Position numbers and translations under genes: made by a program | In this document: piece after piece, positions 1-64,000 of the stretch | Position numbering within the stretch: the first letter of the stretch is position 1 | How the letters are laid out: the number at the start of each line of letters is the position of its first letter | Source: Gemmatimonadales bacterium | GTDB taxonomy: Bacteria; Gemmatimonadota; Gemmatimonadetes; Longimicrobiales; Gaopeijiaceae | DNA length: 64,000 nucleotides | NCBI GenBank assembly: GCA_007692665.1 | Contig: REBP01000134.1 | Coordinates: 1-64,000 of the forward strand | Direction of reading: 5' to 3' | Notes under the pieces: model-generated | Database searches by the model: none | What the model was told of the DNA's origin: nothing | What the model saw: the letters and a program-made list of their open reading frames with translations, nothing else

Positions 1-1
1 C

Positions 2-610
2 TTCCTGAACCGCCCGGTGGGCTCCACCTGCACCATCGTGGCGGACCTCTACCGGAGGGAGGGGCTCGAGGTAACGCCCGCCATGGCCGGCATGATGATG
101 GGAGGGCTCGTCTCGGACACGCTGAACCTCCGCAGCCCCACGACGACCGGGGTGGACGAGGAGATCCTCCGGTGGCTCGAGGGGATCGCCGGCGTGACGG
201 GAACCGAGCTTGCCGAGACGATCTTCTCGTCGGGTTCGGTGGTGTCGGCCCAGCCGGCCCCGGAGGTCATCGCGCTGGACCGGAAGGTCTACGAGGAGGG
301 CCCGTACCGCTTCGCCGTGTCGCAGGTGGAGGAGATCGGGTTCGGCGAATTCTGGACGCAGGCCGAGCCGCTGGCCCGGGCCCTCGAGGCCAGCCGGGCC
401 GCCGAGGGTCTCGACTTCGCCGCCCTCCTCGTCACCGACGTGAAGAGCCAGGACTCGCTCCTCCTCGTCCAGGGCGACGACGAGGTGGTCCGGCGGATCC
501 CCTACCCGGAGCTCGACGAGGGCGAAGTCTTCCGCCTCGACGGCATCGTGAGCCGCAAGAAGCAGCTCCTCCCGTTCCTGACCGGGATCCTCCGGGCGAG
601 GAAGGAGTAA
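2..610 (+). CDS. DHH-family phosphoesterase / Mn-dependent inorganic pyrophosphatase-like, C-terminal part (truncated by window start)
   Basis: Open frame from base 2 (FLNRPVGSTCTIVADLY...), DHHA2-like C-terminal region ending ILRARKE; NxPVGSTxT motif typical of family II PPases. Confidence 0.75.
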   Translation, partial: FLNRPVGSTCTIVADLYRREGLEVTPAMAGMMMGGLVSDTLNLRSPTTTGVDEEILRWLEGIAGVTGTELAETIFSSGSVVSAQPAPEVIALDRKVYEEGPYRFAVSQVEEIGFGEFWTQAEPLARALEASRAAEGLDFAALLVTDVKSQDSLLLVQGDDEVVRRIPYPELDEGEVFRLDGIVSRKKQLLPFLTGILRARKE

Positions 611-680
611 CCCTTCCTCCCCGGTCTCCGGCCGCCCCCGCGCGGCCCGACCCAGAGTCTCGTCCCGGCCCGGAGTCCCC

Positions 681-2192
681 GTGCGCATCCTCGTCACCGG
701 CGCCACCGGCTACATTGGTGGCCGCCTCGTCCAGCGCCTCCTGGACCGCGGCCACGAGATCCGCATCCTGGTCCGGGACCCCCGACGCATCCTCGGGCGG
801 AACTGGAAGGACCGGGTCGATGTCCGGAAGGGGGATCTCTCGGACGCCGCAACGCTCGAAGGGGTCACCAAAGGCGTGGACGCCGCGTTCTACCTGGTGC
901 ACTCCATGTACGGGGGCGGAGACTTCGCCCGGAAGGACCGCGAGGCCGCCGACAACTTCGTCGCCGCCGCGTCCGCCGACGGACTTCCCCTCCTGGTCTA
1001 CCTGGGCGGGATCATGCCCGGCCCCGAGGCCGAGACCCACTCCGAGCACCTCCGGAGCCGCGCCGAAGTGGGGCGCATACTCCGGGAAGGGCTCCCCACC
1101 ACCGAGCTTCGGGCCGGCCCCATCATCGGGTCCGGCTCCGCCTCGTTCGAGATGGTCCGCTACCTGACGGAGCGGCTTCCCGCCATGGTGGCGCCCCGCT
1201 GGATCCGGAACGAGGTGCAGCCCATCGCGGTCCGCGACATCCTCGCCTACCTGATCCAGTCCGCCGAACACGGCGAACCGCTGGGCGTCCTCGACGTGGG
1301 CACGGATCCGCTCACCTTCCAGGAGATGATGGAAGGGTACGCCCAGGTCCGGGGCCTCAGGCGCTACATCATCCCGGTCCCGATCCTGGCCCCTCGCCTC
1401 GCCGGCCTCTGGGTGGGGCTCGTGACCCCGATCCCCCATGACATCGCCCTTCCCCTGGTCGAGGGCGTCGTGCAGCCGGTGGTGGGCGATCCCGCCCGGG
1501 GCCGGGAGATCTTCCCCGACATCCGGCCCATTTCCTACCTGCGGGCCGTGGAACTGGCGCTGGAGCGCATCGAGACCGGCGCGGTCCCCACTCGCTGGAG
1601 CGGGGCCCTCGGGGTCGGCGCGACCTTCGAGTACGAGGACCGGGAGGGAATCGTGCGCGAGGTCCGCACGCGGAAGATCGAGGCGCCCCCCGAGGCCGTC
1701 TTCCAGGCCTTCGCCTCCCTGGGGGGGAACCGGGGCTGGCTCGTCTGGAACACGGCCTGGTGGGCCCGGGGCATCCTGGACCAGCTGTTCGGGGGGCCCG
1801 GGATCCGCAGGGGGCGCCGGCACCCCACCGAGCTCCAGCAGGGTGAGGCGGTGGATTTCTGGCGCGTCGAGGCCATCGAGCCCGGCAGCCTTCTCCGGCT
1901 CCGGGCCGAGATGCGGGTGCCCGGCCGCGCCTGGCTCCAGTGGGAGGCCGTCCCCGAAGCAGGAGGGACCCGCCTGGTCCAGAGCGCCCTCTTCGCGCCT
2001 GCGGGCCTCTTCGGCGTCCTGTACTGGTACTCCCTCTTCTTTGCCCACGCCTTCATCTTCTCGCACATGATCGACGCGGTGGGGGCGCTGGCTCTTCGCA
2101 TCCACCGGGGAGAGGATCCGCTCTACGGCCCTGCCGGGGATGCGGGGCGAATGGCGACGACCGAACCCCCGTCCTCCCGCACGTCGAGGTAG
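681..2192 (+). CDS. NAD(P)-binding SDR-like protein with C-terminal DUF2867-like domain (YbjT-type)
   Basis: MRILVTGATGYIGGRLVQRLLDRGHEIRILVRDP Rossmann start; long C-terminal domain. Confidence 0.85.
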   Translation: MRILVTGATGYIGGRLVQRLLDRGHEIRILVRDPRRILGRNWKDRVDVRKGDLSDAATLEGVTKGVDAAFYLVHSMYGGGDFARKDREAADNFVAAASADGLPLLVYLGGIMPGPEAETHSEHLRSRAEVGRILREGLPTTELRAGPIIGSGSASFEMVRYLTERLPAMVAPRWIRNEVQPIAVRDILAYLIQSAEHGEPLGVLDVGTDPLTFQEMMEGYAQVRGLRRYIIPVPILAPRLAGLWVGLVTPIPHDIALPLVEGVVQPVVGDPARGREIFPDIRPISYLRAVELALERIETGAVPTRWSGALGVGATFEYEDREGIVREVRTRKIEAPPEAVFQAFASLGGNRGWLVWNTAWWARGILDQLFGGPGIRRGRRHPTELQQGEAVDFWRVEAIEPGSLLRLRAEMRVPGRAWLQWEAVPEAGGTRLVQSALFAPAGLFGVLYWYSLFFAHAFIFSHMIDAVGALALRIHRGEDPLYGPAGDAGRMATTEPPSSRTSR

Positions 2193-2800
2193 ATCCGCTC
2201 TTCCGGGCGCGGTATCCAGGCCTGCCCGCCGGTGAAGGTGCCCCAGGCCGGGAGCACGAGGTAGTCCGGACCGAGCACGAAGCAGGGGATGCGGAGGCGG
2301 TCGCCGGCTCCGCGCAGGCTGAATACCGGGTGCAGGTGACCGGCGAGGTGGGGCGGGCCCCCGCTTCCGATGCGCGGCGCGTGCCGGAGGACGAAGGGAC
2401 CCAGCGCTGCACCCTCGGCCACGACCCGAAACCCGAGCGTGTCGGGCGGATCGCCTCCCGACCGGTCGTGGTTGCCCCGGACCAGGAGGCGCTCCGGTGG
2501 CAGGCTCCGCTCGAGGGCCTCCTCGAGCTTCGGATTCCACGATCCCGGGCCATGCACCAGGTCCCCCAGCACGGCGACTCGCGCCACCTCCCACCGGTGG
2601 CAGATGCCTGCCAGTCGCGCCAGGTCGGGGGCGTCGTCGCCCTCGGGCACCGGCACCCCGCGCCCCTGGAACACCCGAGCCTTCCCCAGGTGGAGGTCGG
2701 CCACGAAGAGGGTGCGCCCGGCCGGCCAGAGGACCGCCCCCCCCGGGAGCAGACGGAGGGGGGTGCCCTGCCAGAGGACCTCCGCGCCGTGCCCGCTCAC
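2123..2800 (-). CDS. pdeM: DNA ligase-associated metallophosphoesterase
   Basis: FVADLHLGK, VLGDLVHG, VRGNHDRS, LAGHLHP metallophosphoesterase motifs; GTG start overlapping helicase stop; synteny with helicase/ligase/exonuclease. Confidence 0.85.
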   Translation of the reverse strand: MSGHGAEVLWQGTPLRLLPGGAVLWPAGRTLFVADLHLGKARVFQGRGVPVPEGDDAPDLARLAGICHRWEVARVAVLGDLVHGPGSWNPKLEEALERSLPPERLLVRGNHDRSGGDPPDTLGFRVVAEGAALGPFVLRHAPRIGSGGPPHLAGHLHPVFSLRGAGDRLRIPCFVLGPDYLVLPAWGTFTGGQAWIPRPEERIYLDVREDGGSVVAIRPASPAGP

Positions 2801-5415
2801 GGGGGGCTCCCGGCCCCGCGCCGGCTCCGGGGTGGGCGCCCGCTCCCGGCCGCGCGCTCCAGCGTGGCGGCCATGCGGGTCACCCGGTCGATCCACCGCT
2901 CGGTGGATACCCGGGCATGGAGGCGCTCCGCCCAGAGGGGAAAGGCGAGGGGCGTCAGCCGGGGGGTGTCCACCTCCACCAGGCCCCCCTCCGCGAGCCC
3001 GGAGAGCCGCTCGAGCCCCTGCTTCAGCTGGGTGAACTCCAGTTCGGACTCGAGGGCCTCGGTCCGGGCCTGGGCAAGGAGCAGGTTGTCGGGGTCCCAC
3101 CGCGTCAGGACGTCGAAGAGGAGGCCGCTCGAGGCCTGGAGCTGCCGGGCCGACGCCCGGCCCCCGGGGCCCGTGACCAGGAGCCCGGCCACCCGGGCCA
3201 CGCCCCGGAAGCGCCGCTTCGAGAGTTCGGCGGCGTTCAGCGCCTCGAGGATGTCCGCCTCGAGCCCCCCGGGGGCCAGGAGCTCGGCCCAGGGCGGGAT
3301 GCCCTCGAACGGATCGGGCGAGAGGAACTCGATGCCGTAGTCGTTGGCCGAGAGCTGGAGGGAACGGGGCGTCGCCCGCGAGATCCGGTGCGCCACCAGG
3401 GCGCCCAGCCCCTCGTGCACGAGCCGCCCCAGGAACGGGTACAGGAAGAGGTGGTGTCCCTCGCGGCTCCGGGTGCGTTCCACCAGGAGGCGATCCGGCC
3501 CCGGGATCCGCGACCACGTTCCCTGGAGCGCCAGGAGCGAACGCACCGATTCGAACTCGGGGGAGCCGGGGGCGTCCGGCCCCGCCGCCTCCCAGGACCG
3601 GAAGGTCTCGAGCACGGCTCCGGCGAGCTCGGTGGAGAGGGGGAGCCGGCCTCCCATCCACCGGGGCGTCCGGGGCGACGCCGGCCCGCCCTTCGCGTTC
3701 CGTACCCAGGCGGTGAGGTCCCGGATCTCCACCAGCGCCAGGCGCCGCCCCGCGAAGAGGAAGGTGTCGCCGGGACGAAGCTGGGCCAGGAAGGACTCCT
3801 CGACGCTTCCCAGCGTGGCGCCCCGCCGGAAGCGCACGCGGAGCTGGGCGTCGTCGGTGATCGTCCCGATGCTCCACCGGTGCCGCCGCTCGACGTCGGA
3901 GTCCACGACCCTGAACACCCCGTCCTCCTCCACCACGCGCCGGTAGCGCGGGTAGGCCTGGAGCGCGGCCCCCCCGCGGGTCACGAGGTCGAGGACCGAG
4001 GCCCAGAGGGTGGGGGACAGGTTCCGGAACGCCCGCGTGGAGCGGACCTCCCGGAGGAGGGCCTCGGAGCGGAAGCCGCCCCCCAGCGCCACCGTCACCA
4101 GGTGCTGGGCCAGCACGTCCAGGGGCTGGTCCAGGGGTCTGCGCGGCTCGAGGCGGAGGTCTTCCAGCGCCCGACGGGCGGCGGCGAACTCCACGATCTC
4201 GAGGGCATGGGTCGGAACGCCCAGGAGCCGGCTCCTCCCCTCGGGGGTGTGCTCGCTCCGGCCCGCACGCTGGAGGAGCCGCCCCACGCCCCGGGGGGAG
4301 CCCACCTGGATCACCAGCTCCACGGCGGGAAGATCGACCCCCAGCTCCAGCGTGGACGTGCAGACCACGCAGAGGAGACTCCGGTCCCGGAGCCCGGCCT
4401 CCACCCGCGCCCGCTCCCGCCGGTCCAGCGACCCGTGGTGAAGCGCGAGCCGCCCACGCTCCGCCCAGTCGGGGCGCGCCCGGGCCAGTGCCTCGTGCCA
4501 GCGCTCCGCCTGGGACCGGGTGTTCGTGAACAGGAGGGCCGAGGCCCGGCCCCGCGTGGCGCGGTCGCCCGCGGCCCCGTCCCGGGAGGCATCCAGCGAC
4601 GCCAGCCGGTCCACCACGCCGGGCAGGAGCCGGAGCCCCAGGTGTCCGGCCCAGGGGAACCGGCCCGTCTCGCCGGGCGAAGGGAGGAGCGTCGTCACCT
4701 CCGGCGGTGGCCGGGTCGGACCCCGGATGATCCGTCCGCGCCGGACAGGCCCCCCCTGCGGCCCCGGGCCTCCGCATCCCAGCAGGGCTTCCAGGGCCTC
4801 TTCCTCGTTCGGAAGGGTCGCCGACAGGGCCCAGCAGCGGAGCCCCGGGTTCCAGAGGCGGAGGCGTGCGAGGCCCAGTTCGAGCTGGACCCCCCGCTTG
4901 GAACCCAGGAGTTCATGCCACTCGTCCACCACGACCCCCCGGAGCCCCCGGAGGCGGCGAGCGGCGGCGGGCCAGGAGAGGAGGATGGACAGGGACTCGG
5001 GCGTGGTGACCAGCGCCGTGGGCGGAAGCGTGCGCTGGCGGAGCTTCCGGGACGAGGCGGTGTCGCCGGTGCGGACTTCCACGGTCCAGGGAAGGCCGAG
5101 AGGGGCGAGGGGGGCCTCGAGCTGCGCGGCGGTGTCGCGGGCCAGCGCGCGAAGGGGGGTGATCCAGAGGTAGCGGAGGGGCTCGGCGGGAGGTTCGGCC
5201 CCGGAAGGGCGCGCACGCGCCAGGCCGTCCACGAGGGCGCCACCCCATGCCGCCATGGTCTTGCCCACCCCGGTGGGGGCCATGAGCAGGCCGCTCTCGC
5301 CCGCGCGCCAGGCCCCCCAGAGTTCCTCCTGGAAGGCGGACGGCGTCCACCCCCGGGAGGCGAACCAGTCCCGGAGGGCGGCGGTGGGCGGGGTGTCCGG
5401 GGGTGGGGAGGTCAC
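2797..5415 (-). CDS. DNA ligase-associated DEXH-box helicase (Lhr-like)
   Basis: MAPTGVGKTMAAWG (Walker A), VVDEWHELLGSKRG, LFTNTRSQAERWHEAL, LQRAGRSEH; GTG start at 5415. Confidence 0.9.
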   Translation of the reverse strand: MTSPPPDTPPTAALRDWFASRGWTPSAFQEELWGAWRAGESGLLMAPTGVGKTMAAWGGALVDGLARARPSGAEPPAEPLRYLWITPLRALARDTAAQLEAPLAPLGLPWTVEVRTGDTASSRKLRQRTLPPTALVTTPESLSILLSWPAAARRLRGLRGVVVDEWHELLGSKRGVQLELGLARLRLWNPGLRCWALSATLPNEEEALEALLGCGGPGPQGGPVRRGRIIRGPTRPPPEVTTLLPSPGETGRFPWAGHLGLRLLPGVVDRLASLDASRDGAAGDRATRGRASALLFTNTRSQAERWHEALARARPDWAERGRLALHHGSLDRRERARVEAGLRDRSLLCVVCTSTLELGVDLPAVELVIQVGSPRGVGRLLQRAGRSEHTPEGRSRLLGVPTHALEIVEFAAARRALEDLRLEPRRPLDQPLDVLAQHLVTVALGGGFRSEALLREVRSTRAFRNLSPTLWASVLDLVTRGGAALQAYPRYRRVVEEDGVFRVVDSDVERRHRWSIGTITDDAQLRVRFRRGATLGSVEESFLAQLRPGDTFLFAGRRLALVEIRDLTAWVRNAKGGPASPRTPRWMGGRLPLSTELAGAVLETFRSWEAAGPDAPGSPEFESVRSLLALQGTWSRIPGPDRLLVERTRSREGHHLFLYPFLGRLVHEGLGALVAHRISRATPRSLQLSANDYGIEFLSPDPFEGIPPWAELLAPGGLEADILEALNAAELSKRRFRGVARVAGLLVTGPGGRASARQLQASSGLLFDVLTRWDPDNLLLAQARTEALESELEFTQLKQGLERLSGLAEGGLVEVDTPRLTPLAFPLWAERLHARVSTERWIDRVTRMAATLERAAGSGRPPRSRRGAGSPP

Positions 5416-7145
5416 GGCTCCCCCGTCGCCCCGGGGTCGGGAGGCAGGAGGGCGAGGACCGAGGCGAGGGTGTCGGCGTCTGCGGGCTCCTTGTCCTGGC
5501 GCCACCGGCTCATGCGGGGGAAGCGGAGGGCCACGCCGGCGCGGTGCCGGGTGGAACGTCGGATGCCCTCGAAGGCGAGCTCGAACACGAGCCCCGGCTC
5601 CACTGCCCGGACGGGGCCGAAGCGCTCGGTGACGTGGCGCCGGATCCAGCGGTCGACCTTCCGGAACTCGGCATCGGTGAGCCCCGAGTAGGCGCTGGCG
5701 ACGGGAACGAATCCGTCCCCGTCCCGGACCCCGAAGGTGAAGTCCGTGAAGAGGGAGGCGCGGCGGCCATGCCCCTTCTTCGCGTAGAGGAGCACGGCGT
5801 CCAGCGTGAACGGATCCACCTTCCACTTCCACCAGCCCCCCCGGGCGCGCCCGCCCCGGTAGGGTGCGTCCATCCCCTTGAGCATGAGTCCCTCCACGAG
5901 CCGCTGGCGGGACGAGGCGCGGAGCCCGGCGGCGTCGGCCCACGTCTCCGCGTCCACGAGAGGCGCGAGGAGGAGGGGGAGGCCCGGAATCCGCGAGACG
6001 GCGGGGGGCGGGTGCGAACCGGGGGCCTCCGCGGCCTCTCCGATCTCCGGTGCAGCCTCGCCCCTCCCCGCCGTGGCGAAGGGTGGCGCCGACAGCCGGA
6101 GCCAGAGCTCCTCCAGCGCCCTGCGCCGGGCCCGAAAGGGGTCCTCACGCCGGTCCTCGGCGCCGGACTCGAGGAGGTCGTACGCAAGGAAGACCACGGG
6201 GACCTCCCGGAGAATCCGGGCACCGGGTCGCTTGCGGCCGAGACGGCGCTGAAGTTCCGCAAACGGGAGGGGGCGGCCCTCCCGCCAGGGGAGGAGTTCG
6301 CCGTCGAGGACGGTCCCGGGCGGGAGCGTGCGTCCGGCCTCGGCGATCTCCGGGAAGGAGGGCGTGATCACTTCCTCGCCCCGCGACCAGAGGAGCACCT
6401 CGCCTTCCCTGTGGATGAGCTGGGCCCGGATGCCGTCCCATTTCCACTCCATGGCCCACGACGCCGGCGGACCCAGCTCCGCCTCTTCCGGCCCCTCGGC
6501 CAGCGGGTGCGCCAGCATGAAGGGGTACGGCCGTCCCGGGTCCGGAAGCCCCGCATCCGCCGAGGTGAGCCGGAGGAACGCCTCGGCCGTGGGCTCCCAG
6601 CGCCCCGTGAGGCGGTGGGCCAGTGTGGCCGGGTCCATGCCCACGACCTCGGCCAGGGCCCGGGTGACGAGCTTCTGTCCCACCCCGACCCGGAATCCCC
6701 CGGTGAGGAGCTTCTGGAAGATGAAGCGCTCGTCGGTGGAAAGGCCCCGCCAGTACTCGCGGAGGCGGCGTTCCTGCTCCCCCGGATCCAGCCCGGCCAG
6801 CGGGAGGATCCAGTCATTCATGACCTGGTGAAGCGGAGGTGGGGATGCGTCGCTCCCGTCGGCCCGCGGGTCCGGCAGGAGGAGTGCGAGCGTCTCGGCC
6901 AGGTCGCCCACGGCGTCATGGCACTCCTCCACCATCCAGAGCGGGAGGTCGGCGGCGGTGGCCACCCACGCGCGGAGGAGCGTCGTGGACACGGGCCGCC
7001 TTCCCCGACGACCCGAGAGCACCGCCAGCGCCCACGCGGCGTCGGCGGGGTCGGCTTCGGCAAAGTACCGCCGGAGCGCATCGAGCTTCACCGTCGTGCG
7101 GGTGGTGCGGTCGAGCTCGACGAAGAGCCGCGTGAAGCGCTTCAC
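5412..7145 (-). CDS. ATP-dependent DNA ligase (ligase-associated cluster type)
   Basis: EWKWDGIRAQLIHR (adenylation KxDG), LDGELLPWREGRPLPFAELQRRLGRK, GLMLKGMDAPYRGGRARGGWWKWK. Confidence 0.9.
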   Translation of the reverse strand: MKRFTRLFVELDRTTRTTVKLDALRRYFAEADPADAAWALAVLSGRRGRRPVSTTLLRAWVATAADLPLWMVEECHDAVGDLAETLALLLPDPRADGSDASPPPLHQVMNDWILPLAGLDPGEQERRLREYWRGLSTDERFIFQKLLTGGFRVGVGQKLVTRALAEVVGMDPATLAHRLTGRWEPTAEAFLRLTSADAGLPDPGRPYPFMLAHPLAEGPEEAELGPPASWAMEWKWDGIRAQLIHREGEVLLWSRGEEVITPSFPEIAEAGRTLPPGTVLDGELLPWREGRPLPFAELQRRLGRKRPGARILREVPVVFLAYDLLESGAEDRREDPFRARRRALEELWLRLSAPPFATAGRGEAAPEIGEAAEAPGSHPPPAVSRIPGLPLLLAPLVDAETWADAAGLRASSRQRLVEGLMLKGMDAPYRGGRARGGWWKWKVDPFTLDAVLLYAKKGHGRRASLFTDFTFGVRDGDGFVPVASAYSGLTDAEFRKVDRWIRRHVTERFGPVRAVEPGLVFELAFEGIRRSTRHRAGVALRFPRMSRWRQDKEPADADTLASVLALLPPDPGATGEP

Positions 7146-8257
7146 GGTGCCGGCTCGGCGGTGTCGGCCCTGCTGACCTCGTCGGCCTCGTCCGCGCCCG
7201 CCTCGCCCCCCTCGTCCGCCACGTCCACCTCGTCCGCATCCTCGGCCTCCCCCTCGAAGCGGGTCGGCAGGCTCCAGGCGTCGAGCCCCTGCTCCTGCAG
7301 GTACCGGACGGCGGGGCCGGTGGTGCCGTGGGTAAGGCCGACGCGCTGGGCCCCGGTCTCGGAGATGGTGGCCAGGAGATCCGGCCAGTCCAGGTGATCG
7401 GAAAGGACGAATCCCCGGTCGGCAGCCCGGCGCCGGCGGGTCCCGCGGAGCTTCATCCACCCCGAGGCCACCCCCAGGGAGAAGGGGTCGAGCTTCCGGG
7501 CCCACGGGGTCCCCGCCGCCGAGGGGGGTGCAACGACGAGGGCTCGCCCCGCCGCCGCCTTCACCGTTTCGGGCGTCGCCCTCGAGACCGCCGGCAGCCG
7601 GATGCCCCGGGCGAGGTAGGGGGGAAGGAGCCGCTCGACGGCGCCGTGGACCAGGATGGGACCGGGGAACCCCCCGCCTGCCCGGTCGCCGATTCGAGCC
7701 AGGTGAGCCAGCACCCGCTGGGCCTTCCCCAGGGCGTAGGCCCCGAGAAGCACGTTCCGACCCTCGGCGGCGCCTGCCTCCCACCACGTCATCACCTCCT
7801 CCATCACCGACTCCGGGTCGGGCCACCGGTACACCGGAAGGCCGAAGGTGCACTCCGAGATGAGCGTGTGGCAGCGCACGACTTCGAACGCCTCGGCCGA
7901 AGGGTCGGGCTGGCGCTTGCAGTCGCCGGTGACGACCCAGACCTCGCCACCGGACTCGATGCGCACCTGGGCCGACCCGAGGATGTGACCGGCGGGATGG
8001 AGCGAGATCGTCGCATCTCCCACCCGGATCCGCTCCCCGAACGCGACGCCCTCGACCGACGCCTCGGCGCCGAGTCGGACCCCGAGAATCCCCACGCCGC
8101 TCTCGGCGGTGAGGACGTGCCGGGCGGTGCCCCGGGCGTGGTCGGAGTGGCCGTGGGTGATGATGGCCCGCTCGGAGGGACCCCACGGATCGATGTGCAG
8201 GTCCGCCGACGGGACGTGGAGACCGGAGGGGGAGAGGGTGACGAGAGGAGCGGACAT
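7142..8257 (-). CDS. DNA ligase-associated exonuclease (metallo-beta-lactamase/beta-CASP-like)
   Basis: ITHGHSDHARG metal site, VVTGDCKRQPDPSAEAFEVV, SDHLDWPDLLATI; syntenic with ligase. Confidence 0.85.
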   Translation of the reverse strand: MSAPLVTLSPSGLHVPSADLHIDPWGPSERAIITHGHSDHARGTARHVLTAESGVGILGVRLGAEASVEGVAFGERIRVGDATISLHPAGHILGSAQVRIESGGEVWVVTGDCKRQPDPSAEAFEVVRCHTLISECTFGLPVYRWPDPESVMEEVMTWWEAGAAEGRNVLLGAYALGKAQRVLAHLARIGDRAGGGFPGPILVHGAVERLLPPYLARGIRLPAVSRATPETVKAAAGRALVVAPPSAAGTPWARKLDPFSLGVASGWMKLRGTRRRRAADRGFVLSDHLDWPDLLATISETGAQRVGLTHGTTGPAVRYLQEQGLDAWSLPTRFEGEAEDADEVDVADEGGEAGADEADEVSRADTAEPAP

Positions 8258-8321
8258 GGAGTTCCGTACCCCGGGAACGGGGAAGGTTCGGTTCGGCAGG
8301 AACCCGCCGAAACTTTCGGGG

Positions 8322-8354
8322 TGTCCATGAAGTGTACAGACCATGTACAGAAAA
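8322..8354 (+). promoter_or_regulatory. Putative CarH operator: three 11-bp direct repeats TGTCCATGAAG/TGTACAGACCA/TGTACAGAAAA
   Basis: TGT at exactly 8322, 8333, 8344; immediately upstream of -35 of the carH-like gene. Confidence 0.75.
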
Positions 8355-8356
8355 AC

Positions 8357-8385
8357 TTGACGGAGTCTGGAACCGACCATATACT
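8357..8385 (+). promoter_or_regulatory. sigma70-type promoter of carH operon (TTGACG-N17-TATACT)
   Basis: TTGACG 8357-8362, 17 nt spacer, TATACT 8380-8385, upstream of ATG 8438. Confidence 0.75.
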
Positions 8386-8437
8386 GGGTTCAGGTCGCCT
8401 CGTCGTCGGGTACGCCAGCCCCAGCCGGAGATCAGCC

Positions 8438-9397
8438 ATGCAGGCCTTCAACTCTGAACTGTTCATGACCACCTCGGAGGTCGCCGACCTCCTGGGCGTC
8501 CACTCCTCGACGGTGAAGCGGTGGACCGACGCCGCCGAACTCGAGTCTCACAAGACCGACGGCGGACATCGGCGGATCTACCTGCAGTCCGTGCTGGAGT
8601 TCGCCCGGGCGCGGAACGTGGGGACCTTCCTCGACGCCTTCGAGCCGTTCGAGTCCCACGTCTGGCTGGCGGCGCGGGACGCGATTCGCCATGATGACTT
8701 CAAGAGGACGGTCACCCTGGCCATGGGGTGGCTGGTGCGGGGGCATCCGAAGCGGATCACGGCGCTCTTCCACGAGCTTGGCTCGCGGCCCGACCTGCCG
8801 TTTTCAGTGCTGTGCGACCGGGCGATCCAGCCCTTCATGGCCGAGGTGGGAACGCTCTGGCGAGAGGGACGCATCCGGATCGGAGAAGAGCACCAGGCCA
8901 GTCAGGCAGTGCTCGAGGCACTGATCCACCTCTCGGCCCGACGTGACGGGGCGGCCCCCATCGTGCGTTCCGAAGATCGGAGATGCGCCATCGTCGGGGC
9001 GATGTCCGGGGATCACCATCATCTTGGCGCCATGTGCGTACGGATTCTCCTTGAGCGGAATGGGTGGGATGTCCAGTATCTCGGTGCCGATACGCCGGCC
9101 GAGGAATTTGCGGCGATGCAGCGATCCCGCGAGGCCGAGCTGGTCTGTGTCTCGTTCTCGCCGCCTGCGTCGGTGGCGCACATGCGGCGGTGCCTCGACG
9201 TCATGTCCGAGTTCTACCGGGCCGAGCTGCCGTATCACCTGGCGTTCGGCGGGCTCGGCAGTCCGCTCATCGAGGCCGAGGCCGTCAATGGTCCCTGGGA
9301 GTCGTTCCGGATCTATCCCTCTGCGGAGGCTTTCGAACGGTGGCTGAACGCGGGGGTCTCCGGCGTGAAGTCCGAACCGTGGCGGGAGAGCGCGTGA
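8438..9397 (+). CDS. carH: MerR-type HTH + cobalamin-binding photoreceptor regulator, CarH/LitR-like
   Basis: N-term HTH MTTSEVADLLGVHSSTVKRWTDAAEL; W-x9-EH cap motif WREGRIRIGEEH; B12 motif DHHHLG; CarH-like operator upstream. Confidence 0.85.
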   Translation: MQAFNSELFMTTSEVADLLGVHSSTVKRWTDAAELESHKTDGGHRRIYLQSVLEFARARNVGTFLDAFEPFESHVWLAARDAIRHDDFKRTVTLAMGWLVRGHPKRITALFHELGSRPDLPFSVLCDRAIQPFMAEVGTLWREGRIRIGEEHQASQAVLEALIHLSARRDGAAPIVRSEDRRCAIVGAMSGDHHHLGAMCVRILLERNGWDVQYLGADTPAEEFAAMQRSREAELVCVSFSPPASVAHMRRCLDVMSEFYRAELPYHLAFGGLGSPLIEAEAVNGPWESFRIYPSAEAFERWLNAGVSGVKSEPWRESA

Positions 9398-10314
9398 CCG
9401 TTGCCCTCGCTTCGTCGCGGGGCTGGGCGCGGACACCCGCCGGAATCGGGGTCTGGGGACTGCTGGCCTTCACGGTGGTCGCCCTGGCGGGATACGGCGT
9501 GTTCGGTCAGAACCCGCATCTGATTCCCGCGGGGATGATCGGTTTCTGGCAGATTTCCTACTCGTTCTTCGCGCGGTTCCACATCATTGTCGGGGCAGCG
9601 GCCATTGCGGTCGCCCTGGTGGCGTGGGCCGGACTCCGGTGGCTTCCCTCCCTCGTGGCGGTCTACCTCCTCGCGCTCCTGGCGGAGTACGTGGGGACCG
9701 GTTCGGGCCTCCCGTTCGGTGCCTACGAGTACACGACCCTGCTGGGCACGAAGATCGGGGACCAGGTTCCCTGGGTGATCCCGCTCTCCTGGTACCTCAT
9801 GGTGCTTCCGGCGTGGATCATCGCCCGCAACACCTTTCCGGCGGACCGGCAGTGGGCGGCCCGGATGGGGTTTGCCGCCGTGATCCTCACGATCTGGGAC
9901 CTGGCGCTGGACCCGGCCATGAGCTTCGAATCCCCCCTCTACTGGGTCTGGGGTGACTCGGGTCCGTACTACGGCATGCCGTGGCTGAACCTCGTCGGGT
10001 GGCTGGGAACGGGGGTCGTCCTGGCCGGTGCCATGGAGGGGCTGGGGATCCGGAGATGGGGTCGGACCATTCCCGTGGGATGGGCGCTGGCATACTACGG
10101 GATCACGCTCCTCATGCCCCTCGGGATGCTCGTCATCAAGGGATTCTGGCTTGCCGTGATCGTGACCGTACTCGCCTGCCTCGGGGCGGTGGGGATCCAC
10201 TGGCAGTTTGGCCCCCGCCGGGTGAAGCCGGGGCGACCCGACGTGGCTGCCTCGCCCATGGACCCTGCGGCTCCCCTCGAACGCCCCCTCGTCACGGGGG
10301 AGGGCGCGCGATGA
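9394..10314 (+). CDS. Carotenoid biosynthesis membrane protein (DUF422/CruF-like hydratase)
   Basis: Multi-TM; LLAEYVGTGSGLPFGAYEYTTLLGTKIGDQVPWVIPLSWYLMV typical of CruF-like; GTGA overlap with carH. Confidence 0.8.
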   Translation: MTVALASSRGWARTPAGIGVWGLLAFTVVALAGYGVFGQNPHLIPAGMIGFWQISYSFFARFHIIVGAAAIAVALVAWAGLRWLPSLVAVYLLALLAEYVGTGSGLPFGAYEYTTLLGTKIGDQVPWVIPLSWYLMVLPAWIIARNTFPADRQWAARMGFAAVILTIWDLALDPAMSFESPLYWVWGDSGPYYGMPWLNLVGWLGTGVVLAGAMEGLGIRRWGRTIPVGWALAYYGITLLMPLGMLVIKGFWLAVIVTVLACLGAVGIHWQFGPRRVKPGRPDVAASPMDPAAPLERPLVTGEGAR

Positions 10315-12311
10315 CTTCCGTACGATCACCTGGCGCGATCGAGGCAACCGAGCGGCTGCGCGCGGCTCTCGCGGCAGAGGCCCGCACCCTCCACGAGAGG
10401 CTCGGCATCCCGGAGCCGGCCCCGGGCGGAAAGATGCTTCGCCCGCTCATGGCCCGGGCCGCCGCCGGACTTCATGACCCCGGCGTGGAGGTCCTCAGGG
10501 GCGCGCTGGCGATCCAGATGGTTCACGAGGCCTCGCTCCTCCACGACGACATCCTGGACGACTGTGCGCTTCGCCGGGGAGAAGCGTCCCTGGCCGCGAG
10601 GGCCGGGCTCCCTGCGGCACTGGTGGAGGGGGACCACCTCCTGACCTCCGCCTACCGCGTCGCTGCCTCCACCGGGTCTCTGCCCTTCGTGGAGTGCTTC
10701 AGTCGAGCCGTGGAGCGGACGGTCGCCGGAGAGAAGGCCCAGGCGCGGGCTGCCGGCCGCTGGCTTACCGAGGCGGAGTACCGCGAGATCATCGCGGGCA
10801 AGTCGGGGGAGCTCTTCGGGTGTGCCGCGTCGCTTGCGGCCCACCTCCGGAACGATCCCGAGGCGGCCGCGCGGGATCGCGCCCTCGGCGCCCGAACCGG
10901 CGAGATCTACCAGATGGTCGACGACTTCCTGGACCTCTGCCCCTCGGCCCGGCTTGGCAAGCCTCCGCTGCTTGATCTGAAGCAGCGGAAATGGACCTGG
11001 CCGCTGGCGGAGACCGGCGCCCTGGCCTTCCCGGACCCGTCGGGTTTCGACGACTTCGTGGTGTCACTCTTTCGGCCGGAGCGAGGCAGCGCTCCCTCTC
11101 CCATGTCCCGCGCCAGGGACCGCCTCGCCGCCCGGGTGAATGCGCTCATCCGCGACTGGAACACCGCGCATCCCGACGACGAGCTCGTGCCGGGGTTTCT
11201 CGCCTCGTGGCTCGAATCCGTCAACGCGACGCTGGAGCGGGAGGAAGCCGCGGCGCAGGGGTTCCCGCAGGGGCCCGCGGGCCGGACAGGGCCCGGAGGC
11301 GCGGTTGCCGAGGCGCCGTCGGATGAGGCGGCGGCGGCAGTCCACCGCGAAGCCGCCGCACTCGGCGGGCCCGGGGGCTGGCAGGCCTCCTTTGCCACGC
11401 ATGCCAGGACGTTCCGCTTCGCCGCCCGGCTCTTCCCTGCAGAGCAGGAGCGCCTCGTCGCCGGGGTGTACGCCTTCTGCCGCTTCACCGACGACCTCGT
11501 GGACCACGCGCCAGACCCGGATCCGAGGGTGCTGGAGGCGCGGCTTCGCGCGTGGACGGGACTGGTGCGCCGGGCGTGGAGCCATCAGGACACCGGCATC
11601 CCCCTGCTGGACGAGGTGCTTGGGGAGACGGCGCGCCGGGGTGTGCCGGTGCTCTACGCCGAGGAACTGATCCGGGGCGTGGCCATGGACCTGGAGCCTT
11701 CGGACTACCCGGACATGGCGGCACTCCGCGGGTACTCGTACCGGGTGGCCTCGGTGGTGGGGCTCTGGCTCACCGAACTCTTCGGGACGCATGCACCGGT
11801 GGTCCTTCGTCGGGCGGAGGCCCTCGGCCACGCCATGCAGCTCACCAACATTCTCCGGGACGTGGGAGAGGACTGGGGGCGGGGGCGCCTGTACCTTCCG
11901 CTGGACCGCATGGCGGCCCACGGCGTGGACCGCACGAGCCTCGACGAGGCGGTCCGCGGCGGCACCCTTCCCGAGGGGTGGATTCCCCTGATGGAGGAGC
12001 TTCTCGGGCACGCGGAAGCCGACTACCAGCTCGCCTTCGACGCGATTCCCGCGCTCCCGGTCTTCTTCCAGCGCCCGGTGGCGGTGGCCGCCCGGGTCTA
12101 CGGCGGGATCCACGACGAGATCCGGAAGAACGGCTACGACACGCTCACGCGGAGGGCGTGGACGCGGTTTCCGACGAAGCTCCGCCTGGGTGCGCGGGCG
12201 CTCCTCGAACTCCGGCGAACCCGGCGCGGCTTCACCTCGTCGGGAGAGGCGCTTCGGCCCTTTGCACCGATCGCTCCGCTTCCGCCTGCTGTACTGCGCG
12301 GCGGACCCTGA
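10311..12311 (+). CDS. Fusion protein: polyprenyl (GGPP) synthase N-terminal + phytoene/squalene synthase (CrtB) C-terminal
   Basis: N-term GKMLRP, HEASLLHDDILDD, YQMVDDFLD; C-term YAFCRFTDDLVDHAPD, QLTNILRDVGEDWGRGRLYLP; single 666-aa ORF. Confidence 0.9.
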   Translation: MTSVRSPGAIEATERLRAALAAEARTLHERLGIPEPAPGGKMLRPLMARAAAGLHDPGVEVLRGALAIQMVHEASLLHDDILDDCALRRGEASLAARAGLPAALVEGDHLLTSAYRVAASTGSLPFVECFSRAVERTVAGEKAQARAAGRWLTEAEYREIIAGKSGELFGCAASLAAHLRNDPEAAARDRALGARTGEIYQMVDDFLDLCPSARLGKPPLLDLKQRKWTWPLAETGALAFPDPSGFDDFVVSLFRPERGSAPSPMSRARDRLAARVNALIRDWNTAHPDDELVPGFLASWLESVNATLEREEAAAQGFPQGPAGRTGPGGAVAEAPSDEAAAAVHREAAALGGPGGWQASFATHARTFRFAARLFPAEQERLVAGVYAFCRFTDDLVDHAPDPDPRVLEARLRAWTGLVRRAWSHQDTGIPLLDEVLGETARRGVPVLYAEELIRGVAMDLEPSDYPDMAALRGYSYRVASVVGLWLTELFGTHAPVVLRRAEALGHAMQLTNILRDVGEDWGRGRLYLPLDRMAAHGVDRTSLDEAVRGGTLPEGWIPLMEELLGHAEADYQLAFDAIPALPVFFQRPVAVAARVYGGIHDEIRKNGYDTLTRRAWTRFPTKLRLGARALLELRRTRRGFTSSGEALRPFAPIAPLPPAVLRGGP

Positions 12312-14943
12312 CGAGGGTATCGGGCGTCACCGACATCGAGCTGATCCCGCAGTCCACCAGGAAGGGCGGAATCTCGTCGGGATAGTCCGACGGGGCCTGC
12401 CCGCAGATCCCGATCTCGAGTCCCCGGTCCCTGAAGGCCTTCACCGCCTGCCGGATGAGACCCTGGACGGCGGGGGAACGCGCGTCCGGGGGGTGCGCGT
12501 ACCCCTCGAGATCGTCCCGGGAAACGGCGTACACGGTCTGCACCAGGTCGTTGGAGCCGATGGATCCGCCGGTGAGCCCCATGGCGTCGATGAAGGCATC
12601 GGCCTCGAGCACGTTGGAGGGGATCTCCACCATGAGGAAGAGGGGGGTTCCCGAGTCCGGGCCCACCCCGGCCGCATCCAGGGCCACCACCACTTCCCGC
12701 CCTTCGGCAGGGGAGCGGCAGAAGGGGATCATGAGCTGCAGGTTGTCGAGGCCCACCTCGTCGCGGACCCGGGCGAGCGCCTTCAGTTCAAGCTCGAAGG
12801 CGGGGAAGAAGCGAGGGTCCACGTACCGGGCCGCACCCCGCCACCCGATCATCGGGTTCTCCTCCCTCGGCTCGAAGAGGCGTCCCCCCAGCAGGTCCCG
12901 GTACTCGTTGGACTTGAGGTCCGAGAGCCGGACGAGCACCGGCCGCGGATAGAAGGCGGCACAGATCAGCGCCACCCCGGAGCGGATCCGGTCCACGAAG
13001 AACTCGGAGGGGGACGCATACCCGGGAATCCGACGTTCCACGGCGCCCATGAGGGTGCCGAGTTCGAACCGGTCCTCCTGGAGAAGGTGGTCCCGGAAGG
13101 GCTGAAGTCCGGGTGCCAGCTCCCCCGTCTCGGCAAAGTGCCGAAGCTCGTCGAACCAGACGAGGGCGAGCGGGTGGATGCCGACCTGCGCAGTGAGGAT
13201 GAACTCGAGCCGAGCCAGGCCGACCCCTTCCGACGGGAGCATGGCATCCCCGGGTGAATTGCCCGGAAAGCCGACGTTCAGCTTGACCCCGGTGGCCAGG
13301 GGAACCCCGTCCTCCATCTGGACCTCCTCCACCTCGAAGGGGTGGATCCCGTCGTACACGACGCCCACGTCTCCCTCGGCGCAGCTCCCCGTGACCTCCT
13401 GGAGGTTCTCGAGCGTCTCCATGGCGCCCGCCACCCCGACGAGGGCCGGAATCCCGAACTCCCGGGCCACGATGGCGGCGTGGGAGGTGCGTCCGCCCCG
13501 CTCCGTGATGATGAGGGAGGCCTCCTTCATGAGGGGTTCCCAGTCCGGTGTCGTGATGGAGGTCACGAGGACGTCGCCGGGATCGAAGATCCGCTCCTCG
13601 GCCGGGAGGTCCGCCAGGTCCCCCTCGCTCCCGTGGCGCTCCCGGAGCGCCCGCTTCCGCACGATGACTTCCTCGTAGTCGCGGTAGATGCGGACGGCGC
13701 CCGCCCCGATGCGCGTGCCCACGGCAAGGCCCTTGAGGAGGACCTTGTCCTCGTCCCGGAGCCTCGCCACCAGCGAGGGCTCCATGCGCCATGTCCGGAG
13801 CACGGAGCCGCTTCCGCCGGCGTTGCCGTGAATCGTCTCGGGTCGGCTCTGCACGATGAAGAGTTCGCCGGTGATGCCGTCCTTGGCCCATTCCACGTCC
13901 ATGGGGCGGCCGTAGTGTTCCTCGATGCGAAGGGCCATGCGGGCCAGCTCCAGCACGTCCTCCTCGGGGATCGACCAGTCACGGCGACGGCTGGCCTCGA
14001 CGTCGACGGACTCGGTCCGCGTCCCCCCCTGCATCGAGTAGACGAGCTTCCGGTCCTTGGCGCCCAGCGTCCGGTGCACCATGGCGCGGGTGCCTCGCCG
14101 AACGCCGTCCTTCCAGACCAGGAACGTGTCCGGCGTAACCGTCCCCTGCACCACGAACTCGCCCAGGCCGTAGGCCGCGGTGATGTGGATGAGGTTGGGG
14201 TTGCCCGAGTCCGGATCCACCGTGAAGAGGACGCCGGAGGAGGCGAGGTCGGAGCGGACCATCTTCATGATGACCACGGCGACGGCGCTCCCCAGCGGGT
14301 CGATGCCGTGGTGGCGCTGGTACGAGATTGCCCGCTCGGTGAAGGCCGAGGCCACGCAGGCCCGCCAGTTGTCCACCACGGCGTCCCCCCCCCGGACATT
14401 GAGGAACGACTCGTACTGTCCCGCGAAGGAGGCGAGTTCCGAGTCCTCGACGGTGGCGGAGGACCGGACGGCCGCATCCACCCCTTCGCCGTACCGTGCC
14501 TCCAGCTCGGCATAGCCTTCGCGGATGCGGGACTCGAGGAGAGAGGGGAGGGGCGTGGCGGTCACGAGGGCTCGGGCGAGAGCGGCGCGTCCGCCGGCGT
14601 CCTCTTCCGATACCTCCTCGAAAAGGAGGCGGAGGGCGTCCTCCAGCGTCGTTCCGGGCGAGAGCCTCCGCCGGAGCGTCCCCCAGAGACGCAGGGCCTC
14701 CTCGGCGTGGGGAGACGCGTGGAGCTCGGGGTCCGGCTCGGCGGCGACGGTCTCGGTGAGGAAATAGCGGAAGGAAGCCGCCGTCGTGGCGAATCCGCCC
14801 GGCACCCGGATCCCGGCGCCCGAGAGCTCCCGGATCATTTCTCCGAGAGAGGCGCCCTTGCCGCCGACGCGGGGACGATCTTCTGAACCAACGCGGTCCA
14901 GGGGGAGGAGAATGGCTTCGCCGTCGGGAGTCATGGATGTCAT
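12232..14943 (-). CDS. ppsA: Phosphoenolpyruvate synthase / PEP-utilising enzyme
   Basis: VGGKGASLGEMIREL, TERGGRTSHAAIVAREFGIPALVG phosphohistidine domain, C-terminal NDLVQTVYAVSRDD, EIGICGQAPSD. Confidence 0.9.
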   Translation of the reverse strand: MTSMTPDGEAILLPLDRVGSEDRPRVGGKGASLGEMIRELSGAGIRVPGGFATTAASFRYFLTETVAAEPDPELHASPHAEEALRLWGTLRRRLSPGTTLEDALRLLFEEVSEEDAGGRAALARALVTATPLPSLLESRIREGYAELEARYGEGVDAAVRSSATVEDSELASFAGQYESFLNVRGGDAVVDNWRACVASAFTERAISYQRHHGIDPLGSAVAVVIMKMVRSDLASSGVLFTVDPDSGNPNLIHITAAYGLGEFVVQGTVTPDTFLVWKDGVRRGTRAMVHRTLGAKDRKLVYSMQGGTRTESVDVEASRRRDWSIPEEDVLELARMALRIEEHYGRPMDVEWAKDGITGELFIVQSRPETIHGNAGGSGSVLRTWRMEPSLVARLRDEDKVLLKGLAVGTRIGAGAVRIYRDYEEVIVRKRALRERHGSEGDLADLPAEERIFDPGDVLVTSITTPDWEPLMKEASLIITERGGRTSHAAIVAREFGIPALVGVAGAMETLENLQEVTGSCAEGDVGVVYDGIHPFEVEEVQMEDGVPLATGVKLNVGFPGNSPGDAMLPSEGVGLARLEFILTAQVGIHPLALVWFDELRHFAETGELAPGLQPFRDHLLQEDRFELGTLMGAVERRIPGYASPSEFFVDRIRSGVALICAAFYPRPVLVRLSDLKSNEYRDLLGGRLFEPREENPMIGWRGAARYVDPRFFPAFELELKALARVRDEVGLDNLQLMIPFCRSPAEGREVVVALDAAGVGPDSGTPLFLMVEIPSNVLEADAFIDAMGLTGGSIGSNDLVQTVYAVSRDDLEGYAHPPDARSPAVQGLIRQAVKAFRDRGLEIGICGQAPSDYPDEIPPFLVDCGISSMSVTPDTLVRVRRAVQQAEAERSVQRAEAPLPTR

Positions 14944-15005
14944 CCGCGTGGGTGGGTGGTCGGGGTCACCGACCCCCTCGCTGCGTCCACGGTTCCCCTG
15001 TGGTT

Positions 15006-16091
15006 TCAGCGAACGGGGGTCAGGAACTCCTCCGGTATGCCGTCGGCCCACTCCCGTGGAGGGAGCATCTGGTGCAGTCGGTGCTCGAAGGTTCCTTCCG
15101 GCCAGCTGAGGTTGTAGCCCCAGTTGGCCGAGGGCGGCATGCTCATGAGCACGCTTTCGATGCGGGCATGGGTCTGAAGGCCGAACTTGGTGCCCCGGTC
15201 GTGGACCAGGTTGAACTCTGCATAGCGACCCCGGCGGACAAGCTGGAGTTCCTTCTCCCGGGCTCCCCAGGGCATCGGCTTCCGGCGGTCCACGATGGGC
15301 CCATAGGCCTCCAGCATTGCAAGACCCACGCCGCGCACCAGCGCGAAGGCTTCCTCGGCTTCGAGGTCGCCGTTCTCGCCGGGCCTCAGGTTGTCGAAGA
15401 AGATCCCCCCGACGCCGCGGTTCTCGTTGTCGCGGTGGATGTTCACGAAGTAGCGGTCGCACCAGGCCTTGAAGCGCGCGTAGTAGTCCGGATGGTGCTC
15501 CATGCAGATGCGGCGAAGGGTCTGGTGGAAGTGAACGGCGTCCTCGGGGTGCGGATGGGTGGGCGTCAGGTCGAGCCCGCCGCCGAACCAGTGGTCCACG
15601 AGCTGACCATCGGGGCGGTTCAGCTGGAAGTAACGCACGTTCATGTGGACAATGGGCACCATGGGGCTGCGCGGGTGACACACCACGCTCACCCCGGTGG
15701 CGAAGAAGTCCACCTGCTCCGTGGTTGTCCGGTCCGACCCCAGGCGAGCCGCCATTTCGGCGGGAATCTCACCACCCCCGGCGAAACGGTTCACCCCCAC
15801 CTTCTCGAAGGTCCCTCCGTCGGTGAGGACCCGGGAGACGCCGCCACCCCCGCCCGGACGCAGCCATGCGTCCTCCTGGAACTTCCCGCCGCCGTCCCGC
15901 TGCTCGAAGAAATCGGTGAGGGTGTCCTGCAGGACCTGCATCCAGCGCCCGACACGCGGGCGGAGGGGGAGAGACTCCTCCGGGCGCGACAGGTCGAGGG
16001 TTGCCGCTGCGGGTCCCAGGAACGGGTCCTGGAGGAGGTTCGATCCGAGGATCATGGGAGCGTTGCCGGGAAGAGGAGCCTGGGAAGACAT
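15006..16091 (-). CDS. hemF: Oxygen-dependent coproporphyrinogen III oxidase
   Basis: VHMNVRYF, WFGGGLDLTP, CDRYFVNIHRDNENRGVGGIFFDNL, RRGRYAEFNLVHDRGTKFGL. Confidence 0.95.
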   Translation of the reverse strand: MSSQAPLPGNAPMILGSNLLQDPFLGPAAATLDLSRPEESLPLRPRVGRWMQVLQDTLTDFFEQRDGGGKFQEDAWLRPGGGGGVSRVLTDGGTFEKVGVNRFAGGGEIPAEMAARLGSDRTTTEQVDFFATGVSVVCHPRSPMVPIVHMNVRYFQLNRPDGQLVDHWFGGGLDLTPTHPHPEDAVHFHQTLRRICMEHHPDYYARFKAWCDRYFVNIHRDNENRGVGGIFFDNLRPGENGDLEAEEAFALVRGVGLAMLEAYGPIVDRRKPMPWGAREKELQLVRRGRYAEFNLVHDRGTKFGLQTHARIESVLMSMPPSANWGYNLSWPEGTFEHRLHQMLPPREWADGIPEEFLTPVR

Positions 16092-16093
16092 GG

Positions 16094-17383
16094 TTACCTC
16101 GATTCCGAAGGGAGTCCACCGGGGGCGGACACGTCGCTGAACAGGTGCTGCAGGGCCCGGGAGAGCGTCGCCTGGTCTTCGTCGCTCACCGACCCGCTGC
16201 TCCGCATGGTGCGCATGGCCATCATGGGTCGACTGAGCACCCGGGCGGCGATGCGGCGGGCGGCGCGATCGGCCAGGTCCCGGTCGCCCTCGGCCACGAA
16301 GCGCACTTCGCGGCGGCAGATCTCGACGACCCACTCCTGCAGGGGGCGAAGGGCGTCGCGGGCCTCGGCCGCCGACACCCACTCGTGGAAGTCCGAAGCC
16401 TCCTCCTCCACGATGCGTTCGGCCTGGGGTATGGCGTCCTGCCGTGCTTCCTCGATGGCTGCGGTCTCCGGGTGGACGTCGTCCAGCCCCGTAAGGGAGA
16501 TCCCGGGGAGGAGGGCCACCTCGGGGGAGACGTTCCGCGGCATGGAGAGATCCACGACGGGAAGCACCCGCCCCGGGGCCCGGCCGGCCAGCATGCGGTG
16601 GTCGACCCATGCGCCGGGCGCACCGGTGGCGACCAGCACGCCGCCGGCGTCCGGGAGGTGCCGGGGCAGGTCATCGAGGCCGCCGGATTCTCCGCCCCAT
16701 TCCCGGGCGAGATCCGCGGCCCGCTGCGGCGTCCGATTGAGCAGGATCACCTCGACGCCGTCGGTGGCGGCCAGGGCGCGGGCCGCATGGCTCCCGATCT
16801 TTCCGGCACCGAGGACGATGATGCGGCGCGGTGACCCGGCGGGAAGCCGCTCCATGAGGTGGCGGGCGGCTTCGGAGCCGACGGACCGATGGCCCGACAT
16901 GAGGCGGGTCTCGCGCCGGACGCGCTTGCCGGCCCGGATCGCCGTGTCGAAGAGCCGGTGCAGATGCGTTCCCACGGTGCCCGCAGCCTGTGCATCCCGG
17001 TATCCGCGGCGGACCTGCCCGAGGATGTGAATGTCTCCGAGGATCTGCGATTCGAGGCCCCCGGCGACCCGGAGCAGGTGGCGGACCCCGGAGAACCCCT
17101 GGAGGAGCTGGAGCGGGGGCGTGGCCCTGTCCGGGTCCTCGCCCACCGCCCGGGCCCAGGCGCGGGCGAGCCCGAGGGCTTCGGCGGCCGGGTCGCGGGA
17201 CCAGGTCACGAGTTCGGTGCGATTGCAGGTACGCACGACGACCAGTTCCTCCACCAGCCGGGACGCCTCCTGCTGGAGTCTCGCGAGGGCCGCATCGTCC
17301 AGCGTCCAGCGTTCCCGGACCTCCACGCGGGCCGTGCGGAAATCGATCCCCAGCAGGGCCGGGACTCCGCGGGTCATCCCCAT
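16094..17383 (-). CDS. hemA: Glutamyl-tRNA reductase
   Basis: VVRTCNRTEL, ESQILGDIHILGQVRRGYRDAQ, VLGAGKIGSHAARAL, VDLSMPRNVSPEV. Confidence 0.95.
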   Translation of the reverse strand: MGMTRGVPALLGIDFRTARVEVRERWTLDDAALARLQQEASRLVEELVVVRTCNRTELVTWSRDPAAEALGLARAWARAVGEDPDRATPPLQLLQGFSGVRHLLRVAGGLESQILGDIHILGQVRRGYRDAQAAGTVGTHLHRLFDTAIRAGKRVRRETRLMSGHRSVGSEAARHLMERLPAGSPRRIIVLGAGKIGSHAARALAATDGVEVILLNRTPQRAADLAREWGGESGGLDDLPRHLPDAGGVLVATGAPGAWVDHRMLAGRAPGRVLPVVDLSMPRNVSPEVALLPGISLTGLDDVHPETAAIEEARQDAIPQAERIVEEEASDFHEWVSAAEARDALRPLQEWVVEICRREVRFVAEGDRDLADRAARRIAARVLSRPMMAMRTMRSSGSVSDEDQATLSRALQHLFSDVSAPGGLPSESR

Positions 17384-18312
17384 TTCCGGGCCTCCCCTGC
17401 CTGCGGGAACCCGGCCGCCTTTCGGGCCAGGGCCTCGAGCAGCACCCTCCCCTCGGCGTCGAGGCCGGGGACCGTATCCAGGTGGCCGATGGCCCGGCCC
17501 AGGAGGCGTTCGCTCTGGGCGCGGGGTGCCCGCCCCCCGGGGCCCTTCCCGAGGCGGCCGTCCTCCTTCCAGTCCTCGGCATCGTCGGCAAGCTGGTAGG
17601 CCCAGCCAAGATCCCTGCCGAACCGGACCAGCGCCTCCCGCGTCTCCAGGTTGGCGGAAGCGCAACGTGCGCCCGCCTCGAGCGCGAAGGCCGAGAGCGC
17701 CGTGGTCTTCTTCCGGTGGAGACGTCGTGGGGCGCCCCCGCTCATGAAGGCGCCCGTCAGGTCCACCGCCTGCCCCCCGGACATGCCCGCGAGGCCGAAC
17801 GCCCCACCCCAGGCCGCAGCAAGCGCGCCTCCCTCTTCGGGCACGTTCCCCAGGAGCTCGGCGGCGCGCCCGAGGAGCGACAGCGCCACCAGGACCGCCC
17901 CGCCCGTCCCCACCTGGCGATGCGTCGAGGCCACGCCCCTCCGTTCGTCGGCGTCGTCCATGCAGGGGAGGTCGTCGAGAACCAGGGAGGCGGTGTGCGT
18001 GAGCTCGACCGCCACGGCCGCGGGAATCGCGGCCTCGAAGGTCCCCCCGGCGGCCCGCGCGGCGGCCAGCGTGAGGAGAGGGCGCCAACGGCTCCCCGGC
18101 GCACCCGTCACCCCAACCGCAGCCGCCAGCGCCTCTCCCACCACCGGGGTCAGCCCGGCGGGGGGGCGGACCGACGCCGCCAGGGCCGCCTCGAAGGTCG
18201 GGAGGACCTCGGCGGTGAAGCGGTGCAGGGGTCCGGGAACCGATGCGGGTGCCGGCACGCGGTGCACCGGAGTCCCCGAAGGGAGCGAGAGGGGGGACGT
18301 GTTTCCGTTCAT
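17374..18312 (-). CDS. crtE: Polyprenyl/geranylgeranyl diphosphate synthase
   Basis: VLDDLPCMDDADERRG (first Asp-rich motif), GQAVDLTG, KKTTALSAFALEAGA; second Asp-rich region LADDAEDW. Confidence 0.85.
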   Translation of the reverse strand: MNGNTSPLSLPSGTPVHRVPAPASVPGPLHRFTAEVLPTFEAALAASVRPPAGLTPVVGEALAAAVGVTGAPGSRWRPLLTLAAARAAGGTFEAAIPAAVAVELTHTASLVLDDLPCMDDADERRGVASTHRQVGTGGAVLVALSLLGRAAELLGNVPEEGGALAAAWGGAFGLAGMSGGQAVDLTGAFMSGGAPRRLHRKKTTALSAFALEAGARCASANLETREALVRFGRDLGWAYQLADDAEDWKEDGRLGKGPGGRAPRAQSERLLGRAIGHLDTVPGLDAEGRVLLEALARKAAGFPQAGEARKWG

Positions 18313-19496
18313 GTCGATACCAGCCCCGTCAGGTGACCGATGTTCTTGAAGAAGATCCTTGCGTGGGCCAGGGGCCGGGCCTTGACCAGTTCCTTCTGCA
18401 TGTAGCCCTCGAAGGTGAGTTCCTGGACGTCCCGGTCCCGGCAGATGGCGACGAACCGCTCCCGGCGATTGTCCGTGGTGTACCAGAAGTCCTGCATGAT
18501 TCCGAGGACCCGGAAGACCATGCCGTGCGTCCGGAGGAACCGCTTGCGGGCCCTTGCCAGCGCCTTCGGGTTGCCGGTCTGGAGCATCTCGTGGACCGCC
18601 TGGGCGGCCACCCGACCCCCGGTCATGGCGTAGAAGATGCCTTCGCCCGACGAGGGGGCGACGACCCCGGCGGCGTCGCCGGCGAGGATCACGTCACGGC
18701 CGTTCTCCCACCGCTTGAGCGGCTTCAGGGGAATCGGGGCGCCCTCGCGCTTGATCGTCTCCAGGGTGTCGAGCCCGGTCTCCTTCCGGAGGTCCCTGAT
18801 CGCGCCGCGCATGTCGAAGCCTCGCTGCTCCGTGCCGGTCCCGATGCTCGTGGTGTCGCCGTGGGGGAAGACCCAGGAGTAGAAGTCCGGCGAGAAGCGT
18901 CCGTTGTAGTAGACATCGCAGCGCGCCGGCCCGAAGACCTCCGAGGCATCCTTCGGTGACTGGACGATCTCGTGGTAGGCGAACACGTAGCGGGCCTGCT
19001 CCGACCCGGGGATCGCCTGCCTGGCCACCTGGGAGAGGGCGCCGTCGGCACCGACCACGACCTTCGCCCGCACGCGCACCTCCCTGCCGGAGCGGGAGCC
19101 GCCCTCGTTGTAGCGAACCACCGGGGAGCCGGTCCCTGCCTCCTCGACGGCCACGAAGTTGCCCGCCACGCGCCGGGCGCCCCGGGACTCGGCCCGGGTC
19201 CGCAGCCACTCGTCGAAGGGACCCCGGTCCACCATGCCCACGAACCCGTCGCCCACCGGGATGTCCACGCTGCGCCCGGTGGGCGAAAGGATGCGTGCGG
19301 TGTCCACGCGGGCCACGAGCATTTCCTCCGGGACCTCGAACTCGTCGAGGAGCCGGGGGGGCACGGCACCGCCGCAGGGCTTCACTCGGCCCTTCCGGTC
19401 CAGGAGCAGCACCGAGTACCCGCGGGTCGCCAGGTCACACGCCGCCGTTGCCCCCGAGGGGCCTCCTCCCACCACGACCACGTCAAAGCTTTCCAT
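18309..19496 (-). CDS. bchP: Geranylgeranyl reductase
   Basis: FDVVVVGGGPSGATAACDLA, RKGRVKPCGGAVPPRLL, AGDAAGVVAPSSGEGIFYAMTGGRVAA. Confidence 0.95.
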   Translation of the reverse strand: MESFDVVVVGGGPSGATAACDLATRGYSVLLLDRKGRVKPCGGAVPPRLLDEFEVPEEMLVARVDTARILSPTGRSVDIPVGDGFVGMVDRGPFDEWLRTRAESRGARRVAGNFVAVEEAGTGSPVVRYNEGGSRSGREVRVRAKVVVGADGALSQVARQAIPGSEQARYVFAYHEIVQSPKDASEVFGPARCDVYYNGRFSPDFYSWVFPHGDTTSIGTGTEQRGFDMRGAIRDLRKETGLDTLETIKREGAPIPLKPLKRWENGRDVILAGDAAGVVAPSSGEGIFYAMTGGRVAAQAVHEMLQTGNPKALARARKRFLRTHGMVFRVLGIMQDFWYTTDNRRERFVAICRDRDVQELTFEGYMQKELVKARPLAHARIFFKNIGHLTGLVST

Positions 19497-20782
19497 CAGG
19501 GTATCTCCGAGGGTTCCGGGGTGAGGCCGTAGGGCTCCACCAGTTTCCATACGTGTGCGGGTACCATGCGTCTCATCCTCCGGGGACGTTCCCTGCGGAG
19601 GTGAAGCACGGTTTCGACGGCCTTCATTTCGACCCGGGCGCGGGCGAACTCGAGCCCCTTCGGCCCGACGCGCGGCATCAGGTACGCCATGACGGGGCGG
19701 AGCCAGGAAGGCGTGCGGCGCAGCGGAAGCCCGCCCGCGGCGCGCTCGACGTTGCCCAGGAAGCCCTTGACGGGACCATGACGCTTCCCCGAACTCCCCG
19801 GCTCGCTGCTGTCGAGTTCCGCGCCCAGGAGCTTCACCAGTTCCTCGCCCCGCTCATTCCGAATCACGAGCCACTGCGCTCCCTCGCCTCCCATGTAGCC
19901 CACCGTGAGGTCCGCCAGCGCGTTGGTGTAATCCACGCAGGTGCGGCAGGTGAGCGGGAAGAAGTCGCCGGGGAGCTGGGAGATGGGGAGCTTGAGGAAC
20001 GGGATCTCCCGGACCTCGCCCCCGGTGAACCTCAGTTCGACGTGATAGTCGGCGCGGAATTCGAGGTACTCGATGGTCTCGGGCGCATCGTCCAGGAGGG
20101 CCAGGAACTCGTGGAAGTTCTCCGTGGTCGTGTTGTCCGAGCAGGGCGTGCCGATGACATAGATCCGGTCGAAGCCGAGTTCGTCCTCGAGGGCGCGAAG
20201 GGCGTGGACCTGGCAGGGGATCCCGATGACCGCAATGCGGCGGAACCCCTGCTCGCGGGCGGGCTCGAGGAGGGAGAGGAGGGGCGCATACCCCATGCGC
20301 ATCCCGCGGCACGCGGCCATCCCTTCGGGCTCGGTGACCAGGACCGGCATGGGGCGCCACCTGTCGTCGGGGTGCGGGGCCACGGCCAGCACCGCATCCA
20401 CGGCACCTGTTTCCAGGAGCCGCTCCCCGATGCGCGTGGTGATGCCGGTCCACTGGGCCCCCTGGTCCGCCCGGGAGGGCACGAGGGACGCCCGCACCAT
20501 GCGGCGGTAGGGGCCGAAGAATCCCTCGTCTCCAACGGTCCGGTCCCTCGGCCGACCGTGCACCCGGGTCTCGAGTTCGTCGTAGCGCGGGTTGATGAAC
20601 TGGCAGGCCTTGCCGCAGCGCTCCGGCTCCGACGATCTCGAGATGCCGCAGTCGGTGCAGAGGTCCCGGGACCTGGCCGGGCCGGGCTCGGGGACCTTCA
20701 CCGATGGGTACCCGGCGAGGATCGGGAGTTCGATCCGGCGCGGGCTCGGGGCCGTCACGGCCGACGTCATGCCCGGTGTCAT
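19496..20782 (-). CDS. bciB: Ferredoxin-dependent divinyl chlorophyllide 8-vinyl reductase (FrhB-like)
   Basis: CTDCGISRSSEPERCGKACQFI, VIGIPCQVHALRALEDELGFDRIYVIGTPCSDNTTTENFHEFL, CRTCVDYTNALADLTVGYMGG. Confidence 0.9.
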   Translation of the reverse strand: MTPGMTSAVTAPSPRRIELPILAGYPSVKVPEPGPARSRDLCTDCGISRSSEPERCGKACQFINPRYDELETRVHGRPRDRTVGDEGFFGPYRRMVRASLVPSRADQGAQWTGITTRIGERLLETGAVDAVLAVAPHPDDRWRPMPVLVTEPEGMAACRGMRMGYAPLLSLLEPAREQGFRRIAVIGIPCQVHALRALEDELGFDRIYVIGTPCSDNTTTENFHEFLALLDDAPETIEYLEFRADYHVELRFTGGEVREIPFLKLPISQLPGDFFPLTCRTCVDYTNALADLTVGYMGGEGAQWLVIRNERGEELVKLLGAELDSSEPGSSGKRHGPVKGFLGNVERAAGGLPLRRTPSWLRPVMAYLMPRVGPKGLEFARARVEMKAVETVLHLRRERPRRMRRMVPAHVWKLVEPYGLTPEPSEIP

Positions 20783-22116
20783 GCGGGCTCCGAGAGGGCG
20801 ATGCCCCGGCGGATGGGGGCGATGCCGCGGGTGCGGCTCGTACCCTGGACGCTCAGCACGATGCCGGCTGCCGCAACGAAGAGCACGGCCTCGAGGAGGA
20901 AGACCAGCACGTAGCCGGCCGAGGGCGAGCCGAGGAAGGCCCTCGCGAGATCCGAGAGCGCGGCCCCCATGAACCCTCCGGTCCCGTACGCCAGCGCCTG
21001 CGCCCCGCCCCAGAACCCCATGCGGAGCCCGGCCCCTCCGGCCTTCCCCCGGACCGTGAGGCCCATCATGGCGCCGATGGCCGCCACCGCGAAGACGCCG
21101 TTGGCCACCCCGAGGGAGAAGACCGAGATCTTCATGCCGCCCACCGACCCGAGGGAGGGCATGAAGGCCAGTGCCAGCAGGGCCACGGCGGACCCGATGC
21201 AGCCGGCGGCGGCCCACCGGGGGAGGGTCCCGAACCGGGACGCCCCGACGGCGCCGATGAGCATGCCGAGGAGGGCGCCTCCGTGCTGCATCCCGGCCAC
21301 CCGGGTGGACTCGCCGGGGGTCATGCCGAAGACCTCGCCGGCAAAGGGCTCGAGGATGATCTCCTGCGCCGAGTACGCCAGCATCGACACGAAGACGAAA
21401 ATGGCGAAGCGCCGGGACTGGGGGTCCTCCCACATGGCCCGGAAGGTGTCGCCGAAGGAGGCCGTGCGACCGTCCGGCGTCGAGGTCCCGCGAAAGGCGT
21501 TCACGACGATGCCGTCGGTGCGCCCCCAGACGGCGACCAGGGTCGCGAGGAGCGCGATGCCGCAGACCCCGCCGGTGACCGCCAGCAGCCGGGCCGGCGA
21601 GAAGGGGTCCAGCAGGGTGCCGGCGACCCCCGCCGTCACGATCATGCCGGCGATCATCAGGATCCAGAAGAGCGCGGCGGCACCGGCCATGCGCTTCTCC
21701 TCGACCCGCTCGGCCAGGTAGGCCAGGAGCGGGGTGGATGCGGCGCTGATGCCGACACCCAGCCCGATGAAGGAGAGAACGCCCAGGGCCAGCCCCCAGC
21801 CGGTGTGCGTGCCGAGGAGCACGGTGGCGCCCGCCGCCGCGAATCCCGAGAGCGCCACCACCGTCATCCCCCCCACGATCCAGCTGATCCGCTTGCCCCC
21901 GGCATCGGAGAGGAACCCCATCCGGGGCCGGAGGAGCTGCACCGCGAAGTGCAGGGCCACGAGCGCCCCGGGGATCGACGCGGCGAGCCCCAGTTCCACC
22001 ACCATGACCCGGTTCAGCGTCGAGGTCATGATCACCATGACGGACCCGATGGCCACCTGCACGAGGGCGAGGCGGGCGATGCCGAGCCAGGTGAGGGGGG
22101 TGGCGCGGGCCGTCAT
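20779..22116 (-). CDS. PucC-family (BCD) MFS transporter/assembly protein, Bch2-like
   Basis: STLNRVMVVELGLAASIPGALVALHFAVQLLRPRMGFLSD; QEIILEPFAGEVFGM; location after bchG. Confidence 0.85.
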   Translation of the reverse strand: MTARATPLTWLGIARLALVQVAIGSVMVIMTSTLNRVMVVELGLAASIPGALVALHFAVQLLRPRMGFLSDAGGKRISWIVGGMTVVALSGFAAAGATVLLGTHTGWGLALGVLSFIGLGVGISAASTPLLAYLAERVEEKRMAGAAALFWILMIAGMIVTAGVAGTLLDPFSPARLLAVTGGVCGIALLATLVAVWGRTDGIVVNAFRGTSTPDGRTASFGDTFRAMWEDPQSRRFAIFVFVSMLAYSAQEIILEPFAGEVFGMTPGESTRVAGMQHGGALLGMLIGAVGASRFGTLPRWAAAGCIGSAVALLALAFMPSLGSVGGMKISVFSLGVANGVFAVAAIGAMMGLTVRGKAGGAGLRMGFWGGAQALAYGTGGFMGAALSDLARAFLGSPSAGYVLVFLLEAVLFVAAAGIVLSVQGTSRTRGIAPIRRGIALSEPA

Positions 22117-22119
22117 GGG

Positions 22120-23043
22120 TCAGCTCCCCATCCCGCGGAGGGCGAAGGCGGCGAACATCATCCCCGCCACGAAGAGCGGCACGCCGAACCCCGAATACCA
22201 GAGGGCCCGCTCCCGGGGCGCCTGCAGGAACCGATGGAGCATGGGGATCTGGATCAGCAGCAGGACCCCGATCCCCAGCACGTGCACCGGCCGACCCCAG
22301 GGGGCCATGAGGAGCAGGACCGCGACCTGCGCGGCCACCATGACGCCGGCCGCGACCCAGGCGGCCCGCTCCGGTCCGAGCGCCGCCGGCAGCGAGCGGA
22401 TGCCCATGCGCCGGTCCCCCTCGATGGCCTTGAAGTCGTTCAGGGTCATGATCCCGTGGGTGCCGAGGGAATAGAGGAGGGCCACGACGAGGATGGGCGT
22501 GCCCGGGAGCTGTCCGCCCAGCAGGACTGCCGCGCCGGTGACCCAGGCGAGTCCCTCGTAGGAGACGCCCACGGCGAGGTTGCCGATCCATCCGTTCTGC
22601 TTGAACCGGAAGGGAGGCGCCGAGTATCCCCAGGCAAGGAGCAGCGCCAGGAGCGTCGCGACGAAACCCCACGTGCCGAGGAACCAGCCGGCCGCAGCCG
22701 ACACGCCGGTCCAGGCGACGGCAAGCCCCAGCCCCCAGCGCCCGGGAATGCGTCCCGAGGGAATCGGTCGGTTCGGTTCGTTGATCGCATCTACCTCTCG
22801 GTCGTACCAGTCATTCACGGCCTGGCTCGTCGCGCATACCAGCGGCCCGGCCACGAGGACCCCGAGGAGCGCGATGGGCCAGCGCTCGGACGGAGCCACA
22901 CCCGAGGACACCGCGCCGCACAGGAACGCCCACATGGGCGGGAACCAGGTGACGGGCTTGAACAGCTCCAGCACCGCTCCCGGCTGGGGGAGAGTGCGCG
23001 CCTCGGCGGGCTGCTCTGAGTGTAATGTTTGATGGACAGGCAT
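22120..23043 (-). CDS. bchG: Bacteriochlorophyll synthase (prenyltransferase)
   Basis: ELFKPVTWFPPMWAFLCGAVSSG, QAVNDWYDREVDAINEPNRPIPSGRI, GTHGIMTLNDFKAIEGDRRMGIRSLP. Start uncertain (ATG 23043 or GTG 22974). Confidence 0.95.
   Translation of the reverse strand: MPVHQTLHSEQPAEARTLPQPGAVLELFKPVTWFPPMWAFLCGAVSSGVAPSERWPIALLGVLVAGPLVCATSQAVNDWYDREVDAINEPNRPIPSGRIPGRWGLGLAVAWTGVSAAAGWFLGTWGFVATLLALLLAWGYSAPPFRFKQNGWIGNLAVGVSYEGLAWVTGAAVLLGGQLPGTPILVVALLYSLGTHGIMTLNDFKAIEGDRRMGIRSLPAALGPERAAWVAAGVMVAAQVAVLLLMAPWGRPVHVLGIGVLLLIQIPMLHRFLQAPRERALWYSGFGVPLFVAGMMFAAFALRGMGS
23021..23038. promoter_or_regulatory. PpsR/CrtJ-type palindrome TGTAATGTTTGATGGACA
   Basis: Exact TGT-N12-ACA at the 5' end of bchG. 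Confidence 0.6.
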
Positions 23044-23154
23044 GTTCGTCAAGAAAAATGGACAGTCGTGGCAAAAAAAGAGCTCCATGGTCCGCCGCGG
23101 AGCGGCACGGCGGTGGCGCCGTTCAACCCTTCATGACCCGGACTGGCCATCGGA

Positions 23155-24570
23155 TCACCCGTCGCCGCCGTCGACGTCGTAGCGCCGAAGCTTCGTGTAG
23201 AGGGACTGGCGACTGACCCCCAGGATCTCGGCAGCGGCGGTGCGGTTGCCGTCGGTGAGCTTGAGGGCCGACTCGATGAAATGCGCCTCGACGATCCCCA
23301 CCGTGTTCTGCACGAGCTGCTTCAGCGAGACCTTCCCGACCTGGTCGGTGAGCTGCTCCACCGCGCGGGAGAGGTCCCGGTGGGCGGTGAGGGCACCCTC
23401 GCTCCAGATCCTCCGGCTCACGTTCCGGATCGTGATCCCGATGCAGGGGGGCTCGGCTCCGTCGATGGGAGTGGCGGAGAGCTCCACCTCGGATTCGAGG
23501 TCCAGGGCAGAGTGCAGCGTGGTGGGAAACAGCCGGACTTCACCGAACTTCTCGAGGTTGGTCAGAAGCACGGTCATGTCGGCGCCGGGTCGGCCGAGCC
23601 ATCGTCCGAGGCTGTGTCCGGTGAGTTCCTCCTCGGCGGGGATCTGGACCAGCATGCGGAACGCGCGGTTGGCCATGAGAACGCGGGCGTCCCGATCCGT
23701 CACCACGAAGGGATCCGGACCGTGCTCCAGGAGCCGGGCCGGATTGAGCCCACCGGGCGACGGCGAGGGGCCGGCGGGCCCACTGCGGGCTTCCTGCAGG
23801 TGCACGAGGAGGATCCCGTCCCGCTCCTCCTGCACGACGGCGGCGTCCAGGCGCCAACCCTCGCCACTCCCGAGCTCCAGCGTCACCGTTTCGGCCCGGC
23901 CCCGGTCGCGAACGCCCTCGAGGTGGCGGCGGATCTCGTCACGGGAGCGATCCGCGAAGGTCAGGTCCTCCGGGAAGATGCGGCCGGTGAGCTTCCGCGG
24001 CGGAAGCCCGAAGGCCTGGCCCGCTGCCCGGTTCGCATCCAGGATCCGGCGCGAGGGCGCCTCGAGGACCAGGAGGGCCTCCGAAGACCGCTGGAAGAGG
24101 AGGCGGTAGCGGGTCTCCATCTGGCGGAGCCTCCAGTAGTCGCGTTCCAGCGCCTGCTGGGCTTCGACCAGTCGTCTCTGGAGGTCCGAGAGGGACTGGA
24201 GATTCCGGCCCATGACCAGGAATCCCTCGTCCTCGTCGATGAGGACCCCGGTGTAGCCGATGGGAAGATCGATCCCCCCGGGGAGGGTCTGGTTGACCTG
24301 CCGCGTCCGGGAGATCCCGTTGGCGCGGGCATCCTCCAGGAGCTGGCCGACCTTGGACCGGGTGTCGGGAAGGACGGTCTCGGCCCAGATCCTGCCGATC
24401 CACTCCCGGAGGTTCTCCTCGATGACGGCGGGATCCCGGTACACCTCGAGGACGCGCCCCACCGCATCCAGGTGGAGCACCACGTCGGCAGACGCCCGAA
24501 CCACCCGCTCGAGGACCGGCCCAGCCTTCCCCAGCATGGGCACCGTCGAATTCCGAAAGATGGCGGTCAC
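23155..24570 (-). CDS. ppsR: PpsR/CrtJ-type PAS-HTH transcriptional regulator
   Basis: N-term region plus PAS repeats; C-terminal Fis-type HTH ALKLTDGNRTAAAEILGVSRQSLYTKLRRYDV; location in photosynthesis cluster. Confidence 0.9.
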   Translation of the reverse strand: MTAIFRNSTVPMLGKAGPVLERVVRASADVVLHLDAVGRVLEVYRDPAVIEENLREWIGRIWAETVLPDTRSKVGQLLEDARANGISRTRQVNQTLPGGIDLPIGYTGVLIDEDEGFLVMGRNLQSLSDLQRRLVEAQQALERDYWRLRQMETRYRLLFQRSSEALLVLEAPSRRILDANRAAGQAFGLPPRKLTGRIFPEDLTFADRSRDEIRRHLEGVRDRGRAETVTLELGSGEGWRLDAAVVQEERDGILLVHLQEARSGPAGPSPSPGGLNPARLLEHGPDPFVVTDRDARVLMANRAFRMLVQIPAEEELTGHSLGRWLGRPGADMTVLLTNLEKFGEVRLFPTTLHSALDLESEVELSATPIDGAEPPCIGITIRNVSRRIWSEGALTAHRDLSRAVEQLTDQVGKVSLKQLVQNTVGIVEAHFIESALKLTDGNRTAAAEILGVSRQSLYTKLRRYDVDGGDG

Positions 24571-24611
24571 ATTGAACCTGGCCCGGTAGGGGGGGACTCC
24601 AGCCTTTGCCG

Positions 24612-24636
24612 CGCCCCCTGCAACGTGCAGGGCGCC
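24612..24636. other. Stem-loop between aerR-like gene and ppsR (CCCTGCA-acg-TGCAGGG with GC extension)
   Basis: Perfect 7-bp inverted repeat 24616-24622/24626-24632. Confidence 0.5.
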
Positions 24637-24648
24637 GAGCCGGAGTCC

Positions 24649-25449
24649 TCAGAGAAAGGCACGTGCAACCAGAGGTGCGAGACGAGCATCAACCGAGGCG
24701 GCATCGGCCCCCACGGCATCCACCAGGTCCGGCTGCGAGAGGAGTGCAGGGCCCCCGAGGAGCACGCCCACTTCGGGGTTCCGGGAGCGGCGACGGATGC
24801 GCCGGATCTCGTCCCTGAGCTGGGCGGCGCCATCGACAAGGGAGATGGACAGCCCCACCACGTGCACGAAACGAGTCGAAACCAGCTCCGGGACCGGAGC
24901 CGATTCGAAGGGGGCGCCGAAGCAGACGGACCACGAGGAGGCCTGGAAGAACTCGGCCACCATCAGCATGCCCAGCGTGTGGGTCTGCCCCGAGGGCGAC
25001 GCCAGCAGCACCACGGGCCGACCCCCTTCCGACATGGGCTCCTCGGAAGGAATCTGGCTTCCCAGCTCCCGCACGATGCGCTGAAGCCTCCCGGTCACCA
25101 GCGTCACGTCGACGAAATCGCACCTGTCCTCCTCCCAGTCCACCCCGATTTCCCGAGCCGCCGGCGCGGCCAGCTCCACCAGGAACCGGTCCGCACTGAT
25201 CCCGCGCCGAATCGCGCGGGAGACAAAGGCGTCGAGCGCCGTTTCGTCGAACCCCCGAAGCACCGTGACGAACTTCCTGATCTCGACCCGGTCCAGTTCG
25301 AGGCTGAGCTTCGAGACGGTCCCCTTCGGATTGGATTCGGACTCAAAACGTGCAGAAGGTAGTCTATGCACGTTTGGCTGGTCCGGCAACGGGGCGAAAT
25401 GACCCTCCGCTCCGCCGTCCGCGCTGGCTTCGTGCCCTTTCATCGTCAT
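24649..25449 (-). CDS. aerR: Cobalamin-binding regulator, AerR/PpaA-like
   Basis: B12-binding fold VVLLASPSGQTHTLGMLMVAEFFQASSWSVCFGAP with His; adjacent to ppsR and divergent from bchF; start codon uncertain. Confidence 0.8.
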   Translation of the reverse strand: MTMKGHEASADGGAEGHFAPLPDQPNVHRLPSARFESESNPKGTVSKLSLELDRVEIRKFVTVLRGFDETALDAFVSRAIRRGISADRFLVELAAPAAREIGVDWEEDRCDFVDVTLVTGRLQRIVRELGSQIPSEEPMSEGGRPVVLLASPSGQTHTLGMLMVAEFFQASSWSVCFGAPFESAPVPELVSTRFVHVVGLSISLVDGAAQLRDEIRRIRRRSRNPEVGVLLGGPALLSQPDLVDAVGADAASVDARLAPLVARAFL

Positions 25450-25519
25450 TCCCGTGGGGGAGAGAGAGGGGAGGCCGGAGCCGCAGGCGCGCCGGTCCGG
25501 GGCTTCCCATTTCCCCCCT

Positions 25520-25548
25520 TCAATAATGTCCGGATTGCTTGACGTCAA
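25520..25548 (-). promoter_or_regulatory. Putative aerR-ppsR promoter (TTGACG-N17-TATTGA on minus strand)
   Basis: minus-strand -35 = complement of 25543-25548, -10 = complement of 25520-25525. Confidence 0.5.
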
Positions 25549-25560
25549 TATTTCTTGACA
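25527..25560. promoter_or_regulatory. Two overlapping PpsR-like sites TGTCCGGATTGCTTGACG and CGTCAATATTTCTTGACA
   Basis: TGT-N12-ACG (25527-25544) and CGT-N12-ACA (25543-25560), the latter with GTCAA-N6-TTGAC inverted repeat; in aerR/bchF divergent promoter. Confidence 0.6.
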
Positions 25561-25584
25561 CGACGATTCCACCCGCCCTATACT
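25555..25584 (+). promoter_or_regulatory. bchF operon sigma70-type promoter (TTGACA-N18-TATACT)
   Basis: TTGACA 25555-25560; TATACT 25579-25584. Confidence 0.7.
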
Positions 25585-25586
25585 GA

Positions 25587-27674
<2,088 letters not shown>

Positions 27675-27676
27675 CC

Positions 27677-29422
27677 ATGCAGCTCACGATCTGGACCTAC
27701 GAAGGACCGCCCCACGTGGGCGCCATGCGCGTGGCCACCGGCATGACCGACGTGCACTACGTCCTCCACGCGCCGCAGGGCGACACGTACGCCGATCTGC
27801 TGTTCACGATGATCGAGCGCCGCGACCACCGCCCGCCGGTGACCTACACGACCTTCCAGGCCCAGGACCTGGGCGGCGACACGGCGGGGCTCGTGAAGGA
27901 GGCGGTGCGCGCCGCCTGGGAGCGCTTCCGCCCGCAGGCCATGCTCGTGGGCGCCTCGTGCACGGCAGAGCTGATCCAGGACGATCCCGGCGGCCTGGCC
28001 GCCACGCTGGACCTGCCCATTCCGGTGGTCCCGCTGGAGCTTCCGGCCTACCAGCGGAAGGAGAACTGGGGCGCCTCGGAGACCTTCTACCAGCTGGTCC
28101 GGGCCATGGCCCTTCCGCATGCGCCCCCGCCGGGCACCGAGCGGGCCACGGTGCGGGAGCGGTGCGAGGCCGAGGGCCGGCGACCCACCTGCAACCTCCT
28201 CGGCGCCACGGCGCTGGGCTTCCGCCACCGGGACGACGTGACCGAGGTCACGCGGCTCCTGGAGGCGCTGGGCGTCGAGGTCCGCCTCGTGGCGCCCATG
28301 CACTCCTCGCCCAACGACCTGGCCGGCATGGGCGAGGCCGACTTCAACGTCGTCCTCTACCCCGAGATCGGGGGGCAGGCCGCGACGTGGCTCGAGCGCA
28401 CCTTCCGGCAGCCGTCGGTGCGCACGGTGCCCATCGGGATCGGCGCCACGCGGGACTTCGTGCGCGAGGTGGCCGCGGTGGCCGGCCTCGACGAGGAGGC
28501 GTCGCTCGCCATCGTGGACCGGAAGCTCCCGAGCCGGCTCCCCTGGTGGTCCCGCTCGGTGGACTCCACCTACCTCACCGACAAGCGGGTCTTCATCTTC
28601 GGCGACGCCACCCACGCCGTCGCCGCGGCCCGCGTGGCCCGCGAGGAGCTGGGCTTCCAGGTGGTGGGACTCGGGTGCTACAACCGGGAGTTCGCCCGCG
28701 AGGTCCGCACCGCCGCGAAGGCCATCGGCATCGAGCCGCTCATCACCGACGACTACCTCGAGGTGGAGGACGCCATTCGCGAGGCCGCCCCGGAGCTGGT
28801 GCTCGGCACCCAGATGGAGCGGCACATCGCGAAGCGGCTCGGGCTCTTCTGCACCGTGATCTCGGCGCCGGTCCACGTGCAGGACTTCCCGGCCCGGTAC
28901 TCGCCCCAGATGGGGCCCGAGGGCGCCAACGTCATCTTCGACAGCTGGGTGCACCCGCTCATGATGGGGCTCGAGGAGCACCTGCTGGGCATGTTCCAGG
29001 ACGACTTCGAGTTCGCCAACGACCGGGGCCCCTCGCACCTGCATTCCGAGGCGCCTCCGGCGGCCCCGACGGTCGCCCCGGCCCCGGTGGTCGCCACGCC
29101 CCCGCTCATGGCGGCGGACGCAACAGCCGTGGCGGACGCGGCGGCGCACCCCGCGGCCTCGCCGGGTGATTCGCAGGCCGCGATCCCCGCTGCCGCGGTG
29201 GCCACGGCGGCCACCGTCGCATCCCCGGAAGGCGCACCCGGTTCCGCCTCCGACAACGGCCCCACCTGGGCCGCCGAAGCCGAGCAGGAGCTGAAGAAGA
29301 TCCCGTTCTTCGTGCGCGGGAAGGTGCGGCGCAACACCGAGGCCTTCGCCTCCGAACGGGACATTTCGGCGATCACGGTGGACGTCATGTACGACGCCAA
29401 GGCCCACTTCGGGAACCGCTGA
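27677..29422 (+). CDS. bchB: Light-independent protochlorophyllide reductase subunit B
   Basis: [43 protein letters not shown]-terminal [17 protein letters not shown]. Confidence 0.97.
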
Positions 29423-29430
29423 GAGCTGCC

Positions 29431-34042
<4,612 letters not shown>

Positions 34043-34043
<1 letters not shown>

Positions 34044-34822
34044 TGAACCCCCTCGCGTCCCCTGCTGCGGCCGAACGGCCGGAGCGCATTCGCACCTACT
34101 TCGAGGGGCGGGCGGAAAACTGGATCCGCCTGACTTCGGATGCGCCGGTTTCCGGCGTGCGGGCGCGTGTGCGGGCGGGGCGCGAGCAGATGTCCGAAAC
34201 CCTCCTGGGGTGGCTGGAGCGCCCCGCGGCCGAGGGGCCGGGCGAGGGTGCAGCGGTGGTTCCGCGAACGGTCCTCGACGCCGGCTGTGGTCCCGGCGAG
34301 ATCTCGCTCCGACTGGCCGTCCGCGGGTTCCGGGTCACGGGGGTGGAGCTTGCCCCGTCGCTGGCCGCGGCGGCCCGGGAGCGGGTCCGGGCAGCGGGCG
34401 CCGCCGACCGGATCGAGATCCGCGAGGGCGATGCTACCCGCCCCGAGGGCGGACCCTGGGACCATGTGCTCGTCATGGACGTCCTCTTCCACTACCCGCT
34501 GGACGAAGCGGTGGAGGCCGTGGCGAGGCTGGCCGCGCAGGCCCGCCAAAGCCTGGTCTTCACGCTGGCACCGCGCACGCCGCTCCTTGCAGCGCTCCGG
34601 GCGGTGGGCGGTCTCTTTCCACGGAAGGACCGGGCGCCCACGCTGCACCCGGTGCCGGTGGATGCCTTCGTCGAGCGGGCCCTGGCCCACCCGACGCTGG
34701 CTGCCGGGCAGTGGAGCCTGGGGCGCCAGCGTTTCGTGCGCTCGGGCGTCTACTTCTCCCATGCGGTCGAGTTCGTCCGGGGCGATGCGGGCGTGGCCCC
34801 CGCGGGCGAGGGGCCATCATGA
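34043..34822 (+). CDS. bchM: Magnesium protoporphyrin IX O-methyltransferase
   Basis: YFEGRAENWIRLTSDAPVSGVRARVRAGREQM, VLDAGCGPGEISLRLAVRGFRVTGVELAPS; ATGA overlap with bchL. Confidence 0.93.
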
Positions 34823-36258
34823 AGGTGACCATGGCCGCCCGGACCGCCCGCATGCTGAACGCGCTGGGCACAAAGTACCTGCCCTTCGCCGACGCGGCCT
34901 CGGCGGAGCTTCCCCTGGGGCGCCTGCTGCGGCTTGCGCTCTTCCAGGTCTCGGTGGGCATGTCGCTCACCCTCCTCGTGGGGACGCTGAACCGCGTGAT
35001 GATCGTGGAGCTCGGCGTGGCGGCCCTCGTGGTGTCGGCCATGATCGCGCTCCCGCTCCTGTTCGGGCCGTTCCGCGCCCTCATCGGGTTCCGGTCCGAC
35101 GTCCACCGGTCGGCCTTCGGCTGGCGGCGGGTTCCCTACCTGTGGTTCGGCACCCTGATCCAGTTCGGCGGCTTCGCCATCATGCCCTTCGCGCTCCTCC
35201 TCCTGGGGGGGGACCACAGCGCGCCCATGTGGACCGGCACGGCAGGGGCCGCCCTGGCCTTCCTGATGGTGGGGGCCGGGGCCCATACGGTGCAGACGGC
35301 AGGGCTCGCCCTGGCCACCGATCTGGCCACCCCGGAGCAGCGCCCTCGGGTCGTTGCACTCCTTTACCTCTTCCTGCTGGCCGGCATGATCGTGGGCGGC
35401 GTGGCGTATGCCTGGCTGCTGGCGGAGTTCTCGCCGCTCCGCCTCATCCAGGTCATCCAGGGGGCGGCTGTCGTCACGGTGGTCCTGAACGGCATCGCGC
35501 TCTGGAAGCAGGAGGCCCGGGACCGGGTTCGGGCGGCCCTGCCCGCCGAAAAGGCGCGGTTCTCCGACGCCTGGCGCGGCTTCACCGAGGGGGGGCGTGC
35601 CACCAGGCTCCTGGTGGCCGTGGGGCTCGGCGCTGCCGGGTTCTCCATGCAGGACGTGCTCCTCGAGCCCTTTGGAGGGGAAGTGCTGGGCATGAGTGTC
35701 GGCGGGACTTCGCTATTGACGGCCCTCACCGCCGGTGGCGCCGTGTGCGCCTTCGCCCTGGCCGCACGTCGACTCGAGCGGGGCACGGACGCCTGCCGGC
35801 TGGCGGCGCTTGGTGCGCTCATCGGCGTCGGAGCGTTCGTCGCCATCCTGCTGTCCGGCGTCATGGGCTCGCCGCTGGCCCTCCAGGCCGGGGCCGTGCT
35901 CATCGGGCTCGGCGGGGGCTTCTTCCTCGTGGGCACGCTCACGGCGGCCATGGACCTCGAGATGTCCGAAAGGAACGGGCTCGCCATGGGAGCCTGGGGG
36001 GCGGTACAGGCCACCGCCATGGGGGTGGCCGTCATCATCGGCGGCGTCATTCGCGACGGTGCGGCGGCACTCGCCGCCGCCGGACGCCTGGGGCCCGGGT
36101 TCGAGGGACCCACCGCCGGCTACATGCTTGTTTTCCAGATCGAGATCGTGGCGCTCTTCCTGGCCATGGCCGTCCTCGGGCCCCTGGTGGCCCCCGGTCG
36201 CACCATTCCCGCCGCACCGGAGCGACGCCGCTTCGGCCTGGCAGAACTCCCGGGATGA
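34819..36258 (+). CDS. lhaA: PucC-family (LhaA-like) light-harvesting assembly protein
   Basis: GTLNRVMIVELGVAALVVSAMIALPLLFGPFRALIGFRSDVHRSAFGWRRVPYLW; between bchM and puhA. Confidence 0.9.
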   Translation: MKVTMAARTARMLNALGTKYLPFADAASAELPLGRLLRLALFQVSVGMSLTLLVGTLNRVMIVELGVAALVVSAMIALPLLFGPFRALIGFRSDVHRSAFGWRRVPYLWFGTLIQFGGFAIMPFALLLLGGDHSAPMWTGTAGAALAFLMVGAGAHTVQTAGLALATDLATPEQRPRVVALLYLFLLAGMIVGGVAYAWLLAEFSPLRLIQVIQGAAVVTVVLNGIALWKQEARDRVRAALPAEKARFSDAWRGFTEGGRATRLLVAVGLGAAGFSMQDVLLEPFGGEVLGMSVGGTSLLTALTAGGAVCAFALAARRLERGTDACRLAALGALIGVGAFVAILLSGVMGSPLALQAGAVLIGLGGGFFLVGTLTAAMDLEMSERNGLAMGAWGAVQATAMGVAVIIGGVIRDGAAALAAAGRLGPGFEGPTAGYMLVFQIEIVALFLAMAVLGPLVAPGRTIPAAPERRRFGLAELPG

Positions 36259-36303
36259 GGTCATCCGCATCCCCGTGTCCAACCCCCTGAAGGAGGACGT
36301 ACC

Positions 36304-36576
36304 GTGGAGTACATCGACTTTGCGCAGATCACCGTCTACCTCTTCTGGTTTTTCTTTGCCGGACTGGTGATCTACCTGCGCCGCGAGGACAAGCGGGAGG
36401 GCTACCCTCTCGAGAGCGACCGGAGGGGCGTGACGGTGCAGGGATGGCCGGCGACCCCCGAGGGAACGACGGTTCGCTCGACCCGCCTCAAGCATCCCGC
36501 CCTTGACCCGACGGACCCGGCGAACTACATGCCCGAGACCCAGACCGAACAGAACCAGAACCGGAGGGAGACCTGA
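36304..36576 (+). CDS. puhA: Reaction centre H subunit, N-terminal membrane-spanning part (separate ORF)
   Basis: [38 protein letters not shown] = PuhA N-terminus; GTG start with GGAGGA RBS; ends TGA 36574-36576. Confidence 0.9.
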
Positions 36577-37106
36577 TGAACATCCCCGCCCGCCCCGTCG
36601 CTGGACATCCGGGGGCCGCCCTCGAGCCCACCGGAGACCCGATGAAGGACGGTATCGGCGCCGCGGCGTGGGCCACGGACCGGGCCGACCGCCCGGATCT
36701 GACCCACGACGGACGACTGCGCCTGCAGCCCATGAGCACACTCATCGGGTGGAGCATCGAGGGCCGCGATCCCGATCCGCGGGGCATGCGGGTCGTCGGC
36801 GCCGACGGTGTCGTCGCCGGAACTGTCACGGATCTGTGGGTGGACCTGGCCGAGCCGCAGCTCCGGTTCCTGGCCACCGAGCTCCCCGGCGACCTGGGGA
36901 CGGTCCTGGTTCCCATGGGCTTCGTGAAGATCCGGCGCCGCGAGGGCGAGGCGAGGGTGCAGGCGCTCCATGGCCGGCACTTCGCCGACATTCCCCGGCC
37001 GAAGCTGGCAGACCGGATCACCCTCCTGGAGGAGGACCGGATCTACGGGTACTTTGCCGGCGGGTACCGCTATGCGGATCCGTCGCGCCTCGAACCGTTG
37101 TTCTGA
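36576..37106 (+). CDS. puhA: Reaction centre H subunit, cytoplasmic PRC-barrel part (separate ORF)
   Basis: GAALEPTGDPMKDGIGAAAWATDRADRPDLTHDG...DPDPRGMRVVGADGVVAGTVTDLWVDLAEPQLRFL = PuhA C-terminal domain; own GGAGGGAG RBS and TGATG coupling. Confidence 0.9.
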   Translation: MNIPARPVAGHPGAALEPTGDPMKDGIGAAAWATDRADRPDLTHDGRLRLQPMSTLIGWSIEGRDPDPRGMRVVGADGVVAGTVTDLWVDLAEPQLRFLATELPGDLGTVLVPMGFVKIRRREGEARVQALHGRHFADIPRPKLADRITLLEEDRIYGYFAGGYRYADPSRLEPLF

Positions 37107-37107
37107 C

Positions 37108-37761
37108 ATGGGAACCCCGTCCGCACCGGGGACCCCATCGGAAATGGCTCGGGTCCGGATCGAAGGGGTGGAGGAAGCACTCCCCCTCGGCGAATCCCTC
37201 CTCTGGGAGGGTCGTCCCGATCTGAAGACCCTGGCCTTCCGGGTCCTGTATCTTCGAGTTCTCCTCGGCTACTGGGCGCTGGTGGCCGTCGGTTTCCTGC
37301 TGGCCGGCGCCCTCGGCGGCCGGACCACCGGAAACCTCGCGGCTGACCTGGTCTGGCTGCTCGTCGTGGCAGCCGTCGGTTCAGCCATCATCTTCGGCTT
37401 CGCCGCAGCGGTCCGGGGGAGCACCACGTATGCCCTGACCGATCGGCGGGTCGTGATCCGTCTGGGCGTGGCCTTTCCATCGGTGCTGAATCTTCCGCTG
37501 CATCGGATCGGCTCCGTCGATGTCCGCCGCACGGGGCGGGACGCGGAGGGAAGAGATGTTGGAGACGTGGTCCTCACGCCCGTGGGCGACGACCGCGTCG
37601 GGTGGCTCTACCTGTGGCCCCATGTCAAGCCGTGGGCATGGCGTGACCCGATTCCGGCGTTCCGCGCGGTCCCGGACGTGGCCTCCGCCGGCGAAGCCGT
37701 GGCTCGCCAGGTCAGGCGCCGCCTTGAAGAAGTCGCTCGCGACGAGGAGGTCGCCTCATGA
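37108..37761 (+). CDS. puhB: Photosynthetic complex assembly protein PuhB (PH-domain)
   Basis: GESLLWEGRPDLKTLAFRVLYLR, TTYALTDRRVVIRLGVAFPSVLNLPLHRIGSVDVR; position after puhA. Confidence 0.92.
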   Translation: MGTPSAPGTPSEMARVRIEGVEEALPLGESLLWEGRPDLKTLAFRVLYLRVLLGYWALVAVGFLLAGALGGRTTGNLAADLVWLLVVAAVGSAIIFGFAAAVRGSTTYALTDRRVVIRLGVAFPSVLNLPLHRIGSVDVRRTGRDAEGRDVGDVVLTPVGDDRVGWLYLWPHVKPWAWRDPIPAFRAVPDVASAGEAVARQVRRRLEEVARDEEVAS

Positions 37762-38279
37762 GTGTCGTCCGATTCGAGGGCGAGGATCTCGAGAAGGACC
37801 TGATCCCGCCTGTTGCCATCAAGGCCACGGCAGTCTTTCTTGCCCTGGTCCTGATTCTCGCCACCGTGGCGCGCCTTACCGGGGTGGGGGCACTCGAGGC
37901 GGTGACGGACCGAACCCCGGTGGCGGAGCGAACCCTGGCCTTCGTCGCTGAACCGGGTGACGGACCCGTGGACCTCATGGACGGGGAGACCGGCGCCCTG
38001 ATCCGACACCTCGCCGCCGGCGAGGGAGGCTTCCTCCGGGGGGCCGTCCGTCCCCTCTACCGGGAGCGGAATCGGGCCGGTGGAGACCCCGCCGCGCCCT
38101 GGGTACTCACCCGGTGGTCCGATGGTGCCCTCACGCTGACGGACCCCCTGACCGGACTCGTGGTAGACCTCTACGCCTTCGGCCCCACCAACGCCGGGGC
38201 CTTCGCCGAACTCCTGCCTCCTCCCGTGAACCGGGCGGGCGCGATCCGCACCACCTCCCCTGGAGACGATTCGCAATGA
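37758..38279 (+). CDS. puhC: Photosynthetic complex assembly protein PuhC
   Basis: Single N-terminal TM, PPVAIKATAVFLALVLILATVARL; position after puhB. Confidence 0.87.
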   Translation: MSVVRFEGEDLEKDLIPPVAIKATAVFLALVLILATVARLTGVGALEAVTDRTPVAERTLAFVAEPGDGPVDLMDGETGALIRHLAAGEGGFLRGAVRPLYRERNRAGGDPAAPWVLTRWSDGALTLTDPLTGLVVDLYAFGPTNAGAFAELLPPPVNRAGAIRTTSPGDDSQ

Positions 38280-38605
38280 CGCTCATCGGATGGACCGCGC
38301 CGGCGGCCCTCCTGGTCCTGCTCACGGCCTGGTTCTTCTGGCGGCGCACCGAGCGGGTGCCCTGCCGGATCGACCTGGAGCGGACCCACGAACACCTTCA
38401 CGCCCACGTGGAACTCCTCGGCTTCCTTCCCGAACCCGGTGACTCGGTTCGGGTGGAGGACGACTTCGTCACGCTGGACTACGGCACCACGGAGACTCGC
38501 GAGGCCGAGGCCGTGGTTACCCGGGCGAGTGCCCTTCGCCGTGCCTGGACCCGGTTCACCGGCCGCTTCGAGTTCTATGAACTCTACGACGTGGGATTCG
38601 AATAA
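38276..38605 (+). CDS. Small membrane-anchored conserved hypothetical protein between puhC and acsF
   Basis: ATGA overlap with puhC; N-term [21 protein letters not shown] then soluble domain ending [12 protein letters not shown]. Confidence 0.75.
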
Positions 38606-38675
38606 CTTCACCCACGTTCCCTCCACGCTTCACATCCCCGAAACGTCCGCACCGTTTCCGCAGGAGATCCCCCCG

Positions 38676-39734
38676 ATGTACCCAGCCACGACGAACGCGC
38701 CGGTCAACGAGCCCACGCTTGCGGCCCAGAAGGACGCCACCCTGGCCCCCCGCTTCTATACCACCGACTTCGAGAAGATGGACCGGATGAGCGTGGAGAG
38801 CGTCCGCGAGGAGTGGGACCGGCTGCTGAAGGAGTTCCGCGACGACCCCAACAAGGGTCACTTCAAGCGGACCCCGGCCTTCGAGGGGGACTGGTCCCAT
38901 CTTCCCGTCCGCGACGAGTTCATCGAGTTCCTGGTGAGTTCCATCACCGCCGAGTTCTCGGGGTGCATCCTCTACGCCGAGATCAAGAAGCGGGTCAAGA
39001 ACCCGGAGCTGTCCGAACTCTTCGGGCTCATGAGCCGTGACGAGGGGCGCCACGCAGGCTTCATCAACGGCACCCTCAAGGACCTGGGGATGGGGGTGGA
39101 CCTCTCCTTCCTCACGAAGACGAAGAAGTACACCTTCTTCCAGCCCAAATTCATCTTCTACGCGACGTACCTTTCGGAAAAGATCGGCTACGCCCGGTAT
39201 ATCACGATCTACCGGCAGCTCGAGGCCAATCCCGACCTCCGCTTCCACCCGATCTTCGACTGGTTCAAGGACTGGTGCAACGACGAGTTCCGTCACGGCG
39301 AGGCCTTCGCGGCGCTCATGCACGCGAACCCCGAGCTGATCCGCGGTCGCAACGTCTACTGGATCCGTTTCTTCCTCCTGGCCGTCTTCTGCACGATGTG
39401 GGTCCGCGACCACCTCAGGAGCACCTTCTACGAGGCCATGAAGATGAACACGGCCGAGTACGACCTGAAGGTCTTCGACATCACCTCCGAGATCTCCCGG
39501 CAGTGCTTCCCGGTGGTTCTGGATTTCCGGAATCCGAAGTTCATCGCCCGCATGAACCGCATGGTCGAGAACACCCGGAAGATGGGCGAGGCCAAGGCCA
39601 CCGGCGGGATCATGGGCAAGCTCCGCTACAACACCCTCGCCCTCGGAAACGCCTGGCAGTTCCTGCGCCTCTACACGATGAAGGCTCACAGGAACGAGGT
39701 GCCCGTGGACTTCCGGCTGACGCCGGCCTACTGA
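38676..39734 (+). CDS. acsF: Aerobic Mg-protoporphyrin IX monomethyl ester (oxidative) cyclase
   Basis: [73 protein letters not shown] diiron motifs. Confidence 0.97.
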
Positions 39735-39740
39735 CCGGCG

Positions 39741-39779
39741 GGCGGCGCGGGCCGCTCTCGTCCCACTCCCCGCGCCGCC
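39741..39779. terminator. GC-rich hairpin (GGCGGCGCGGG...CCCGCGCCGCC) between convergent acsF and amidohydrolase
   Basis: 11-bp perfect inverted repeat in the 74-bp convergent gap. Confidence 0.55.
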
Positions 39780-39808
39780 GCCTTCCCCAGGCCCGCCCGG
39801 GCCGAGCC

Positions 39809-41506
39809 TCAGCGCCGGAGGACCCGCCCCGCGCGCACGTCGAGGTACTCTCCGTTCTCGACGGTGACGACCCCGTTCACCACCACCCAGAGAATTCCGT
39901 CCGGGTACTGGTGGGGGTCCTGGAAGGTGCTGCGGTCGATGACGGTGGCCGGATCGAAGATCACGAGGTCCGCCATGCTCCCTTCGACGATGCGACCGCG
40001 GTCCGCGAGCCCCAGGCGGTCGGCGGGGAGCGAGGTCATCTTGCGCACGGCCTCGGGAAGGGAGAGCACCCCTCGCTCCCGGACGTACTCGCCGAGGACC
40101 CGGGGGAAGGTGCCGTACCATCGGGGGTGGGGGTGGCCGTCACCGGGAACCACGAGCCGCCCATCCGATGCGATGGCGGTCATCGGGTGCTGCATGATCC
40201 GCTCCACGTCGTCCTCGTGGAGGGCGTGGTAGATCGCGCTGACCCCGCCGCGCCGCACGGCCTCCACCACGAGCTCGGCACCGGTTTCCATCGTGCGGGG
40301 GAGGCCGTCCCGGTCCGCCCAGTCGCCCAGGGATCCGCCCTCCAGCGAGGGATCCCAGGTGACCCTCGCCAGCTGCACGCGGTCCAGGTCGTTCCCCCCG
40401 CGGTCGTTCACCAGGTTGTCGCGGATCCCGGCCAGGATCGAGTCCGCCAGGGCCGGATCGTCCATGCGGGCGAGAAACCCGCTGTTCCCGCCGCCCATGG
40501 CCCATTCCGGAATGAGGATGGTGATGCCGGTGTAGGTCGCCGTGTAGGGGTACTGGTCCAGGATGACATCGGTGCCGGCAGCCCGGGCCGAATCCACCAT
40601 GGCGAGGGTGCGCTCGGAGGCGCCCCACATGGGGTAGCCCACCACCTTGTGATGGGTCAGGACCACCGGGATCCCGGCCCGCCGCCCGATCTCGAGGGCC
40701 TCGCCCACGCCCTCCATGAGCCCCCGCCCCTCGTCGCGGAGATGGGAGGTGTAGATCCCCCCCGACCGGGCGGCCACCTCGGAGAGGGCCACCACCTCGT
40801 CGATGTCCGAGAAGGCGCCGGGAATGTACCGGAGGCCCGTGGAGAGCCCGAACGCCCCGTCCTCCATGGCCTGGGCCACCAGCGACCTCATGCGTTCCAG
40901 TTCGTCGGCGGTGGGTGCGCGGTCGTCGAGCCCAGTGACCTCCCGGCGGATGGAGTTGTGGCCGGCCAGGAAGGCCACGTTCATCCCCACCCCCAGCACC
41001 TCGGCGGAGTCCAGATAGGGCGCGAGGGGGAGGGGTGCCGTGCCGTCGGGGCCGCCGAGGGCGGTGGTCACCCCCTGCCGCACGTGGCTCTCGGCACCGG
41101 GGAGACGGAGAAGTGGGTCCAGGTGCGCATGGAGGTCGATGAACCCGGGGGCAACGACGAGCCCGCGGCCATCCACCTCCCTCGCTCCCGCCCCTTCCAC
41201 GATCCCCCCGGTGGCCACCCGCACGATCCGGTCGCCCGTGACGCCCAGGTCGGCGCGGAACGCCGCCCCGCCGGTCCCGTCCAGGACCTGCGCGCCCCGG
41301 ATCACCAGGTCGAAGGGACCCGGGTCCGGCTGTTCCGCCGCCGAACACCCGGTGGCGACGGCGGGCAGAAGGAGGGCGAGGCCCACGAAGAGGGCAGCGC
41401 GGGCGGAGGTCGCGGGGCGGGCGGAGCGCACGGGGCAGGCGGAGCGCAGGGGGCGGGCTACGCGTGCGGGGCGGGCTACGCGTGCGGGGCGGGGCGATTG
41501 GGGCAC
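39809..41506 (-). CDS. N-acyl-D-amino-acid deacylase / amidohydrolase, probable lipoprotein
   Basis: DLVIRGAQVLDGTGGAAFRADLGVTGDRI, GFIDLHAHLDPLL, YTSHLRDEG, ADLVIFDPATV; signal LFVGLALLLPAVATGC; start uncertain. Confidence 0.85.
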   Translation of the reverse strand: MPQSPRPARVARPARVARPLRSACPVRSARPATSARAALFVGLALLLPAVATGCSAAEQPDPGPFDLVIRGAQVLDGTGGAAFRADLGVTGDRIVRVATGGIVEGAGAREVDGRGLVVAPGFIDLHAHLDPLLRLPGAESHVRQGVTTALGGPDGTAPLPLAPYLDSAEVLGVGMNVAFLAGHNSIRREVTGLDDRAPTADELERMRSLVAQAMEDGAFGLSTGLRYIPGAFSDIDEVVALSEVAARSGGIYTSHLRDEGRGLMEGVGEALEIGRRAGIPVVLTHHKVVGYPMWGASERTLAMVDSARAAGTDVILDQYPYTATYTGITILIPEWAMGGGNSGFLARMDDPALADSILAGIRDNLVNDRGGNDLDRVQLARVTWDPSLEGGSLGDWADRDGLPRTMETGAELVVEAVRRGGVSAIYHALHEDDVERIMQHPMTAIASDGRLVVPGDGHPHPRWYGTFPRVLGEYVRERGVLSLPEAVRKMTSLPADRLGLADRGRIVEGSMADLVIFDPATVIDRSTFQDPHQYPDGILWVVVNGVVTVENGEYLDVRAGRVLRR

Positions 41507-41620
41507 GGATGACTCCGGGTCGGGGGAAGGCAACAGATTGCTCTCCCCCGGCACGCCCCGCAAGCCGGCCGTTCCCCCCGGCACCCCTCCGGCGCGTCCC
41601 GTTGTCTCCCCGTCTCGCCG

Positions 41621-41737
41621 TCCCGATGCCGGGTTTGACCGTCCCGATGCCGGGTTTGACCGTTCCGATGCCGGGTTTGACCGTCCCGACGCGGGGTTTG
41701 GCCGTCCCGATGCCGGGTTTGACCGTCCCGATGCCGA
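41621..41737. repeat. 21-bp tandem repeat (tcccgatgccgggtttgaccg), 5 copies plus partial sixth
   Basis: Copies begin at 41621, 41642, 41663, 41684, 41705, 41726(partial). Confidence 0.95.
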
Positions 41738-41786
41738 GATCGATGAGGGCGAAGGTGGGAGCGACGTGAAGACGCACTCGGATCTC

Positions 41787-41942
41787 TGCCAATCGCGGGG
41801 GCCGCGAGCGGCGTTGGCAATGGAAGCGCGTCCTGACCCGCCGCATCTGCCAGCCTGCCAATGGGCCGTTTGCCCCTTGGCAGAATGACCGTGACATGGC
41901 ACGTCGCGCTGCCAACCGAGGAAAGCGACTGCACGATTGGCA
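41787..41942. repeat. Three successive inverted pairs TGCCAA...TTGGCA
   Basis: TGCCAA at 41787, 41856, 41910; TTGGCA at 41814, 41877, 41937; middle pair forms TGCCAAtGGGC-cgttt-GCCCcTTGGCA. Confidence 0.85.
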
Positions 41943-42020
41943 GAAAATCCTGCGACTCCCCTGCGGGTGCGCCGGGGGACTGCCGCTCCCTCGCCCCGGC
42001 CGTTCCCGGGGGATGGACCG

Positions 42021-42609
42021 TCAGAAGCGGACGCCGGCCTCCATGCCGAAATGGAACCATCCGCCCCCGCTCGACTCCCCCATGAAGAAGTCCGTCCCGA
42101 CCCGGGGCGAGAGAAACCAGTGGTCACCCAGGTGCAGTCGGTACCCCGTCGCCAGATGCGTGCCCGTGGACCGATACGCTCCCGCCGGGCCGTCGTACCG
42201 GTTCCGACCGACGCCGAGCCCCGCCCACCCCTCACCCGGTCCCAGGGCCCGGTAGAGCCTGGCGCCTGCCATCCACCCCACGACATCGCTCGTGTCGCCG
42301 CAGAGAGCGTGACTCGCGGACCCGGGGCACAGGAGGGTGGCGCGGCGCACCCCCCAAGCTTCTCCCCACGCCGAAACGCCGGGCAGGACCCTCCCTTCCA
42401 CCCACACTCCGGCGCGTGGCCAGGCCTCTCCCGAGAAACGGACGACCGCAGCCGAGACCCCTGCCGACAGCCTGTAGCCCTCGACCCCGTCGGGCGCCGA
42501 CACGGGCGGAACGCCCTGCTGGGACACCAGGGGCGCCGCCTGGAGGAGGAGCGGCAGAAGGATCCAGAGGATCCCCCCCCCCGGGGCGCAGAGGCATGAC
42601 CGTCCTCAT
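42021..42609 (-). CDS. Outer-membrane beta-barrel-like protein; signal-peptide start out of frame across a G10 tract in this sequence
   Basis: Beta-rich body ending FHFGMEAGVRF (frame 42021-42527); upstream MRTVMPLRPGGG-ILWILLPLLLQAAPLVSQQG in frame only if the G tract is 9. Confidence 0.6.
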
Positions 42610-42749
42610 GTCGCTCCGCTGCGTTCCGGGGGGGCTTGCCTGCGTCGTGCGACCTCGCAGGGATAGCCGGATCTACAGGTGGATGCGAGTTTTCGCCAAC
42701 TCGATACCGGCCTTCCAGTTCGGTGTCGCACGAGTCCGGCGAACCGGCA

Positions 42750-43907
42750 CTAGTGCGCGATTCCCACGCTCAGCCCGACCGCCTCAGGGTTGGCAACAGC
42801 CCCGCCCACCGGTACCCACGGGCGGATGGAGATGGTGGGCCCCGCGGCCACGTCCGCGACGATCGGCCGACCGGCCGGTGCCTGGGCCTCCTGTACGCGG
42901 GCGCGGTGGAAGGTCCAGGCGCCGCTCCCCACGCCCAGCAAGCCGAACGCGACATTCACCCACCCAGCCCGCCGGGCATCGCCCCCGTCGAGGATGCCCG
43001 CGGCTCCCAGCCCGACGCCGGTGGCGCCCACGCCCATGCCCAGGAGCCCCCGCCCCGCGGAGGGATGCCCGGCGCCCAGGTCGAGGAAGTTCACCGTGGC
43101 GAGGGCCGCCCCCAGCGTGGAGGTGCCCACGGTGAGCGCCAGGTACTCCCGGGACAGTTCTTCCCGGCCGGGATTCGGCCATGGGTCGCACCATCCGAGA
43201 TGGAGTCCGGCAGTCCCCTCCAGGTTGCAGTACATCGGCTGGATCCAGGCGGCCTCCACCGGCGACAGGCCGGAAGCGTCGAGCCACACGACCAGGGCGG
43301 GATCGTCGAGGAGATCGAAGATCCGCGCACGGTTCCGCGCCTCGGCCACCGCAGCCACCAGTTCGTCCTCCCCGGTGCGGTGGAGCAGGTGCCCCACGGC
43401 GCAGTGCACGCCGGTGTCGTCGACGAACACGGGGCTTCGGCCCGCGACCTCGAGGTTCCGGGGGAAGGACCCCGCCAGGCGATAGGCGCGGAGTTCGTCG
43501 AGGAGGCTCGCCCGGTTCGCCCGCTGTTCGCTGCCGAGGTGATCCGTCGGTGCGGCCCTGAGCGCCGCCTCGACCTCGGCCAGGTGCGCCTGGACCAGGG
43601 CGCGCTCGGCTTCGATGGCGGGAGGCCTGCGCGTGTCGATTTCCGGGGCGGGGTCCGAAGTGGGGGCCGAAGTGGGGTCCGAAGTGGGGTCCGGGAAGGG
43701 GGCCGCGCCGGGCTCCGTCGCAGGCTCCGGGGCGGGATCGGCGTGGGCGAAGCTCATGGCTCCGAACACGAGACCCAGCGCGAGGACCGAGGCCCCGGCC
43801 ACGCGAAGCCGTCGGGGAAGCCGAACCCGGGAGCCGGGGACGGGAAGGGCGACCGGACCCGGGGGCGGCTCGGGGGGAGGCGGGAAGCTGGGCGCTGGGA
43901 ATGACAT
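42750..43907 (-). CDS. Secreted/membrane hypothetical protein (CAVGHLL motif family)
   Basis: N-term TM/signal LRVAGASVLALGLVFGAMSFAHA; PVFVDDTGVHCAVGHLLHRTGEDELVAAV, IQPMYCN; Pro/Ser/Thr-rich repeat linker. Confidence 0.7.
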   Translation of the reverse strand: MSFPAPSFPPPPEPPPGPVALPVPGSRVRLPRRLRVAGASVLALGLVFGAMSFAHADPAPEPATEPGAAPFPDPTSDPTSAPTSDPAPEIDTRRPPAIEAERALVQAHLAEVEAALRAAPTDHLGSEQRANRASLLDELRAYRLAGSFPRNLEVAGRSPVFVDDTGVHCAVGHLLHRTGEDELVAAVAEARNRARIFDLLDDPALVVWLDASGLSPVEAAWIQPMYCNLEGTAGLHLGWCDPWPNPGREELSREYLALTVGTSTLGAALATVNFLDLGAGHPSAGRGLLGMGVGATGVGLGAAGILDGGDARRAGWVNVAFGLLGVGSGAWTFHRARVQEAQAPAGRPIVADVAAGPTISIRPWVPVGGAVANPEAVGLSVGIAH

Positions 43908-43977
43908 GGTCGGCTCTGGGTAGGGGGGGACCTCTACCAGTGAGAACGACTCGGCGCGCTGCGTCGTGACACCCGGA

Positions 43978-44010
43978 CCTGCCGGGCAGTCACGTGGGCC
44001 GCCCGGCAGG
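43978..44010 (-). terminator. Stem-loop CCTGCCGGGC-N13-GCCCGGCAGG downstream of puhE
   Basis: 10-bp perfect inverted repeat 29 bp past the puhE stop. Confidence 0.6.
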
Positions 44011-44038
44011 AGACGACACGGAGTTCCTTGCCGCAACC

Positions 44039-44800
44039 CTACCCGACGGACTCCTCCCCATCCAGTCCCCAGAGCCCTTCGAGCCGCAGGGGGAGGACCA
44101 TGGCCAGGTGCTCCAGCGCCGCCAGCGCGGCGAGCGTGCCGGAGAGCAGGAGTGTCGTGCGTTCGGCGGGTGTAGGCGCGAGCGTCGCCTGGACGAACAG
44201 AAAGGCGGTGGCGGCGAGGACTCCGGCCATGGAGAGGCCGTAGAAGGCGCCGGGACGTCGCCGGGGAACGAGGGCGGCGAGGTGCCGGAGGCGGGGCGGG
44301 AAGAGGTGGCGGTTCGGAAAGGGCACGCCGTAGAAGAGGTTGAGCTTCGCGCTCACCCGCATCACCCAGAGCACGCTGAAGGCGAGAAACGCCGACGCGT
44401 TGGGCGCTCCCCACGACGCGATGCCCAGGATCACCACGGTGGCCGCGAGGGCCAGTTCGTGATGCGACACGGACCGGAATCCGAATCGGAAGCGCGCCCA
44501 TCCACGCAGGTCGGCGGGGCAGGGGCGACGTTCCGGGCCGGTGATGACGCCCGAGAGGAACGCGAACTCGTGCCATCCCCAGAGGAGCACGGCCATGGCG
44601 AAGCCGACGGCGGCACCCACCGGTGTGTCCACCGGCCGAAGGGCCAGCACTGCCATCCCGGCGCCCAGCGCCACGACGGTGGCACCGGCCATGAGCGCAC
44701 TGGGGTCCGACCGGTTCGAGGCGCGGGCCAGAACGAAGAGGAGCCCGGTTCCGAACCACCATGCAAAGAGCCCACCCAGGACCGGGATCAGAACATCCAT
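44039..44800 (-). CDS. puhE: Photosynthetic complex assembly protein 2 (PuhE, DUF3623)
   Basis: WWFGTGLLFVLARASNRSD, WGWHEFAFLSGVITGPERRPCP, LWVMRVSAKLNLFYGVPFPNRHLFP. Confidence 0.92.
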   Translation of the reverse strand: MDVLIPVLGGLFAWWFGTGLLFVLARASNRSDPSALMAGATVVALGAGMAVLALRPVDTPVGAAVGFAMAVLLWGWHEFAFLSGVITGPERRPCPADLRGWARFRFGFRSVSHHELALAATVVILGIASWGAPNASAFLAFSVLWVMRVSAKLNLFYGVPFPNRHLFPPRLRHLAALVPRRRPGAFYGLSMAGVLAATAFLFVQATLAPTPAERTTLLLSGTLAALAALEHLAMVLPLRLEGLWGLDGEESVG

Positions 44801-44827
44801 GTCACGGGATCCGGGGCAGGGGTGGGA

Positions 44828-45577
44828 TCAGGTGGGAGCGTAGAAGGGGTTCGTGCCCTTCTCGTGTGCGGTGACATCCTCCACGCCGCGGAGCTCGGGC
44901 ACGGCCTTGCGGAGAATGCGGGCCACGACCTCCTGGAGCGTGCCGGCGGCCGAGGCGCACCCCTGGCATCCACCGGCCATGGCCACCTCGGCCACGGCGT
45001 CGGCGCGTAGACGCACCAGCCCCACGGCTCCCCCGTGGCTCTCCACCAGGGGGTTCACACGGTTCGTGATCTCGCTGCGGACCGTCACCGAAAGTCTTGC
45101 CACCGTTTCGGGATCGAGAACGGCTCCCTCCACCGAAGTGGAGGCCGGCATGGGCTGCGAGAAAACCGCCTCCGCCCGGCGCGGTCGAATCTGCACGAGG
45201 GTGGGATCCGGCGGTGGCGGCGGAGTGGAGGAAGGGCCCGGTACACGCGAACCCGAAGGTTCGGCTGTCCGCACCAGAAAGCCCGGGGCACCTCCCTCCG
45301 AGTCTCCGTCGGCAAAATCGATTTCCAGGCCGATCCACGGGGATTCCACCCCTCCCCTGAAGCGGACGGGAACGGGGTCGGCCTGCTGCTCCACCATTCC
45401 CGGCGCCAGGCCAGTTGCGGCCGGAACCAGCTGAAGGTGCACGTCGGGGAAGTCCCCGGCCCTCGGCTCAAGGGTCACCACGAGCACGGGATCAGGGGCC
45501 TCGAAGGCCCGGACGAAGCCTGCCAGCGCCGTCCGGGCCTTCAGGGTGAAGCGTGGAGCATGGAGCGGGCGAATCAC
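44828..45577 (-). CDS. NfuA-like Fe-S scaffold: degenerate A-type N-terminal domain + NifU C-terminal domain
   Basis: LRADAVAEVAMAGGCQGCASAAGTLQEVVARILRKAVPELRGVEDVT (CxxC NifU); GTG start adjacent to pufC stop. Confidence 0.85.
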   Translation of the reverse strand: MIRPLHAPRFTLKARTALAGFVRAFEAPDPVLVVTLEPRAGDFPDVHLQLVPAATGLAPGMVEQQADPVPVRFRGGVESPWIGLEIDFADGDSEGGAPGFLVRTAEPSGSRVPGPSSTPPPPPDPTLVQIRPRRAEAVFSQPMPASTSVEGAVLDPETVARLSVTVRSEITNRVNPLVESHGGAVGLVRLRADAVAEVAMAGGCQGCASAAGTLQEVVARILRKAVPELRGVEDVTAHEKGTNPFYAPT

Positions 45578-45578
45578 G

Positions 45579-46679
45579 TCAGCGCATCCCCGCGCCAGTG
45601 GTGGCGGCTCCGGGGGCAGCACCCGTCGGGGGTGCTTCAGGGTCCATCTCCATCGTCGGAGCCGGGCTGCCGGCGTGAGGGAATCCGATCTGGGTGATGG
45701 CGGGATGATCCTGACCGTGCGAGGCCGGGTGCCCGTACTGGGGGATGTAGGCGCCCATGTGACAGGTGGCGCACTGGATCTTGGGACCGTCGCCCATGGG
45801 ACCCAGCCGTTCCGCCGGCCACGCGTTCTGGAGCGGGAGCATGTAGCTCTGGTTCAGTTCCCTGGTCATGCGCACCCCGCGGAGGGCCGTGGTGCGGGTG
45901 GGAGGGCTTTCCTCCCAGTCCCCCCACCGGGGCGACATGTGGCAGTAGGTGCAGTTCACGCCGAGGGCCTCGGTCATCTGCAGCATGACCCAGTAGGCGT
46001 GGCGGGTATCATTGGTCGACACGGGGTTGTCCACGTCGGCGGTCAGGGCCGCGCCGGACTGGACCCGCACGCCCTCCTCGTCGAGGAGGTAGCGCTCGGG
46101 CTGCCTGGGCGCATTCACGAAGTTCTGGATCAGGGCGCCCCGCCGTTCGTCGGCGAAGAACCAGTAGTTCGTGGGGAGCGCCTGCCCCTGGTGGCAGGTC
46201 CAGCAGTTGACCCCTGCCTCGCCCACGTGTGTTTCCCAGTTCGCATTCAGGTCCTGGGTCATGCTGATCATGTCACGCGACACGACCTTCGTGTAGATGT
46301 TGTCGGATACGAAGTCCACGACCCCTTCGCTGTCCACGACGTGGCAGTAGTTGCAGCCCTGACCTGTTCCCTGGGCCACCCAGATCGTCATGTTGAGCAT
46401 GAAGCGGTTGAATTCCGCCTCGCTCAGGTGACCCAGGACCTGCACGTTCTCCCAGGTTCCGGGAGGGGCGGGTTCCATGGCTGCGGGGGCCGTTCCCGAC
46501 GCCGGCTGGATGCGCGCCGCGATGGCCCGCATCGAGTCCGCGACGGTCCCGGGGTTCGACACGTGCTCCATGCCGGTGCCCCTGAATCCCGTTGCCACCG
46601 TATCGACGGGAGGAAGCTCGCAGCCCGTGGCCGCGAGGAGCCCACCCATCAGGACGAGGCTCAGTCCGCGGTTCTTCAT
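45579..46679 (-). CDS. pufC: Reaction-centre tetrahaem cytochrome c subunit
   Basis: Four CxxCH motifs: CNYCH, CWTCH, CTYCH, CATCH; lipoprotein signal LLAATGC; ATGA overlap with pufM. Confidence 0.97.
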
Positions 46680-47779
46680 CGGCCCATCTCCTGCAGGAGG
46701 GTCGCGTCGGCAAAGGTGACCTGGAGCTCCGTGCCCGGCAGCGTGAACACGCCGTTCATCGAGGTGTCCAGGCCGGGGAACCCATCGGCCGGAGGCGCAA
46801 GCAACTGCCCATCGGCCTCACCGGGCTGGAGCGCCGGCACCGGGTCGCCCCACACCTGCGGATAATCGGGAACGAGCCCGTGCTTCTGACCCCAGAGGTA
46901 CCAGTTGTCCACCGCGGTTCCGGTGAGCACGATGCCGATGCCCCCCGTGATGACGGTGAGTGCGGCGAACCACCAGGCCCAGCGGTGAATGGATTCCATC
47001 GTGGCGTTGAAGCCCATGGTCCAGCGCCAGAAGAGCTGGCTCCGCTCGGCCGCCGTCCCGCGGTCCGTGATCTGGTCGATCTCCCGCTCTCCGCCCATCT
47101 TGGCCACGGCGAGAATCGTGGCGGCGTGCATGGCGAAGAGGAGCGCCGACCCGTAGAGGAAGGCGATGGACAGCATGTGGAACGGGTTGTAGAAGAGGTT
47201 GCCGTACCGGATCGAGAAGGCCGCCGTCCAGTCCAGGTGCGGGAAGAGCCCGAAGGGCACCGCTTCCGACCATGTCCCCATGAGGACCGGGCGAATGAAG
47301 CCCAGGACCAGGTAGAGCCAGATGGCTGCGGCGAAGGACCATGCCACGTGGGTTCCCATGCCCAGCGTCCGGGCCCGGCTGTACATGCGGTACCACCAGG
47401 CGAAGATCGACACCGTCAGGAGGAACCCGCACCAGATCCACCATCCACCCTCGTTCAGGGGGGGGATGCGGAGGCCCCATTCCGGGGTCGGCGGTTCCAC
47501 CGAGAGCCAGGGGAGGAGCCGGACGAACTGCACCGGATCCCATCCCACGGAGGCGAGCATGACCATGCCCATGAGGAAGATCGACAGCCCCCCGGTGATG
47601 AGGGCGATGACCCCCGCGAATCCCAGGTGGACCGGACCCAGCTGGGCGTCGCCGATCTTTCCGAGCCAGTAGGAGAACCCGTGATCGGGAAGCCGCTCGC
47701 TGTCGTCGGCGGTGGGGACCCCGGGGTCATGTGCATGGCGCACCTGCACCTGGGTGAAGAGATTCTGATATTCGGCCAT
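46676..47779 (-). CDS. pufM: Reaction centre M subunit
   Basis: [69 protein letters not shown]. Confidence 0.97.
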
Positions 47780-47789
47780 TGCCTGCTCC

Positions 47790-48629
47790 TCAGCTCCAGA
47801 TGGGAAGGTTCAGCCACCACGCCCACCACTCGGGCCATCCGCGGGTCCAGAACGGCCCGCTGATGACGATGCAGATCGCGCTCCAGATTCCGGCGTTCAG
47901 CGCCAGGAAGAGCCCCAGGCGATGGATGCCGATGGCGCCGATGGAGTAGCCGATGGTATCGCGGAAGTAGGTGTTCTCGTGCTCGCTGGACCGCACGGAT
48001 TCGCCCTTGCGGGGATTGGTGACGGAGAGAATCAGCGAGCCGTGGAGTCCGAGCGCGAAGGTCGTGGTGAAGAAGAAGCTCACCGCGATCATGTGCGCCG
48101 GGTTGTAGTGGAAGTGGAGGTACTGGTACCCGACGTTCGAGACCCAGTCCAGGTGCGAGATGATGCCGTAGGGGAAGCCGTGACCCCAGGCGCCCATGAG
48201 GACCGGCCGGACGACGACCAGCGACACGTAGGCCAGGATCGCCACGGCGTAGGCCACCGGCACGTGGTAACCCATGCCCAGCTTGCGCGAGATCTCGGCC
48301 TGGCGCAGCGCCCAGCACACGAACGCGCCAATGGCGCACACGGTGATGGCTTGCCAGAGCCCCCCTTCCGTCATGGGCGCGAAGCCCAGTCCGTACTCGA
48401 GGGGAGGCGGGGCAATGCTGATCTGCCACAGGTTCCAGGTCTGGGCCGCGAGGCCCTCCCCGATGGCGGCACCGTAGACGCAGAGCGCGGTCCCCAGGAG
48501 GGCGAAGAAGATCGTCGCCACCCCGAAGAAGCCTACGTAGAAGGGTCCGATCCAGAAGTCGAACAGATCGCCCCCGATGAGCGTACCCCCACGGGTACGG
48601 TACTTTTTTTCAAAACTCAGCATTGCCAT
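47790..48629 (-). CDS. pufL: Reaction centre L subunit
   Basis: [55 protein letters not shown]. Confidence 0.97.
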
Positions 48630-48658
48630 CGTTGTGTCACTCCCGGTGGAGGCGGTCA

Positions 48659-48711
48659 GGCGCCGCGTGCGGTCCCGGGGGGCGAGAGTGCCCCCCGGGC
48701 CCGTGGCGCCA
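48659..48711. promoter_or_regulatory. Strong stem-loop in the pufA-pufL intercistronic region
   Basis: CCCGGGGGGC-gagagt-GCCCCCCGGG (48674-48683/48690-48699) plus flanking GGCGCC complementarity. Confidence 0.75.
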
Positions 48712-48719
48712 CGCTCGGG

Positions 48720-48908
48720 TCAGTACCCGGGGGGCAGCGGCGTCATGTCGACGACCGCGCCGGCCGTGGCTCCGTCTCCGCCGTCGAGCCAGTTGAACCG
48801 CTCGGTGGAGAGGAGGATGAAGTGGATGGTGAACGCCAGGACGCCCAGGAATGCGAAGAGGGCGATGAGGGTCCGCCTGGGATCGAAAATCAACCAGATC
48901 CGATGCAT
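48720..48908 (-). CDS. pufA: Light-harvesting 1 alpha polypeptide
   Basis: [41 protein letters not shown]. Confidence 0.95.
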
Positions 48909-48935
48909 TTGTATCTCCAGGTTTCGGAAGGGGCG

Positions 48936-49085
48936 TCAGCCCCAGGGACGCCACATCCAGGCGAGTGCATGTGCGATGATCGCGACGACCGTGAAGCCGA
49001 TGAAGGACATGAGGAAGACCCCATGAAATTCCTTGGCTTCGTTCTCGGTCAGTCCTGACAGGCTCCCCGTTCTTTCATGTTGCAT
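48936..49085 (-). CDS. pufB: Light-harvesting 1 beta polypeptide (absent from supplied ORF track)
   Basis: Manual translation [49 protein letters not shown]; conserved Glu-rich head, His in TM. Confidence 0.95.
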
Positions 49086-49350
49086 ACAAACCTCCTAGCT
49101 GAGGATCTGGTGGCGGAATTGGATGCGTCCGGAACTCACGTCGGGGAACGTGGTTGCCGAGCGTTCCAGCCACCGGGTGCACGGGAGGGCGCGCGAGCGC
49201 CTTGTCCCGACCCGAACCGGTGCGACCGATTTCGGCCGCTTCCGGAGGCGAACAGGTCCGCCGGGACCATCGTGGTGCCTCGGCACCCGACTTCCCTCGG
49301 ATCCGACCCGCCCCTTCGGACATTCCGATTCGCGGCAACGCGAGCCTTCG

Positions 49351-50799
49351 TCACGCCGCCTCATTCAGCCTCCTCCGGGCCGCCTGGACCCGGGCGAGGG
49401 TAACACGGGGCTCGGAAGCCCCCCGGGAGGCGGCCTCGGCCGCGTCGCGGATTCTCTTGGCCACCGAAATGCGCACCAGCGGTGCGAAATCGGCGAGCAT
49501 CACTTCCAGCGCCTCGAGGGCGTCGTCCTCCCAGGGGAGGGTCTCGGCCGGCCCGCGGGTCAGCGTGGCCGCGGCGCCCTCGTCGAGCTTGGTCCCCAGC
49601 GGGATGATGTGGAACAGGGCATCGAAGAGCGCGTTGCAGATCTCCTGCACCAGGTAGACCGCGCCGGAGTAGCCCATGAACGGCGTGCCGATGTGGCGCC
49701 GGATGATGGCCCCCGGAAACGAACTCGGGATGTACGAGCACCGAAGGCCCGCCTCGGCGGCGTACATCCGCTCGTTGAAGCTCCCGAACAGGAGCAGCGG
49801 CGGCTTCCCCTGCAGTTCCTTCCGGATCTCGTCGTGGTCCGTCTTCTCGCCGGCGCGCCGCGAGCGGGCCAGCGTGCAGGGCATGCCCAGGTCCTCGTCG
49901 AAGAAGTTCTTCAGCCCGCGCGTATAGGTGTCGTTGGCCACCACCGCGTACGACGACGTGGCGAAGAAGTCCTGGGTGACGCTCCGGTAGAGGTCCCAGA
50001 TCGGCTTCAGCGTCGTGTGCTTCTCCTGCTCGATGAAGGGCTGCGGGTCGATGCCCGCGGCCTCGCCCAGCGCCTCGAGGAACCGGGTCGTGGACGACAT
50101 GCCGATGGGGGCCTGCAGGTACGGGATGTCCATGTTCTCGCAGAGCTTCCGCCCGAACTCCCGGTACATGCAGATGTTCACGTCCGCATCGCCCAGCGCC
50201 GCCACGTCGTCCAGGTGGCTCCCCAGCGGGAAGACCATGTTGATCTCGCACCCCACGCCTTCCACGAGCCGCCGGATCTCGTGGAGATCCGAGGGCATGT
50301 TGAAGGTGCCGTAGATCGGCCCGATGATGTTCACCAGGGGCTTGTCGGACTCCCGCTTCTTCCGGGTCCGCGCCTTCTTCTCGCCGAACTGGGTCCAGAG
50401 CCAGTAGATCGCCCGGTCGGCGCTCTGCCACTGGTCCTCGTCGATGGTCCGCGGGAGGAAGCGGAGGAGGTTCGTCCCCTCGGGGACCACGCCGCCGCCG
50501 ATCATCTCGGCAATGCTTCCGGTCACCACCACCGCGGGGAGGTCCGGGTCCAGGGCCAGCCGCGCACGGCGCAGGTTGTCCTCGGTCCCGGTCATCGTGA
50601 GTTCGTCCTCGCCGAGCCCCGTCACCGTGATGGGGAGCTCGTGGGGCGGAAGGGCGTCGGTGTAGTGGAGCACCGAGGTCACCGGGAGGTTTTCGCACCC
50701 CACCGGCCCGTCGATGACCACCTGGAGCCCCTTGATGGCCGTGAACGCATAGACCGATCCCCAGTATCCACCGGCGCGGTCGTGGTCGAGAACGAGCAT
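49351..50799 (-). CDS. bchZ: Chlorophyllide a reductase subunit Z
   Basis: [57 protein letters not shown]. Confidence 0.97.
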
Positions 50800-52553
50800 C
50801 AGCTCTCCTCCCCCGATTCCGAGGCGGCGACGGAGGCCGGGACCCGGTCGGATGCGGATGCTGAACCGCTGTGGGATGCGGAGGCTCCGGCCGTTGCGGA
50901 TGCGGCAGATGCCGCCGCCGCGCCGCCGCCCTGCGCCAGCCCGACGGGTTTCTTCGCGTCGCCGGTGACGGCGGTGCCCCCCCGGGCCTTCGCGTTCCGG
51001 GCCTTCGCATCCAGACGGAGTTCGGGAACCCCGGTGTGGCCGTAGCCCGTGGTATGTCCGGTCCCCACCCCGGTGAAGAAGGTGCGCATCCGGTTCAGCC
51101 GGGCGCGGCCGCCCATGGCGCCCCCGATGACCTCGGCGATCCCCCCGGCACCGGCAGGCCCGAAGATGGGCCGGGCGGAGATGAGGTTCGTGAAGTAGAG
51201 GGCAGGGGTCCCCTCTTCCTTGGCCGACTGCACCGTGGGCGTGGTGCCCAGGACCAGGTCGGGGTTCACGTCGCGGGCGGCGGCGCGGTCCTGCTCGAGG
51301 GATGCGCGGAACTGGACATGCGTGCCCCGGGCCTCGAGCCACTCCCGGTCCGGGTCGCTCCACTTCGAGCGGGGGAGGGCGGTGCCCACGTAGGGGACTT
51401 CGGCGCCGGCCTCGGAAAGGAGGCGCGCCACCAGGAGTTCCGAGCCCTCGTAGCCCGAGACCACGATCCTGCCCTCGATCTTCTGCTTCGAGAGCGCGCC
51501 CCGGGTCGCGGCCACCGCCCGGTCCACGGCGGCCCCGGTGAGGTCCGCGGCGATGCCCAGCGTCTCGCCGATGGAGGCGAGCCAGGCGGCGGTGCCGTCG
51601 ACGCCCACCGGGCCCGACCCGACCACGGGGCGCCCGGCGAACTCGAATTCCCGCACCGACCGGGTGTAGAAGGGGTGGACTGCGGCGACCACCGACGCAT
51701 CCAGCGCCTTGTAGAGCTCCCGCCATTCCCGGGGCGGGATCACGGTGCCCACCACCACGCCCATGGGCTCCAGCAGCGACCCGATGACCATGGGGTCGGC
51801 GGGGAAGAGTTCCCCGAGGAGCGTCACCGTGGGGCGGTCCTGCACGAGCCCGTCGGGGCGGGCCACCGGCCCGGCCTCGGCCTCGGTGCGCGCGTAGCGG
51901 AGCATGGCCCCGGCCAGGACGTCCTTGGCCTCGGCATGGGTCGGCACCCCGAAGCCCGGCACGTCGATCCCGATGATCCGGACCCCGTTGATCTCCTTCG
52001 GGAGCAGGTCCAGCGGAACCCCTGCAGCCGTGGGGATGCAGAGGTTCGTCATGATGATCGTGTCGTAGTGCTCCGGGTCCGCCAGGTCCTCCATGGCCTT
52101 CTTGATGTCCTCGAAGAGGGCGCCGGTGACGAGGGACTCGGAGTTGAAGGGCACGTAGCCAACCGTGCGCCGCGCCCCGTAGAAGTGCGATGTGAAGGTG
52201 AGCCCGTACACGCAGCAGGCCGAGCCCGACAGCACCGTGGCCGTGCGGCGCATGCGCAGCCCCACGCGCAGGGAGCCGAAGGCCGGGCACATCCCCTGGG
52301 GCTGGTCGTGGGGCCCGAGGGGGTAGTCGGCCACGAGCTCGCCCAGGACCGTCGAGCGTTCCTCGGCCTGGTTCGCAGCCAGCAGCCGCTCCCGGCCCCC
52401 GTGGCAGGATGCACCTTCGGTGACGCCGGCATCGGCGTCCCCCGGGGCGTCTCCTTCGAGGATCCCGACGGGCTCCTCGTCCGCGGGGCCCGGCGCCGCC
52501 GACGCACTGCGCCCGACGACGGGAAGCTGAACGGGGGTGCGGGGCGTCGACAT
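50799..52553 (-). CDS. bchY: Chlorophyllide a reductase subunit Y
   Basis: [61 protein letters not shown]. Confidence 0.97.
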
Positions 52554-52555
52554 TG

Positions 52556-53524
52556 TCAGACCGCCTCGTAGACGATCTCGAGGGACTCGCGCTCGATGAT
52601 CACCCCGCCGCGCATGTCGGTGGGGGTCGCCGGCTGGAGGACCACGTTCCGGCCCACGTCCTCGCCCTTGAAGAGGTCCAGGAGACCATCGTGGGTGAGG
52701 GGGTTCGGATGCATGGGCGGCGCACTGGCCACCGCGGCGCCCAGCTCCTCGAAGAGCGGGGCCCACCGGGTGTTGGGCCGGCCGACGATCTCGTAGTTGG
52801 CGCTCTTCCGCCGGATGTCGTCGTCCTGGGGGATGGCGGCCAGGACCGGGATCCCGACCTTCTCGGCGAAGGCCTGGGCCTCGCCGGTGCCGTCGTCCTT
52901 GTTGATGACCAGCCCGGCCACGCCGACGTTTCCGCCCATCTTCCGGAAGTATTCCACCGCCGAACAGACGTTGTTGGCCACGTAGAGCGACTGGAGGTCG
53001 TTGGACCCCACCACGATGACCTTCTGGCACATGTCCCGGGCAATGGGGAGGCCGAAGCCGCCGCAGACCACGTCGCCCAGGAAGTCCAGGAGCACGTAGT
53101 CGAAGCCCCACTCGTGGAAGCCCAGCTTCTCGAGGAGCTCGAAGCCGTGGATGATCCCGCGCCCTCCGCATCCCCGGCCCACCTCCGGGCCGCCCAGCTC
53201 CATGGCGAAGACGCCGTCCCGGATGAAGCACACGTCGGAGATCGCCACCTCCTCTCCGGCGATGCGTTTCTCCGAGGAGGTCTGGATGATGGTGGGCACG
53301 GAGCGCCCCCCGAAGAGGAGCGACGTGGTGTCGGACTTCGGGTCGCACCCGATGAGGAGGACCCGTTTGCCCTGCTGCGCCATCATGTAGGACAGGTTGG
53401 CCAGCGTGAAACTCTTGCCGATGCCCCCCTTGCCGTAGATGGCGATGATCTGGGTTTCCTTGGCCTCGGGGGTGTCCGGTGCTCCGGACCCTTCGGGTGC
53501 CGTGGTGTCGGCCTTGGCAATCAT
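52556..53524 (-). CDS. bchX: Chlorophyllide a reductase iron protein subunit X
   Basis: [48 protein letters not shown]. Confidence 0.97.
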
Positions 53525-54471
53525 GCGGTGCCTCTCCAGTCGAGGATCATCTTGACGCAGGTCGGATCGTTGAAGGCCGTGTGATAGGCCTCCGGGGCCC
53601 CCGCAGCCATGGATCGATGGGTCACGAGTCCGTCCAGCGACAGACGCCCCTCGCCCATGAGCGAGAGCACGTCGCGGAGGTCGCCGGGCTGCCACTCGGC
53701 AGCCACGCGGATGCGGGCCTCGCGGAGGAATGCCGGGGGAAAGGAGAAATGCAGCGGGGCGCTGTAGAACCCGCCCAGGACGACCTCGCCGCCGTGGGAG
53801 AGCCGCGGCAGGAGGACGTCCAGGATGTCCGGGTCGCCGCTCATGTCGTAGATGGTGCCGTACGAGTTGTCGGGGTCGTCGGCGGGATCGAGCACCTGGT
53901 AGGCCCCGCCCCCGGACATCCGCACCGGGTTCGTCTCCCACACCACCGGCGGAGGCGCATCCTCGCGGGTCGCCAGGTACCGTGCCACGAGCCGTCCGAG
54001 GGCGCCATGCCCCACGATGAGCGTCCGTTCGGCGGGGGTCTCCGCGCGCACCGCGTGGGCGGCCGTGGCCGCGAGGGCGAGCAGGCAGGCTTCCTCGCCG
54101 AGCGCCTCGCCCACGGGTACCACCCGCTTGCCCGGGGCGACCAGGCGCCTCGCGGCCGCCCCGAACAGACCGTGGGCCCCGTCAAAGCCGCGCGAGCCGG
54201 GCACGAAGACCCAGTCCCCTTCGGTTCTGCCCGACTGACGTCCCGCCTCGACGATCTGCCCCATGGCTTCGTAGCCCGGGACCAGGGGATATCCCATGCC
54301 GGGAAAGGGAGGCATCGTGCCGGTATAGAGAAGCCGCTCGGTGCCGGTGCTGACACCGGTCCACGAGACGTCGACGACGACGTCTTCCGGCCCCGGGGCA
54401 CTCAGCCCGAGGCGCCGGAGAACGAGCCTTCCAGGCTCTTCCAGGACAACCGCCATTGTGTCCACACACAC
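53521..54471 (-). CDS. bchC: Bacteriochlorophyllide a dehydrogenase
   Basis: SWTGVSTGTERLLYTGTMPPFPGMGYPLVPGYEAMGQIVEAG; start may be internal ATG 54456. Confidence 0.93.
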   Translation of the reverse strand: MCVDTMAVVLEEPGRLVLRRLGLSAPGPEDVVVDVSWTGVSTGTERLLYTGTMPPFPGMGYPLVPGYEAMGQIVEAGRQSGRTEGDWVFVPGSRGFDGAHGLFGAAARRLVAPGKRVVPVGEALGEEACLLALAATAAHAVRAETPAERTLIVGHGALGRLVARYLATREDAPPPVVWETNPVRMSGGGAYQVLDPADDPDNSYGTIYDMSGDPDILDVLLPRLSHGGEVVLGGFYSAPLHFSFPPAFLREARIRVAAEWQPGDLRDVLSLMGEGRLSLDGLVTHRSMAAGAPEAYHTAFNDPTCVKMILDWRGTA

Positions 54472-54527
54472 TCCAGATCCGCAGTCTCCGCATCATCGAG
54501 CGGACGGATTCGGCCGCTCTGACCCCC

Positions 54528-54557
54528 ACTATGGGGTGGTTACCCCCTGCCCGTCAA
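54528..54557 (-). promoter_or_regulatory. Putative bchC promoter (TTGACG-N18-CATAGT, minus strand)
   Basis: Complement of cgtcaa 54552-54557 and actatg 54528-54533. Confidence 0.45.
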
Positions 54558-54577
54558 GTAGAACTTACAGATGGGTG

Positions 54578-54595
54578 TGTCCAGTCATCTTGACA
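54578..54595. promoter_or_regulatory. PpsR/CrtJ-type palindrome TGTCCAGTCATCTTGACA upstream of bchC
   Basis: Exact TGT-N12-ACA with TGTC...GACA arms. Confidence 0.65.
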
Positions 54596-54659
54596 CCTCC
54601 TCGCATGCGAAGGCTCCGCAAGCGTTTGTCCCCGTCCCACCCCACCCGTCGGGCTGGCC

Positions 54660-55910
54660 CTACGCCATCCCCGTGACCACCCCCGTGAGGACCGGGGACC
54701 GGGGCCTCGGGCTGCGGATCTTCCGAAAGCCGGCCTCCCTGAGCAGCACGGTGTATTCCCGCGGGGAGCGCGGACGCCCCTGTCCCATGGCGAGCAGGTA
54801 GAGGGAGAAGTAGGCCGCCCCCACCGTCTCCGCGCCCCGCACCCCGGCCATGGGCTCGGCGATGACCACCGTCCCCCCGGGGGGGAGCGCCTTTCGCACC
54901 GAGCGGAGCAGCGCCCGGGCCGCGTCGTCGTCGTGGTCGTGGAGGATCCGGACCAGCGTCACCACGTCGGCCCCGCCGGGCAGGGGGTCACGGAAGAAGT
55001 CCCCCCCCTCCAGGTGAAGACGCGAAGGGGAAAAGCGCTCCACCAGCCGCTCCCTCGCCCGGGCCGCCACCGCCGGCAGGTCGAAGAGGCCGAGCTCCAG
55101 GCGAGGGTGCCGCATCCCCACCGCCTCGAGGAAGGCGCCCTCCCCCCCGCCCACGTCGAGGACCCGCCGGTGGCGCTGGAAGGGGTAGGCGTCGAGGATC
55201 TCCCTGGAGACGAGGGGCTGGGAGGCGGCCATGAGCGCCGAGTAGGGCCCCACCTGCTCCGATGTCAGGTCCGACGCTTCCCCGGACCGGGTATACGCCC
55301 AGTAGCCGTGAAGCAGCCCCGAGTCGCCCGGGCCGTCGCGCAGCAGCGACACCGGGTCCGCCAGGTCGTGGTAGAACAGGACGTTGTGCTCCACCATCCG
55401 GGCCAGCGCCTCGTTTCCCACCAGGGGCGCCCCCAGGGGACCCAGCGCGACTCGCCCGCTCCCCGTGCGTCGCACGAGTCCCAGCGCCGCGGCGGACCCG
55501 AGGAGACGCTCGAGACGCTCCAGCGGAAGGTCCGTCTCCGCCGCCAGCACCGTCACGTCCATGGGACCGTTCGAAAGGCGCGTGAAGAGGTCCAGCCGCA
55601 CCGCCGCCAGCACGGTCTGGGAGTAGACGAAGCCGGCGCAGAGGTCGAAGACCCGCCTGGATCTCGACAGCGCGATGGGCCGGGTCAGCGGGAAGGCCGC
55701 CGCCCATCGCTGGAAGCCGGGGGACGCGAGGATCCGGTCGCGCCAGGCCAGGAGCCGCTCCCCCAGCCCCGGGCGATCCGGCGGGGGGGACCGCACCGCC
55801 GCCGGGGCGTGGACAGCCTCGCGGGGCCCGGGGGATTCCAGGGGTTTTCGGTCGCCGACTCCGGGCGAAGGATCCGTCCGGGTCGATGGGGCCGCATGCG
55901 GGTCAGCCAT
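54660..55910 (-). CDS. crtF: Carotenoid O-methyltransferase (demethylspheroidene O-methyltransferase-like)
   Basis: VLDVGGGEGAFLEAVGMRHPRLELGLFDLPAVAARARE; VRILHDHDDDAARALLRSVRKALPPGGTVVIAEPMAG; next to bchC. Confidence 0.9.
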   Translation of the reverse strand: MADPHAAPSTRTDPSPGVGDRKPLESPGPREAVHAPAAVRSPPPDRPGLGERLLAWRDRILASPGFQRWAAAFPLTRPIALSRSRRVFDLCAGFVYSQTVLAAVRLDLFTRLSNGPMDVTVLAAETDLPLERLERLLGSAAALGLVRRTGSGRVALGPLGAPLVGNEALARMVEHNVLFYHDLADPVSLLRDGPGDSGLLHGYWAYTRSGEASDLTSEQVGPYSALMAASQPLVSREILDAYPFQRHRRVLDVGGGEGAFLEAVGMRHPRLELGLFDLPAVAARARERLVERFSPSRLHLEGGDFFRDPLPGGADVVTLVRILHDHDDDAARALLRSVRKALPPGGTVVIAEPMAGVRGAETVGAAYFSLYLLAMGQGRPRSPREYTVLLREAGFRKIRSPRPRSPVLTGVVTGMA

Positions 55911-57792
55911 GGCTCTTCATTCCGGGATGCGAAGGGACCGGTTCGCCCGGCGGGGGATCGGCGAGGGCGCGCCGGATTCGTCGGGCATCGGCAAAGGGAA
56001 GGTGGCGGGCCCGGGCGCCCATGCACCGGGCCAGTTCGTCGAGGAAGGGCTCGGGTCGAAGCCCCGTGTCCAGGACCCGGACCTCGATGCTCCGTGCGCC
56101 CAGGGCCGCGGCCACGACCAGGGCGTCCTCCCGGGCGCGGGCACGACCGCCCCTGCCGGCAGCGTCCACGTTCGGGCGGCCGTCGGTGAGGAGGACCACC
56201 CTGGGCGTGACGCCCTCGCGGAGCGACACCTCGGCCAGGCGGAGCGTCTCGGCGAGCCCCAGGGCCAGGGGCGTTCCGCCGCCGCCGGGAAGCCCGCGGA
56301 GGAGGCGCTTCACCCGTGTCAGGGACCGGGTGGGGGGAAGGAGGAGCTTCGCTTCCCGGTCGCGGAACACCACGAGGCACACCTCCTCCCGTGCCCGGTA
56401 GCTGTCCACGAGGAGCAGCTCCACGGCGCCCTTCACCTCGCCGAGGCGGCGGAGCGCCTGGGAGCCCGAGGCATCCACCGCGAAGATAGTCCGCCGCGTG
56501 GACGGCCGCACCCTCCGCTGCACATGGAGGTCCTCCCGCGTCACGCGGAGTCGGGAGTTCTCGCCCTCCACCTGCCGGAGGGGCTGCCAGGGCGCCGCGG
56601 CGCGCAGCGTTGCGGGAAGGTCCAGGCGGCGGCCCCGCCCCGGGGCGCCAGGGTGGGCGCCGACCCGGCGTCCCCGCTCGTGGGCCTCCACCTGGGGGCC
56701 GCCCCTGCCCCGCCCGGCGCCCCGGACCCCGCCGCCTGCCCCGCGTCTCCGGATCACGGCGGCGTCCTCGTCGGGGAGAAGGGCGAGCACCGCCGCCACG
56801 AGTCGGTCGGGGAGCGCGGTGCCGGTTCCGGGGGGGGTGGGCGGCGCGTCGTCGGCGTCGGCGTCGGCCTCGGCCGGGTCGGAGGCTGCCTCCGGTGGCG
56901 GGGACGGCGACGGTGGCGGGGATTCGGCACCCGGGGGAGGCTCGGAAGCCTCGCCGGTTTCGGGGGCCGCATTCCCTTCCATGTCGCCGGCATCCTCCGC
57001 CTCGCCCTCTTCGGCCCCTGCCTCGCCCGGGGGCGCCGGGAGGGGGACGCCCCGGGGGGCCAGGACCAGGGCGGCCGCGAGCCAGACGTCCTCGGCCTCC
57101 ACCGACGACGCCCCCCGCAGCGCCGCGATCCCCCGGGCGGCCCGGAGCGCGAACGCCACGGGCCGCAGCGAGGGCGATCCCCCGCGCAGGCTCATCTCCG
57201 CCAGGGCACGGACCGCCCGGTCGGGGACCTCCACGGCGCGGATTCGGGCGGCACTCCCGAGGAGCCGGTCCGGATCGGGCATCTCTTCCGGGGCCCAGCG
57301 GGGGGGGAGGGTCACGAGAAAGGCGACGCGGTCGCGGAGGGCCTCGGGGGAGCCGGGCTCGTCGTCCCGCGCCTCGTCCAGTGCCACCACCGCCACGCGG
57401 GCGGCGAGGTCGGCGGAGAGGCCGTCCCGCTCCACCCGCAGGCGCCCCCGGTCCAGCACCTCGAGGAGGGTCGCCGTCACTTCGGCGTGGATGCGTTCCG
57501 CCGAGGGGAGGACGAGCACGCCGCCATCGGCCTCGGCGGGGATGCCGGGAAGGAGGACCCTGCGACCGGAGCGGAGCGTGGCGCCCAGGTCGATGCCCCC
57601 GGTCATCCGGTCCGGGGTGACGCCCACCGGCACCCGGCGCCACGCCGTCCCCTCGGGGAGGTTCCCCCGGAGGAACCGGCACCACCCCTCGGCGGCCGGC
57701 CCCCCGGGTCCGAGGAGGACCGCGCCCCCCAGCCCCTCCGGATCCGCCGCGAGAAGGAGGGCGGCCAGGGTGTGGGGGTCCGGGGGCAGCAT
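55903..57792 (-). CDS. bchD: Magnesium chelatase subunit D
   Basis: AAA-like N-term, acidic/Pro-rich linker, VWA domain FAVDASGSQALRRLGEVKGAVELLLVDSYRAREEVCLVVF. Confidence 0.95.
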   Translation of the reverse strand: MLPPDPHTLAALLLAADPEGLGGAVLLGPGGPAAEGWCRFLRGNLPEGTAWRRVPVGVTPDRMTGGIDLGATLRSGRRVLLPGIPAEADGGVLVLPSAERIHAEVTATLLEVLDRGRLRVERDGLSADLAARVAVVALDEARDDEPGSPEALRDRVAFLVTLPPRWAPEEMPDPDRLLGSAARIRAVEVPDRAVRALAEMSLRGGSPSLRPVAFALRAARGIAALRGASSVEAEDVWLAAALVLAPRGVPLPAPPGEAGAEEGEAEDAGDMEGNAAPETGEASEPPPGAESPPPSPSPPPEAASDPAEADADADDAPPTPPGTGTALPDRLVAAVLALLPDEDAAVIRRRGAGGGVRGAGRGRGGPQVEAHERGRRVGAHPGAPGRGRRLDLPATLRAAAPWQPLRQVEGENSRLRVTREDLHVQRRVRPSTRRTIFAVDASGSQALRRLGEVKGAVELLLVDSYRAREEVCLVVFRDREAKLLLPPTRSLTRVKRLLRGLPGGGGTPLALGLAETLRLAEVSLREGVTPRVVLLTDGRPNVDAAGRGGRARAREDALVVAAALGARSIEVRVLDTGLRPEPFLDELARCMGARARHLPFADARRIRRALADPPPGEPVPSHPGMKSHG

Positions 57793-57793
57793 G

Positions 57794-58948
57794 TCAGCGC
57801 CGGGCGTGGATGCCGTCGGGGGAGCCGTTCGACGTGCCGCCGGCCGCGGGGCCGCCGGAACCGGCGCCGGCCTCGGGGCCGCCGAGTCCCATCTCGCGGA
57901 GCGCCCTGACGATCCGCTCCGTGGACCCGCTCTCGTCGAGGGGGTCGCGCCGCAGCCGGTGCCGGAGCGACGGGGGCGCAACTGCTGCGAGGTGCGCCGG
58001 TGTCACGGCCTTCGCATCCTCCAGCGCAGCCAGCGCACGGGCGGCACGGAGAAGCGTGAGTTCGCCCCGGAGGCCGTCCACGCCCAGCGCGACACAGAGC
58101 CCCGACGCCAGCCGCAGGAAGTCATCGCTCACGTCTACCGTCGGGAGGCGCCCACGGGCCCGTTCGAGCCCGTTCCGGATGCGTCCCTCCTGGGCGCCCC
58201 AGCGTCTGCGAAAGGCGTCGGGGTCGCGGTCGTAGGCGTCCCGCCGGCGGAGGACCTCGATGCGTTCCTCGACGTCGCGCGGGGTGCCCACCTCCACCGA
58301 GAGGCCGAACCGGTCCAGGAGCTGGGGGCGGAGGTCTCCCTCTTCGGGGTTGCCGCTCCCTACCAGCACGAAGCGGGCGGGGTGACGGATCGAGATTCCC
58401 TCGCGCTCCACCACGTTCTCGCCCGAGGCGGCCACGTCCAGCAGCAGGTCCACCAGGTGGTCGTCCAGGAGGTTCACCTCGTCGATGTAGAGGAACCCGC
58501 GGTTGGCCCGGGCCAGGAGTCCCGGCTCGAAGGAGCGGGTGCCGTCGAGGAGGGCCCGCTCCAGGTCGAGGGTGCCCACCACCCGGTCCTCGGTGGCGCC
58601 CAGCGGCAGGTCCACCATGGGCACGGAGCGCTTCAGGACGGGGAGGGTCCCGGGTTTCCCGTTCAGGGCGCCGGCGTGGGGTCCGGTGCAGACGGCGCAG
58701 AGCCCCGCGGGCCCGGCGCTGTCGGCGGAGCGGACCGGTGCGCAGGCGTAGGGGCAGCCCTCCACGACCTCGATGGGGGGAAGGAGCCCGGCGAGGGCCC
58801 GGACCGCCGTGGACTTGCCGGTGCCCCGGTCGCCGAAGACGAGGACGCCGCCCAGCGTGGCATCCACCGCCGCAAGCTGGAGGGCCAGCTTCATCTCGTC
58901 CTGCCCCACGATGGCCGAGAAGGGAAAGGGCAAGGTCACGTGCGGCAC
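57794..58948 (-). CDS. bchI: Magnesium chelatase ATPase subunit I
   Basis: PFSAIVGQDEMKLALQLAAVDATLGGVLVFGDRGTGKSTAVRALAGLLP; FLYIDEVNLLDDHLVDLLLDVAASG. Confidence 0.97.
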   Translation of the reverse strand: MPHVTLPFPFSAIVGQDEMKLALQLAAVDATLGGVLVFGDRGTGKSTAVRALAGLLPPIEVVEGCPYACAPVRSADSAGPAGLCAVCTGPHAGALNGKPGTLPVLKRSVPMVDLPLGATEDRVVGTLDLERALLDGTRSFEPGLLARANRGFLYIDEVNLLDDHLVDLLLDVAASGENVVEREGISIRHPARFVLVGSGNPEEGDLRPQLLDRFGLSVEVGTPRDVEERIEVLRRRDAYDRDPDAFRRRWGAQEGRIRNGLERARGRLPTVDVSDDFLRLASGLCVALGVDGLRGELTLLRAARALAALEDAKAVTPAHLAAVAPPSLRHRLRRDPLDESGSTERIVRALREMGLGGPEAGAGSGGPAAGGTSNGSPDGIHARR

Positions 58949-59003
58949 AGCTCCGGATGTGGGGGGGCGGTGGAAACGCACCCCGGGGGACGGGTTTTCG
59001 GCC

Positions 59004-59021
59004 TGTCGGGTTTTCTGGACG
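59004..59021. promoter_or_regulatory. Degenerate PpsR-like site TGTCGGGTTTTCTGGACG between bchI and crtI
   Basis: TGTC-N10-GACG, same arms as other candidate sites. Confidence 0.35.
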
Positions 59022-59237
59022 ACAACCGAACTGGACACCGGGCAGAATAGGGGCGGGACGGGCATCGGGCAATGCGGCGGACTCCCGGAGGGGGGGTGGA
59101 ACCCGTCCGCCCCACCGAGGTACTCTCCCCGCCCCACGCCTGCCCCCCCGGCCTGACCCCAGGCCCGACCTGTGGCCGCGAGTTCCCCCCGGGAATCCCG
59201 GCACCTCACCCCAGCCTCACCAGCGGGAGCAACTCGG

Positions 59238-60830
59238 ATGTCGTCAAGCGTGAATGCGGAGAACACGGGCCGGAAGCGGGCCGTCGTCGTGGGCAGCGGA
59301 TTCGGAGGGCTGGCGCTTGCCATCCGACTCCAGTCCGCTGGGCTTCAGGTCACCGTTCTCGAGAAGCGCGAGAAGATCGGGGGCCGTGCCTACCAGCTGA
59401 AGGACCAGGGCTACACCTTCGACATGGGGCCGTCGCTCATCACGGCCCCCCACATCATCGAATCGGTCTTCCAGGCGGCGGGTCGGAAGCTCTCGGACTA
59501 CGTCGAGCTTCTTCCCCTCGACCCCTACTACCGCATCTACTTCCACGACGGCACCCAGATCGACTACGTGGGCGACGCCGAGCGGATGAAGGCCCAGATG
59601 GCGAAGTTCAGCCAGCGGGATGCGGATCGCTTCGACGCCTTCATGAAGAAGGTGCGGCCGATCTACGATGCCGTCATCGGGGAGCGGCTGGGGTCCAAGT
59701 CCTTCGGCGACGGGAAGACGATGCTGGGCTTCATTCCCGACCTGATCCGGCTCGAGGCGTACCTCCCGGTGACCATGCTGGTGAACCGGTACTTCAAGGA
59801 CTTCAGGCACCGGTTCGTGTACTCCTTCCACCCGCTCTTCGTGGGCGGAAACCCGTTCTACACGCCCTCGGTCTACCTGATGATACCCTACCTGGAACGG
59901 CGGGGCGGGGTCTGGTTCTCGAAGGGCGGCATGTACAGCCTGGTGGAGGGGATGGGCAGGCTGCTGGAGGAGATGGGGGGCGAGATCCGCACCGACCACG
60001 AGGTGACCCGCATCGGGGTGGCGGGCGGGAAGGTCAGCCACGTCGAGGCCGGAGGAGAGCGCTTCGAGGCGGACCTCGTGGTGTCGAACGGCGACGTGGG
60101 GCACACCTACCGGGACCTGGTGGAGCCGGAGCACCGGAAGAAGTGGACCGACCGGAAGGTGGCGAAGCTGGACTACGCCATGTCCTGCTTCCTTCTCTAC
60201 CTGGGCACGAAGAAGCAGTACCCGGCCCTCGAGCACCACACGCTGATCCTCACCGAGCGCTACAAGGGGCTCATCGCCGACATCTTCGACAGGAAGATCG
60301 TCCCCGACGATTTCTCCATGTACCTGCATGTCCCCACCCGCTCCGACCCCTCCATGGCGCCGGAGGGATGCGAGAGCATGTACGTGCTGGTGCCGGTGGC
60401 GAACCTCGCGGGAGGGCAGGACTGGGATGCGCTCCGGCAGCCCTTCGCCGACAAGGTCATCGACTTCCTGGAGGAGTGGGGGATGGAGGGCCTGCGGGAG
60501 AACCTGGAGGTCCTGCACATCATGGATCCCACCGACTTCCGCGACGACCTGAACTCCCTCCACGGGAACGCCTTCGCCATCGTGCCAAAGTTCATGCAGA
60601 CGGCGTACTTCCGGCCGCACAACCGGAGCGAGGATGTGAAGGGACTGTACCTGGTGGGCGCAGGGACCCACCCGGGTGCCGGTGTCCCCGGCGTGTTCCT
60701 CTCCGCGGAGACCACGTACGGGTGCATCGCGAAGGACCTGGGACTCGCGGACCAGTGGGACTGGAACGAGCCCGGCCGCGTGGAGTGGGACGAGCTCGAG
60801 GGCGTTCACAGGGCCGCCGCCATCGGCTGA
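59238..60830 (+). CDS. crtI: Phytoene desaturase
   Basis: AVVVGSGFGGLALAIRLQSAGLQVTVLEKREKIGGRAYQLKDQGYTFDMGPSLITAP; LYLVGAGTHPGAGVPGVFLSAE. Confidence 0.95.
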   Translation: MSSSVNAENTGRKRAVVVGSGFGGLALAIRLQSAGLQVTVLEKREKIGGRAYQLKDQGYTFDMGPSLITAPHIIESVFQAAGRKLSDYVELLPLDPYYRIYFHDGTQIDYVGDAERMKAQMAKFSQRDADRFDAFMKKVRPIYDAVIGERLGSKSFGDGKTMLGFIPDLIRLEAYLPVTMLVNRYFKDFRHRFVYSFHPLFVGGNPFYTPSVYLMIPYLERRGGVWFSKGGMYSLVEGMGRLLEEMGGEIRTDHEVTRIGVAGGKVSHVEAGGERFEADLVVSNGDVGHTYRDLVEPEHRKKWTDRKVAKLDYAMSCFLLYLGTKKQYPALEHHTLILTERYKGLIADIFDRKIVPDDFSMYLHVPTRSDPSMAPEGCESMYVLVPVANLAGGQDWDALRQPFADKVIDFLEEWGMEGLRENLEVLHIMDPTDFRDDLNSLHGNAFAIVPKFMQTAYFRPHNRSEDVKGLYLVGAGTHPGAGVPGVFLSAETTYGCIAKDLGLADQWDWNEPGRVEWDELEGVHRAAAIG

Positions 60831-60839
60831 TTGCCTTCG

Positions 60840-62108
60840 TCAGGAAAGCGCGCGGTTGACCTCGCGTGCGGCCCGGCCTCCGGAGGCGAGTGCCCCGTTG
60901 AGGGAGGCGTTCTCCCTGTGATCCCCGCATACGAAGAGCCCGTCGTCGAGGCGCACGGCGCGTCGCGGAGGCTCCATGTGCCCTGGCGTCTGAAGGGGCT
61001 GGGCATGCTCGATGCGGTACTGTCTCACGGCCCTCCACTCGGTGACCTGGCCCCCGTACCAGGTGGCGAGGTGCCGCCGGACATCGGCTTCGAGGTCCTC
61101 GGTGCCGGCGGAATCCCGGTCAACCACCGTCACCGACACGAGGGCTCGGCCCGCCGGGGCATAGCTGCGGGCGACATCCGATACCACGGCGAGGTTGTTC
61201 ACGGGTCCGGCGCCGGGGCCCTCGCCGTTCAGAACGAGGATTCCCTCTCCCACGGGGCTTTCCGGCGCGTCGAAGTACAGGCAGGTGACCCCCCGGGACC
61301 CCGGGTCCGGCACGTGGTCGCCGAGGAGGCGTGAGGCCTCGGGCCCCTCCACGGCCACGACCACGGCCTCGGCATCGATGCTGCCGCCGCCCTCCAGTTC
61401 GACCCGGCTCGACGTGACGGCCCGAACCGGATGTTCGAGGCGGAGGACCCCTCCCGGAAGCCTCGAGGCCAGCTGATCCGGCAGCGCCCGGATGCCCGCC
61501 GACGGGAGCGACGAGGTTCCCTCGGCGAACATGCGAAAGTAGTAGCGGAACAGCTTGGCGGACACCTGGAGCGCCGGGTCGAGGAGCACCCCTCCGAAGA
61601 AGGGCCGGAAGAAGCGATCCATCATTCCGCTGGAGAACCCGGCGCCCAGGAGCAGCTCCTCGGTGGTGCCGGACGGGGCTTCGAGGAGCCGCTCCGGGTC
61701 TCCCCCCAGGACCTCCTGGCGGAGCCGCGCCACGCGCAGCTTGTCGGCAAAGTTGCCGACCGGGGCCCCGATGGAGCGGAGCGCATCCGCCATTTCGAGC
61801 CCGGGGTCCGCCATCCGGTGGAACGCCCCTTCCACGCGGACCAGGGCCCCGGGGTAGAAGGGCCGGAGTTCCAGGTCCTTCATGGACACCCGTCGCCGGA
61901 GTTCCGGATATGCTTCCAGGATGACCTGGAATCCCCGGTCCAGCTGGAAGCCGTCCAGCACGTCGGTGCGGACGCGCCCACCCACGCCGTCGGACGCCTC
62001 GACGAGGCGGACGTCACGCCCGGCCTCCGCGAGGTCGAGCGCGCACGCGAGCCCTGCCAGCCCAGCTCCCACCACCACCACCTCGGCCCTCTCCTGGACG
62101 TCGGTCAT
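60840..62108 (-). CDS. FAD-dependent amine oxidase/protoporphyrinogen-oxidase-like oxidoreductase
   Basis: EVVVVGAGLAGLACALDLAEAGRDVRLVEASDGVGGRVRTD; C-terminal GLFVCGDHRENASLNGALASGGRAA. Confidence 0.85.
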   Translation of the reverse strand: MTDVQERAEVVVVGAGLAGLACALDLAEAGRDVRLVEASDGVGGRVRTDVLDGFQLDRGFQVILEAYPELRRRVSMKDLELRPFYPGALVRVEGAFHRMADPGLEMADALRSIGAPVGNFADKLRVARLRQEVLGGDPERLLEAPSGTTEELLLGAGFSSGMMDRFFRPFFGGVLLDPALQVSAKLFRYYFRMFAEGTSSLPSAGIRALPDQLASRLPGGVLRLEHPVRAVTSSRVELEGGGSIDAEAVVVAVEGPEASRLLGDHVPDPGSRGVTCLYFDAPESPVGEGILVLNGEGPGAGPVNNLAVVSDVARSYAPAGRALVSVTVVDRDSAGTEDLEADVRRHLATWYGGQVTEWRAVRQYRIEHAQPLQTPGHMEPPRRAVRLDDGLFVCGDHRENASLNGALASGGRAAREVNRALS

Positions 62109-62138
62109 GCCCCTCCTCCCGTTCGGATTCGCAACGGC

Positions 62139-62954
62139 TCAGCCTCCCCGGCCCCGGACCGAACCGAGACCGCCGTCCACCCCGAAGACCTGCCCGGTAA
62201 TCCAGTCGTTTCCGGGCTCCAGCAGGAACTCGACCATGGCAGCCACATCCTCCGGGGCCCCGAGGCGTCCGAGGGCATGGAGCTGGAGGGAAGCCTTCCG
62301 GCCCGCCTCGTTTCCAACAATACGCTCCGCCATGGGGGTTTCCACAAGCCCGGGCGCCACGGCATTGAAACGGAGGCGACGCCCGGCATACGTCGCGGCC
62401 GCAGACCTCGTCAGCCCTTCCACCCCGCCCTTGGCCGCTGCCACGGCTTCGTGCGCCGCGAGCCCCAGGCGTACGGCGGCGGTGGAGAAGAGCACGACCG
62501 ATCCGCCCTCCGGAAGGTGGCGCCCCGCAGCCCGGACCACCGAGAACGCGGTGACCAGGTTCTGGCGGAGGGTTTCGGCGAGGTCGTCCGCCGAGGTGAG
62601 GTGAGCGGGTCTGAGCAGGATGGATCCGGCACAGTTGACCACCCCGGAAAGCCGTGGCGCGTCGGCCCCGGACAGCTCCTTGAGGAGGTCGTCCATGGGT
62701 TCAAAGTCCGCCGCGTCGGCCAGGACTCGGCGCTCGACCCCGGGGACGGGGTCGAGTTCGTCCATCCGCGCGCGGTCGCGCCCGGTGGCCACGACCCTCG
62801 CCCCGCGTGCCCCCAGCCGGCGGGAGAGGGCAAGTCCGATCCCCGACGTGCCTCCCACGACGAGAAAGGAACGCCCCTCGAGGGAGGGGTGGGCGCCGGA
62901 GGGAGCGTCGGGAGAGGGGGCGGCGGCCGGGGGAATGGACTCGGAGGGCGGCAT
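62139..62954 (-). CDS. Short-chain dehydrogenase/reductase
   Basis: FLVVGGTSGIGLALSRRLGARGARVVATGR; NCAG; C-terminal ITGQVFGVDGGLG. Confidence 0.85.
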   Translation of the reverse strand: MPPSESIPPAAAPSPDAPSGAHPSLEGRSFLVVGGTSGIGLALSRRLGARGARVVATGRDRARMDELDPVPGVERRVLADAADFEPMDDLLKELSGADAPRLSGVVNCAGSILLRPAHLTSADDLAETLRQNLVTAFSVVRAAGRHLPEGGSVVLFSTAAVRLGLAAHEAVAAAKGGVEGLTRSAAATYAGRRLRFNAVAPGLVETPMAERIVGNEAGRKASLQLHALGRLGAPEDVAAMVEFLLEPGNDWITGQVFGVDGGLGSVRGRGG

Positions 62955-63094
62955 GACTGGGCTCGGGATCGGCGGAGGAATTCGGGCGGACTTCCGGGAA
63001 ACCCCGGCACCTCCACCGAGATCCACCCGGGAAACGGCGCAGATCGGTTCCAGGCCCTGTGGCCCCCCGGCTCGGCGTGGTTTAGCTTGCTTCC

Positions 63095-64000
63095 ATGATG
63101 CGATTTCCCTCTTCCATCCGGGGTCGCCTCCTCCTCCTGGGGCTGGTACCGCTGGTGGGTGGAGGTGCGCTTGTCGCGGTCCAGGTCGGCGTCGAGTCCC
63201 GGGAACGTCTGGCCCAGACCCGGGAGGACGTCCAGGCCCGCGCCCTGGCGGTGGGCTCCCTGGCCGGAGAGGTCCTGCAGGGAACAGAGGAGGTGGCCCG
63301 GCTGCTGTCCGGGCATCGATATCTCCTCGACCGGAACGCCGAGGGTTGCGCGCGCCTGCTTCGCGACATGGTGGCCGTTCTTGCCCATGTCGCGGAGCTC
63401 GAGGTTCAGTCCCGCGACGGAAGCTTCGGGTGTTCGACGTGGGACGGGCCTGGCGCGGCGAGAGTTCCGTTCGTGCGGGAGGAAGCCCGGCAGTCCGGTG
63501 CAGGGCTTCCCGTGCAGATCCCGACCCCCGAGGGGGACGCGAAGTGGGTCGTCCCGGTGGAGCATGTCGGGGAAGAGGGCGTTGGCCGCGCCTACCTGCG
63601 GACGCTCCACCTGACCGGGCTGCTCGCCTCCGTCGCGACCGGCGAGGGCGAGGTTCTTTCCCTGGCCGACACGACCGGTGTCGCCATCGCCCGTTCGCCG
63701 GAGCAGGAGCTATGGGTCGGGAGAGATCTTCTGGCCACGGGGGTCCCCGTTCCGCCGGAGGGGGCCGCCGGCGTGTTCGAGGGCCTGGGGGCCGACGGCC
63801 GGGAGCGCATCTGGGGGTTCGTCCGGATCGAGGGATCCCCCTGGCTTCTCCTGGCGGGCAGCCCTTCCGATGCGGTGGCGGCGGCGGGGCGGGCGGCCGC
63901 TGTCCGCGGGGCGCTCCTGGCCGTGCTTCTCTTCGGGCTTTTCGGGGCCGTCCTGCTCGGGGGCTCACGGTTCCTCCAGCGCGCCATGACTCGGCTCGAG
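63095..64000 (+). CDS. Membrane sensor protein N-terminal part (two TM segments flanking an extracytoplasmic domain), truncated by window end; absent from ORF track
   Basis: Manual translation MMRFPSSIRGRLLLLGLVPLVGGGALVAVQVGVESRERL ... GALLAVLLFGLFGAVLLGGSRFLQRAMTRLE, no stop to 64000. Confidence 0.7.
   Translation, partial: MMRFPSSIRGRLLLLGLVPLVGGGALVAVQVGVESRERLAQTREDVQARALAVGSLAGEVLQGTEEVARLLSGHRYLLDRNAEGCARLLRDMVAVLAHVAELEVQSRDGSFGCSTWDGPGAARVPFVREEARQSGAGLPVQIPTPEGDAKWVVPVEHVGEEGVGRAYLRTLHLTGLLASVATGEGEVLSLADTTGVAIARSPEQELWVGRDLLATGVPVPPEGAAGVFEGLGADGRERIWGFVRIEGSPWLLLAGSPSDAVAAAGRAAAVRGALLAVLLFGLFGAVLLGGSRFLQRAMTRLE

Follow-up and report, generated by a model that had tools for sequence, protein, structure and literature searches.

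The reaction centers of G. phototrophica (7O0U) and G. groenlandica (9H19 and 9H22), solved by cryo-EM, contain two H chains (PMC12817894), and a 2023 review likewise describes the G. phototrophica reaction center as having a split H subunit (PMC10214105). The division of puhA into puhA1 and puhA2 was reported in 2025 to be specific to Gemmatimonadota; comparing Gemmatimonas with Pseudogemmatithrix, the same account dates the split and pufA2 together, as relatively recent and preceding the divergence of these genera (PMC12817894). In the Pseudomonadota (R. sphaeroides, Blc. viridis, and Tch. tepidum), by contrast, PuhA is a single chain. The type II reaction center of Roseiflexus castenholzii is also non-canonical with respect to H, but there the subunit is absent rather than divided (PMC10214105).

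The locus considered here lies in a 64,000-nucleotide stretch of Gemmatimonadota DNA, hereafter the window. It carries the same two genes as Gemmatimonas, and its break likewise falls between the membrane part and the cytoplasmic part (7O0U–7O0X, 9H19, and 9H22; PMC12817894 and PMC10214105), although its sequence is only a distant relative of the Gemmatimonas Ht and Hc chains. The original prediction of a divided H subunit added that a two-polypeptide H may have been noted in Gemmatimonas, and this is borne out both in print (PMC12817894 and PMC10214105) and by the separate chains in the PDB. The split H subunit is thus an already described feature, real but not new; we found no published description of it for the window's family.

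Two reading frames for one H subunit

The transmembrane N-terminal half of subunit H, puhA1 (RC-Ht), occupies positions 36304–36576 of the plus strand and encodes 90 amino acids from a GTG start, a detail missing from the original prediction. The cytoplasmic PRC-barrel half, puhA2 (RC-Hc), follows at 36576–37106 on the same strand, with 176 amino acids and an ATG start. The two are joined by the stop/start sequence TGATG (36574–36578, plus strand), in which puhA1, ending in QNQNRRET, shares with puhA2 a single base, the A. A Shine-Dalgarno-like sequence, CGGAGGGAG, resembling GGAGG, lies 5' of the puhA2 ATG within the 3' end of puhA1 (36562–36570, plus strand). Its predicted pairing with the 16S tail is −10.6 kcal/mol, compared with a mean of −5.0 kcal/mol for the other 20-mers in puhA1 and puhA2 of the window, which places the puhA2 site in the lower 5%. 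The coordinates, the frames, and the separate ribosome-binding site of the second frame are therefore all as originally predicted.

Both halves match the H-subunit families, each in its own part. Positions 5–64 of Pfam PRCH, the membrane-helix part, fall in the first ORF (E 7.9e-21), and positions 82–133 fall in the second (E 1.2e-13), which also matches Pfam PRC, the cytoplasmic PRC-barrel (E 4.1e-12). The NCBIfam model for puhA, TIGR01150, has 262 positions, of which 6–73 are found in the first ORF and 87–261 in the second; the second ORF scores 207.5 bits, above the cut-off of 200. The gap between 73 and 87 places the break in the linker between the membrane part and the cytoplasmic domain, in line with the original prediction. 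Judged by these matches, the puhA family is nearly whole across the two ORFs, with almost nothing lost apart from the linker. Over nearly its whole length the window pair is homologous to the single-chain PuhA of Pseudomonadota, with which it also has a gene neighborhood in common; the 'DGxTVxAP' linker segment of the latter is missing or replaced at the Gemmatimonadota break. PuhA in its canonical form is a single continuous polypeptide. Because a stop instead divides the window's H subunit into two ORFs that lie in different frames, it is filed as the split form of PuhA and not as the canonical one.

The two ORFs are also homologous to the two solved chains. The best PDB match of the first is 9h19_H, 'reaction centre Ht sub unit' (E 1.7e-19), with 9h22_H ('reaction centre Ht') and 7o0u_H1 also among its nearest solved relatives. 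The second matches 9h22_K (E 3.9e-40), 7o0u_H2 'RC-Hc' (E 4.4e-40), and 9h19_K, and ordinary fused H subunits in the PDB match it equally well or better than the Gemmatimonas Hc chains. With solved homologues at E 1e-40, the fold is already given.

Substitution rates for the window against L032, its nearest relative (80% identical), show that Ht and Hc are both under purifying selection. For residues 1–52 of Ht, dN is 0.10 and dS is 0.55, and for Hc the values are 0.14 and 0.87. The tail of Ht (residues 53–90), with dN of 0.26 and dS of 0.95, is loose and poorly conserved. Both halves of the subunit are nonetheless retained. The length of Ht differs among relatives, from 90 residues in the window and mostly 65–67 in the second family (f5) to as many as 162 in L116. 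Pro/Ala-rich low-complexity sequence lengthens the tail in L116 (genome G824), L018, and L023, giving Ht chains of 116–162 residues. In Hc, D90 and E93 of the window correspond to AspH170 and GluH173 of R. sphaeroides, and both are kept, as in the Pseudomonadota. These two residues are known from proton-path work in R. sphaeroides. The positions of HisH126 and HisH128 are not conserved; among fused relatives, most of those that are not of the Rhodobacter type do not conserve them either.

Distribution of the split and kinds of join

The occurrence of puhA was surveyed in two phyla, Gemmatimonadota and Pseudomonadota. It was found in 45 of 399 Gemmatimonadota genomes, each with either two matches or one match containing a stop. 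Searches by family gave puhA in 14 of 126 genomes of the window's family, in 1 of 103 of a third family, and, over a cut-off of 180, in 43 genomes of the second family. Among these 58 puhA-bearing genomes from three families not one has an uninterrupted gene, whereas in the Pseudomonadota (399 genomes) puhA is one continuous polypeptide in every one of the 31 that match above the cut-off; the genomes behind both counts are phylogenetically non-independent. The loci closest to the window come from Gemmatimonadota MAGs, which, with the PufLM clade described below, places the host in a phototrophic lineage. Two bins, G854 (C127 and C383; L142 and L143) and G389 (C380 and C323), hold two split puhA sets each, either as two gene clusters or as a mixed bin. 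The Azospirillaceae MAG G399 (L041 and C271) has puhA twice, uninterrupted both times, along with two pufLM sets; of all fused sequences in the scan, the one most closely related to the window Hc is encoded by one of these puhA genes.

This distribution bears directly on whether a sequencing or assembly indel could have divided a normal single puhA. The assembly behind the window is a draft in 258 contigs, and one indel could be enough to make the split. The same break, however, is present in all 58 genomes, including the single-contig G039, G074, and G130, the joins differ in kind from genome to genome, and a second start with a ribosome-binding site is in place. An indel therefore has practically no chance of being the explanation, and a frameshift error, which the original prediction had argued against, is ruled out by the independent genomes.

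The joins were read at base level in 40 distinct pairs and 12 further stretches. TGATG, the join of the window, occurs in 26 of the 40 pairs, the window included, and is the commonest join in the second family as well. Another eight pairs have a four-base overlap (ATGA or GTGA), one has a 14-base gap, and five have a same-frame stop, one codon, and then ATG (two with TAG, two with TGA, and one with TAA). One of the 12 further stretches, G171, has a 19-base gap and the third relative frame. Predicted pairing before the second start averages −8.8 kcal/mol over the 40 pairs, against −4.3 kcal/mol, and a few pairs (e.g. L009 and L018) are without a Shine-Dalgarno-like site. The place of the break, on the other hand, is constant: alignment to the PuhA of other phototrophic Gemmatimonadota, which had been proposed as a check, puts it at one alignment position throughout the split sequences. 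What is conserved is the pair of ORFs and the position of the break, not the kind of join.

A fused H could also be made alongside a short Ht by programmed −1 frameshifting, or by readthrough of the stop. Hc does lie in the −1 frame in most relatives, including the window, where no stop interrupts it over the 23 codons preceding the ATG. This frame relation is not kept, however, being 0 in five pairs (with TAA, TAG, or TGA) and +1 in G171. The window has no slippery heptamer, and the three present among the 40 pairs are chance-like. In addition, the solved Gemmatimonas complexes hold separate chains. Since every relative frame and every stop codon is represented among the joins, and a slippery site is lacking, the conserved mechanism cannot be frameshifting or readthrough, and production of a fused H by either route is very improbable.

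We are close to certain that the window ORFs are separate genes, puhA1 for Ht and puhA2 for Hc, of the split H subunit of phototrophic Gemmatimonadota. A single mRNA of a putative lhaA-puhA1-puhA2-puhB-puhC operon would be read. Ribosomes would finish puhA1 at the TGA and begin puhA2 at the overlapping ATG, for which the Shine-Dalgarno sequence within puhA1 would serve; translational coupling is suggested by the overlap together with the ribosome-binding site. Ht would be the membrane-spanning chain. Hc, by homology, would dock against L and M on their cytoplasmic side and against the foot of Ht, a position from which it would shield the quinones and line the proton path as the fused subunit does. 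Published structures of relatives contain the two chains assembled in the complex; for the window, translation, assembly, and function are inferred.

Neighboring genes and the puf operon

Directly upstream of puhA1 is lhaA, encoding a PucC-family antenna assembly protein (34822–36258, plus strand; Pfam PUCC, E 1.5e-132). The assembly protein genes puhB (37108–37761, plus strand; NF040894 puhB_PGC, E 1.4e-43), directly downstream of puhA2, and puhC (37758–38279, plus strand; TIGR03054, E 5.4e-39) follow. The order bchL-bchM-lhaA-[puhA1-puhA2]-puhB-puhC-orf-acsF is the one found in purple bacteria whose clusters have one puhA. Elsewhere in the window, a long ORF on the minus strand, adjoining the photosynthesis genes, holds in its 5' region a 21-bp tandem repeat (41618–41736; 5.7 copies, 91% matches) as well as two 18-bp arrays (41399–41493).

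The puf operon of the window differs from that of Gemmatimonas in having one pufA and no gene for the outer ring. On the minus strand, pufB, for LH1 beta (48936–49085; an ORF with a PF00556 match), is followed by pufA, the sole LH1 alpha gene (48720–48908; an ORF matching PF00556, with LH1 alpha chains as its closest PDB chains). Only 27 bp separate the two, so there is no pufA2 between them, and no further LHC match beyond pufB and pufA was found in the window's genome, which is 95% complete. The arrangement expected of a double-ring complex (RC-dLH), pufA2 beside pufB and pufA1, is absent from the window, so that a gene for the outer LHh ring known from Gemmatimonas is lacking. Genomes of genus g60, e.g. 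G039, have pufB, a second alpha gene, and then pufA1. In some Gemmatimonadota a second pufBA-like pair is found on another contig (G093:C271, G127:C330, G152:C37, G136:C1, and G397:C214), and these extra pairs possibly encode a separate LH2-type antenna.

Age and number of the splits

In the PuhA tree, the split sequences form one main clade, with genus g93, whose joins are in frame, apart from it among the fused Pseudomonadota sequences. This placement raises the idea that the split arose twice within Gemmatimonadota, once in the main lineage and once in g93. Two independent splits at the same place would, if true, mean that a two-piece H had been selected for and was not a frozen accident. 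Holding all split PuhA as one clade was not rejected, however (p-AU 0.33; 0.11 with the trimmed set), the break in g93 falls at the same column, and the end of Ht is similar (-EH or -xH). A tree of PufL and PufM, moreover, sampled 15 Gemmatimonadota and 14 Pseudomonadota; all 15, with g93 among them, form a single clade apart from the Pseudomonadota (support 96/95). An independent second split is made unlikely by this PufLM grouping, and we give a double origin little credence. Because the PufL and PufM tree groups all sampled Gemmatimonadota, the simplest and best supported reading of the sequences is one acquisition and one ancient split near its base.

Lineages whose puf operon has no pufA2, the window among them, also have the split. 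As the window has a split H with pufB-pufA only, an outer antenna ring is not required for the split. It is probably older than that ring, and so than the double ring, and probably as old as the photosynthesis gene cluster of the phylum; pufA2 may have been lost later in the window's family. As a discovery, the split H subunit of the window is of little weight because both the PDB and the literature already contain the feature. What is new here is the distribution and age of the split: it is present in every puhA-bearing Gemmatimonadota lineage found, including those with a single pufA in the puf operon, and the survey thereby refines the published dating.
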